From the NCBI RefSeq assembly GCF_009831625.1, contig NZ_WUUS01000016.1, forward strand, positions 1 through 39,396: a stretch of DNA of 39,396 bases, read 5' to 3'. Position numbers and translations under genes: made by a program. Positions 1 through 39,396 of this stretch are shown here, in pieces. The first letter of the stretch is position 1; each line of letters starts with the position of its first letter. The notes beneath the pieces are model-generated. The model was not told the origin of the DNA. It worked only from the letters and a program-made list of their open reading frames with translations, and searched no databases. The stretch is from Halobaculum saliterrae. Lineage in GTDB: Archaea > Halobacteriota > Halobacteria > Halobacteriales > Haloferacaceae.

Positions 1-610
1 CCGCGCCGGCGCCCGCACAGCTGGCGGCGCTCGCGCTCGCGGCCGCCGCGGCCGCCGTCCCGCCGACCACGACCGCGGCGTCGTCGCTTCGACTGTAGTC
101 GACCGGCTCGCCCCACGCGACGGGGGCGACCTCGTCGTCGATGTCGTCGGCCGCCTCGACGGCGGCGCGGAGGTCCGCGACCGAGAACCCCGCGTCGGTC
201 GCGAAGCGGTCGACGAGGTCCGTCGTGAGCAACACGCGCCGACACTCCTCGGCCTCGAACAGCTCGTCGCCATCGAAGGTGAACTGCACGTCGTAGTGGC
301 GGACGAAGACGTCCTCGAACGGATCGCGGATCGCGTCGGCGGCCTCGCCGACGAGGTCCCAAACGAGGTCGCGATCCGGCTCCTCGACGTGTTCGCCGAG
401 CGAGAACCGCGCGACCGGGACGACGACCGGTTCGCCGTCGGGACCCTCGTTGACGACCGCGACGGCGGTGATCCCGCAGTCCTCGACCGGATAGCCGGCG
501 CGGTCGACGGCATCCCGAAGCGCCTCGTCGGCGGTCTCCTGACGCGATTCGAGGTCGACCTGTTCGTCGGGCGTGTCCGCTCCGAGTAGTCGCTCCAGCA
601 GGGAGGGCAT
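1..610 (-). CDS. Conserved haloarchaeal hypothetical protein, C-terminus cut by window edge
   Basis: An open frame runs from ATG (608-610) to the left edge, so at least 203 residues are present and the C-terminus is missing. It begins MPSLLERLLGADTPDEQ and is strongly acidic, as expected for a soluble haloarchaeal protein. The visible end turns into an Ala-rich stretch (GGTAAAAAAASASAAS), which may be a linker or the start of a membrane segment. I do not recognise a catalytic motif. The frame has haloarchaeal codon use (G or C in third positions), and the shorter open frames on the opposite strand are overlap artefacts. The next gene diverges from it with about 100 bases between starts. Confidence 0.7.
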   Translation of the reverse strand, partial: MPSLLERLLGADTPDEQVDLESRQETADEALRDAVDRAGYPVEDCGITAVAVVNEGPDGEPVVVPVARFSLGEHVEEPDRDLVWDLVGEAADAIRDPFEDVFVRHYDVQFTFDGDELFEAEECRRVLLTTDLVDRFATDAGFSVADLRAAVEAADDIDDEVAPVAWGEPVDYSRSDDAAVVVGGTAAAAAASASAASCAGAGA

Positions 611-711
611 CGAGCGGCGTGTCGAGGGACTGGGACTTCGGTGTTCCGGCCGCGGGCGCCGCCGTCGGCCGGCGCGGCCTTTTCATCGTCGGGTCCGTTC
701 GTCCGTCAGGG

Positions 712-1128
712 ATGACCGAACCACGGACGGACGGCGGCGGCGACAGCGACGGGACCAAGGGATCGGAGCGGAACGTCCTCGGCGAGCCGCTCCGGGAGTG
801 CAGCGCCGACCCCGAGACCGGCTTCCTCCGCGACGGCCACTGCCGCCACCTCGCCCGGGACCCGGGGCGCCACGAGGTGTGTGCGGTCGTCACCGACGAG
901 TTCCTCCGCTACTCGCGCGACCGCGGCAACGATCTGGTCACGCCGCGGCCCGACCTGGGGTTCCCGGGCCTGTCCGACGGCGACCGGTGGTGTCTGTGTC
1001 TGCCCCGCTGGGAGGAGGCGCGAGCCGCCGGCGTCGCGCCGCCGGTCGTGCTCGCGGCGACGAACGAGGCGGTGCTGGAGGAGGTCCCATTGGAGACGCT
1101 CCGCGTGCACGCCGTCGACGCCGAGTGA
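712..1128 (+). CDS. DUF2237 family protein
   Basis: 138 residues. The core reads NVLGEPLRECSADPETGF, followed by RDGHC, a histidine-rich stretch and RDPGRHEVCAVVTDEFL; this is the signature of the DUF2237 family (COG3651), small single-domain proteins found in bacteria and archaea with no established biochemical role. The conserved Cys residues and the WCLCLPRWEEA segment near residue 95 are as expected. An in-frame ATG lies upstream at 619, but 712 is preferred because the family starts shortly before the NVLG motif. It diverges from the hypothetical gene at 1-610. Confidence 0.85.
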   Translation: MTEPRTDGGGDSDGTKGSERNVLGEPLRECSADPETGFLRDGHCRHLARDPGRHEVCAVVTDEFLRYSRDRGNDLVTPRPDLGFPGLSDGDRWCLCLPRWEEARAAGVAPPVVLAATNEAVLEEVPLETLRVHAVDAE

Positions 1129-1160
1129 GACCGCCGACGGGCGGCGACGGCGGTCGGTGA

Positions 1161-1418
1161 TCACCGCTCATCGATCATCGATCCGGCGAAGTACGCCACG
1201 TCGCCGCCGAGCGCGTCCCGCTCGCGGTCGGCTACGACGGGCGTGAAGTCGTCGCCGTCGCAACGCGCACAGCGCGCCGGTTCATCGAGGTTCGAGTGAA
1301 CGAGCCCGCACCGGTCGCACGAGAAATACCGGAGTCCGAGCACGGCCCTCAGGAGGCGTCGGGACCACAAAACGTCGTTGGCGACCGTAGTCGGCGATCG
1401 TCTCGGTTGCGGGAACAT
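1161..1418 (-). CDS. Small zinc-ribbon protein
   Basis: 85 residues. Two knuckles, Cys34-x2-Cys37 and Cys50-x2-Cys53, form a likely four-cysteine zinc ribbon (FSCDRCG and ARCARCDGDD). The flanks hold an Arg-rich N-terminus and an acidic C-terminus. Haloarchaea encode many such short zinc-finger proteins, most uncharacterised. The start ATG at 1418 (MFPQPRR) is preferred over one 17 codons upstream, which would begin in an AT-richer intergenic stretch. It converges on the DUF2237 gene, with 32 bases between stop codons. Confidence 0.6.
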   Translation of the reverse strand: MFPQPRRSPTTVANDVLWSRRLLRAVLGLRYFSCDRCGLVHSNLDEPARCARCDGDDFTPVVADRERDALGGDVAYFAGSMIDER

Positions 1419-1607
1419 CGGCCGGATTCGCTGCTCCGAATCTGTTGATATTCTCAGTTGAGGGTACAACCCGTGTGCGGTGTAGAGGGTCTTTGCAGGA
1501 GAGATTTAGAGGGCGTCATTGAACAGTTCAAATATCCTCTCGCCCGCGTAGTGGGAACTGTTAGATACAGGAGACCCAGGTATCGAAAACCACCCGGTAA
1601 GGCATAT

Positions 1608-1706
1608 TCAGACGATTCCAGCGAACCAGAGAGCAGCATAGGTCAACGACAGAGCTGACAGAACGATACCAATGATTCCGAGAATACGCGCCTGTTCTTC
1701 GGTCAT
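1608..1706 (-). CDS. 32-residue membrane microprotein
   Basis: The frame encodes MTEEQARILGIIGIVLSALS followed by LTYAALWFAGIV and a TGA stop: a short charged N-terminus and one hydrophobic segment (residues 8-32) that could span the membrane once, ending exactly at the stop. A TATA-like TTTATGATAA lies about 46 bases upstream of the ATG. The pattern of a polar head followed by a complete transmembrane segment is unlikely by chance in this AT-richer stretch, and such microproteins are common in haloarchaea. Function unknown. Confidence 0.5.
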   Translation of the reverse strand: MTEEQARILGIIGIVLSALSLTYAALWFAGIV

Positions 1707-1963
1707 AGTATGGATGGGAATCAGGGGGTAATTGCTCTTCTGTTATCATAAATTCGCACCAGCTAGCTAACAGCTGTTTCAGCTTCGAAGATATGGAATC
1801 AATCAGATTCGAGAGAGCTGCTGCTCTGCAGCCCGCACCGCGTAATATTCAGTGTCGAAACGATACTTCTGATAGCCGGACGACGCTGTGATCGACTGTC
1901 GACGCGGGACAGCACCGCCGATGCTTGCGGCCGGCCGTCGATCGTAATCTCGCCGATGAGTAG

Positions 1964-2572
1964 TTATTCCTCTCGGATCGCGAAGACGAACTCGGTGCCG
2001 CTTCCGAGGGGATCGTCGGCGGTGACGGTCCGATCGATCCGGAACCCCGCGTCCCGCAACTGCCGGAGCGTCGCCTCCCGACCGGGCGTCGAGAAGAACA
2101 TCTCCCCGCCCATCCAGCCCCGGCGGACCGTCTCGTAGCGTCCACCCGGCAGCGTCATCAGCAGGCGGCCGCCGGGGCGGAGGGTCCGGGCGAACTCACG
2201 GTACACCGTCGGCTGGTCCTCCCGCGGGACGTGGAAGACGGCGTGATAGGCCGTGATACCGTCGACGCTCCCCGTCCGGATCGGGAGGCGGCTCATCTCG
2301 CCGTGAACCAGTCGGCTCCCGGGAGCGCGCTCGCGCGCGAGGGAGAGTCCCGCCCGCGAGACGTCGAGGCCGACCGCGTCGTCCGGGAGGTTCGCGAGCG
2401 TTCGGGCCCCGTCGCCACAGCCCACGTCGAGCACCAGCGGCGCCGGCGGGAGGTCCGCGAGCAGGTCGTCGATCAACGCGGCGTCGGAGCCGTCCGGGTC
2501 CCGGCGCCGGGCGTACGTCGCGGCCACCTCGTCCCACGCGCGCATCACCGCCTCCGGATCCATCCGCGGCAT
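1964..2572 (-). CDS. SAM-dependent class I methyltransferase
   Basis: 202 residues. The SAM-binding glycine motif I is VLDVGCGDGART at residues 48-59, followed by the acidic end of strand 2 (AVGLDVS) and the post-motif HGEMSRLPIRTGSVDGITA, typical of Methyltransf_11 (UbiE/COQ5-like) enzymes. The FARTLRPGGRLLMTLPGG segment is the usual late motif. The methyl acceptor cannot be told from sequence; the family includes small-molecule and lipid-quinone methylases. A second ATG three codons downstream is an equally good start. About 257 bases of downstream DNA (1707-1963) hold nothing I recognise. Confidence 0.85.
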   Translation of the reverse strand: MPRMDPEAVMRAWDEVAATYARRRDPDGSDAALIDDLLADLPPAPLVLDVGCGDGARTLANLPDDAVGLDVSRAGLSLARERAPGSRLVHGEMSRLPIRTGSVDGITAYHAVFHVPREDQPTVYREFARTLRPGGRLLMTLPGGRYETVRRGWMGGEMFFSTPGREATLRQLRDAGFRIDRTVTADDPLGSGTEFVFAIREE

Positions 2573-2640
2573 ACGTCAGACACGTGCGCGGTCGACAAAG
2601 GTTCGACCCCGACCGCGAGTTCCGACGCGGCGGCCCGGGC

Positions 2641-3036
2641 TCACCGCGCCGGCGCGAGCCGTGCGACGACCATGTAGAAGGCGAACGCGGCCACGAGCAG
2701 CCCCGCGAGTTGCGTCCCTGCAGTGGCGAGGAATCCGACCGTGGTGTACAACAGCGGCGCGGCCATGAACCAGACCCCGAAGACGACCGTGAGCGCCGCC
2801 GGCGCGAGCGCGACCGCACGATCCCGTCGGAACAGCCGGAGGTTCTGGACGGCGAACAGCGTCCCCAGCAGCCCGCTCGTCACGACGCTCCCCGTGAACG
2901 CCGCGGACGCGCCCGCGACGATCGGCGTCGCCGTCGCCAACAGACAGCCGACCGTCGCGACCGCCGCGCAGGCCAGCAGGAACCGTTCGTCGCGCCGCTC
3001 CGCGCTCGTCGACCGCGTGGCGTCCGTGGTCTCCAT
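2641..3036 (-). CDS. Four-helix membrane protein, SPW-repeat-like
   Basis: 131 residues with a charged N-terminus (about 20 residues) and four hydrophobic segments at roughly 21-43, 49-66, 75-98 and 103-126. The third segment contains VFGVWFMAAPLLY, which resembles the SPW-repeat motif of bacterial and archaeal small membrane proteins, although the strict Ser-Pro-Trp is absent. No enzymatic residues are evident. It runs in the same direction as the methyltransferase, 68 bases upstream of it, so the two could be co-transcribed. Function unknown. Confidence 0.7.
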   Translation of the reverse strand: METTDATRSTSAERRDERFLLACAAVATVGCLLATATPIVAGASAAFTGSVVTSGLLGTLFAVQNLRLFRRDRAVALAPAALTVVFGVWFMAAPLLYTTVGFLATAGTQLAGLLVAAFAFYMVVARLAPAR

Positions 3037-3220
3037 CGTCTACTGAACGGCGGGGGCGGAAGCGACATGAAAGGCAGGCCCGGCTCGGACCCGAGCGACA
3101 GCGGACCCGGGCTCACGAGCGCCGCGAGCGGCCACCGGCTGCCGAGCAGGAGGTCCGAGAGGTCAGACCGCGACCGACACCGGCCGGCGACCGAACAGGT
3201 TTATTCGCTCGGTCGAAGCC

Positions 3221-3916
3221 ATGAGCGTGAGCGGATACGAGGGTGTTCTCTTCGACCTCGACGGGACGCTCTGCCGGCAAACCGGGGACGTGACGGCGGC
3301 GTACGAGGCGGCCTTCGAGTCGGTCGGCGTCGATCCGTTCGGCGAGCCGGCCGCGCTCTGGCCGCTGCTGGAGGGCCCGCCGGATCCCGACGACCACGTC
3401 GGGCACCTCGCGGCGGGGTTCGCCAGGCTGGCGGCCATCCACGACCGGCGGGTCGACCCGGTGGCGCTGTCGACGGCGTTCGTCGCCGCCGTCGACCACG
3501 GCGCCGTCGAGTTCACGCCCGGCGCGGAGGCGGCCCTCGACCGCGCCGGGGAGACGGCTCGGACCGGACTCGTGACGAACGGACCCCGGAGCAGGCAGTC
3601 GCCGAAGGTCGAGGCGCTCGGACTCGCCGAGCGTCTCGACACGGTCGTGTACGCCGGGGACCTCCCGCGCCGAAAGCCCCACGCCGAGCCGTTCGACCGC
3701 GCGCTCGAAGCGATCGACGTCGCGCCGGCCGACGCCGTCTACGTCGGGAACTCCCTGAAGTACGACGTCGCCGGCGCCTTCACGGCCGGGCTGGACTCCG
3801 TCTGGCTCCGGCCCGATCCGGACGCCGACGACGAGGGGTACGCCCCGACGTGGACGCTCGATTCGCTCGACGCGTTCGACACCGTTCTAGAGTGCCCAGG
3901 TGAGACGGGTGACTGA
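3221..3916 (+). CDS. HAD-superfamily hydrolase
   Basis: 231 residues. All four HAD motifs are visible: motif I LFDLDGTL (nucleophile Asp12, acid/base Asp14), motif II LVTNGP, motif III Lys in RRKPHAEPF, and motif IV VGNSLKYDVAGA. The helical cap inserted after motif I makes it a subclass I phosphatase similar to phosphoglycolate phosphatase or haloacid-dehalogenase-like phosphatases. The substrate is unknown. Its TGA overlaps the GTG start region of the following APH-like gene, so the two are probably translated from one message. A TTTATT element lies about 20 bases before the ATG, compatible with a short-leader or leaderless transcript. Confidence 0.85.
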   Translation: MSVSGYEGVLFDLDGTLCRQTGDVTAAYEAAFESVGVDPFGEPAALWPLLEGPPDPDDHVGHLAAGFARLAAIHDRRVDPVALSTAFVAAVDHGAVEFTPGAEAALDRAGETARTGLVTNGPRSRQSPKVEALGLAERLDTVVYAGDLPRRKPHAEPFDRALEAIDVAPADAVYVGNSLKYDVAGAFTAGLDSVWLRPDPDADDEGYAPTWTLDSLDAFDTVLECPGETGD

Positions 3917-4895
3917 CCCGAGGGCGGCCGTGCGCCGGGCGTTCCCCGAACGAGACGTCGAGTCGGTCTCGCCGGTCCGACGCGGGAACCGCAAGACGAC
4001 CGCCGTGGTCGAGTTCGCCGTCGGCCCGCCGGTCGTCGTGCAGACCTGCGGCGACGTCGACGCGCTCCGGTCGGAGGCGGCCGTGACGGCGGCGATCGAC
4101 GACGCGACGTCGATCCCCGTGCCGACGGTGCTCGCCGGCGGCGTCGCCGGCGACGGCGCGTACGTGATCACCGAACTGGTGCGGGGCGAGGACCTCCACG
4201 AGCGGTTCGCGAGTCTCGACCCCGGGCGACGGCGCGAGATCGCTCGTGCCTTCGGGCGGTACCTGGGCGAGACCCACTCCGCCGCCACCTTCGGGAGCTT
4301 CGGCGATGTGGAGCCGATGGGCGAGGAGTGGGCGGCCGACGAGTGGCCGACGGAGACACAGATATCGGCGCTCGCGGTTCGCAAGCACACGGAGCCCGTC
4401 GCGTGGCTCAGGAGCTACGGACGCGCCGCGCTCGACCGGCTCCCCCCGGCGTTCGACGCGGTCGCCGCCCGGATCCGGCGACGGCTCGACGAAGCCGCAG
4501 TCGACGCAGTGCGGAACGCGTCGGGGCGGGTGTCCGAGCCGGTGCTGTTCCCGTGGGACCTCCGACCGGGGAACGCCCTCGTCGACGAGGACGGCGTCGC
4601 CGCGGTGCTGGACTGGGAGTCGCCGATGGCGGCGCCGGCCGCGCTCGCCGTCGCGAAGGTCGAGTACCTCGTCGTCGACTGGTACCTCGACGACCCGAGC
4701 GCGGAGCGAGCGGCGTTCCGGGCGGGCTACGAGTCCGTGCGTCGGTACCCCGAGGTCGCTCCGCTCGCCCGGGCGATCGCGATCGCGGACACCGCGGTCG
4801 ACTCGACCGGCGCGGTGACGAACCCGATGTACCCCGAACTCGATCGGGAGGCGGCGATCGGCTTCCATCACGAGGCGCTGGACCGCACGATCTGA
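3909..4895 (+). CDS. Aminoglycoside phosphotransferase (APH)-family kinase-like protein
   Basis: 328 residues from GTG 3909; GTG 3900 is an alternative. The APH/choline-kinase fold is shown by YVITELVRGEDLHERF in the hinge, the catalytic loop at residues 214-222 (FPWDLRPGN) and LDWESP in place of the metal-binding DFG/DxD. The Brenner motif is usually HxDxxxxN; here Trp216 takes the place next to the catalytic Asp217, so the histidine is missing, while Asp217 and Asn222 are kept. Such proteins in archaea phosphorylate unknown small alcohols and rarely aminoglycosides. It overlaps the HAD phosphatase gene, suggesting a kinase/phosphatase pair acting on related metabolites. Confidence 0.75.
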   Translation: MTDPRAAVRRAFPERDVESVSPVRRGNRKTTAVVEFAVGPPVVVQTCGDVDALRSEAAVTAAIDDATSIPVPTVLAGGVAGDGAYVITELVRGEDLHERFASLDPGRRREIARAFGRYLGETHSAATFGSFGDVEPMGEEWAADEWPTETQISALAVRKHTEPVAWLRSYGRAALDRLPPAFDAVAARIRRRLDEAAVDAVRNASGRVSEPVLFPWDLRPGNALVDEDGVAAVLDWESPMAAPAALAVAKVEYLVVDWYLDDPSAERAAFRAGYESVRRYPEVAPLARAIAIADTAVDSTGAVTNPMYPELDREAAIGFHHEALDRTI

Positions 4896-4942
4896 CCGCC
4901 GTCGGCGCGCTATTATTTCCGAATTAAAGAATTAACTTGTTT

Positions 4943-5494
4943 TTAAGAGACTATAATAGAGCTTGTCACAGCGGCCGCTGCACCGATGGCGTTTACGAGA
5001 ACGATATACCTGACACCCGGGCGGATTACAATGTTGGTTCCGAGTATACTGTGTTCGTCGGTCGCATACCGGAGAGGAGATGTTTTTGCTGAGTGAAGTC
5101 GGGAACGTGAGCGTATGAGCAATATCACAAGCAGGAGTACTGCTAATAAAAAGAGGCCGACGACGACCGTGATCGTCCCAATCAGCGATTGAGGGTTATC
5201 GCTACCAACGGTCTCAACCGCGGCGACAAGGTGTTTTTGTTGAAGCACAATCAGGAACAGAATCGCTGTATACACGGATGCAGATAACGACCGAATGTCG
5301 GCCGTGAATATACAGATTGATTCGACATCTTCTCGCCGCTCGCCAAAGTCGACGTTTCCCCGTTCTTTAGCGTCTTTAAGAACCCGTGAAACAGCTTTCT
5401 CAGCGGGAGAACTCACGGCAATAACTGCACTAAGGACGAACGGAAGGAGGCTAACTAACGCACGACGGACGCCAGGTGTTCCTATATCAATCAC
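4943..5494 (-). CDS. Four-helix membrane protein, third gene of the uS17-fusion cassette
   Basis: 183 residues from GTG at 5494 (MIDIGTPGVRRALVSLL). That GTG lies inside the last codons of the preceding gene with an 8-base overlap (GTGATTGA), which indicates translational coupling and decides the start; the same frame stays open further upstream but overlaps the neighbour. Hydrophobic segments lie at about 12-28, 70-87, 104-127 and 162-182. A charged loop (residues 31-60) contains KDAKERGNVDFGERRED. I do not recognise the family. The base composition is lower in GC than the backbone. Its pairing with a soluble Cys-rich partner suggests a membrane anchor or effector, by inference only. Confidence 0.6.
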   Translation of the reverse strand: MIDIGTPGVRRALVSLLPFVLSAVIAVSSPAEKAVSRVLKDAKERGNVDFGERREDVESICIFTADIRSLSASVYTAILFLIVLQQKHLVAAVETVGSDNPQSLIGTITVVVGLFLLAVLLLVILLIRSRSRLHSAKTSPLRYATDEHSILGTNIVIRPGVRYIVLVNAIGAAAAVTSSIIVS

Positions 5495-5924
5495 TGGCTG
5501 GCACGGCGTTTTCGTTGAGCGCGACGCGGGTATCGACCTTTGGGCTCTGTTCAAAGTCAGTACTGTCGTTGGTGGAGACGAACTGTGTGTGTAGATCTTC
5601 GTGAGTTTCCGGACCGTAGTCACACTGATCGATATCGAACCGGTATGCCGACGGGCTGCTAAACTTCGTCGGTGACACCTTGCACTCGTGAGACACCGAT
5701 GATTTCCCACCGTCGTACTCGAGACAACCATTCGCGACCGATGTATCGATCCGCCCACTCAACACGTGGTTCCGATAGTTGTGCACACTGACAAGGTGGC
5801 AGGTATCGGTGTCTGTGCGGACTTGGCAGTCATCATCAGTACCTTCAATCTCTGACTCTACATTTACATGGTATCCGTTCGTGCTCTTGACGTGACACAT
5901 ACCGCCGATCTGTTTTTGGCTCAT
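5487..5924 (-). CDS. Soluble six-cysteine protein, second gene of the uS17-fusion cassette
   Basis: 145 residues. There are six cysteines (10, 33, 42, 67, 81, 101), which is many for a cytoplasmic haloarchaeal protein, but no CxxC pairs, so the spacing fits scattered metal ligands or disulfides better than a zinc ribbon. No signal peptide or membrane segment is evident. The first part (GYHVNVESEIEG) alternates as if beta-rich. The last 35 residues are low in complexity and charged. The stop overlaps the GTG start of the membrane-protein gene by 8 bases. The upstream gene, the uS17 fusion, ends 106 bases before it on the same strand; an ACTATAGG element in that gap could be a second promoter. 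No family recognised. Confidence 0.6.
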   Translation of the reverse strand: MSQKQIGGMCHVKSTNGYHVNVESEIEGTDDDCQVRTDTDTCHLVSVHNYRNHVLSGRIDTSVANGCLEYDGGKSSVSHECKVSPTKFSSPSAYRFDIDQCDYGPETHEDLHTQFVSTNDSTDFEQSPKVDTRVALNENAVPASD

Positions 5925-6030
5925 TATGATTGGCTTTTGATACCTATAGTTCCCAAGTATTCAGTATTTCGCCGGACAAAGTAGATCTTCTCGCATCTAT
6001 TCATTCAGCTATTTCGGCTAATATTCCTGC

Positions 6031-7104
6031 CTATAGACCAACCGCCGCTAAGGAGTCTGCTGAAAATAATTTTTCAAGATCGGCGTTGGCGAGCGCTGTT
6101 ACCCACGCTGCCGCAGCGTCCGATTCGGGGGTCGAAGGTGATCCAGCGACGGCACGGTAGTGTTCGACAATTCCGGCCACGCCAAGGGCATTGCCGGCGC
6201 CGAGTACCGTTACCTCGGCCTCCTCGCCCTCCCCTTGGGAGAGTCTCTCCCACGAGACAACAGTTCGGTCGGACGCAAACGAGACGTAAAGCCACTCAAT
6301 CCCTGCGTCGACGAGTTCAGTAGCGCTGTATTCATTATTGTCAACCCGAATCGGCTGGCTGGTCCGCGAGTCCATCGCGACGAGATCATCAAGTTCGCGG
6401 CCTTCGGTCAGCGCGGTATCGACGAACGTTGCGAGGGAGGTGTCAGTCCGCCAGAACACCGACAGCCGTCCGTCCGAATACAGTTCTACGTCAACGGTCA
6501 TTCCACCGGCAGTATGAAGTTGAAGCCGGAGTACATGGAGCGTTCCATCATCAACCGCGAAGGCAGAAACCTCGACAACAGCTTCTGGATCAACCGAGTT
6601 ATCGAGTGTCACTGCAAGTTCCTCTGCATCTTCTATATCAACAGGTTCGGAGAAATCGCCGCCCGGTGAATCAGTTTCCCGGGATCGGGTCGTTTCCGAT
6701 AAATCATCCAGGCCATTTTTTTGATTCTGTTCTTCGTGCGATTGGCTCCTGTTTAGGTGATCGACATCCTGTCTATCCTCGCGGCCATCACCGAGCACGC
6801 TAACCACGACATGGCTCTTTGTCTTCGATAGCGGCCGCGTCTCAGCAATTCGGACTTGGTCGCCTTCCTCTACATCAAGACAAGGCGAGATGTGCGCCGG
6901 CACGCGGCTTCGCCGTTTCATATATCGGTCATATTTCGGTACGAATACGTCATATTCGCGCTCGACAACTACTGTCTTCTCCATCGATGTGGAGGCAACT
7001 GTCCCTTCAAGTGTCTGCCCTCGAGTTGACAGCGAACCATGAAACGGGCAGTTTGCGTCCGAACAGGACTCTTCTGGCGAGTCCACATTTAAACCCAACG
7101 TCAT
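6031..7104 (-). CDS. Ribosomal protein uS17 paralogue fused to a C-terminal domain of unknown function
   Basis: 357 residues. Residues 1-104 are recognisably archaeal uS17 (rps17): MTLGLNVDSPEESCSDANCP, FHGSLSTRGQTLEGTVAS, EKTVVVEREYDVFVPKYDRY, MKRRSRVPAH and RPLSKTKSHVVV follow the usual haloarchaeal order. uS17 normally binds 16S rRNA in the small subunit, is about 110 residues long in haloarchaea and is encoded in the S10/spc ribosomal operon; no ribosomal genes are nearby here. Residues 105-150 are a Gln/Glu/Ser-rich hydrophilic linker. Residues 151-357 form an acidic domain with alternating hydrophobic strands (LHVLRLQLHTAGGMTVDVEL, LSVFWRT, EWLYVSFASDRTVVSWERL) and a helical end, which I do not recognise. 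The gene heads a leftward cassette. An inverted repeat overlaps its promoter. Confidence 0.85.
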   Translation of the reverse strand: MTLGLNVDSPEESCSDANCPFHGSLSTRGQTLEGTVASTSMEKTVVVEREYDVFVPKYDRYMKRRSRVPAHISPCLDVEEGDQVRIAETRPLSKTKSHVVVSVLGDGREDRQDVDHLNRSQSHEEQNQKNGLDDLSETTRSRETDSPGGDFSEPVDIEDAEELAVTLDNSVDPEAVVEVSAFAVDDGTLHVLRLQLHTAGGMTVDVELYSDGRLSVFWRTDTSLATFVDTALTEGRELDDLVAMDSRTSQPIRVDNNEYSATELVDAGIEWLYVSFASDRTVVSWERLSQGEGEEAEVTVLGAGNALGVAGIVEHYRAVAGSPSTPESDAAAAWVTALANADLEKLFSADSLAAVGL

Positions 7105-7114
7105 CTAATGAATG

Positions 7115-7138
7115 TCAAGTTATATTCTAACCACTTGA
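7115..7138 (-). promoter_or_regulatory. Inverted repeat overlapping the uS17-fusion promoter
   Basis: TCAAGT (7115-7120) and ACTTGA (7133-7138) are perfect inverted half-sites separated by 12 bases. Read on the minus strand, the spacer contains GAATATA, a TATA-like element starting about 23-26 bases before the ATG at 7104, which would suit a nearly leaderless transcript. A dimeric regulator bound here would block the TATA element. This is a candidate operator found by eye, not a known site. Confidence 0.35.
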
Positions 7139-7429
7139 ATATATCATCTCTACTTATAATTTATGAATTGTTATGGTACGGCTATCCCAGTTTCCGCTTT
7201 CAGACACACAATCCGCTCTTGAAAGACAGGTGGCAATACCAAAGCGATCACAGATGAAAACGGAGGCCAAGCGCTGACAAATAGAGGTGGAGGGATTACA
7301 AAAACAGGCTGCTGATTCATGATTTAGTCCGTGGTCATTACCGGGTAGTGGAGTCAGGTGTTAGACTCGGTGAGAAAATTGTTCAGCGGCTGAGATTCAA
7401 ATACGAACACCGGACCAACCGATGGTGAG
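7139..7429. other. AT-rich intergenic stretch, no convincing gene
   Basis: The interval separates the leftward uS17-fusion cassette from the rightward intein-like gene. It holds only one very short frame (ATG 7173, 34 codons) that lacks haloarchaeal codon bias. It is AT-rich near 7140-7170 and likely contains promoters for both sides. No tRNA, repeat or attachment site was seen. Confidence 0.4.
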
Positions 7430-8647
7430 ATGGACATCAGCACCGAACGCGGCGTCACACCAACTGAAGAGGGTCGGTCCGGCGGATTGGCAGCCGGGAC
7501 GAACGTTCTCGGGGCCGACGGGAGTTCTCCAGTTGAACAACTCGTGCGGGGGGACCGGATCTACGCAATGGAGCCCCTCAGTCGGACGGTGAAACTGAAG
7601 CGTGTCGTCGACGTGGACCGTATCGAACCAGCCGCGGCGGTCGACATCGACGCACAACGAGCCCGCCTCCGCCTCGCACCGGGGCAGTACGTTCCGTTCG
7701 TGACTGACGACATCGACCTAGTTCGCTACCAACGGGCAAACCGACTGAACGAGCGGCATCGCTATCGGTTCATCTCCGAATGGGACCCTCTCGGGAGTCC
7801 CCGGACGGAGGTCGTCGACCTCACCGACCACGCGACAGAGTACGAGATCGTCGCGGAGTACAATGGGTCACACGGGCATTCGTTCCGAGCGGCACTCCCA
7901 GCAGGGTGTGAGCCGAAACGGCGACACAAACAGGTCGGGTACGCGTTCGATCCCGCGACTTTCGACGTCTACCGGGAAGCGATCGATGCGGAATCGACCG
8001 CGCTCGGGATCCGAACGGGAGCAAAGGAACGGCCACGACCGTACCGGTTTGCGGGCGATGATTTCATCCAACTGCTCGGCTGGTTCGTCACCGAAGGGTC
8101 TATCTACACCGGATCGGACCGGAACAGTGCCTCGGTCAAAATCGCTCAGGAGACACCGCGGTACCGCGACACGATCAGACGCCTCCTCGATCGGCTCGGA
8201 ATCGCCTATCGGGAGGACGATCGGTCGTTCAGAATCGGCTCGAACTGCTACGGTCAGATCTTCTCGCGGCTGTGTGGGTCGGACAGTCGCTCCAAGCGGC
8301 TCCCATCGCTCGTGTGGGACTGTTCATCCGCACAGAAGCGCCTCCTGCTGGAGACGCTGCTTGCCGGTGACGGGAACGAGAAACGCACCTACTACACAGT
8401 CAGTAACCGGCTCGCGGGCCAAGTGCTCCGACTGTGTGTTGAAACAGGAGTCACGCCGGCGTACCACAGCCGCGATGACTGGCGGGTGTACTGTCGTCAC
8501 GTGCCGAGTGGATTCAACACGTCGACCCACTGTTCATGGGTCGATGCGACGCAGCCATACTATCGGATCGTGCTCGAAGACTATCCGCTGTTTCTCGCCG
8601 GACGGAATGGGACATTCCAGTGGCTCACTGCAGCCGCCATCGCATAG
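7430..8647 (+). CDS. Free-standing intein-like protein: Hint remnants around a LAGLIDADG homing endonuclease
   Basis: 405 residues. The N-terminus matches intein block A and the Hint fold (residues 20-45, LAAGTNVLGADGSSPVEQLV then RGDRIYAME), but the position of the splicing Cys1 is Gly19. Two dodecapeptides of a LAGLIDADG endonuclease follow: LLGWFVTEG at 215-223 and LLLETLLAGDGN near 305-316, each with the acidic catalytic residue (Glu in the first, Asp in the second). The C-terminus has the block F-like FLAGRNGTFQW, but no terminal His-Asn and no extein residue. It is therefore an intein architecture that cannot splice by the standard route and is translated as its own gene with ATG and stop. 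It could be a stand-alone homing nuclease, possibly domesticated by the element. Confidence 0.75.
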   Translation: MDISTERGVTPTEEGRSGGLAAGTNVLGADGSSPVEQLVRGDRIYAMEPLSRTVKLKRVVDVDRIEPAAAVDIDAQRARLRLAPGQYVPFVTDDIDLVRYQRANRLNERHRYRFISEWDPLGSPRTEVVDLTDHATEYEIVAEYNGSHGHSFRAALPAGCEPKRRHKQVGYAFDPATFDVYREAIDAESTALGIRTGAKERPRPYRFAGDDFIQLLGWFVTEGSIYTGSDRNSASVKIAQETPRYRDTIRRLLDRLGIAYREDDRSFRIGSNCYGQIFSRLCGSDSRSKRLPSLVWDCSSAQKRLLLETLLAGDGNEKRTYYTVSNRLAGQVLRLCVETGVTPAYHSRDDWRVYCRHVPSGFNTSTHCSWVDATQPYYRIVLEDYPLFLAGRNGTFQWLTAAAIA

Positions 8648-8687
8648 CGGCTGTTGAGCCACGCAGCAGGTGTGAACCGAGATTCGA

Positions 8688-8918
8688 TTAGCTGTCTTGC
8701 AACGGATACCGAGTCAAGATTGTTTCACAAGAACAGCACTCCTCGATCAGCGAGTCGTGTTCTGGCTCGACAGAGAGACGGACAGTTGACCGCTGATGCG
8801 TACAGGTTCGAACGCGTCCGTACTCGAGAGGATCAGTAGTTGCTGTTTGCTTGGAAACGATACGCCACAGCTGAGTGTGAAGCTGCTTCAGATGCACCTC
8901 ACCCATCAGGGTGGTCAC
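8688..8918 (-). CDS. Possible small zinc-finger protein after the primase-like gene
   Basis: Up to 76 residues. The C-terminal half holds a CTH ... CCSC arrangement (VRTCTHQRSTVRLSVEP, then LIEECCSCETILTR) similar to small Cx(H)...CxxC zinc fingers often seen beside replication and conjugation genes of haloarchaeal elements. It begins 18 bases downstream of the primase-like gene stop on the same strand, so it could be the last gene of that operon. The N-terminal part is less convincing, and the true start may be an internal GTG. It could still be a chance open frame. Confidence 0.4.
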   Translation of the reverse strand: MTTLMGEVHLKQLHTQLWRIVSKQTATTDPLEYGRVRTCTHQRSTVRLSVEPEHDSLIEECCSCETILTRYPLQDS

Positions 8919-8936
8919 AAACAGCCCATGCGGGCA

Positions 8937-10157
8937 TCACCGCCACCACAGGAGCCGATCAACGAATCCACGTTCTCTCTCTGCGTTGAGTTCGGCTTCT
9001 GCTGTTTTACGCCGCGCTCGCTCTGTATCGAGCTGCTGTTGGAGCCGTTCATTCTCACGCTCGAGTGCATCCAATTCCGTTCGAAGCTTCGACAAAGCCG
9101 GAACTGACACAGAACCCTGGTCAGCAGAATTGCTATCGGTCTCTACGGGTGCTGTCTCAGTAGTAGAGGTGTGAGACTCCGCTTGATCCTCTTCCGTCTC
9201 AAACAACGTCCACGACGTGTCCGATGAGCGCTCGTAGAAGTCGTCTGTCCCGGTGATTGCCCGCTCGATCGTACGTTCACCGTATGTCGCGCCGTCGCTG
9301 AAGTGAACCTCGTCCCACTTCGGGCGGAGTAGGCCTGACTGGCGAAACAGACGGTCAATCTGGGTAGCATCACCGGCCGTCCAGAACGCAAGCAGTGAAC
9401 ACAACGCCATATCTGCCTCCGAGTGACTTTCGTACCCTGCCGTCGAGCCACGCCAGAGGCGGTCGAATTTCTCGCCATTCGTCGCCTGCTGAGCATGCTC
9501 CAGCAGTTCATCGTCCGCGAGGTCGTTTCCGGGTCCATCTCTAGTATGATCGAGAGACGTCTGCTCCGCCTGTGGCGATGACTCTGACTCGGAGGGATGT
9601 GGACTCTCGTCGAGTGTGAGATACTCCGCATGGATCGCCGTGAGCGCATCCGGCCTGACGCATGCAGTCATCGGCGTCTCCGCCAGCTGGTCGCCGGTGA
9701 CAGTGAAGAATCGTGCTGTGTCATAGAGTTCGATCGATCCTCGTCGGTTGCGGCCGTTGGGAAGCTCTCCGCGAACGATCACGTGAACGCCTGTTCCAGA
9801 GGGACTGACCTCTGTGAATGACGCGAGATCGGAGACGATAGCAGTAGCATCCCCAGTAAGGTCTCCCGTCTCAGGGTCTCGGCAATCATCCAGATCAACA
9901 CCGACGAGCGGGTCATCACTCGTGAAGACAAAGCCCAGTCCAGTTCCGGACTCGGCTGCATAGGCGCTGGCCGTCTCAAACGATCGCCATGTGTCCGGGT
10001 CGGTGCTTGAGGCGTATGAGCCGGTTTCCGGTTCGACTGGAATCTTCGTTTGCTTCCCGTTTCGATCTTCACTACGCCAGCAGACCCACTGCGGTCGCTC
10101 AACCATCGCCGAGGGGAGATCACTGGCTGTGGGAAGTGCTGAATCAGTCATCGGCAT
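8937..10157 (-). CDS. Primase-polymerase-like replication protein (NrS-1 polymerase type)
   Basis: 406 residues. The N-terminal part matches the primase-polymerase-like domain found in phage and plasmid replication proteins: PQWVCWRSEDRNGKQTKIPV, the metal-binding acidic motif VGVDLDDCRD near residue 80, SPSGTGVHVIVRG, and IELYDTARFFTVTGDQ. A middle region (about 220-310) with FDRLWRG, EADMALCSLLAFW and FRQSGLLRPKWDE is the helical domain that accompanies such proteins. Residues about 345-400 form a coiled coil (LDALERENERLQQQLDTERA) ending in a short aromatic tail. No helicase motifs are present. The start overlaps the end of virB4 by 14 bases, so both are translated from one message. The likely role is priming of element DNA after transfer or at replication. 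Confidence 0.75.
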   Translation of the reverse strand: MPMTDSALPTASDLPSAMVERPQWVCWRSEDRNGKQTKIPVEPETGSYASSTDPDTWRSFETASAYAAESGTGLGFVFTSDDPLVGVDLDDCRDPETGDLTGDATAIVSDLASFTEVSPSGTGVHVIVRGELPNGRNRRGSIELYDTARFFTVTGDQLAETPMTACVRPDALTAIHAEYLTLDESPHPSESESSPQAEQTSLDHTRDGPGNDLADDELLEHAQQATNGEKFDRLWRGSTAGYESHSEADMALCSLLAFWTAGDATQIDRLFRQSGLLRPKWDEVHFSDGATYGERTIERAITGTDDFYERSSDTSWTLFETEEDQAESHTSTTETAPVETDSNSADQGSVSVPALSKLRTELDALERENERLQQQLDTERARRKTAEAELNAERERGFVDRLLWWR

Positions 10158-12219
10158 GGGCGGGAGTCGACTCGTCAGTGAGTGGGGCTGTCTCCTCGTG
10201 GGGATCGTGCTCGATCACAGCGTGCTCGCGCGGGAGCGCGTGGACTTCCATGCCGCGCCACTCGCCGTCGACGCCAAGCAGCGCCTGCGAGTATCCCGAC
10301 TCCTCATCTCCAGGTGTCGCCGTCTGAACGAATCGCATCTGTGGATGGTTCAAGCCGAATTCGTCGGCCCACGCAGCGTCCATCCCATCGAGTTTGTGGA
10401 ACTGCTTGATCGCACACTGATCAAGGATCATCTCTGCCGTATCGTGTTCGAAGAACTCGTCGACAGTCTGTGTCACCAAACGAATGGAGAGGTCGTGGTG
10501 TCGGTGGTGTCGGAAGATCGTCTCCAAGTATGAGAGCGTCGCAGCGTCTTTCATCAGATACCGCGCCTCGTCGATGACGAACACGACTTCCTTGTCCGTC
10601 TCTTTCGCTCGCTCGTAGACGAGCGTGATGAGCAACTCCATCAGGAGGCTCGTGTGGCCACCGACTTGTCCGCCCTGCTCAGCCAAGTCGAGATACACGA
10701 GTGACTCATCGCGAATGTCGAACTCGCTATTGCGGCCAAGTTGTTCGAACTGTCCGTCTTCGGCGAAGGGCCGGAGTTGATCGAGAAGCCACACGGCATC
10801 ATCGCTGATCTTCTCAGCTTCCGCGGCGGTTCGAACAATGTACTCACCCGGTGACTCGGACATCGCCGCGAGAATATCAAGCATATCTCGGACTGTCGGG
10901 CTCTCCCGATCATGGGTCGCCACATCCTCGGTAATCCCCTGTTGTTCGTAGGCCTCCCCGAGCGCCATCTCCAGTGTGGTCCGCCGATCTCCTAATTCGA
11001 CGCCGCGAGTCGCAAAGACGTTCGTGAAGAATGAGAGCGCTCGTTCTTGTCGTTCCTTCAGTGGACTCGCATCGTCACCGCGGGCGTTGAGCACATGCTC
11101 GGGAGTCGGTTTGATCTCGAGCGGGTTGAGACCGAGCGTTCCACCCACGGTGATCCGCTGGCCACCGAGCGCATCATTGACACCAGCCCAGTTGTTGAGC
11201 GGTTCGAGAATAATCCCGATTCGATCATCTGACTGCTCCAAGCTCCGGATGAAGTTCTGCTTCGCTCCGTAGGACTTCCCGGATCCAGGGTCACCGACGG
11301 TGAACATTGCATACCCGTCTTCGCGAGCAAACGGGTCCACAACTAGGGGACTGCGCGTATCTTTGTGGATTCCGAACTCGACGCCGCCTTCTTCGAGCAT
11401 TGTCGGCGAGTGCGGTGACGCGAGTAATGCGCCTACGGCGCCACCAAGGGCGATCGACTCTCGACCCATGGCGTCGCCGCCGATCGGCGCCGCCGACCGG
11501 AGCGCTTGGTCTTGGAGACAGATCGCCGTCGCTGGTTCGAGACGTGCCGGCGGCTCCCGGAGTGTCGATCGAACGGTAGTCACGGCTTCCGAAAGCTCCG
11601 AGCGCGTGTCTGCACGCACCGTAATGTACAACGACTGTTCGAACACCCGTTGGCCATTCTCGACGGCTTTGTACGTCGCTGTGGCCGCAGCTGCGCGGTC
11701 GTTGAGATACGACTCACGGACACTTCGTTCGAGGTCAGCATCCGCTTGGAGGTCATCTGCAGTCGCCTGCAACCGATCGCGAGCCCGCGCTTGCGGTATC
11801 GGATCGAGGTGTGCCGTCACATCGAACGACACGTCGGTCAGTTCGAACAGCCCGCTGAGATACCCATCTGTAGGATGATCCGGATATGCCGCGATAGTGA
11901 GTGTCTGTGTCCACTGTGTTCCAACCTTCGCCGCCCGAGACTCCCATTCAATCGCATCGGGAGCGATCGCGGTTCGATGCCGTTCAGCCACGGCATCAAG
12001 CGCTGCTTGTTCTTCGCGCCCAGCTGTAACGGTCTCTTCAGCGAGGAGGTCGCCGAATGTGGTGTCATCTGCGCGGGCAACTCGCCACTGTCGAATGCGA
12101 GCGATGACGATGAGAATCGCGACACTACCGATGCCATAGACGAACACGCCTGCACCCGACACTGGGTCGGGTGCTGCATCCAGCACTGCTGCCAGTAGTG
12201 CGTTGATGGCTTGCATCAT
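10144..12219 (-). CDS. virB4: VirB4-family conjugation ATPase
   Basis: 691 residues. One N-terminal membrane segment (residues 22-42, GAGVFVYGIGSVAILIVIAR) is followed by the VirB4/TraC N-terminal region and then the motor domain: Walker A GDPGSGKS at 309-316, Walker B VVFVIDEARYL with Asp550-Glu551, and the late motif RLVTQTVDEF. VirB4 proteins energise pilus or channel assembly in type IV secretion systems; haloarchaeal elements carry reduced sets with VirB4 and a coupling protein. The start is ATGATG at 12214-12219, overlapping the stop of an upstream remnant frame as ATGA. The frame is intact. Translation is coupled to the primase-like gene downstream. Confidence 0.85.
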   Translation of the reverse strand: MMQAINALLAAVLDAAPDPVSGAGVFVYGIGSVAILIVIARIRQWRVARADDTTFGDLLAEETVTAGREEQAALDAVAERHRTAIAPDAIEWESRAAKVGTQWTQTLTIAAYPDHPTDGYLSGLFELTDVSFDVTAHLDPIPQARARDRLQATADDLQADADLERSVRESYLNDRAAAATATYKAVENGQRVFEQSLYITVRADTRSELSEAVTTVRSTLREPPARLEPATAICLQDQALRSAAPIGGDAMGRESIALGGAVGALLASPHSPTMLEEGGVEFGIHKDTRSPLVVDPFAREDGYAMFTVGDPGSGKSYGAKQNFIRSLEQSDDRIGIILEPLNNWAGVNDALGGQRITVGGTLGLNPLEIKPTPEHVLNARGDDASPLKERQERALSFFTNVFATRGVELGDRRTTLEMALGEAYEQQGITEDVATHDRESPTVRDMLDILAAMSESPGEYIVRTAAEAEKISDDAVWLLDQLRPFAEDGQFEQLGRNSEFDIRDESLVYLDLAEQGGQVGGHTSLLMELLITLVYERAKETDKEVVFVIDEARYLMKDAATLSYLETIFRHHRHHDLSIRLVTQTVDEFFEHDTAEMILDQCAIKQFHKLDGMDAAWADEFGLNHPQMRFVQTATPGDEESGYSQALLGVDGEWRGMEVHALPREHAVIEHDPHEETAPLTDESTPAHADD

Positions 12220-12488
12220 GTCTCCTCCCGTCGGGTAGCGGTCCCAGTCGCAGGCTCACGAGCAAGTAATCGCTGTGTATCGTCGTATTCGGTCCCGTTC
12301 CAGAACGTCGCAGTCAACACGAACAGCTCCAGTGTCGACAGACGCCGCGACTCCCAGTCGTCGACGTGTTCGATGAACTCTGATTCAACGGTGTGAAGTC
12401 GCTCTCGGAGTCGCTCATACAGTGCTTGGCGACGGGTTGCATCCGTCGGTGTCGACCGACGAGGACGACCCCGTCGACTGTATCGGCG
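12216..12488 (-). pseudogene. Remnant reading frame just upstream of virB4
   Basis: A frame of 90 codons without a start reads RRSTPTDATRRQALYERLRE, then VESEFIEHVDDWESRRLS and TLELFVLTATFWNGTEYDD, and stops at TGA inside the virB4 start (ATGA). It has protein-like composition, while the alternative frame over the same DNA, the tail of the alpha/beta hydrolase, is Ser/Arg/Cys-rich and unnatural. It is bounded upstream by TAA at 12489-12491. It is likely the C-terminal part of a small gene that normally precedes virB4, cut when hydrolase DNA was joined to it. The position of the join, about 12450, is estimated. Confidence 0.5.
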
Positions 12489-12982
12489 TTATTTCCGGCG
12501 TACCGACACGCCATCGCGCCGCCAAGCGAGTGACCGCCGACTACCCAGCGGGAGACCTGCGATTCACCGTCGATAACCGCGTCTGCTCGCCCCTGGGAGA
12601 AGACCGCGAGGTTCATGCGCATCTTCGGGATCACGACTGTGACGTTCGCGCGTTCGGCGATTCGAGCCGCAGTCGGAAGATACGCGTCAGGTGCAACTCG
12701 TCCGCCGGGGTAGAAGATGAGTCCCAGACGTTCGACGTCGGGGTCGGCGTCCGACACGACGTACCCACCGTAGGCTTCGGTCACGGTGACGTTCGTATCC
12801 GCTCGAACGGACTGTTGAACGTCTGCAGGTGCGTGGTGAGCGAAGACGCCGAAGTAGGCATAGAACCCAACACTGCACAGGATAGCGATAATGGCGACAA
12901 CTGAGAGGGCACGGATAGCGACACGCCGCAGTGACCGCTCTGCGACCCACTGGCGGACGTCGTTGTGAGACGGGGCGTTCAC
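12314..12982 (-). pseudogene. Alpha/beta hydrolase, C-terminally truncated by a junction
   Basis: The frame begins at GTG 12982 or ATG 13000. It has an N-terminal membrane anchor (ALSVVAIIAILCSVGFYAYF), then a secreted-side alpha/beta hydrolase domain with GLIFYPGGRV (oxyanion region), VTVVIPKMRMNLAVF and the nucleophile elbow WVVGGHSLGGAMACRYA (Ser in GHSLG). After DTVDGVVLVGR the sequence turns into Arg/Ser/Cys-rich residues that belong to another frame. The catalytic Asp and His expected in the last 80-100 residues are absent, so the enzyme should be inactive. It fits a hydrolase of the dienelactone-hydrolase type (Abhydrolase_5), broken by recombination. Confidence 0.6.
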
Positions 12983-13239
12983 ACCATGGGGCCACACCAA
13001 GCCACAGTATCAGTGTATTGTCCCTCGGAGAGTGAGAAGATGAAACACTAGAATTTACCTCATCTGCAGTCGGAATTTCCAGCCCGCAGACAACAGCAGT
13101 CCTTGTACACCATCACACACCGTTTGATGGCGTGAGTACTTCGCTCGGGGTTGGAACCTCTCGGTATGACCCAAGGCTCGCTCCGACAGCGGCCAGTGGC
13201 ATCGACGAGCGGACACCCAGCACAGCCCACACGACCGCA

Positions 13240-16200
13240 ATGAGCGAGCGTCGGTTTCTCCAGATCACGCCGAGTCCGGAGCCGCTTCCTGCCGACCGGA
13301 TCACCGACCAGTTCGAGCAACTGCATCGCGCACTCGGCGATCACGTCGTCGAGGTCTGTCTCGCCACCGACGGGGCTGAGCTCACGTACGTCCTCGGGAC
13401 CGACGCGACCGCATTTGATTCTCTCCACCGTGTCACGAGTCGACTCTTCCCCGACAGCTACGCGCTGACACCCATCGATGCGGACGCCGAACCACTCGAG
13501 ACACAGCTCAACGACCCCACAGTCATCGCTGAACTCCACGGCGTCGGCGAGCGCCGTGACGACTGGCAAACGCGCCTCCGACCGCCCTCCTACTCTGATG
13601 CACCCGAGCAACACGATACGGCTCGTGTCGAGGACGCCCCAGGGCTTCCGCTCACATCGATCGCAGCCGGGCTCACAGCGAGTGACGTGCCCGCAGCCTA
13701 CCAAGCACTCCTCGAGCCGAAGCCTGACTGGAGCGGCGAAGCCGAATATCGCGTCCACCGCCTCGATCACGCCCGAGACACCGTCGGACAGCGGCTGGTA
13801 GGATCGATCCTCCCACCAACTGAAAACGACGACGAGGATCGCCATGCACCGCTGCGTTCGGCCCATCGCCGCGGTGACACGGGCAGTATACCGGGCACGC
13901 GGATCGATGCGATCCTCGCGAAGTCGGCGCGCAACTGCTACACGGTGAACGCCCGCCTCCTTGCGAGTGGTCCGACCGCCGACGCGATCGTCGATGACCT
14001 CGCTGCAACCTTCACAGCCGTCGGCGGCGCGTTCTATGACCTGCGCCCCGTTGTTCACGACGAAGCGCCACAGGAACTCACCACGGCCGTCTCACAGCGG
14101 ATCATGCGACAGCCGTCGATCACTAGACGGCTTGGCCACCACATGCCATTGGTGAGCAACCGTTCACCGGCGATCGTCGCCGACTCGACGACCGTCCCCC
14201 ATTTCGCGCTGCTTGATGGGGCGACCCTCACGGAGACCAGTCAACGTGCCCTTCGCGCGCTGCCGAGTGAGCGAACTGGGTTGTCCCCACCATCGGCGGA
14301 GGCACTCACACAGTATGATCACGGCCTCGAGATCGGCAAGCCCCGCCGTCGCGACGGGACAGCCGACCAGTCGACGGTTGCGCTCCCGCCGTCACTTCAA
14401 CCGCTGCATACGGCGTGGTTCGGGAAGACTGGTTCCGGGAAATCGACGGCACTCACGAGGGCGATCACGGCGAATCAGAAGGCGACAGATGGTGCAGATA
14501 TCTGTATTCTCCCGAAGGGCGACGACATGGCGAGCACGTTGCTTCGGACCCAGTATGCTGAACACGGGCACTTGGAGAACGTCTACTACTTCGACTGTAG
14601 CGATACCCTTCCCGCGCTGTCGATGTTCGATATCCGCGCCGACCTGGACGCAGGTATCCCGCGGACGACGGCTGTGCAGGACGTGACTGACCACTATATC
14701 GAGCTACTGCGGGCGGTCACAGGCGCGGAGTCATTCGACAGCGCGGTCCGTTCACCGGACGTGATCCGGTATCTTGTGAAGGCATTATTCGATCACGAGT
14801 ACGGCGCGGACGCGTTCGCCCACCGCGATCTCGAACGTGTCGTCCATCAGTTCCGGCGCGAGGGCGAGCCACCGCTCGTCAGTGACGATGACCTCCGTGG
14901 GATGCTCGTGGGCGTTACCGAAAACGACCCCCAAGCGTTCGACCACATCATGCAGGGCGTCGCCAACCGGATCGAAAAGGTCCCGCTCGATGATCGCCTC
15001 GCTCGCGTGTTCAATCACGTCGACGGTGCGGAGACGCCAACGTTCGACCTCGCGAGCGTCCTTGATGAAGACGCGTTGGTGATCCTCGATACGGGTGGCC
15101 TTCGCGCTAAGAGCCAGCAGTCGCTTGCGCTCGTTCTCCTGTCGAACCTCTGGACGGCACTGCGCCAACGGAGTCGCCGTCGCGACGAGACAGCAAGCGA
15201 GGGAGATGCAGATCTCCCCTTGGTCAACCTCTATCTCGAAGAGGCGGCCGACCTCGCGGTCTCGGATCTACTGAGCGATTTGCTGGCACAATCACGCTCG
15301 TTCAGGCTGGGTATCACGCTCGCAATGCAGTTCCCCGGGCAACTCCGAGAAGCGGATCCGGAGGCCTACAGCGAGCTCATGAACAACGTCTCCACGCTCG
15401 TGACGGGCAACGTCGCCCTCGATACGCGTCTCCAACAGCGGCTTGCGACCGACGATACTCCGGCCGAAGAGGTTGGCACGCGACTGCGAGCGCTCTCTCG
15501 TGGTGAATGGCTTATCACGCTTCCTGCGCCGTTCGGGGAACCAGAGCCACAGCCGTTCGTCGTCGAGTCACTGCCGTTGCCTGCGGGCCATCCAGAAGCG
15601 GCCAATGCCTTCTCAGATGCACGGGTGGCCGGCTTTCAGGTAGAACACGCGGCGGCTATCGAACGGACGCGCCAGCAGGCAGGCCTCTCACTCGCCGACG
15701 CCGGAACGGCGGATGCGGCGGTGCCAGAGTCGAACTCGTCGCTTGGGGTGGATCAGCCGGCGGTGCAGGTTGACTCTGCACTCCCGACGAGCGAGCGACT
15801 GCCCGTGGAAGTGACCTATCACCGCGAGGCACACGCGATCGCGTGTGACTCCTGTGGTGCCCGGTATGAGCCGACGATCGGCGGGATCTCCCGTTGTGTG
15901 GGGTGTTGTGGCGACATCGACGAACTGGACCGCGAGGAGATTCCGATCTGTGAGGTCCCACTCACGCTCTCAGAAGGCGAACGAAATGCGGTTGAGTGGA
16001 GTCACAGCCAGCTCCTGTTTCTGCAGGCGGTGTATGCAGCCCAACAGCGCCGGTTCGACCCGCTTGCGTATGACCTTCTCCACGATGGGATGGACGACAT
16101 CCAAGCCGACTGTGGACTCGAAGAGGATGCGGTGGAGGAATTGCTCGGAGCGGGGCTGCTTCGCCATGACGGCGACACGCCCCACACTCTGTATACGGTG

Positions 16201-16752
16201 ACGCCAGCGGGGCGCAGGCTGCTCAAAGAGCCCCATCGCGAGGGTGATGCCCATGGCCATGGCGCCGGCGACGTCGCCGAGTCCAGCCTCCATACGGTGT
16301 TGGTCGCGTTAGGTGCGCGATACATCGAAGCGGAGTATGTCGCATGCGAGGCATCCGCGGCGGTTGAAGCACGACGCTACTTCGACGTACCTGATGGCGA
16401 GGGGCGATATGATGCAGTCGGCCTGGATGACGAGGGTGAAGTAGTTGTCACGTTGGAAGCCGAGCGCGTCAACGGCGACGTGTACTCGGCCGTTCCAGAT
16501 GACTACGACAAGCTCGCAGCACCAGATCCGGAGGCGGCGATCTGGGTGACGGTGAGTGGGTCTGCAGCCCACGAAGTGTTACACGTCCTCAATCAGCCTG
16601 CCCACGGACCGGCGAGGGTGACCAAAGAGTACAGCGAGAACTCCCCGCCGAGTCAGTGGCGGATCGACGAACCGGGATTCACGGAACTCCAGACGGCATC
16701 GATGCTGGTTCGCGACCTCGATCTCACCACTGCAGACAGGCCACGCCGGTGA
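13240..16752 (+). CDS. VirD4/TraD-like conjugative coupling ATPase
   Basis: 1170 residues from ATG 13240 (MSERRFLQITPSPEPLP); an ATG 36 codons upstream is possible but gives an untypical leader. Walker A is FGKTGSGKST (residues 394-403), followed by ICILPKGDDMA; the Walker B-like acidic pair is Glu667-Glu668 in LVNLYLEEAADL, and LGITLAMQFPGQL is the sensor region. A C-terminal zinc ribbon (Cys869, Cys872, Cys886, Cys889) is followed by a winged-helix-like region (LYTVTPAGRRLL) and a tail domain. This matches the large haloarchaeal HerA/VirD4-type ATPases that accompany VirB4 in conjugative elements and move DNA to the channel. It diverges from the virB4 operon, with the control region near 13000-13239. 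No membrane segment is seen. Confidence 0.8.
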   Translation: MSERRFLQITPSPEPLPADRITDQFEQLHRALGDHVVEVCLATDGAELTYVLGTDATAFDSLHRVTSRLFPDSYALTPIDADAEPLETQLNDPTVIAELHGVGERRDDWQTRLRPPSYSDAPEQHDTARVEDAPGLPLTSIAAGLTASDVPAAYQALLEPKPDWSGEAEYRVHRLDHARDTVGQRLVGSILPPTENDDEDRHAPLRSAHRRGDTGSIPGTRIDAILAKSARNCYTVNARLLASGPTADAIVDDLAATFTAVGGAFYDLRPVVHDEAPQELTTAVSQRIMRQPSITRRLGHHMPLVSNRSPAIVADSTTVPHFALLDGATLTETSQRALRALPSERTGLSPPSAEALTQYDHGLEIGKPRRRDGTADQSTVALPPSLQPLHTAWFGKTGSGKSTALTRAITANQKATDGADICILPKGDDMASTLLRTQYAEHGHLENVYYFDCSDTLPALSMFDIRADLDAGIPRTTAVQDVTDHYIELLRAVTGAESFDSAVRSPDVIRYLVKALFDHEYGADAFAHRDLERVVHQFRREGEPPLVSDDDLRGMLVGVTENDPQAFDHIMQGVANRIEKVPLDDRLARVFNHVDGAETPTFDLASVLDEDALVILDTGGLRAKSQQSLALVLLSNLWTALRQRSRRRDETASEGDADLPLVNLYLEEAADLAVSDLLSDLLAQSRSFRLGITLAMQFPGQLREADPEAYSELMNNVSTLVTGNVALDTRLQQRLATDDTPAEEVGTRLRALSRGEWLITLPAPFGEPEPQPFVVESLPLPAGHPEAANAFSDARVAGFQVEHAAAIERTRQQAGLSLADAGTADAAVPESNSSLGVDQPAVQVDSALPTSERLPVEVTYHREAHAIACDSCGARYEPTIGGISRCVGCCGDIDELDREEIPICEVPLTLSEGERNAVEWSHSQLLFLQAVYAAQQRRFDPLAYDLLHDGMDDIQADCGLEEDAVEELLGAGLLRHDGDTPHTLYTVTPAGRRLLKEPHREGDAHGHGAGDVAESSLHTVLVALGARYIEAEYVACEASAAVEARRYFDVPDGEGRYDAVGLDDEGEVVVTLEAERVNGDVYSAVPDDYDKLAAPDPEAAIWVTVSGSAAHEVLHVLNQPAHGPARVTKEYSENSPPSQWRIDEPGFTELQTASMLVRDLDLTTADRPRR

Positions 16753-16943
16753 GTCGCGCTCGACTCGAAGCGGGGGATCGATCGGTCAACGTAGGTGCAA
16801 CGTGTGTCTTCGACTGGACGGGTTTGTATCTGGGCGCGAATGAGCGCCTAGGCGCGAGATACGGCTGTTTCGACCTCACCGCGGAGCGCTCTCGGGTGTA
16901 TCCCACCGCCTCCGGCCCGCTCTCATGTGAACTCCGGCGGTGA
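16749..16943 (+). CDS. Possible 64-residue protein overlapping the coupling-protein stop
   Basis: A GTG start overlaps the TGA of the coupling-protein gene (GTGA at 16749-16752), a common haloarchaeal arrangement for coupled genes. The product has three Cys residues and no recognisable motif (VGATCVFDWTGLYLG, RYGCFDLTAERS). It ends at TGA 16941-16943. The arrangement supports it; the composition is less acidic than true neighbours, so chance is possible. Confidence 0.3.
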   Translation: MSRARLEAGDRSVNVGATCVFDWTGLYLGANERLGARYGCFDLTAERSRVYPTASGPLSCELRR

Positions 16944-17878
16944 TACGTATCTGTGTGGGTGTACGGCTGGACAGTGAGACAGTGACGTTGAGCGCCACGC
17001 AGAGATCCGGGTTCGCAGGCGGTATTGGGGTTGTTCACGTTCGACAGCTCCGTGTCCGATATACGCGGTACTCCTGGATATTCGGGGTATACACAGGAAG
17101 TACAGCCAGAATCCGGATCACGTCGATATCTTCGAGTGTGGTTCCTACTACAGTTGTTATTGGTGAAACTGCCGTATCGTCGGGTCTGAAGCCCGATACA
17201 GCGATGATAGAGTCGGATAGAGGGGTATTGAAACGAGACCTGCCGACGTGGCTATCAGACGTTCTCTCGCTACATATCGACCAGTATAGGCGGGATCGGG
17301 TGATCTATTCCGGCACAGACTGACAGCCCTCGAGTTACCGATGAGAGGATGATCGTCTCACACGGTGCTTGTGAGTCGCGACAGAGAGATTCACCAAGAG
17401 GCGTCGATAGTTGCGTAGCCGCAAGGTTGGCTGCAGCATGTGGTATCCTAGAGCGTTTGTCTATCAGCCGGAGTCACACATACTAAGCGGGCAATCGAAC
17501 GTGGTTGGATTAACGGAGACGAGCGGAATATCCTGCCATCGGCTGATATTCGCACAGAGAATGGATTTACTTAGGGTATACAGATTGAGTTGACTTACTC
17601 TTCCTCTTTGAAGGTCATTCTCTCCACCCTCATTTCGACTGGAATGCGGCGATTTGACTCTAGGCCGATTGTCGGAGATGGTTGCGTTCGACGTGCGCGT
17701 GACCGAGCCGGAGGGAACGACGAGGCTGACGGTCGTCCTTCGGGTCCGGTAAAGCGCCGCCGTGCGGACGGCGGAGTCGACCTCGTGACGGGGACCGGCC
17801 CGCCGGTGGCGAACCGTCCGCCTCGCGGCTGGGAGGGCACCGGTCAGGCTTTTCCATGCGGCGGAACGCCCCTCGGAC
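16944..17878. other. Gene-poor, degenerate right end of the island
   Basis: About 0.9 kb without a convincing gene. One frame (GTG 16940 to 17323) ends in LKPDTAMIESDRGVLKRDLP, then TWLSDVLSLHIDQYRRDRV; that stretch loosely resembles the middle of haloarchaeal tyrosine recombinases (a loop, LPxWL, and a DYI-x-YR helix), but the catalytic residues are missing. It could be an integrase fossil. The right portion from about 17690 has backbone GC. I saw no tRNA and no repeat matching the left end near 4900. Confidence 0.35.
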
Positions 17879-18391
17879 GTGAGCGTACTCCTCGCCCTCT
17901 CGTACGTCGCCCACGTCGTCGCGGGCGGGCTGTGGACCGGCGGCGTCGCGTACGCGGCCGTGGCGGTCTTCCCGGCGGCACGCCGCGGCGACCTGTCCGC
18001 CCCGGGCCTCGGGCGATCGGTGGACTGGCTGCTGCAGACGACGCGAGCGACCGGCGTCGTGTTACCCCTGACCGGCGGCTATCAGATCTGGCGGCTGTAT
18101 CCGCTCCCCCGGCTGTTGGGGACGACCCGCGGCCACCTCGTCCTCGGGATGTTGGCGCTGTGGGGGCTGATGAACGGCCTCGTCGAACTCGGCGTCTATC
18201 GAATGCGCATGGCGGAGGGCTCCCGGATGGGACTCGGCCGGCACACGATCGAGCGGTTCGGGCTGGACGACGACGCGGACGCGCGAGGGGCTGCCGAGGT
18301 CGCCCGCCCGTACGTGCTCGCGGCCGCCGCGCTGGGCGTCCTGCTGCTCGTCGACGCGGCGCTGCTGGCCGGCGGTCCGGGAGGCGTCTAG
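17879..18391 (+). CDS. CopD-like integral membrane protein
   Basis: 170 residues from GTG (MSVLLALSYVAHVVAGGLWT). Four hydrophobic segments lie at about 5-28, 55-70, 86-108 and 140-165. The first contains YVAHVVAGGLWTGGVAY, which matches the CopD/YebZ-type HxxxAxxWxGG pattern; the related proteins are linked to copper or haem handling in the membrane. The middle loop holds LGRHTIERFGLDDD. The two genes downstream (DUF2249) are often found near respiratory and denitrification genes in haloarchaea, which would fit, but no reductase is present here. The first gene of the right-hand backbone. Confidence 0.65.
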   Translation: MSVLLALSYVAHVVAGGLWTGGVAYAAVAVFPAARRGDLSAPGLGRSVDWLLQTTRATGVVLPLTGGYQIWRLYPLPRLLGTTRGHLVLGMLALWGLMNGLVELGVYRMRMAEGSRMGLGRHTIERFGLDDDADARGAAEVARPYVLAAAALGVLLLVDAALLAGGPGGV

Positions 18392-18504
18392 CGACCGCGA
18401 ACCGTCCACGGGATCCGGGGATCCGGTCGATCGCGATTCGACGCCGTACCGTGTCGAACATGATCGGGTGAACGACCAACGGGATCCGTCGCGAACGACC
18501 GCGT

Positions 18505-18789
18505 ATGGCTCGTGCCGACACCGACGCCGACGGCGACGCCACCGGTACCGAACCCGACGCGGGACCCGCCACCGACGCCGATCGCGTGCTCGACGTGCGC
18601 GAGATCGACGCGCCGCCGTTCGAGCGCATCACGAGCGCGCTGACGGAGATCGGGGGCGACGAGACGCTGGTGATCGTCAACAGCTTCGAGCCCGAGCCGC
18701 TGTACGCCGAGCTCGAGCGGAGGGGGTTCACCCATCGAACGACGCGGGTCGGCCCGGAGGAGTGGCGGGTCGCCGTCGAACGCGAGTGA
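18505..18789 (+). CDS. DUF2249 protein (first copy)
   Basis: 94 residues. A disordered acidic N-terminus (about 25 residues) precedes the domain: VLDVREIDAPPFERITSAL, GGDETLVIVNSFEPEPLYAE, EEWRVAVERE. DUF2249 has a TusA/SirA-like fold and binds unknown ligands; many members lie in clusters for nitrate or oxygen respiration. A paralogue follows 84 bases downstream on the same strand. Confidence 0.8.
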   Translation: MARADTDADGDATGTEPDAGPATDADRVLDVREIDAPPFERITSALTEIGGDETLVIVNSFEPEPLYAELERRGFTHRTTRVGPEEWRVAVERE

Positions 18790-18873
18790 CCGGCGACACC
18801 GGGACGAGCGATCCGCGACCCGGAAGATGTTCGGGGCGAGGGCTACCCCGGTGGCGGCCCGACCGACGGACGC

Positions 18874-19107
18874 ATGCCAACCGAGACGATCGACGTCCGC
18901 GAGGTCCCGCCCGCGAAGCGACATCCCACCATCCACGACGCGTTCGAGGATCTCGACGCCGGCGAGTCGCTGGAACTGATCAACGACCACGACCCGCAGC
19001 CGCTGTTCTACGAGTTCGACGCCGAGGTCGACGACTTCGACGCCGACGGCTACGAGGTCGAACAGCGCGGTCCCGGCGAGTTCGTCGCCCGACTGCCGAA
19101 GGAATAG
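18874..19107 (+). CDS. DUF2249 protein (second copy)
   Basis: 77 residues: TIDVREVPPAKRHPTIHDAF, GESLELINDHDPQPLFYEF, and a short C-terminal strand FVARLPKE. The HDPQPLFYEF motif is typical of the DUF2249 domain. It lacks the acidic extension of the first copy. Tandem DUF2249 genes are common in haloarchaea and probably arose by duplication. Ends close to the convergent halorhodopsin gene (58 bases). Confidence 0.8.
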   Translation: MPTETIDVREVPPAKRHPTIHDAFEDLDAGESLELINDHDPQPLFYEFDAEVDDFDADGYEVEQRGPGEFVARLPKE

Positions 19108-19165
19108 GGCGACGCAGTCTTGTTGGGGATCGGGACGGCGCGCGTGAGGTGCCGGGTCCGGGGGG

Positions 19166-20002
19166 TCAGTCGTCGGCGGGCGCGGCGGTCCTCGTCCGGT
19201 CGGCGCCGCCGGCGGCGACGGTCGACTCGTTCGCGGCGACCCACCGGAGGAGCAGGAACGCGAACACGTACTTCGCGAGGATGTCGAGCGCCGAGTACGC
19301 CCACGACGTGAGGCCGACGGACTGCACGACCGCGAGCCCCTCGACGCCGAGTGCCCACACGATCGGGTAGCCGAGCCACAGCACGACCGTGAGGACCCGG
19401 AGCGTGGCGAATATCTCATCGGTGCCGGCGGCGGTCGCGGCGTCGGCCCACTCGGTCAGCAGGGCGTACAGGACCACCGCGAAGAACGCACAGCTGATCA
19501 GGTAGAACGCCCACCGCAGCGGGTACGACGAGGTGACGAGCGCGGCCGCGAGGCCGGTGACGCACATCCCGATGTCGGCGGCGATGACCGTGAACAGGCT
19601 TCCCCGATCCACGTCGGCGAGCAGGCCGAGCGCGAGGAGGATCATCGGCGTCGACAGCGCCCACGTCAGGTACCGACCCCACTGGCTCAACACCTCCTGT
19701 CCACCCAGCGGGTGCCCGGCCGGCATCGTGATCACCCCGACCGTCAGCCCGGAGACGAGTCCGGTGTAACTGGAGATCGACACGAGCGGGATCATGAGCG
19801 TCGCGGCCCAGATCAACTTCGCTCGAGGGGACTCGACGTTCCGACCCATGTACACGAACAGCAACGCCGACAGCCCGGCCAGCGCGATGTTCGCCCACAG
19901 CGAGGAACTGAGCAGCACGTCGCCCTGGATCTGTGAGAACACCTCGGACTGAGTCACCTGAAGCGGCGATACGTGGACGTCCGGATTCCATCCGATCGAC
20001 AT
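19166..20002 (-). CDS. hop: Halorhodopsin, light-driven inward chloride pump
   Basis: 278 residues, seven transmembrane helices. In helix C GRYLTWALSTPM gives Arg110, Thr113, Ser117 and Ala124 at the positions of bacteriorhodopsin Arg82, Asp85, Thr89 and Asp96: the TSA signature of chloride pumps rather than the DTD of proton pumps. The retinal Schiff-base lysine is Lys244 in SALDILAKYVF, with Asp240 four residues before it. The N-terminal extension before helix A and the B-C loop MPAGHPLGGQEVL are also halorhodopsin features. A TTTATTAT element at 20043-20050 (minus strand) is a likely TATA box. No bacterio-opsin regulator genes are near. Confidence 0.93.
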   Translation of the reverse strand: MSIGWNPDVHVSPLQVTQSEVFSQIQGDVLLSSSLWANIALAGLSALLFVYMGRNVESPRAKLIWAATLMIPLVSISSYTGLVSGLTVGVITMPAGHPLGGQEVLSQWGRYLTWALSTPMILLALGLLADVDRGSLFTVIAADIGMCVTGLAAALVTSSYPLRWAFYLISCAFFAVVLYALLTEWADAATAAGTDEIFATLRVLTVVLWLGYPIVWALGVEGLAVVQSVGLTSWAYSALDILAKYVFAFLLLRWVAANESTVAAGGADRTRTAAPADD

Positions 20003-20042
20003 ACACTCCCGACAGGGCTTCCGGGCATATCAATCTGACAGG

Positions 20043-20050
20043 ATAATAAA
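20043..20050 (-). promoter_or_regulatory. Probable TATA box of halorhodopsin
   Basis: On the minus strand the sequence reads TTTATTAT, 41-48 bases before the hop ATG at 20002. It is the only AT-rich element in the GC-rich upstream region. It would place the transcript start about 15-20 bases before the start codon. Confidence 0.4.
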
Positions 20051-20178
20051 CCCGTTTCGGCCGATCCGTCCGTCGACACCAGGGTCGCTCGACGATCCGT
20101 CATCCTCGCTTGCGGGCGACGACGACGGCCGCCGAGACGGACCACAGCGCGTTTCACGATCCGAGTCGACCGAGGAGT

Positions 20179-21468
20179 GTGCGATCCGCCCTCCCCGTCC
20201 GCCTCCCGCACGCACGGTCCGGACCGCTCGCGGTCCTCACCTCGAACCTCGTCGTCCCGGTCGGCGTCCTCGCGCTCGGCTGGTCGACGACGGTCCTGCT
20301 GGGCGTGTTCGTCCTCGACGTGATCGCCGGCGTCTGGTGGGCGGTCGTGAAGGTCCCCTTCGCCGCGAAGCGTCCGAACAACGCGATCGACGACGACTCC
20401 CGGCTGTTCTGGCCGTTCGAGGCGAAGCGCGGGGGGATCGCGCTCCCCGGTCCGTTCCCGCCGGTGTACCTCCGGAACGTCCCGACGCTGATCGTGGCCG
20501 CGTGTGTCCTCGCGCCGCTGGAGACGGTCGCCGCGTTCATGGTGTTCACGCTGCCGGATCCGACCGTCACCGACGCCATGGCCGGACAGCTGTTGCTCGG
20601 CGGGTCGGCCGTGGTCGTCGGCCGGGGATACGAGACGGTGGCGGACTACTTCCACGGCGGCGAGTACCGCGACCATTCCCCGCGGTCGGTGCTGCTGCTC
20701 CCGTTCATGCACCTGTTCGGCGTCGGGGCGCTCGTGTTCCTCGCCGGGGGGCTGGCGGGATCGGGCCTCGCGGGGGACCTCGTGCTCGGAGCCGTCGTCG
20801 CGGGGAAGTTCGCGTTCGATCTCCGGACGCTACGGGTCGAGCGCGACCCCGACCGACGGGGGTGGTTCTACCGGCTCTACGGGAACGCCGAGACGGAGAT
20901 CGAGCCCGAACCGGTCGCGGTGCCGGACGGCGAGCCGCTCGCGACGATCCGACCGCGCCGTCGCGTCGCGGTCGTCGACGCCGCGTTCCGCGGGCTCACG
21001 TACTCGCTGTCGAGCCCCGTGCTCGTGGTGTGGGCGGTCGTGATCCTCCTGGTGGGTATCGGGGCGTGGTCGCTGGTGGGCTGGCCGGTGCTCGTCGTGG
21101 TCGCGTTCGTCGGGGTCCGGGCGCTGGGACGCTATCTCGCGTACGGGACCGTCGAGTACCGCGCTCACGAGGGGGTGCTCGTCGTGCACGACCGGCTGCT
21201 CGACGAGCCGCAGGCGCGCATCGAGGGGACCGCCGTGACCGGCGCGAGCGTCGAGCGCGATCCCGTCGACCGCGTGTTCGACACCGAGACGCTGGAGATC
21301 GGCGGCACCGACGACGACGTCGGGCCCGACATCGGGCTGACGGTGCCCGAGCCGGAGGAGGTGAACGACGACGAGCCGAACGCGAACCGGTCGCTCCGGG
21401 TCGCCCACGTCGCCGACCCGACGCCGATCGTCGAGGCGCTCGACGCCGCGTGGTACCTGGAACGGTGA
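20179..21468 (+). CDS. Large membrane protein with DUF6498-like helices
   Basis: 429 residues from GTG 20179 (VRSALPVRLPHARSG). The N-terminal half has several membrane helices (VLTSNLVVPVGVLALGWST, TVLLGVFVLDVIAGVWWAVV, and others near 120-240), with the ALGW...FVLDxIxGVWW pattern of the haloarchaeal DUF6498 family. Two further helices lie near 305-345 (LSSPVLVVWAVVILLVGI). The final part is soluble and beta-rich (YRAHEGVLVVHDRLL). An upstream ATG at 20110 would add a GC-rich unlikely leader. No function is established. It diverges from halorhodopsin, about 180 bases apart. Confidence 0.65.
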   Translation: MRSALPVRLPHARSGPLAVLTSNLVVPVGVLALGWSTTVLLGVFVLDVIAGVWWAVVKVPFAAKRPNNAIDDDSRLFWPFEAKRGGIALPGPFPPVYLRNVPTLIVAACVLAPLETVAAFMVFTLPDPTVTDAMAGQLLLGGSAVVVGRGYETVADYFHGGEYRDHSPRSVLLLPFMHLFGVGALVFLAGGLAGSGLAGDLVLGAVVAGKFAFDLRTLRVERDPDRRGWFYRLYGNAETEIEPEPVAVPDGEPLATIRPRRRVAVVDAAFRGLTYSLSSPVLVVWAVVILLVGIGAWSLVGWPVLVVVAFVGVRALGRYLAYGTVEYRAHEGVLVVHDRLLDEPQARIEGTAVTGASVERDPVDRVFDTETLEIGGTDDDVGPDIGLTVPEPEEVNDDEPNANRSLRVAHVADPTPIVEALDAAWYLER

Positions 21469-21547
21469 CCGCGTGAGGCCGGTCTCGCCCGATCCACGGC
21501 ACGGGATCGACGACGGCGTCCGCGACGTGTGGGCGACCGCCGAAACC

Positions 21548-21563
21548 TTTACCGAGCGGTAAA
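21548..21563. promoter_or_regulatory. Operator, exact TTTACC-N4-GGTAAA, upstream of the CoA-transferase operon
   Basis: TTTACCGAGCGGTAAA is a perfect inverted repeat with a 4-base spacer, 56 bases before the CoA-transferase ATG. The same pattern with one mismatch occurs at 25212 and 28824, each in a promoter region of the same functional island. I found no other copy in the window. The binding protein is probably the TetR regulator encoded at 24505-25152. Confidence 0.65.
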
Positions 21564-21618
21564 CGAAACGGGAGACGACGGAGACGCCGCGGGGCGCCCC
21601 GCGGCACGGAACACCACA

Positions 21619-22887
21619 ATGTCCGACACCGACACAGATTCACCATCGACGCAGGGGAAGACGCTGGAGGGCGTGAAGGTCCTCGATCTCTCGACGTTCG
21701 TGACGGGCGGGTTCAGCTCGGCGATGCTCGCCAACCTCGGGGCCGAGGTGATCAAGATCGAGCAGCCGGGGTACGGCGACGCGATCCGCCACTCCGGTCC
21801 GCCGTTCATCCAGGGGGAGTCGCCGTACTACTGGACGGTCAACTACGGCAAGCGGAGCCTCGAACTCGACCTGAAGAACGACCGCGCGAAGGAGGCGTTC
21901 TATGAGCTCGTCGAGCACGCCGACGTGGTCGTCCAGAACTACCGACCGGGCACCGCCGAGCGCCTCGACGTCGACTACGACACGCTCTCGGAGTACAACG
22001 ACCAACTCATCTACCTCGCGATCTCCGCGTTCGGGCAGACCGGCCCGTGGGCGAAGCGCTCGGGGTACGACCTGCTCATCCAGGGGATGAGCGGCCTGAT
22101 GAGCGTCACCGGCGAGGAGGGCCGCCAGCCGGTGAAGGTCGGGGTCCCGATGACCGACCTCATCACGGGGATGTGGGCCGCCTTCGGCGCGATGGCGTCG
22201 CTGTATCGCCGCGAACGAACCGGCGAGGGCGAGTACATCGACCTGGGAATGTTGGAGGCGACGCTGCCGTGGCTCACCAAGCAGGCCGGCATGGTCTTCG
22301 CCGACGAGGAGCCCAAGCGCATGGGGACGAAGGACCCCGTCCTCGCCCCGTACCAGACGTTCGAGACGAAGGACGGGTACATCAACGTCTGCATCCTCAA
22401 CGAGAAGCTGTGGCACGAGCTGTGTGAGGTGATCGACCGCCCGGACCTCCCGGAGGACGAGCGCTTCGCGCAGAACGCCGACCGCGTCGAGCATCAGGAC
22501 GCCCTCGAGGCCGAGATCGAGGCGACGCTCACGGAGAAGACGACCGACGAGTGGATCGAGGTCATCGCCGAGGAGGGCGGCGTCCCCGCCGGCCCGGTGT
22601 ACGAGGTCGAGGAGGCGCTGAACAACCCGCAGGTCGACGCTCGCGGCGCCGTCTCGGAGATCGAACACCCCGAGCTGGGCGAGATCCCGGTGATCGAGCA
22701 CCCGCTCAAGTTCGCGAACAGCGAGAGCGGGTTCGACCGGGCGCCGCCGCTGTTGGGCGAGCACAACCGCGAGGTGTTCGCCGAACTGGGCTACTCGGAG
22801 ACGGAACTCGACGAGTTGGAGGCCGCGGGGATCTTCGGCGGGGCGGACGACGCGGACGACGGCGGCGGCAACGGCGACGACGACTGA
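21619..22887 (+). CDS. CaiB/BaiF family CoA-transferase
   Basis: 422 residues. Class III CoA-transferase: GVKVLDLSTFVTGGFSSAML at the N-terminus, LGAEVIKIEQPGYGD, NYGKRSLELDLKN, VVVQNYRPGTAERLDVDY and ISAFGQTGPW are family blocks. The nucleophilic aspartate is Asp180 in VGVPMTDLITG. These enzymes move CoA between acyl-CoA and free acids; substrates include carnitine, oxalate/formate, succinate, mesaconate and bile acids. The start ATG 21619 gives the standard family start. The TGA overlaps the ATG of the thiolase-like gene by one base (TGATG), so the operon continues. Expected role: activates or exchanges the pathway acid for the downstream C-C cleavage step. Confidence 0.85.
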   Translation: MSDTDTDSPSTQGKTLEGVKVLDLSTFVTGGFSSAMLANLGAEVIKIEQPGYGDAIRHSGPPFIQGESPYYWTVNYGKRSLELDLKNDRAKEAFYELVEHADVVVQNYRPGTAERLDVDYDTLSEYNDQLIYLAISAFGQTGPWAKRSGYDLLIQGMSGLMSVTGEEGRQPVKVGVPMTDLITGMWAAFGAMASLYRRERTGEGEYIDLGMLEATLPWLTKQAGMVFADEEPKRMGTKDPVLAPYQTFETKDGYINVCILNEKLWHELCEVIDRPDLPEDERFAQNADRVEHQDALEAEIEATLTEKTTDEWIEVIAEEGGVPAGPVYEVEEALNNPQVDARGAVSEIEHPELGEIPVIEHPLKFANSESGFDRAPPLLGEHNREVFAELGYSETELDELEAAGIFGGADDADDGGGNGDDD

Positions 22888-24059
22888 TGAGCCGGATCGC
22901 GCTCCCGGGCGTCGGCATGACCCGCTTCACGTCGAGCGACGACCGATCGCTCGTCGATCTTGCGGCGACGGCGTGCCGGCGGGCCGTCGTCGACGCGGGG
23001 ATCGAGCGGGGTGACGTGACCTCGTTGCACGTCGGAACCGCGTTGGCGGAGGCGCTCGGCCAACAGTCGGGACTCGGGAACGCTCTCGCGGGCGCACTCG
23101 GCGTCGAGGGTGTTGCCGCCGACCGCGTCGAGAACACCAGCGCGACCGGGGCGACGGCGGTCCATCGCGGGATCGAGGCGGTCGCGAGCGGCGCCTCCGA
23201 CGTGGCGCTCGTGGTCGGCGCCGAGCGGATGTCGGGCGCCGACACCTCGGCGGTGACGGACGCCATCAGCAGGCTCACCCACACGCGGGAGTACGCACAG
23301 GGGCTCACGCTCCCGTCGTTCGGCGGGCTCGCGGCCGGCGCGTACCTCGACCGGCACGACGCGCCCCGCGAGGCGCTGGCGACCGTCGCCGCGAAGAACC
23401 ACCGCAACGCCGTCGCCAACGAGGTGGCACAGTTCCGCCGCGAGGTGAGCGTGGAGGAGGCGCTCGACTCGCCGGTCGTCGCCGAGCCGCTCAGGCTGTA
23501 CGACTGCTGCCCGATGAGCGACGGCGCGGCGGCCGTCGTCGTGACGCGCAGCGACCGCGGCGAGGGCGGCGATTCCGTTTCCGGCGCCGACCACGCCGTC
23601 GGCGTCGCGGCCCACGCGAGCGCGACCGGCACGCATCCGGTGGCCGAGCGGCCGGACCCGCTTGCCATCGAGAGCGTCCGCGTCGCCGGCGAGCGGCTGT
23701 TCGACGCCGCGGGCGTCGGCCCCGACGACGTGGACGTGGCGTGCATCCACGACGCGTTCACCGTGCTGGAGCTGATCGAGCTGGAGGAACTGGGCTTCTA
23801 CGAGCCCGGGACCGCGTGGGAGGCGACGATGGACGGCGAGACCGCCATGGACGGCGCGCTTCCGGTGAACCCCGGCGGCGGGCTGAAGGCCCGCGGCCAC
23901 CCGCTGGGAGCGACCGGGGTCTCACAGATCGTCGAACTCGTGTGGCAGCTCCGCGGCGACCTCCCCGACGAGCGACGCGTCGACGGCGCCACGCGGGGGA
24001 TCGCGGTCAACGTCGCCGGGTTCGGGAACAACAGCGTCTGTACGATGCTCGAAGCATGA
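22887..24059 (+). CDS. Thiolase-superfamily protein lacking the nucleophilic Cys, probable acyl-CoA retro-aldolase
   Basis: 390 residues. Thiolase fold is clear: IALPGVGMTRF, VGTALAEALGQQSGLGN, VVGAERMSG, CIHDAFTVLE (His288), and the C-terminal NPGGGLKARGHPLGATG with His338. At the nucleophile position, where thiolases have Cys in NxCxSG, this protein has Ser85 in VENTSATGATAV (codon AGC at 23139-23141). It also lacks the CGG-type second cysteine motif. Thiolase-fold proteins paired with DUF35 partners and lacking the Cys are known as acyl-CoA retro-aldolases (Ltp2 type in steroid side-chain breakdown) or as SCP-x-like thiolases; the DUF35 gene follows with an ATGA overlap. Retro-aldol cleavage of a beta-hydroxyacyl-CoA is the favoured role, by inference. 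Confidence 0.8.
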   Translation: MSRIALPGVGMTRFTSSDDRSLVDLAATACRRAVVDAGIERGDVTSLHVGTALAEALGQQSGLGNALAGALGVEGVAADRVENTSATGATAVHRGIEAVASGASDVALVVGAERMSGADTSAVTDAISRLTHTREYAQGLTLPSFGGLAAGAYLDRHDAPREALATVAAKNHRNAVANEVAQFRREVSVEEALDSPVVAEPLRLYDCCPMSDGAAAVVVTRSDRGEGGDSVSGADHAVGVAAHASATGTHPVAERPDPLAIESVRVAGERLFDAAGVGPDDVDVACIHDAFTVLELIELEELGFYEPGTAWEATMDGETAMDGALPVNPGGGLKARGHPLGATGVSQIVELVWQLRGDLPDERRVDGATRGIAVNVAGFGNNSVCTMLEA

Positions 24060-24460
24060 GCGGGGACGACAGTCGATCGGAGGCGGAAGCCGACGACCGC
24101 GGCCGCGACGGCGACCCGCCGGCCGACCGCGCGTTCGTCTGTCGCGAGTGCGGGCGCCGGTGGTACTACACCAAGCCGCAGTGTCCCGACTGCGACAGCG
24201 ATCCGTCGGCGCACGGGACCGAGGAACTCGGCGAGGGGACGGTTCGGGCCGTGACTCGCGTCGAGGTGACGCCGGCGGACGTTCGCTCCCCGAACCGGCT
24301 CGCGCTGGCCGACTTCGACGGCGTCGGCCTGATCGCGCAGGTCGCCGGCGACGACGACCCGACGGCCGGCGACCACGTCGCGTTCGCGGGATCGTTCACG
24401 CTCCGCGGCGACGGCGACCGTCCACAGCCGCGGCTTCGGGTGATCGAGGACGGCGAATGA
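24056..24460 (+). CDS. DUF35 zinc-ribbon OB-fold protein, partner of the thiolase-like protein
   Basis: 134 residues. Zinc ligands Cys29, Cys32, Cys43 and Cys46 (CRECGRRWYYTKPQCPDC) are followed by an OB-fold (GEGTVRAVTRVEVTP, VGLIAQVAGDD, GDHVAFAGSF). DUF35 proteins bind CoA and bridge a thiolase-fold enzyme with a second enzyme, as in the archaeal acetoacetyl-CoA thiolase/HMG-CoA synthase complex and the ChsH2-Ltp2 hydratase-aldolase. A poorly conserved acidic N-terminus of 25 residues precedes the ribbon. The ATG overlaps the thiolase-like stop as ATGA, which supports a complex between the two products. Confidence 0.85.
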   Translation: MSGDDSRSEAEADDRGRDGDPPADRAFVCRECGRRWYYTKPQCPDCDSDPSAHGTEELGEGTVRAVTRVEVTPADVRSPNRLALADFDGVGLIAQVAGDDDPTAGDHVAFAGSFTLRGDGDRPQPRLRVIEDGE

Positions 24461-24504
24461 GTGCGAGCGACGGGAGGCCGGGAAGGGCTACGGCCCGGTC
24501 CCGA

Positions 24505-25152
24505 TCAGGCGTCGGATTCGACGGTGTCGGGGCCGTCGGCGTCAACGGCGAGCAGCGAGTCGACGACGAACTCGTCGATGGAGCGCCACGCCTGCTCGGG
24601 AGCGTCGTCGTGGCCCAGCGAGAGCTTGCGGCCGCGGGCGGCGTGGATGATGTCGGTTATCAGCTGACCCGCCCGCTCGGGGTCGGTGTCGCGGAAGACA
24701 CCCCGCTCGATGCCGTCCTCGACGACCTCGGTGATGCTGCCGCGGATTCGACCGTAGTGCTCGTTGAATATCTCGCGGTGCTCCTCGTCGTTCTGGGCGT
24801 GGGTGAACAGCTCGTGGTACACCTTCATCCGGTCCCAGTGGGAGAACTCCTCGAACCCCGGGCCGAACAGGCACTGGTGCACGCGGGCCTCCAGCTCCTC
24901 CCGCGGCGGGGCGCTTCCGTCGACCTCGACGCTGCCCTCGTACTGGTCGATGATGTACTCGAGGAAGCTCGACATGAGATCCCGCTTCCCGTCGTAGTGG
25001 TAGTGGATCACCTGCCGCGTCATCTCCATCTCCTCGCCGATGTCGCGCATGCGGAGGGCGGAGTAGCCGTGCTCGCTGAGGGCGCGGAACGTCGCCTCCA
25101 TGATGTCCTCGCGGGTGTCCGCGGGAACGGACCCCTCGTCCGACGTGCTCAT
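24505..25152 (-). CDS. TetR/AcrR family transcriptional regulator
   Basis: 215 residues from ATG 25152 (MSTSDEGSVPADTREDIMEA). The DNA-binding domain is ATFRALSEHGYSALRMRDIG, EEMEMTRQVIHYHYDGKRDL: the TetR helix-turn-helix with the recognition motif VIHYHYDGK. The C-terminal ligand domain (about 75-205) is helical. It lies between the CoA-transferase operon (convergent) and the amidohydrolase (divergent), with a TTTACC-N4-GGTAAT operator in the shared promoter region 60-75 bases from its own ATG, so it probably represses itself and the divergent gene. The effector is likely an acyl-CoA or a pathway intermediate. Confidence 0.85.
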   Translation of the reverse strand: MSTSDEGSVPADTREDIMEATFRALSEHGYSALRMRDIGEEMEMTRQVIHYHYDGKRDLMSSFLEYIIDQYEGSVEVDGSAPPREELEARVHQCLFGPGFEEFSHWDRMKVYHELFTHAQNDEEHREIFNEHYGRIRGSITEVVEDGIERGVFRDTDPERAGQLITDIIHAARGRKLSLGHDDAPEQAWRSIDEFVVDSLLAVDADGPDTVESDA

Positions 25153-25211
25153 TGCCGGAAGGTTGCGCCGAGTCACATATAGCACTTTGTCTCGACGGGC
25201 GCCGTCCGTCG

Positions 25212-25227
25212 TTTACCAGATGGTAAT
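25212..25227. promoter_or_regulatory. Operator TTTACC-N4-GGTAAT in the TetR/amidohydrolase divergent promoter
   Basis: TTTACCAGATGGTAAT differs from the exact copy at 21548 by one terminal base. It lies between the start codons of the TetR gene (25152, leftward) and the amidohydrolase (25263, rightward). A TAATACTTT element overlaps its right half, so bound repressor would compete with TBP. Confidence 0.65.
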
Positions 25228-25262
25228 ACTTTCATACCCACACACCCATGGTGCCGATGCAC

Positions 25263-26618
25263 ATGGCACAAACGATCATCAAGGACGGGACGATCGTCAC
25301 GCTCGACCCCGACATCGGGGAGGTCGACGGCGGCGACGTGCTGATCGAGGACGGGGAGATCCTCGAGGTCGGGGAGGACCTCTCGGACGCGAACGCGGAC
25401 GTGATCGACGCGTCGGGGAAGATCGTCTTCCCGGGACTGGTCGACTCCCACATCCATCTCGCACAGACGCAGGTGAGGGGTATCGCCGGGGACTGGTCGC
25501 TCATGGGCGAGTACTTCGAGCACATGCTCGGCAACATCACCGGGCTCTATCAGCCGGAGGACATGTACCTCGGCGGTCTCTTCGGCGCCTTCGAGAAGCT
25601 CGCCACGGGGACGACGACGGCGCTGGACTGGTCGTACCCCAACACGCTCGAACACGGCGAACGCGCCGTCGACGCGCTGCAGGACGCCGGGCTGCGCGCG
25701 GTGTACACCTACGGCCCGCCGGGCGACGACGCGGCGAAGTGGTGGTACGACAGCGACGTCGGCCTCCCGGAGGACAACATCCGCGAGCTCCACGAGGAGC
25801 AGATCCGCGACGACGACCTGCTCAGCCTGGCGATCGGGCTCCGCGGACCGGACTTCTGCGTCGACGAGACCGCCGTGCGCGACCTGGAGCTGGCGCGGGA
25901 ACTGGACGCGCTCTCGACCATCCACATGGGCGCCGCGCAGTGGACCTCCTCGGAGTACAACCCCGAGTACCAGGGCTTCGGCGCCTACGAGGACATGCTC
26001 GGCCCCGACGTGAACGTCGCCCACGGGAACCACTTCTCCCAGGAGGACATCGATCACGCCGTCGAGCAGGGCGTCTCCTTCTCGTCGACGCCGGAGGTCG
26101 AGATGCAGATGGGCCACGGCATCCCCGTCACCGGAAAGGTGCTCGAGGCGGGCGGGCGCCCGGCGTGGGGCGTCGACGTCTGCTCGAACGTCAGCGGCGA
26201 CATGGGCAGCCAGATGCGGATCGGGATGCAGGTCCAGCGGATGTTCCGCAACCAGGAGATCATCGAGACCGGCGAGGAGGTCACGGAGCTCGGGCTCGGC
26301 GCCCGCGAGACCCTGGAGATGGCGACCATCGAGGGCGCACGCGCGCTCGGACTGGACGACGATATCGGGACGCTCACGCCCGGCAAGCGCGCCGACATCG
26401 TGCTGCTGGAGGCGAGCGACTTCATGACGGCGCCGTCGCACTCGGCGGTGCAGACGATCGTCTTCCAGTCGGACCCCTCGCACGTCGACACCGTGCTCGT
26501 CGACGGCGAGCCGGTCAAGCGGGACGGCGAACTGACGAACGATCTGGTCGACGCCGAGTACGATCGGTTCATCGAGTCCGGCCGTCGGCTCGTCGAGGAG
26601 GCCGGGATCGATCTCTGA
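25263..26618 (+). CDS. Amidohydrolase-superfamily metal-dependent deaminase/hydrolase
   Basis: 451 residues; ATG 25248 and 25257 are alternatives. Small N-terminal beta-domain (IIKDGTIVTLDPDIGEVDGG), then the metal-binding HxH in VDSHIHLAQTQVRG, a His in STIHMGAAQ, a His in NVAHGNHFSQED and the Asp in WGVDVCSNVSG. This is the arrangement of the atrazine chlorohydrolase/8-oxoguanine deaminase/S-adenosylhomocysteine deaminase group, which bind one metal and deaminate or dechlorinate heterocycles. The terminal GTLTPGKRADIVLLEA is the canonical closing motif. Substrate unknown. In this island it would open or deaminate a ring- or amide-containing compound. Confidence 0.8.
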   Translation: MAQTIIKDGTIVTLDPDIGEVDGGDVLIEDGEILEVGEDLSDANADVIDASGKIVFPGLVDSHIHLAQTQVRGIAGDWSLMGEYFEHMLGNITGLYQPEDMYLGGLFGAFEKLATGTTTALDWSYPNTLEHGERAVDALQDAGLRAVYTYGPPGDDAAKWWYDSDVGLPEDNIRELHEEQIRDDDLLSLAIGLRGPDFCVDETAVRDLELARELDALSTIHMGAAQWTSSEYNPEYQGFGAYEDMLGPDVNVAHGNHFSQEDIDHAVEQGVSFSSTPEVEMQMGHGIPVTGKVLEAGGRPAWGVDVCSNVSGDMGSQMRIGMQVQRMFRNQEIIETGEEVTELGLGARETLEMATIEGARALGLDDDIGTLTPGKRADIVLLEASDFMTAPSHSAVQTIVFQSDPSHVDTVLVDGEPVKRDGELTNDLVDAEYDRFIESGRRLVEEAGIDL

Positions 26619-26693
26619 GGCGCCGCGCGACGACGGCGAAGCACGGAACGAGAAACACACCACGACACGAGACACCGTTCACAGCACACACAG

Positions 26694-27584
26694 ATGCGAT
26701 TCGGACAATACAGCACACCCGAGGACGACGCCGCGTGGACCGGCGCCGTCCTCGACGACGACGACACGATAGTTCGCCTCCCGGAGGCCGGCGCGGCCGC
26801 GGGCGTCGAGATCCCCGCGTCGACCGCCGACCTGCTCGCGAACTGGCAGTGGCGACGGAAGGCCGAGTTGGCCGTCGAGTACGCCGAGGAGACCGGAACC
26901 GGCCTGTACGACGCCGCCGAGGTGGACGAACACGCGCCCGTGAGCGACCCCGAGAAGGTGGTCTGCGTCGGGCTGAACTACCGCGACCACGCCGAGGAGG
27001 GCGGCCACGACATCCCCGAGACGCCGGTGTTGTTCTCGAAGTTCCCGACGACCGTCGCCGGCCCGGACGACGCGATCGGCTGGGACCCCGAGCTCACACA
27101 GAAGGTCGACTACGAGGCGGAGCTCGTCGTCGTCATCGGCGAGGAGGCCCGCCGCGTGAGCGAGGACGAGGCGATGGACCACGTCGCCGGCTACCTCGTC
27201 GGCAACGACGTGTCCGCCCGCGACCTCCAGCACGGCGACGGCCAATGGGTCCGGGGGAAGAGCCTCGACGGGTTCGCCCCGACCGGCCCGGAACTGGTGA
27301 CGGCCGACGAGGTCGACGACCCGCACGACCTCGACATCTACGCCGAGGTGAACGGCGAGCGGCTACAGGACTCCTCGACCGACCAGCTCATCTTCGGGAT
27401 CGACGAGCTGGTGTCCTTCTGTAGTCAGGCGTTCACGCTGAAGCCCGGCGACCTGATATTCACGGGGACGCCGCCCGGCGTCGGCGTCTACCGCGAGCCG
27501 CCGGTGTTGCTGGAGGAGGGCGACAGCGTCACCATCGGCGTCGAGGGACTGGGCGAGCTGACGAACGACTGCGTGTATCGCTGA
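26694..27584 (+). CDS. Fumarylacetoacetate hydrolase (FAH) family protein
   Basis: 296 residues. An N-terminal domain of about 70 residues (MRFGQYSTPEDDAAWTGAVL) precedes the FAH catalytic domain: VVCVGLNYRDHAEEGG, TPVLFSKFPTTVAGPDD, metal-binding acidic residues in DYEAELVVVIG, GYLVGNDVSARDLQ, GKSLDGFAPTGP and IFTGTPPGVGVYREPP. Family members hydrolyse C-C bonds of beta-diketo acids (fumarylacetoacetate, acylpyruvates), decarboxylate oxaloacetate or hydrate 2-oxopent-4-enoate. It follows the amidohydrolase by 75 bases on the same strand. A C-C hydrolase or hydratase is typical of ring-degradation pathways. Confidence 0.85.
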   Translation: MRFGQYSTPEDDAAWTGAVLDDDDTIVRLPEAGAAAGVEIPASTADLLANWQWRRKAELAVEYAEETGTGLYDAAEVDEHAPVSDPEKVVCVGLNYRDHAEEGGHDIPETPVLFSKFPTTVAGPDDAIGWDPELTQKVDYEAELVVVIGEEARRVSEDEAMDHVAGYLVGNDVSARDLQHGDGQWVRGKSLDGFAPTGPELVTADEVDDPHDLDIYAEVNGERLQDSSTDQLIFGIDELVSFCSQAFTLKPGDLIFTGTPPGVGVYREPPVLLEEGDSVTIGVEGLGELTNDCVYR

Positions 27585-27683
27585 GGCGAGACGGGGCGGG
27601 ACCGGAAGTCCGGGACCGCTCCCCGAGCGGCGATCCGCCGCACCGGTGTCAACTCGGGCCGAACCGACGTTCCGCGTTTTCGA

Positions 27684-28685
27684 CTATCCGTCGAGCCCGA
27701 GCACGCGCTTCGGGTTCTCCCACACGACCGTGCGAATGTCGTCGGGGTCGATCCCGTAGCGATACAGCTCGAACATCGCCCGCTTGATCGCGTACGGGTC
27801 CGTCCGGAGGACGTTGGCGCAGTCGGTGTCGATCATGATCCGCTCGGGACCGTACTCGTCGATGGCATCGGCGACGGTAGCGGCGTCGACGCCGACGAGC
27901 CAGGAGTGGCCGATGGTGTAGCTGAGGTAGCAGTCGGTCTCCTCCATCAGGTACGCCGTGTTGTTCTCGTCGGCGTGGGACGCGATCACCCGCTCCTCGG
28001 GGAGGCCGGCGTCGTGGGCCGCCTCGACGTCGATCCTCACCGCCTCCAGCGCCGGGTTGTCGCCGTCGATGACCGGCTCGGTTCCGAGTCCGGGGTTCTT
28101 CTCGTAGCCCGGCGTGCCGAGTTCGGGGCGGTAGGAGCGCTTCGCCGGCGGCGACGTGTTCGGCGTGTGGAGGATCACGGGGAGGTCGTGGTCGTCCGCG
28201 ATCGCCATCTGCGCCTCGACGACGGCGCGCTGTTCGTCGAGATCCCACGCCTCCACGTGCTGACTCGGGGTGACGCCGGTCTCGCCGACGACCGCGACCT
28301 CGTCCAACTCACAGTACTCGTCCATCGCCGAGAGCACCGCGTCGGGGTCCTCGATGCGGACGCCGGTGTGGACGCCCAGCCCGAGCTTCGCCTCGAAGAA
28401 GTGGTTGCGCTCGATGGCCGCGCGGCGGTTGATCGCGTCGTCCCAGAGGTAGCGGATATCGGACGCACGGACGGGCTTGTAGGGAGTCCAGTGATAGCCC
28501 GAGGAGACCATCACCATCCCGGCACACCCCGAGAGGGCGTACCGCTCGCGGTCCTCGTACGAGAGCGTGTGTGCGTGGTTGTGGCCGTCGATCCACGGCG
28601 TGTTCAACAGTTCCGTCGGGAGGTCGAGGTCCTCGTCCAGATACGTCGCGTCGGTCGGGCGAGTGGTGGGGTGGGTGTCGGTCAT
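27684..28685 (-). CDS. TatD-like amidohydrolase
   Basis: 333 residues. TIM-barrel metal enzyme with WIDGHNHAHT (His35, His37), VAVVGETGVTPS (metal Glu), LPVILHTPNTSP (His), VIASHADENNT (His) and RIMIDTDCANV (Asp), the order of TatD/amidohydrolase_2 hydrolases. The N-terminal 30 residues are an acidic extension. It converges on the FAH gene and diverges from the BNR propeller gene; the shared promoter region carries the third copy of the regulon operator. TatD members act as DNases or as hydrolases of small metabolites; the context favours a catabolic hydrolase or decarboxylase-like role. Confidence 0.75.
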   Translation of the reverse strand: MTDTHPTTRPTDATYLDEDLDLPTELLNTPWIDGHNHAHTLSYEDRERYALSGCAGMVMVSSGYHWTPYKPVRASDIRYLWDDAINRRAAIERNHFFEAKLGLGVHTGVRIEDPDAVLSAMDEYCELDEVAVVGETGVTPSQHVEAWDLDEQRAVVEAQMAIADDHDLPVILHTPNTSPPAKRSYRPELGTPGYEKNPGLGTEPVIDGDNPALEAVRIDVEAAHDAGLPEERVIASHADENNTAYLMEETDCYLSYTIGHSWLVGVDAATVADAIDEYGPERIMIDTDCANVLRTDPYAIKRAMFELYRYGIDPDDIRTVVWENPKRVLGLDG

Positions 28686-28690
28686 GGTGG

Positions 28691-28774
28691 GTCGGTAACG
28701 GTGAGTCGGTTACGGGAAGTCGATCACGGTGGGTCGGTCGCGTGGAGCCCGTCACGGGTTGTCGGTCCGGTGTG
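28691..28774. repeat. Six degenerate 14-base tandem repeats before the TatD-like gene
   Basis: Successive units are GTCGGTAACGGTGA, GTCGGTTACGGGAA, GTCGATCACGGTGG, GTCGGTCGCGTGGA, GCCCGTCACGGGTT and GTCGGTCCGGTGTG, each 14 bases and in phase. They start 5 bases upstream of the TatD-like ATG and end 50 bases before the operator. If transcription starts near the operator, they would be the 5-prime leader of that mRNA. The last two units are weaker matches. Confidence 0.45.
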
Positions 28775-28823
28775 CGGCGGCCACGGTCGATACGAGGGTC
28801 GCGATCGGGGCGACACGTGGTGG

Positions 28824-28839
28824 TTTACAGTTTGGTAAA
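28824..28839. promoter_or_regulatory. Operator TTTACA-N4-GGTAAA in the TatD-like/BNR divergent promoter
   Basis: TTTACAGTTTGGTAAA differs from the exact copy at 21548 by one base. It overlaps a TATA-like palindrome (TAAATATTTA at 28836-28845) that can serve either direction, 27-36 bases before the propeller ATG at 28872. Binding would hinder TBP for both divergent genes. Confidence 0.6.
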
Positions 28840-28850
28840 TATTTATTATC
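28836..28850. promoter_or_regulatory. Symmetric TATA element, bidirectional promoter
   Basis: TAAATATTTA (28836-28845) is a perfect palindrome followed by TTATC. Its centre is about 30 bases before the propeller start codon at 28872, so a leaderless rightward transcript is expected. It may also drive leftward transcription toward the TatD-like gene, giving that mRNA a leader of more than 100 bases. Confidence 0.45.
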
Positions 28851-28871
28851 TGGGGTGCGTTGGCATCGGGT

Positions 28872-29918
28872 ATGTCACTGTTGATCGGGACCGATGCGGG
28901 GCTGTACCGCGTCGACGACGTTCCGTTCGATCGAGGCGATCCCGAACAGGTGCTGGACTGTGGCGTCGTCACCGCGGTCCGCACGTTCGACCACACCGAG
29001 GGCGCGTTCGTGGCGTCCTCGGAGGGCGCGTTTCGGTCGACCGACGGCGGCGACACCTGGACCGATCTCGGCGTCCCGCTCGGCGACCGCTTCTGGCACG
29101 CGGGGCAAAGCGAGGTGTGGTCGTTCCTTGCGACCCGCGACGGCGCGTGGTACGCGGGCACCAACGACCCGTACGTGTTCCGCTCGGTCGACGAGGGCGA
29201 GACGTGGTCCGAACTGAAGGGCTTTCGCGACCTGCCCTCGAGAGGTCACTGGGAATCGCCGATCGACCCCCACTACGCGCGGCTGCGTTCCTTGGAGGCG
29301 GTCCCGGGCCGCCCCGACCACCTCATCGCCGGCGTCGAGGCCGGCGGGATCCACCTGAGCGAGGACGGCGGGCGGACGTGGCTCGACCGCCGCGACACCA
29401 TCGTCGACGACATCCATCAGATCCTCCCGATCTCCGAGGACGTGTGGCTCGCGACGACGGGCTACCTCGACCACGACCTGGAGAACCTCGGCCTCGGCCA
29501 CGCGGTCGGCGAGGGCGGCCTCTGGCGGACGACCGACGCCGGCGACTCGTGGAGCCGCGTCGACACGGGGAACGACTTCTCGTACATCCGTCGGGTGTTC
29601 GTCCACGACGGGACGGTGATCTTCTGCGGCGGCGAGGAGGCGCCGCCGGCGTGGGTGAACGACGAGCACGAGACCGCGCTGTTCGAGTCGACCAACTTCG
29701 GGCGCGACTTCGAGCGCGTGTCGTACCCCGGCGAGCCCCACGAGGTGATCGAGACGTGGACCGTCCACGACGGCGACGTGCTGTGCGGGTCGGGCCTGTT
29801 CGACGTGCCCGACGCCCGCGACGACGTGGAGGGGCGGATCATCCGACGCGACGACGACGGCGAGTACCACACCGTCGGGCGCGTGGAGACGAACGTGAGC
29901 CGGATCGAGGCGGTCTGA
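28872..29918 (+). CDS. BNR/sortilin-like beta-propeller protein
   Basis: 348 residues from ATG 28872 (MSLLIGTDAGLYRVDDVPFD). Asp-box repeats STDGGDTW, SVDEGETW, SEDGGRTW and TTDAGDSW are spaced by about 50-70 residues, as in BNR (sialidase-like) or VPS10-type propellers; about six to seven blades are expected. There is no signal peptide, so it is probably cytoplasmic. Its catalytic role, if any, is unknown; propeller lactonases and photosystem assembly factors use similar repeats. Its promoter carries a regulon operator and TATA box at the correct distance. The DoxX gene follows two bases after the stop. Confidence 0.75.
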   Translation: MSLLIGTDAGLYRVDDVPFDRGDPEQVLDCGVVTAVRTFDHTEGAFVASSEGAFRSTDGGDTWTDLGVPLGDRFWHAGQSEVWSFLATRDGAWYAGTNDPYVFRSVDEGETWSELKGFRDLPSRGHWESPIDPHYARLRSLEAVPGRPDHLIAGVEAGGIHLSEDGGRTWLDRRDTIVDDIHQILPISEDVWLATTGYLDHDLENLGLGHAVGEGGLWRTTDAGDSWSRVDTGNDFSYIRRVFVHDGTVIFCGGEEAPPAWVNDEHETALFESTNFGRDFERVSYPGEPHEVIETWTVHDGDVLCGSGLFDVPDARDDVEGRIIRRDDDGEYHTVGRVETNVSRIEAV

Positions 29919-29920
29919 CG

Positions 29921-30307
29921 ATGGCGAGCGACGCACCCTCCCGGCTCGGCCGACTCATGTACGGCGGGATCCTCGCGTACATGGCGATCGACGGCTTCCG
30001 AAACAACGACAAGCGCGTCGGGATCGCCGAGGAGAAGGGCGTGCCGATGCCGGACGTCATGGTTCCGTTCGCGACCGGGATGCTCCTCGTCGCGAACGTC
30101 GGGATCCTCCTGTGGCGGTTCCCGCGACTCGCCGCGGGCGCGGTGCTGGTGTTCTTCGCGAGCACGACCCCCGTCATCCACGACTTCTGGAACCAGGAGG
30201 GCGGCGAGCGCCAGGGCAACGAGATCAACTTCCTGAAGAACGTCGCGCTGATGGGCTGTGCGGTGATGCTCCTCGATGCCGCGGACGACGGCGGCGACGA
30301 CGGGTAG
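29921..30307 (+). CDS. DoxX family membrane protein
   Basis: 128 residues. Membrane helices at about 10-22 (LMYGGILAYMAIDGF), 45-66 (MVPFATGMLLVANVGILLW), 70-85 (AAGAVLVFFASTTPVIH) and 105-118 (VALMGCAVMLLDAA), with PVIHDFWNQEG between; this is the DoxX pattern. DoxX proteins are quinol-oxidase-associated or sulfur-related membrane proteins. The ATG lies two bases after the propeller stop, so they are co-transcribed and probably under the same operator. Confidence 0.75.
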   Translation: MASDAPSRLGRLMYGGILAYMAIDGFRNNDKRVGIAEEKGVPMPDVMVPFATGMLLVANVGILLWRFPRLAAGAVLVFFASTTPVIHDFWNQEGGERQGNEINFLKNVALMGCAVMLLDAADDGGDDG

Positions 30308-30469
30308 CGACAACGACAGCACCGACGGCGATGACGCCTGATCGGCCCATCGAGCGCCCCTCGCTTCGCTCGTCGAACGGATCCGTCGACGGCGACGAGT
30401 CCTCGGCCCGGGCGACGCCGAGCACGCCGGCGGGTCCGACCGCGGGGGGTCGTACCCGCCCGCGGCGAT

Positions 30470-30655
30470 TCAGGCTGCCCGCGGCGAGAACCGCTCCACG
30501 ATCTCGAGATCCACCGTCGGGTCGGCCTCGAGCGCGTCGAGACACGCCCGGCAGACCGGCCGGTTACGGAACGACCGCGGCGGCGACGCGTCGCTCGCGC
30601 GTGCGACCGCCTCGCCGCCGGTGCAGGTCCGCCAGATCGCGCATTCGTGTCCCAT
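30470..30655 (-). CDS. Small Cys-containing protein, probable zinc binder
   Basis: 61 residues from ATG 30655 (MGHECAIWRTCTGGEAVARA). Cys5, Cys11, Cys35 and Cys38 (NRPVCRACLDALE) could bind one zinc ion. An upstream ATG nine codons earlier (MSPVIDPHG) is weaker. Haloarchaea encode many such short proteins; function unknown. It diverges from the DsrE gene by 185 bases. Confidence 0.55.
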   Translation of the reverse strand: MGHECAIWRTCTGGEAVARASDASPPRSFRNRPVCRACLDALEADPTVDLEIVERFSPRAA

Positions 30656-30757
30656 ACCATGAGGGTCGATAACAGGGGACAATAATGTTCCGTCCGTTGT
30701 CGCGGACTGGGGGTCGGCACTGGGTCGACGGCCGTCAGACCCGTCGAACGCGACGTG

Positions 30758-30769
30758 AAATATAAATAC
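30758..30769 (+). promoter_or_regulatory. TATA-like element before the DsrE gene
   Basis: AAATATAAATAC is the only AT-rich element in the 185-base gap between the divergent small-zinc gene and dsrE-like gene. It lies about 72-83 bases before the DsrE ATG, which suggests a leader of about 45-50 bases. Confidence 0.4.
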
Positions 30770-30840
30770 GGCGCCCGAACGCGCCGCCGCCGCACGGCCA
30801 CGGTCGAGTTATCCCCCGCCCCGCCGTACGGTGATACGCC

Positions 30841-31197
30841 ATGACGAAAGCAGCGATCATCATTCTGGCAGGAACGGACGGACACGAGAACCTCGGTCGC
30901 CTCGCGAACGGGCTGGAGGCCGCCAAGGAGTTCGCCGAGAACGACGAGGACGAGCTCCAACTCATCTTCGACGGCGCGGGGACACAGTGGGTCCCCGAGC
31001 TCGAGGACGAGGACAGCGACTACCATGAACTGTATCAGACAGTCCGCGACGACACCGCCGTCTGTGACTACTGCTCGGGCGCGTTCGGCGTCGAGGACGC
31101 CGTCGCGGACTCCGGGCTCGTCACGCTGGACGACCACGACGGACACCCCAGCATCCGGAGCCTCGTCGACGACGACTACGAGATCATCACCTTCTGA
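30841..31197 (+). CDS. DsrE family protein
   Basis: 118 residues. AAIIILAGTDGHENLGRLAN, LEAAKEFAENDEDELQLIFD, GAGTQWVPELED and a Cys pair (VCDYCSGAFGVEDAV) match the cytosolic DsrE-like single-domain proteins related to DsrE/TusD sulfur-relay proteins. The CDYC pair could carry sulfane sulfur. It stands alone without other Dsr or Tus genes. Confidence 0.8.
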   Translation: MTKAAIIILAGTDGHENLGRLANGLEAAKEFAENDEDELQLIFDGAGTQWVPELEDEDSDYHELYQTVRDDTAVCDYCSGAFGVEDAVADSGLVTLDDHDGHPSIRSLVDDDYEIITF

Positions 31198-31399
31198 GGT
31201 CGACCCGGCCGGTCGAGTCACCGGACTGCGAGGCGGTTCGGCCGTCGATCGTCGCCCGACTTCTTTGTGATACCCCTCCCCGCTCGGCGGAGCCGATCGT
31301 AGCGACGTCGTCCCAGATCGAAACACAGTCCCGGGATCCGGATCCAGAATCGAGAACGCGGGCGAAACGCTTTCTTGTCGGATCGGTCGTCGGGCGAGT

Positions 31400-32734
31400 A
31401 TGGCATCCACCGAAGCGTCCGATACCGCGATCGGATCACACGGAGGGGGGAACTCCGACGGGGACCCCTCGTCGCTCGGTCCCGTGTTCGTCGGACTCGT
31501 CGAGGCGCTCCCCGAGGCCGCGTTCGTCGTCGACCGGGAGGGAACGATCACGCACTGGAACTCCGCCGTCGCGGACATGTTGGGACTCCCCGCGTCGGAG
31601 GCGGTGGGGCTCAACGCCTACGACGTCTTCGGCACGGAGGGCGAGGAGGAGACCCTCGCGGAGACGGTGACCCGGACCGGCGAGCCGGTGCGCGAGGAGT
31701 CGTTCCGGTCGGCCGAGAACGCCGACGGGGAGGTCGTACACGCCCGCGCCGTCGCCACCCCGTTGCGCGCAGGGGACGGGGGGATCGTCGGCGCGGTCGA
31801 GTTCCTCCTCGACGTGACCGACGTGGTCGAGCGCCAGAAGTCGCTCCGGGACCTCCAGCGGGAGTTCTCCGAGGAGGTCGAGACGGCGGTCGCCGAGATC
31901 CGCGGGAACGCGGAGAGCGTGGCGGCCCGCTCCGACGACATCAGCGGGATCACCTCCGACCAGGTCGAGGAGCTGGAACACGTCAGGTCGGAGATATCCG
32001 GGTTCAGCGCGACCGTCGAGGAGATCGCCTCCTCGGCCGAACAGGTGAGCGAGCGGGCGGCGACGGTGACCGACCTCGGCGAGGAGTCGATCGAGACGAC
32101 GGAGACGCTCGTCGACCGCGCCGAGACGGTCGCCGCCGAGTCCGAGTTGATGGCCGAGAACGCCTCCCTGCTGGGCGAGCGCGTCGAGGAGGTCGCGGAG
32201 TTCGTCGAGGTGATCGACGGGATCGCCGACAAGACGAACATGCTCGCGTTGAACGCGAACATCGAGGCGGCGCGGGGCGAGGGCAACCACGGCGGCTTCG
32301 AGGTCGTCGCCAACGAGATCAAGGAGCTCGCGGACGAGTCCGTCGAGCACTCCGACCGCGTCGAGGAGACCGTCTCCGAGATCCGCGAGGTGGCCGCCGA
32401 GACGGAGTCGAGCGTCCACGAGACCGACGACGAGATCCAGGAGATCGGCGACGCGCTGGAGGAGATCAGGCGGAACCAGGAGGAGATCCTGTCGGCGGCG
32501 ACCGAGACGGACGACGGGATCGCCGAGATCGCCGACGCGACCGACGATCAGGCGGTGGCCGCCGAGGAGGTCGCGAGCATGGCCGACGAGGCGGCCGAGC
32601 GTGCCGGCGAGGCGTCGACCGCGGTCGACGAGCTGGCGCAGGCGAACCGCGACCAGAGCGAGCGGCTGGAGGCGATCGAGGAGAGCATCCACCGGGTCGA
32701 CGCCCGGATGGACGAACTGCTGGACGGGACCTGA
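31400..32734 (+). CDS. Cytoplasmic PAS-containing methyl-accepting chemotaxis transducer
   Basis: 444 residues and no membrane segment. A PAS domain (about 28-145: ALPEAAFVVDREGTITHWNS, MLGLPASEAVGLNAYDVFGT) is followed by a long helical coiled coil and the MCP signalling tip IADKTNMLALNANIEAARGE with VVANEIKELADES. Glu/Gln-rich flanks of the helices offer methylation sites. PAS-MCP proteins sense intracellular redox state, light or metabolites and signal through CheA. Likely a haloarchaeal Htr-type transducer (bat-like sensing is possible). The upstream region (31198-31399) has no recognised promoter. Confidence 0.9.
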   Translation: MASTEASDTAIGSHGGGNSDGDPSSLGPVFVGLVEALPEAAFVVDREGTITHWNSAVADMLGLPASEAVGLNAYDVFGTEGEEETLAETVTRTGEPVREESFRSAENADGEVVHARAVATPLRAGDGGIVGAVEFLLDVTDVVERQKSLRDLQREFSEEVETAVAEIRGNAESVAARSDDISGITSDQVEELEHVRSEISGFSATVEEIASSAEQVSERAATVTDLGEESIETTETLVDRAETVAAESELMAENASLLGERVEEVAEFVEVIDGIADKTNMLALNANIEAARGEGNHGGFEVVANEIKELADESVEHSDRVEETVSEIREVAAETESSVHETDDEIQEIGDALEEIRRNQEEILSAATETDDGIAEIADATDDQAVAAEEVASMADEAAERAGEASTAVDELAQANRDQSERLEAIEESIHRVDARMDELLDGT

Positions 32735-32842
32735 TCGGCGGCCCGAGGGCGTCAATTCCTATATAACTCCGTCGCCGTCGCGTCGGCGGTCCGAACAGCC
32801 GACGCGTCGTTATGTTACCGAGTCGAGAACTCCGAGGTGGAC

Positions 32843-33316
32843 ATGTCGACTACAACCGAGACCACACACGAAACGGAATCGCTGCCCGGGAACTGGCGCG
32901 CCGGCGTCGTCGGCGGGATCGCCGGCGGCATCGTCATGGGCGCGCTGATGCTCGCGATGAACGCGGCGGTGATCGCGGTCGCGATCCCGTCGCTGTACAC
33001 GCTCGCGCCGCCGCCGAACCCGGGCGTGGGGATGGTCGTCCACGTCTCTCACGGGGCGGTCCTGGGCGTCGTCTTCGGGGGGCTCGCCGGCGCGCTCGAC
33101 CTCGACTCCGACGGGAAAGTCGTCGGCCTCGGTGTCGGCTGGGGCGTCGCCACGTGGGCGGTGTTCGCGGCGCTGGTGATGCCGATCTGGCTGAGCGCCG
33201 TCGGGTCGCCGGCGAGCCCGCCGTTCCCGAACTTCGCGCCGCCGTCGCTGCTGTGGCACGTCGTCTACGGGCTCGTCCTCGGCGTCGTCTACGTCGCCAT
33301 CGAGGACACCGTCTGA
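32843..33316 (+). CDS. Membrane protein with glycine-rich helices
   Basis: 157 residues from ATG 32843 (MSTTTETTHETESLPGNWRA); GTG 32837 is an alternative. Four hydrophobic segments lie at roughly 20-45 (GVVGGIAGGIVMGALMLAMN), 60-82 (VVHVSHGAVLGVVFGGLAGA), 93-115 and 131-152. The Gly-rich repeats (GGIAGGI, GVVFGG) suggest tightly packed helices. Similar haloarchaeal proteins lie near redox genes without a defined role. Function unknown. Confidence 0.65.
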   Translation: MSTTTETTHETESLPGNWRAGVVGGIAGGIVMGALMLAMNAAVIAVAIPSLYTLAPPPNPGVGMVVHVSHGAVLGVVFGGLAGALDLDSDGKVVGLGVGWGVATWAVFAALVMPIWLSAVGSPASPPFPNFAPPSLLWHVVYGLVLGVVYVAIEDTV

Positions 33317-33376
33317 GCGGGCGACGCGGACGCGGGAGCGTCCCGGCCCCGCGCCGTTCGACTCGGCCTTCCGGAC

Positions 33377-33970
33377 CTACGGTTCCCTGAAGACGGTCCA
33401 CTCCGTCGCCGACTCCGCCTCGGCGAGCCCCTCGACCTTCTCGCGGCTCAGGTCGTCGATGCGGTCGACGCCGGCGGCGGCCCACCGCAGGAACGTCTCG
33501 CGGAACCGCCGGCGGACGGTCTCGGGCGGCTCGGGGGTGTACACGTACACGTCGCCGCCGCGGTCGAGGATCTGCCGTCGCTTCTCGACGACGCCCAGAT
33601 CCGCGAGGTGGTTGAGGTGGCGTGCGACGACACTTCGGTCGTAGCCGACGCGCTCGGTCAGTTCCGCGGTGGTCAGCGTCCCGTGTTCCATGACGCACAG
33701 GCACACGTCCAACTCCGCCGGCGACATCCCGAACACCACCCGGAGGAGCTCGTCCAGGTCCGGCTCGGGCGGTTCCTCGGAGACGCCGGGACGGTCGAGG
33801 TCGTCCGACGCCGGCGCCCCGTCGGCCACGTCGCCGTCCGTCGCGTCGGTGACGGTCCGGCCCGTCGGGGCCATCGCTGACCCGCAGCACCCGACCTCGT
33901 CCCCACCGACGGCGAGGGCGCCGCAGTCGGAACACTCGACCAGCCGGTAGGCGTCGTCGGTCGTGCCCAT
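33377..33970 (-). CDS. Winged-helix regulator with N-terminal zinc motif (TrmB/MarR-like)
   Basis: 197 residues. An N-terminal Cys13-x2-Cys16 and Cys28-Cys29 (CSDCGALAVGGDEVGCC) probably binds metal, then a flexible acidic linker (35-75) and a winged helix-turn-helix near 80-140: MSPAELDVCLCVMEHGTLTT, AELTERVGYDRSVVARHLNH, LADLGVVEKRRQIL and a wing RGGDVYVYTPEP. The C-terminal helical segment ends in WTVFREP. A redox- or metal-sensing repressor is plausible. It converges on the membrane-protein gene. Confidence 0.75.
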   Translation of the reverse strand: MGTTDDAYRLVECSDCGALAVGGDEVGCCGSAMAPTGRTVTDATDGDVADGAPASDDLDRPGVSEEPPEPDLDELLRVVFGMSPAELDVCLCVMEHGTLTTAELTERVGYDRSVVARHLNHLADLGVVEKRRQILDRGGDVYVYTPEPPETVRRRFRETFLRWAAAGVDRIDDLSREKVEGLAEAESATEWTVFREP

Positions 33971-34146
33971 ACCCGATACCTCACGAAACGAACGAAAGAA
34001 TCGATCGCGGGTGAGCGAGGGCGACGGGCAACCGACCGGCGTCGGGCGAACGGCGGTCGTCCGGATTCGATCTCACCCGCGTCGCCGACGCCGGCGCGGC
34101 GTCACGGTCGGGCGAACGCGATCGCCGCCGTCGCTCGTCGTCGCCG

Positions 34147-34302
34147 TCAGTCGTCGCCGCCGTCCGTGACGATTCGGACGTCCTCGGCCTCCTCGAACTC
34201 GTCCTCGAACGCTGTCTCGGCCTCGACCTCCTCGTCGGGTTCGTCGGGCTCCTCCAGGAACCCGTACTCGTCCTCGACTCGGTGGGGTCCGAAGTGACAC
34301 AT
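34147..34302 (-). CDS. 51-residue highly acidic protein
   Basis: From ATG 34302: MCHFGPHRVEDEYGFLEEPD, then EPDEEVEAETAFEDEFEEAE and DVRIVTDGGDD, TGA at 34147-34149. More than a third of the residues are Asp or Glu, which would be lost by chance. The N-terminal Cys2, His3 and His7 could bind metal. An inverted repeat CCCAT-N7-ATGGG lies 10-26 bases upstream. Similar short acidic proteins are common in haloarchaea. Function unknown. Confidence 0.55.
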   Translation of the reverse strand: MCHFGPHRVEDEYGFLEEPDEPDEEVEAETAFEDEFEEAEDVRIVTDGGDD

Positions 34303-34311
34303 CCGGTATCA

Positions 34312-34328
34312 CCCATGCTAACTATGGG
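34312..34328. promoter_or_regulatory. Inverted repeat CCCAT-N7-ATGGG before the acidic small protein
   Basis: CCCAT (34312-34316) and ATGGG (34324-34328) are perfect inverted half-sites separated by GCTAACT. They lie 10-26 bases upstream of the leftward start codon at 34302. A candidate operator only. Confidence 0.3.
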
Positions 34329-34430
34329 CACGGATCCAGTTAACGGTTGCTCGTCCCGTCGCGTCGAACGGCCGTCCGGGGAACCGGAGGTCCGCGGACG
34401 CGTCGACGCGCCCCCGAAGGGGGACCCCGT

Positions 34431-35168
34431 TCACCACCCGGCGAACTTGTCCCGCCGGTACAGGTCCAGTTCGCTCACGGTGTCCGTGCCCTCCTGTGAG
34501 AGGCAAAAGCGGATCCCGTCGGCGATGGCGTCCGGGTCCGTCACGTCCGCGGAGTCGAACTGCTCCTCGAAGGACTCGCCCTGCTCGCTGCCGAACTCGG
34601 TGCGAACCTCCGTGGGGTTCACCACGCTGACGGCGACGCCGTCGGGGCCGACGCTCCCCTCCAGACTGTGGGCGAAGCCGCGAACCCACCACTTGCTCGC
34701 GGCGTACACCGGGTTGGTCGGACGGGGGTACTCGCCGGCGAAGCTGGCGACGAACACGATGGTCCCGTCGGACTCGCGGAGGTGCGGGAGCGCCGCCCGG
34801 GCGGTGTGGAACGCGCCGTCGACGTTCACCCCCATCATCGTGCGGTAGTCGTCGATCGACATCGAGTCGAGGTCGCCGTCGAGGCCGATCCCCGCGTTGA
34901 CGACCACACCGTCGAGTCCGTCGAACGCCTCCGCGGCGGCCTCGACGAACGCCTCGACGCGCTCGCGCTCGGTCACGTCGACGGCGATCGCCTCAACGGC
35001 GACGCCGTGTTCGTCGCGCAACTCCGCCGCGAGGTCGGCCAGCCGGTCCTCCCGTCTGGCGCCAAGCGCGAGGTCGACGCCCGCCGCCGCGAGCGTCCGC
35101 GCCGTCGCCGCGCCGATGCCGGAACTTGCCCCCGTGATCGCGACCGAGTCGTCGTCGATGTCACGCAT
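34431..35168 (-). CDS. Short-chain dehydrogenase/reductase (SDR)
   Basis: 245 residues from ATG 35168 (MRDIDDDSVAITGASSGIGA). The Rossmann glycine motif TGASSGIG, NADP-type Arg in GARREDR, VVVNAGIG, the catalytic serine in VFVASFAGEY and Tyr-x3-Lys in NPVYAASKWW are all present. Classical SDR that reduces or oxidises an alcohol/ketone with NAD(P); no substrate can be assigned. An upstream ATG (13 codons earlier) would start in Pro/Arg-rich unlikely sequence. It diverges from the exported propeller gene across a palindrome. Confidence 0.85.
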   Translation of the reverse strand: MRDIDDDSVAITGASSGIGAATARTLAAAGVDLALGARREDRLADLAAELRDEHGVAVEAIAVDVTERERVEAFVEAAAEAFDGLDGVVVNAGIGLDGDLDSMSIDDYRTMMGVNVDGAFHTARAALPHLRESDGTIVFVASFAGEYPRPTNPVYAASKWWVRGFAHSLEGSVGPDGVAVSVVNPTEVRTEFGSEQGESFEEQFDSADVTDPDAIADGIRFCLSQEGTDTVSELDLYRRDKFAGW

Positions 35169-35260
35169 GGACGGCCGCTCACGCGGGAGGGGCAAAGGGG
35201 TTTCCACGTCGGTCGGCCTCGTCGTCTCGCGAGGGAGTGAGAACGGGTCGATTCGTCCGG

Positions 35261-35274
35261 TTAATCCGGATTAA
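35261..35274. promoter_or_regulatory. Perfect 14-base palindrome in the SDR/exported-propeller divergent region
   Basis: TTAATCCGGATTAA is a perfect palindrome with 14 matching bases, flanked by CCGG and TCGG. It is the most AT-rich element between the divergent genes (starts at 35168 and 35340). It is 66 bases before the propeller start and 93 bases before the SDR start. It may be a dimeric regulator site or contain TATA-like half-sites. Confidence 0.4.
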
Positions 35275-35339
35275 TCGGCGTTCATTCCGCTTCGAGAGGT
35301 CCGATTTTTACCCTCCGGTGCCCCGATCCCCCGATCGCG

Positions 35340-36305
35340 ATGTCCGATCAGAGACCCACGCTGACGCGACGAACCGCCCTTCGAACGCTCGCCGCCGGAG
35401 TCGTCGCCGGCACCGCCGCGACGGGGGTGACGGCCGCCGAGGAAGCCGGCTGGACCGGCGCGGAGACGCCGACCGGCAACACCCTCCACGGCGTTGTGCG
35501 TACGGTCGATGGGGTGTACGCCGTCGGCGGCGGCGGCGTCGTCATCCGACGGACCGACGCCGGCTGGGAGAAGGTCCTCGACGGCGGCCCGACCGGCAAC
35601 GGGAACTCCCTGTACGGTGCGGGCGTCACCGACGACCGCGAGCGGCTCTGGTTCGTCGGGTCCTCCGGCGCGATCGGCGAGTACGACGTGACGACCGACG
35701 GACTCATGGACCACTCGGCGCCCAACGACGTGACGAACAACTTCAATGACGTCGCGGTCCGCGGCCCCGCTGGCGAGGCCAACGTCTACGTCGCCGGCGA
35801 CTCCGGGAAGATCTACTCCAGTTTCGAGAACGGCGAGACCGGCACTTGGGACGCCGTCACACCCGGAAGCGGGTCGAACGTCAACGCGCTGGACTTCTTC
35901 GACGACCGCGCGGGCCACGCGGTCGACGGCAACAAGACCGTCTTCGAGACCGCCGACGGCGGCGTCTACGAGCGGACCGGGATCGCCGACGCGAACGTGA
36001 ACTTCTACGGCGTCGACAGCGACGGGGTCGACGACGTGTGGGTGTGCGGCGGCGGCGCGACCGTGTTCCGCTGGAACGGAAGTGGGTGGCGGACGACCGA
36101 CCTCGGCGACGCGAGCCTGCGGGACATCGAGGTGGCCGACGCCGGCGACACCGGACTCGCGGTCGGCGGCGGCGGCGCAGTCTTCGAGTTCGACGGACAC
36201 GAGTGGCGGCAGCGCGACACGCCGACCGGGCAGAACCTGAAGGCGGTCGTCCGCGGCGAGCCCGACGTGGCCGTCGGCGCCGGCGGCACCGTCATCGAGC
36301 GATAG
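35340..36305 (+). CDS. Tat-exported beta-propeller protein
   Basis: 321 residues. The N-terminus carries a twin-arginine signal (TRRTALRTLAAGVVAGTAATG with an Ala-rich h-region, cleavage likely near TAAEEAG). The mature part has repeated blades of about 40-50 residues with WTGAETPTGNTLHGVV, VDGVYAVGGGGVVIRR, LWFVGSSGAIGEYDV, VYVAGDSGKIYSS, and the GGGGAVFEFDGHEWRQ end. Asp-box-like GNGNSLYGAG motifs occur. It resembles haloarchaeal WD40/YVTN-like extracellular proteins. Ligand and role unknown. Confidence 0.75.
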   Translation: MSDQRPTLTRRTALRTLAAGVVAGTAATGVTAAEEAGWTGAETPTGNTLHGVVRTVDGVYAVGGGGVVIRRTDAGWEKVLDGGPTGNGNSLYGAGVTDDRERLWFVGSSGAIGEYDVTTDGLMDHSAPNDVTNNFNDVAVRGPAGEANVYVAGDSGKIYSSFENGETGTWDAVTPGSGSNVNALDFFDDRAGHAVDGNKTVFETADGGVYERTGIADANVNFYGVDSDGVDDVWVCGGGATVFRWNGSGWRTTDLGDASLRDIEVADAGDTGLAVGGGGAVFEFDGHEWRQRDTPTGQNLKAVVRGEPDVAVGAGGTVIER

Positions 36306-36358
36306 ACGGCGCCGACGCGGGTCGACCGCAGCGGGCGGCACGGGAGTGACGCGGACGG

Positions 36359-37681
36359 TCAGTCGTCCGCGGGAACGCCGGCCCCCGTGCCGACGTCCGC
36401 GACCGCCGGGCGACTCTCCGTGACTCTGAGCGAGACGACCACGGCCGCGCCCAGCGCGAGCACCGACGCCGCCGCGAACGCCGTCGGGTAGCCCGCGACG
36501 GTGGCGACCGCGCCCACGCCGAGCGGACCGACGACGCCGCCGACCGACCGCGCGGTCGAGGCCAGGCCCATCAGTTCCGACTCGCGGTTCTCGGGCGCCA
36601 CGTCGGCGACGAACGCGACCGATCCGGTCCACATCGCGGAGAACGCCACCGCGAGCGTGACGTAGCCGAGCGCGACGACCCCGGCCGCCACGAGCCCGCC
36701 CGGAACCAGCACCGCCGCCGCCGCGACGAGGCCGAAGGCGGCGGACCCGGCCATCCCGAGCGTGATCATCGGCTTGCGCCCGCGCTCGTCGACGACGCCC
36801 CCGAGGTAGTACATCAGCGCGGTCTGGGAGACGGGGTTGAACGCCAGCACCGCGCCCATCCACGACTCCGGAAGCCCGAGCGTCGACACGATGTAGACGG
36901 GCATGAGCGCGCCGACGCCGGAGACGGTCGCCTGCCGGGCGGACAGCCCCAGGTAGAGCCACCCGAGCCCGTTCGTCGACAGGTGGCCGCGTTCGCCGGC
37001 GGCGGGGAGCAGCCGCGACCGGACCTCCCGTGGGAGCGACTCCGCGTCGGGGTCCGGGGTCGTGTCGCCGGGGTCGACGAGGGCGACGGCGACGGTCGCC
37101 AGCAGCGAGACGGCCGCGACGACGACGTACACGTCGCCGGGGACGAGCGCTCCGAGCACGAGGCCCGCGGCGAACTGTCCGGTTCCGGCCCCGGCGGCGG
37201 TGAAGGCGTTGTACGCGCCGACCGACTTCCCGCGGCCGCTCGGGCCGCCGCGCTCGGAGGCGACCGTCAGCATCAGCGGACTGAAGCCGGCGATGAAGAC
37301 CGCGTACAGGCCGCGGACGAGCACCTGTATCCACACCGGATCGACGGTCACCGGGAGCACGAGGGAGACGGCGCCCGCGACCGCCTCGACCGCGAACAGC
37401 GGCACGAGCGCGAGGGTCGCGCCCACCCCGGTTCCGACGAGGATCAGCTTCCGGCGGCCGGTCACGTCCGCGAGCGCGCCCCACACGGGCGCGAACAGGA
37501 TGATGCCGAGCGAGAACGCGGTCGCGAGCAGGGACACCTCGAACGCCGACCCGGTGCGCCCGACGTGGACCGCCAGCGACGTGCCGAGGAGGGCCCCCGC
37601 GGTGACCCGCGTGACCGCCGCGAGTCCGACGAGCGCCGTCCCGCGGTCGACGCGGGGGCGGCGCACGGAGGGGAGGTTCAT
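36359..37681 (-). CDS. MFS transporter
   Basis: 440 residues from ATG 37681 (MNLPSVRRPRVDRGTALVGL). About 12 membrane helices; the loop 2-3 signature is WGALADVTGRRKLILVG (G-x3-D-x2-GRR) and a related motif YYLGGVVDERGRKPMIT recurs in the second half. These are the marks of the major facilitator superfamily, probably a drug or metabolite exporter of the DHA1 type. An in-frame upstream segment is open but lacks a good start. It ends 53 bases from the stop of the convergent Tat-exported propeller gene. The 308-base gap upstream (37682-37989) holds four AACGGTC repeats. Confidence 0.85.
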   Translation of the reverse strand: MNLPSVRRPRVDRGTALVGLAAVTRVTAGALLGTSLAVHVGRTGSAFEVSLLATAFSLGIILFAPVWGALADVTGRRKLILVGTGVGATLALVPLFAVEAVAGAVSLVLPVTVDPVWIQVLVRGLYAVFIAGFSPLMLTVASERGGPSGRGKSVGAYNAFTAAGAGTGQFAAGLVLGALVPGDVYVVVAAVSLLATVAVALVDPGDTTPDPDAESLPREVRSRLLPAAGERGHLSTNGLGWLYLGLSARQATVSGVGALMPVYIVSTLGLPESWMGAVLAFNPVSQTALMYYLGGVVDERGRKPMITLGMAGSAAFGLVAAAAVLVPGGLVAAGVVALGYVTLAVAFSAMWTGSVAFVADVAPENRESELMGLASTARSVGGVVGPLGVGAVATVAGYPTAFAAASVLALGAAVVVSLRVTESRPAVADVGTGAGVPADD

Positions 37682-37989
37682 ACGAACCGAAACATCCCGG
37701 TCGCCCAAAGCGCTCGGCTCGCGGCGGACATCGCCGGAAAGCGTGCGGGTCGGGCCCACGAGTCGCGTGGGTCGTTGTCACGAGCATCGGGACAGGACTG
37801 GATCCCACGAAACCGCCCGAGCGGACCGAATAAACCGTCTCGGGCGGCCAGAAACGGTCATGAACGGTCCCGATGACCCCGTATTCGAACCGCGAACGGT
37901 CGTGAACCCTCCGTGAATCGAGCGAAGCGCCGCCAACGGTCTGACGGGTATAGGTGGTCGGGAGTTCATGCACCGGACACGCCCGACCC
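37682..37989. other. Intergenic gap with four AACGGTC motifs
   Basis: The gap separates the leftward MFS gene from the rightward two-helix gene. AACGGTC occurs at 37853, 37863, 37895 and 37935; the spacings of 10, 32 and 40 bases put them on nearly the same DNA face. A TATA-like GTATAGG lies near 37947, about 40 bases before the rightward start. No gene or RNA was seen. Confidence 0.35.
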
Positions 37990-38292
37990 ATGTCCACGAC
38001 CGACCGAACACCCTCCGTCCCCACCCTCGACGCCGACGACGTGTCGGCGCCCCAGCTCGCCCGCCGAACCGTCGCCTCCACGACCGTGGCCCTCACAGAG
38101 GCCGCACGTGCCGGCGAGGCGATCGCCTTCTGGCTGGCGGCCCTCCTCCCGCTGGCGTACCTCCCGGCGCTCGCCTCCGGCGTCACCTCGACACAGCCCC
38201 TCCTCGTCGCCGGCCTGATCGTCGCCCACGTCGCCGCCCTGGCGCTCGGCCGCGGATACGCCACCGACGCGAGCGAGGCGACCGGCCGCTGA
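37990..38292 (+). CDS. Small two-helix membrane protein
   Basis: 100 residues from ATG 37990 (MSTTDRTPSVPTLDADDVSA). Hydrophobic segments at about 42-62 (EAIAFWLAALLPLAYLPALA) and 70-88 (PLLVAGLIVAHVAALALGRG) are separated by SGVTSTQ. No motif recognised. It follows the AACGGTC-rich region and converges on the hypothetical gene at 38403. Confidence 0.6.
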   Translation: MSTTDRTPSVPTLDADDVSAPQLARRTVASTTVALTEAARAGEAIAFWLAALLPLAYLPALASGVTSTQPLLVAGLIVAHVAALALGRGYATDASEATGR

Positions 38293-38402
38293 CCGGACGA
38301 GCGCCGACGCTCCGCTCCCATCGGTCCCGACTCCGCATCGATCCCTGTTTCCCCTCGGTCCCCGCTCGTTCGCTTCCCGTCCCCGCTCGTGTTCGGCCGC
38401 AG

Positions 38403-39242
38403 TCAGTTCCGACTCGCGCGGTCGAGTCGTCGCCGCTCCTCCCGGAGTATCCGCTCCCACACGCCGAACAGCGCCGAGTTCAGCCGATAGCTCGTGTCGA
38501 CGTCCCGAACCCACGCGTCGTCCGCGAACAGGAGCCGCTGGAACCGCCGCACGTCCGGCGAGAGCGACTCGCGACCGCCGGTGTAGTGGGCTGCGGACTC
38601 GTGAATCGTGCGGTCGATCAGATCCTGGGGCACCGTGATCCCGGCGGCGGCGGCGACGTGCGCGAACCACTCGGTGTGCAACACGGCGTCCGCGAGCACG
38701 AACGACCGCTCGAACGCCTCGAACCCGCCTCCGTCGCGCACCGCGACGACCGCGTCGGCGTCGATCGGGAGATCCGAGGGAGCGCTGAACGCGGGAACCG
38801 TCGAGGCATCGAGCCTCCCATCGTCGCCGGCGGCGGCGACCCGTTCACGGAACGGGGCCGCGACCCGCCGGAGGCGACGCGCGGCCAGCGCGACCGGCGC
38901 GGCCAGCGCGAGCCGGTACCATCCGGGAGTGTACGCGAGAAACGGCCGCCCGAAGTCCGCGTCGCCGAGGTAGGTGGCGGCGACGACCCGCGCGGTTTCG
39001 GGCGGGACATCCGTCCGGCCCTCCCGCAGCGCCGCGAGCGTCTCCGAGGGGTCGGCGACCGGGTCCGCGCCCGTCGCGTCCGCGCCGGCGCGGTCGAAGT
39101 CCATCCCGTCGGCGACGCGGTCGGTGTACTCGGCGCCCGCGCGATACCACTCGGCGAAGTCCGCCACCTCGCGGGCGGCAAGCAGTCGAAGCAGCGTCAC
39201 TGCCGGACGCAGGAGCCCGACGACCGTAGCTCGGTCGATCAC
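38403..39242 (-). CDS. Conserved hypothetical protein
   Basis: 279 residues from GTG 39242, whose GTGA overlaps the stop of the next gene upstream (39239-39241), indicating coupled translation; an in-frame ATG at 39269 is the less likely alternative. The protein has DFAEWYRAGAEYTDRV, LAYTPGWYRLALAAPVALAA (a short hydrophobic stretch), LADAVLHTEWFAHVAAAAGI and HESAAHYTGGRESLSPDVRR. The HTEW and IHES histidines could be catalytic or metal-binding, but I do not recognise the family. No membrane anchor is obvious. Confidence 0.6.
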   Translation of the reverse strand: MIDRATVVGLLRPAVTLLRLLAAREVADFAEWYRAGAEYTDRVADGMDFDRAGADATGADPVADPSETLAALREGRTDVPPETARVVAATYLGDADFGRPFLAYTPGWYRLALAAPVALAARRLRRVAAPFRERVAAAGDDGRLDASTVPAFSAPSDLPIDADAVVAVRDGGGFEAFERSFVLADAVLHTEWFAHVAAAAGITVPQDLIDRTIHESAAHYTGGRESLSPDVRRFQRLLFADDAWVRDVDTSYRLNSALFGVWERILREERRRLDRASRN

Positions 39243-39396
39243 TCCGCGAGCTGATCGCCGAGTCCCCACTCGTCGGCGCGGGCCCGCGCCTCCGCTCGCG
39301 CCTCCCGGCGGACCGCCTCGACCCGCTCCTCGTCCGCGAGGAACGCCGCCAGCGCGTCGTGGTCGCCGCCGGCCGCGCGGCGGTCCGCCGGCGCGG
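39239..39396 (-). CDS. C-terminal fragment of a gene extending past the window edge
   Basis: The last 51 codons of a leftward gene: DALAAFLADEERVEAVRREA, then RAEARARADEWGLGDQLAE and TGA. The segment is a charged helix. Its stop overlaps the GTG of the next gene by four bases, so both are probably one operon. The rest lies outside the window, and its identity cannot be judged. Confidence 0.55.
   Translation of the reverse strand, partial: APADRRAAGGDHDALAAFLADEERVEAVRREARAEARARADEWGLGDQLAE

Follow-up and report, generated by a model that had tools for sequence, protein, structure and literature searches.

The window, a 39,396-nucleotide stretch of Halobaculum saliterrae DNA, carries at 7430–8647 a gene belonging to a standalone haloarchaeal family whose origin from an intein is firm. 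We put the probability at roughly 60% that the gene encodes a free-standing homing endonuclease of PolB-intein descent, carried by haloarchaeal conjugative elements, autorepressed, and homing into related DNA that lacks it. Within this reading a homing role is plausible, and we infer DNA cleavage, its target, homing, autorepression and a role for the retained intein shell.

The protein and its PolB-intein ancestry

The open reading frame is intact and independent: it runs from its own ATG to TAG with no internal stop, as a sequence-only reading of this DNA had noted, and does not lie in frame within a host protein. Its product has a Hint (intein) shell enclosing a two-repeat LAGLIDADG endonuclease, with the following features.

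7430–8647, + strand: intein-derived free-standing LAGLIDADG endonuclease gene, 405 aa (ORF, relatives, alignment, tree, model)
7484–7870, + strand: N-terminal part of the Hint (splicing) domain, residues 19 to ~147, boundary approximate
7484–7486, + strand: Gly19, where inteins have the nucleophile Cys1 (alignment)
8093–8095, + strand: Glu222, catalytic acid of LAGLIDADG repeat 1, motif LLGWFVTEGS (alignment)
8369–8371, + strand: Asp314, catalytic acid of LAGLIDADG repeat 2, motif LLAGDGN (alignment)
8585–8587, + strand: Pro386 at the block F His position (alignment)
8630–8632, + strand: Ala401 at the position of the intein's terminal Gln/Asn, next residue Ala (alignment)

Pfam recognized LAGLIDADG_3 in the protein (E 2e-7) and Hint_2 below threshold (E 0.02), and its block F/G-like end reads YRIVLEDYPLFLAGRNGTFQWL. 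An AF2 model with a mean pLDDT of 91.7, for which 38 proteins from the window and the loci were aligned as input, together with PDB comparison revealed a Hint fold with blocks A, B and F. The top PDB match of the model was the PI-PkoII intein 2cw7 (VIA-align Z 23.5, 371 aligned, rmsd 6.7; Foldseek E 2e-20), VMA inteins stood next to it among the best matches, and intein structures occupied the top ranks; WhiA was also found among the structural matches.

An alignment of 20 standalone proteins with 18 PolB inteins separates the residues for splicing from those for cleavage. Position 1 was Gly in 20/20 standalones versus Cys in 18/18 inteins, matching the substitution of the first Cys claimed earlier for the window protein. 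The block B Thr was present in 0/20 versus 18/18, the block B His in 14/20 versus 18/18 (Gln in the window protein), the block F His in 0/20 versus 16/18, and the last-residue Gln/Asn in 0/20 versus 18/18, with Val, Ala or Thr standing in its place among the standalones. At the same time, both groups retained the first LAGLIDADG acid throughout (20/20 and 18/18), and the second was found in 20/20 standalones versus 16/18 inteins. The earlier description of an orphan intein that kept its Hint and LAGLIDADG parts and lost its splicing residues is thus borne out in all 20 proteins. The terminal His-Asn-(Cys/Ser) reported as missing is indeed absent; this by itself signifies no loss, because the PolB inteins at this site also lack the penultimate His and read Gly-Gln↓Ser (the arrow marks the intein boundary; 15 of the 18 aligned terminate in Gln and three in Asn), and it is the Gln/Asn that has been lost. 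The fossil +1 residue, which corresponds to the start of the C-extein, is Ser in 17 of the 20 standalones and Ala in the window protein, and all 20 stop four residues past the old intein end. Judged from the retained residues, nuclease activity is likely, and the gene product is a probable DNA-cutting enzyme. Among the inteins, one in a viral-contig PolB (L097, 9980–11152) has Gly at the second LAGLIDADG acid and is likely a dead homing endonuclease.

PolB motif-B-site inteins align with the window protein over nearly its full length at ~31–36% identity, and the intein of Haloferax volcanii polB has, as far as the accessible text describes it, the same Hint and LAGLIDADG layout (PMC3024317). 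PolB inteins differ in lying within polB and in keeping Cys1, TPNH, mostly the block F His, and a Gln/Asn that precedes Ser, none of which the window protein has, and it has no host gene. In a maximum-likelihood tree of 44 rows, midpoint-rooted and containing two long viral rows that call for caution over long-branch effects, all 20 standalones formed one clade (support 100/100), whose sister (98/94) was L081, an intein in a divergent PolB at 42280–43470 of contig C3 of G373 (also L118). The L081 intein ends in FQWVGQ↓S, similar to the FQWVGVS of the standalone family, from which it differs in still residing within PolB with its splicing residues present. Its contig spans 135,622 bases; around L081 it encodes RtcB and ribonucleotide reductase, along with numerous small genes on a single strand, and this stretch appears virus-like.

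These sequence relationships suggest that a PolB intein probably escaped once to found the standalone clade. The proposed comparison with haloarchaeal polB inteins supported the earlier idea of a free homing-type endonuclease in an old intein shell, with monophyletic standalones whose nearest outside relative is a real PolB intein. That reading had also named two findings that would count against it, close relatives that reside within a host gene and splice, and a chance fusion of frames. The inserted relatives proved more distant (33–38% identity versus 39–92% for standalones), and a 92% identical orthologue in another species of the same genus, with a dN/dS of 0.12, rules out a chance fusion.

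Distribution, genomic context and age

The standalone family comprises 20 intact genes and two broken by insertion sequences. Among 170 genomes of the host's taxonomic family, nine contained a standalone frame of 415–463 aa (identity 39–100%, E 3e-91 or better), and about 50 contained a match of 33–38% identity within a frame of >1100 aa, which was PolB in those read, with insertion boundaries KVIMN↓CFTPDTEV ... FQFVGQ↓SLYGV. Profile searching across the order (392 genomes), together with a scan of named genomes, brought the standalone set to 20 distinct intact genes, 36–92% identical to the window protein or among themselves, with carriers including Halogeometricum pallidum, Haloprofundus marisrubri, Haloparvum sedimenti, Halorientalis pallida, Haloarcula salina and two Halosimplex species. 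Stop-to-stop frames measured 413–544 aa in 19 of the 20, and the remaining one reaches 700 aa through open upstream sequence in which no extein was recognised. The broken copies, in G071 and G080, are each split by an insertion that we take to be of IS200/IS605 type from TnpA/TnpB sequence features; at L039 (8249–9526) and L211 (17195–18894) the broken copies carry such an element with a TnpB-like gene, a recurrent route of loss. In viral contigs, a single-protein search yielded five stretches that matched a pattern, none of them a relative, and an alignment search returned 15 loci, of which L097 and L110 read as PolB inteins and the others were partial or weaker matches; the plasmid collection gave no match. 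The open-access literature searched held no description of the standalone family.

In the window, the gene is followed by primase-polymerase and conjugation genes.

8937–10157, − strand: NrS-1-like primase-polymerase protein (Pfam PF22763, E 1.5e-30)
10144–12219, − strand: VirB4-like conjugation ATPase (NCBIfam VirB4-like model, E 2e-37, under the curated cut-off)
13132–16752, + strand: TraD/VirD4-like coupling ATPase (weak Pfam/NCBIfam matches), with a homologue in many standalone loci

Across 21 loci (20 intact and one broken), a TraD-like ATPase, VirB4 or NrS-1-like gene lay near the endonuclease in 18, mostly within 10 kb; the loci with no conjugation gene in the sequence examined were L114, and L045 and L049, both near contig ends. 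The G080 locus likewise contains TraD-like and NrS-1-like genes. The suggested check on whether orthologues occupy the same place in other elements thus came out positive for the company of conjugation genes and negative for a single fixed place, since order and strand relative to TraD, VirB4 and NrS-1 differ between loci. TraD-like genes occurred in 102 of the 170 family genomes and NrS-1-like genes in 86, versus nine for the intact endonuclease; missing from most conjugative elements, the endonuclease is thus optional cargo, and a substitute relaxase or required transfer part was rejected on the same ground. A tRNA gene as integration site was found in none of the 28 sources scanned, and a PDB search with a neighbouring 577-aa conjugation-cluster protein, made as a fusogen check, gave nothing. 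Elsewhere in the window, a 357-aa ORF to the left of the endonuclease (6031–7104, − strand) joins an N-terminal ~105 residues that match ribosomal protein uS17 (archaeal uS17 model, E 2e-41) to ~250 further residues, and at 12222–13000 (− strand) the conjugation module seems truncated, with a 73-residue remnant of the G016 gene that precedes VirB4 followed by an ORF with a GHSLGGA motif, presumably hydrolase-like.

A blastn comparison of the window with G016, which carries the 92% identical orthologue, revealed 89.6% identity with sharp edges over 7384–8647, from 46 nt upstream of the ATG to the stop codon, and in both the endonuclease sits near the 3′ end of the NrS-1 gene. The endonuclease gene is under purifying selection, with a dN/dS of 0.12 for one pair of orthologues and 0.16 for another. 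Between the window and G016 its dN/dS was 0.124 and its dS 0.37 (95% 0.28–0.45), versus a dS of 1.49 (1.16–1.99; 1.47 in a first estimate) for VirB4 of the flanking modules, so the same gene resides in two element lineages. In G000, a second element on contig C3 has a VirB4 that differs from that of G016 by a dS of only 0.27, which marks the window module as another lineage; this G000 counterpart of the G016 module has no endonuclease copy. The recent hopping that the lower dS of the endonuclease suggested is undone by this value of 0.27 and by host polB, whose dS between the same two hosts was 0.30 (0.23–0.39). Because the endonuclease dS resembles that of host polB, the gene dates to roughly the time when the host species diverged and gives no sign of recent spread.

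The recognition site that the sequence-only reading proposed to seek at the insertion point did not emerge: no cleavage site was found, and no clean empty allele. The endonuclease-less element nearest to that of G016 (contig C3 of G000) loses synteny 142 nt before the gene, G012 likewise stops short of it, and the G080 locus holds the first 49 residues of the broken copy and then the IS200/IS605-type insertion. Long flanking direct repeats or polB fragments were found beside the gene in none of 20 loci.

The putative promoter region

The block conserved with G016 extends beyond the open reading frame into a putative promoter.

7384–7429, + strand: conserved upstream block, putative core promoter, shared with the G016 orthologue along with the ORF and unrelated further left
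7396–7403, + strand: TATA-like TTCAAATA, 34 nt ahead of the ATG, a putative TATA assignment
7408–7427, + strand: weak dyad CACC...GGTG between the TATA-like box and the ATG, score 4, under the threshold of 5

A TTTATC/TTCATA-like box lay 27–38 nt upstream of the start in 20 of 22 upstream regions, and in many standalone genes it is followed, immediately ahead of the ATG, by a dyad such as ACGGGCAC-N5-GTGCCCCGT. With a score of at least 5, an end at most 3 nt from the start, and four near-copies removed to leave 18 lineages, a promoter dyad was present in 11/18 lineages versus 12/127 control genes from these loci (Fisher 2e-6); across 500 shuffles the mean was 1.1 and the maximum five. A preceding test that ignored position had given a weaker signal (p 0.002). 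The Haloprofundus marisrubri copy is one with a strong dyad. By eye, the outer dyad pairs are A-T in L036 and G-C in L035 and L113, and such variation between lineages favours symmetry over plain sequence. The TATA and dyad block in its L036 form occurred in 3/170 genomes, each time at the endonuclease gene. A dyad elsewhere as target was rejected, since exact copies were found at the gene only and matches with two mismatches stood at about the control level, in five genomes of one genus.

Given the architecture of haloarchaeal promoters, the transcript would be leaderless, and the dyad would then be a DNA operator. Its position suggests autorepression of the kind known from the T4 I-Tev enzymes, which, in the part of the account available, repress themselves through a promoter operator (PMC2988022), and the endonuclease itself may bind the promoter dyad.

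Candidate functions and known counterparts

In the history that we favour, the parent intein would have occupied the PolB motif-B site (KxxxN↓SxYG), most likely in a virus or plasmid polymerase, and left its host gene once. The escaped intein would have gained its own promoter, start and stop, dropped its splicing residues and retained both its nuclease and its Hint shell, the latter probably still aiding in holding DNA. The promoter dyad would keep the endonuclease level low. On meeting related DNA without the gene, the enzyme would cut a long specific site, and repair would copy the endonuclease gene and linked element DNA into the cut DNA; the endonuclease may thereby spread, or else regulate, the conjugative element, as had been proposed from the sequence.

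An interference nuclease, with which the element would cut rival elements or viruses, for instance their polB genes, and for which homing would be unneeded, appears to us a minority possibility. It draws on the nearest intein lying in the PolB of the 135-kb virus-like contig, and on the polB of the carriers, which was ordinary and uninterrupted in 17/17 intact carriers checked of the 20. Ordinary host sites imply either that the enzyme has ceased to cut host polB or that it is under tight control, and a polB specificity would be harmful to the carrier if the viral site were not sufficiently different. The PolB-a intein, in a tally to which G071 was added, occurred in 0/9 carriers versus 53/161 others of the family (p 0.031, genus-stratified 0.027), and G071, whose standalone copy is broken, carries a PolB intein; mutual exclusion of the PolB-a intein and an intact standalone gene is suggestive only, with modest statistics and a pattern spotted after the fact, and no rival target was identified. 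Improbable in our view is a domesticated, HO-like recombination switch that makes a programmed break for integration, excision or transfer of the element. The linkage to conjugation genes and the purifying selection would suit it, as would another genus in which the gene has been kept vertically at one place in three species, one copy being broken; against it stand the rarity of the endonuclease relative to TraD-like and NrS-1-like genes, and the insertion-broken copies in G071 and G080, where conjugation genes remain.

The promoter dyad and the match to WhiA could also befit a DNA-binding regulator, whose LAGLIDADG fold merely binds DNA, as in WhiA, to repress its own or element promoters. 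We consider this very improbable, given that both catalytic acids are invariant among the standalones, a stricter conservation than in the inteins, and that the searched TATA and dyad block occurs only at the gene itself. Least credible is a functionless dead relic or chance fusion: the splicing residues are gone and 2/22 loci are broken, but 20 genes are intact, dN/dS is 0.12–0.16 and the gene has its own promoter block.

The closest parallel to a free-standing homing endonuclease of this descent is yeast HO/WHO, described in the accessible part of one account as intein-derived LAGLIDADG proteins in genes of their own, without exteins, with splicing lost and the shell kept (PMC7282813). The standalone family is equally intein-derived, free-standing and non-splicing, with the shell retained. 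As far as the same source goes, the nearest relative of HO is the VMA1 intein VDE, whereas the standalone parent is a PolB intein; the C-terminal zinc finger of HO/WHO is absent (no C-terminal CxxC repeats, 20/20), the duplicated target-gene fragment of WHO has no equivalent beside the standalone genes at 20 loci, and the archaeal conjugative-element context is unlike that of HO/WHO. A WHO-type mechanism, with a target fragment or long flanking repeats, was accordingly rejected, and the other parent intein, missing zinc finger and missing target fragments make the family a counterpart of HO/WHO, not a member. More tentatively, and with the odds against it, we can envisage a full archaeal HO/WHO counterpart: an autorepressed former PolB intein, whose operator dyad probably derived from the cleavage site, acting as a drive or weapon of conjugative elements and excluding its parent PolB intein.

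Free-standing haloarchaeal endonuclease genes have a precedent in the LAGLIDADG_2 genes of Haloferax glycosylation islands, for which a role in island transfer through gene conversion has been proposed (PMC5867893); these belong to pfam03161, the available portion of that report mentions no intein origin, and we liken them by description only. Phage T4 endonucleases, the free-standing Seg enzymes and the I-Tev autorepressors among them, supply the model proposed here for the standalone family, intronless homing and operator autorepression (PMC2988022, as far as its accessible text goes). I-TevI, as far as described, is a GIY-YIG enzyme that is not intein-derived, unlike the standalone family. 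The T4 Seg enzymes are GIY-YIG proteins as well.

To our knowledge, the passage from splicing intein to independent nuclease gene is known mainly from yeast HO/WHO. The haloarchaeal family provides a second, archaeal case, in which the closest intein still resides in PolB, making the order of losses readable and testable, and the shared promoter dyad offers a concrete handle on a candidate binding site. If the endonuclease drives conjugative elements, DNA transfer from cell to cell and homing would be joined in one system.
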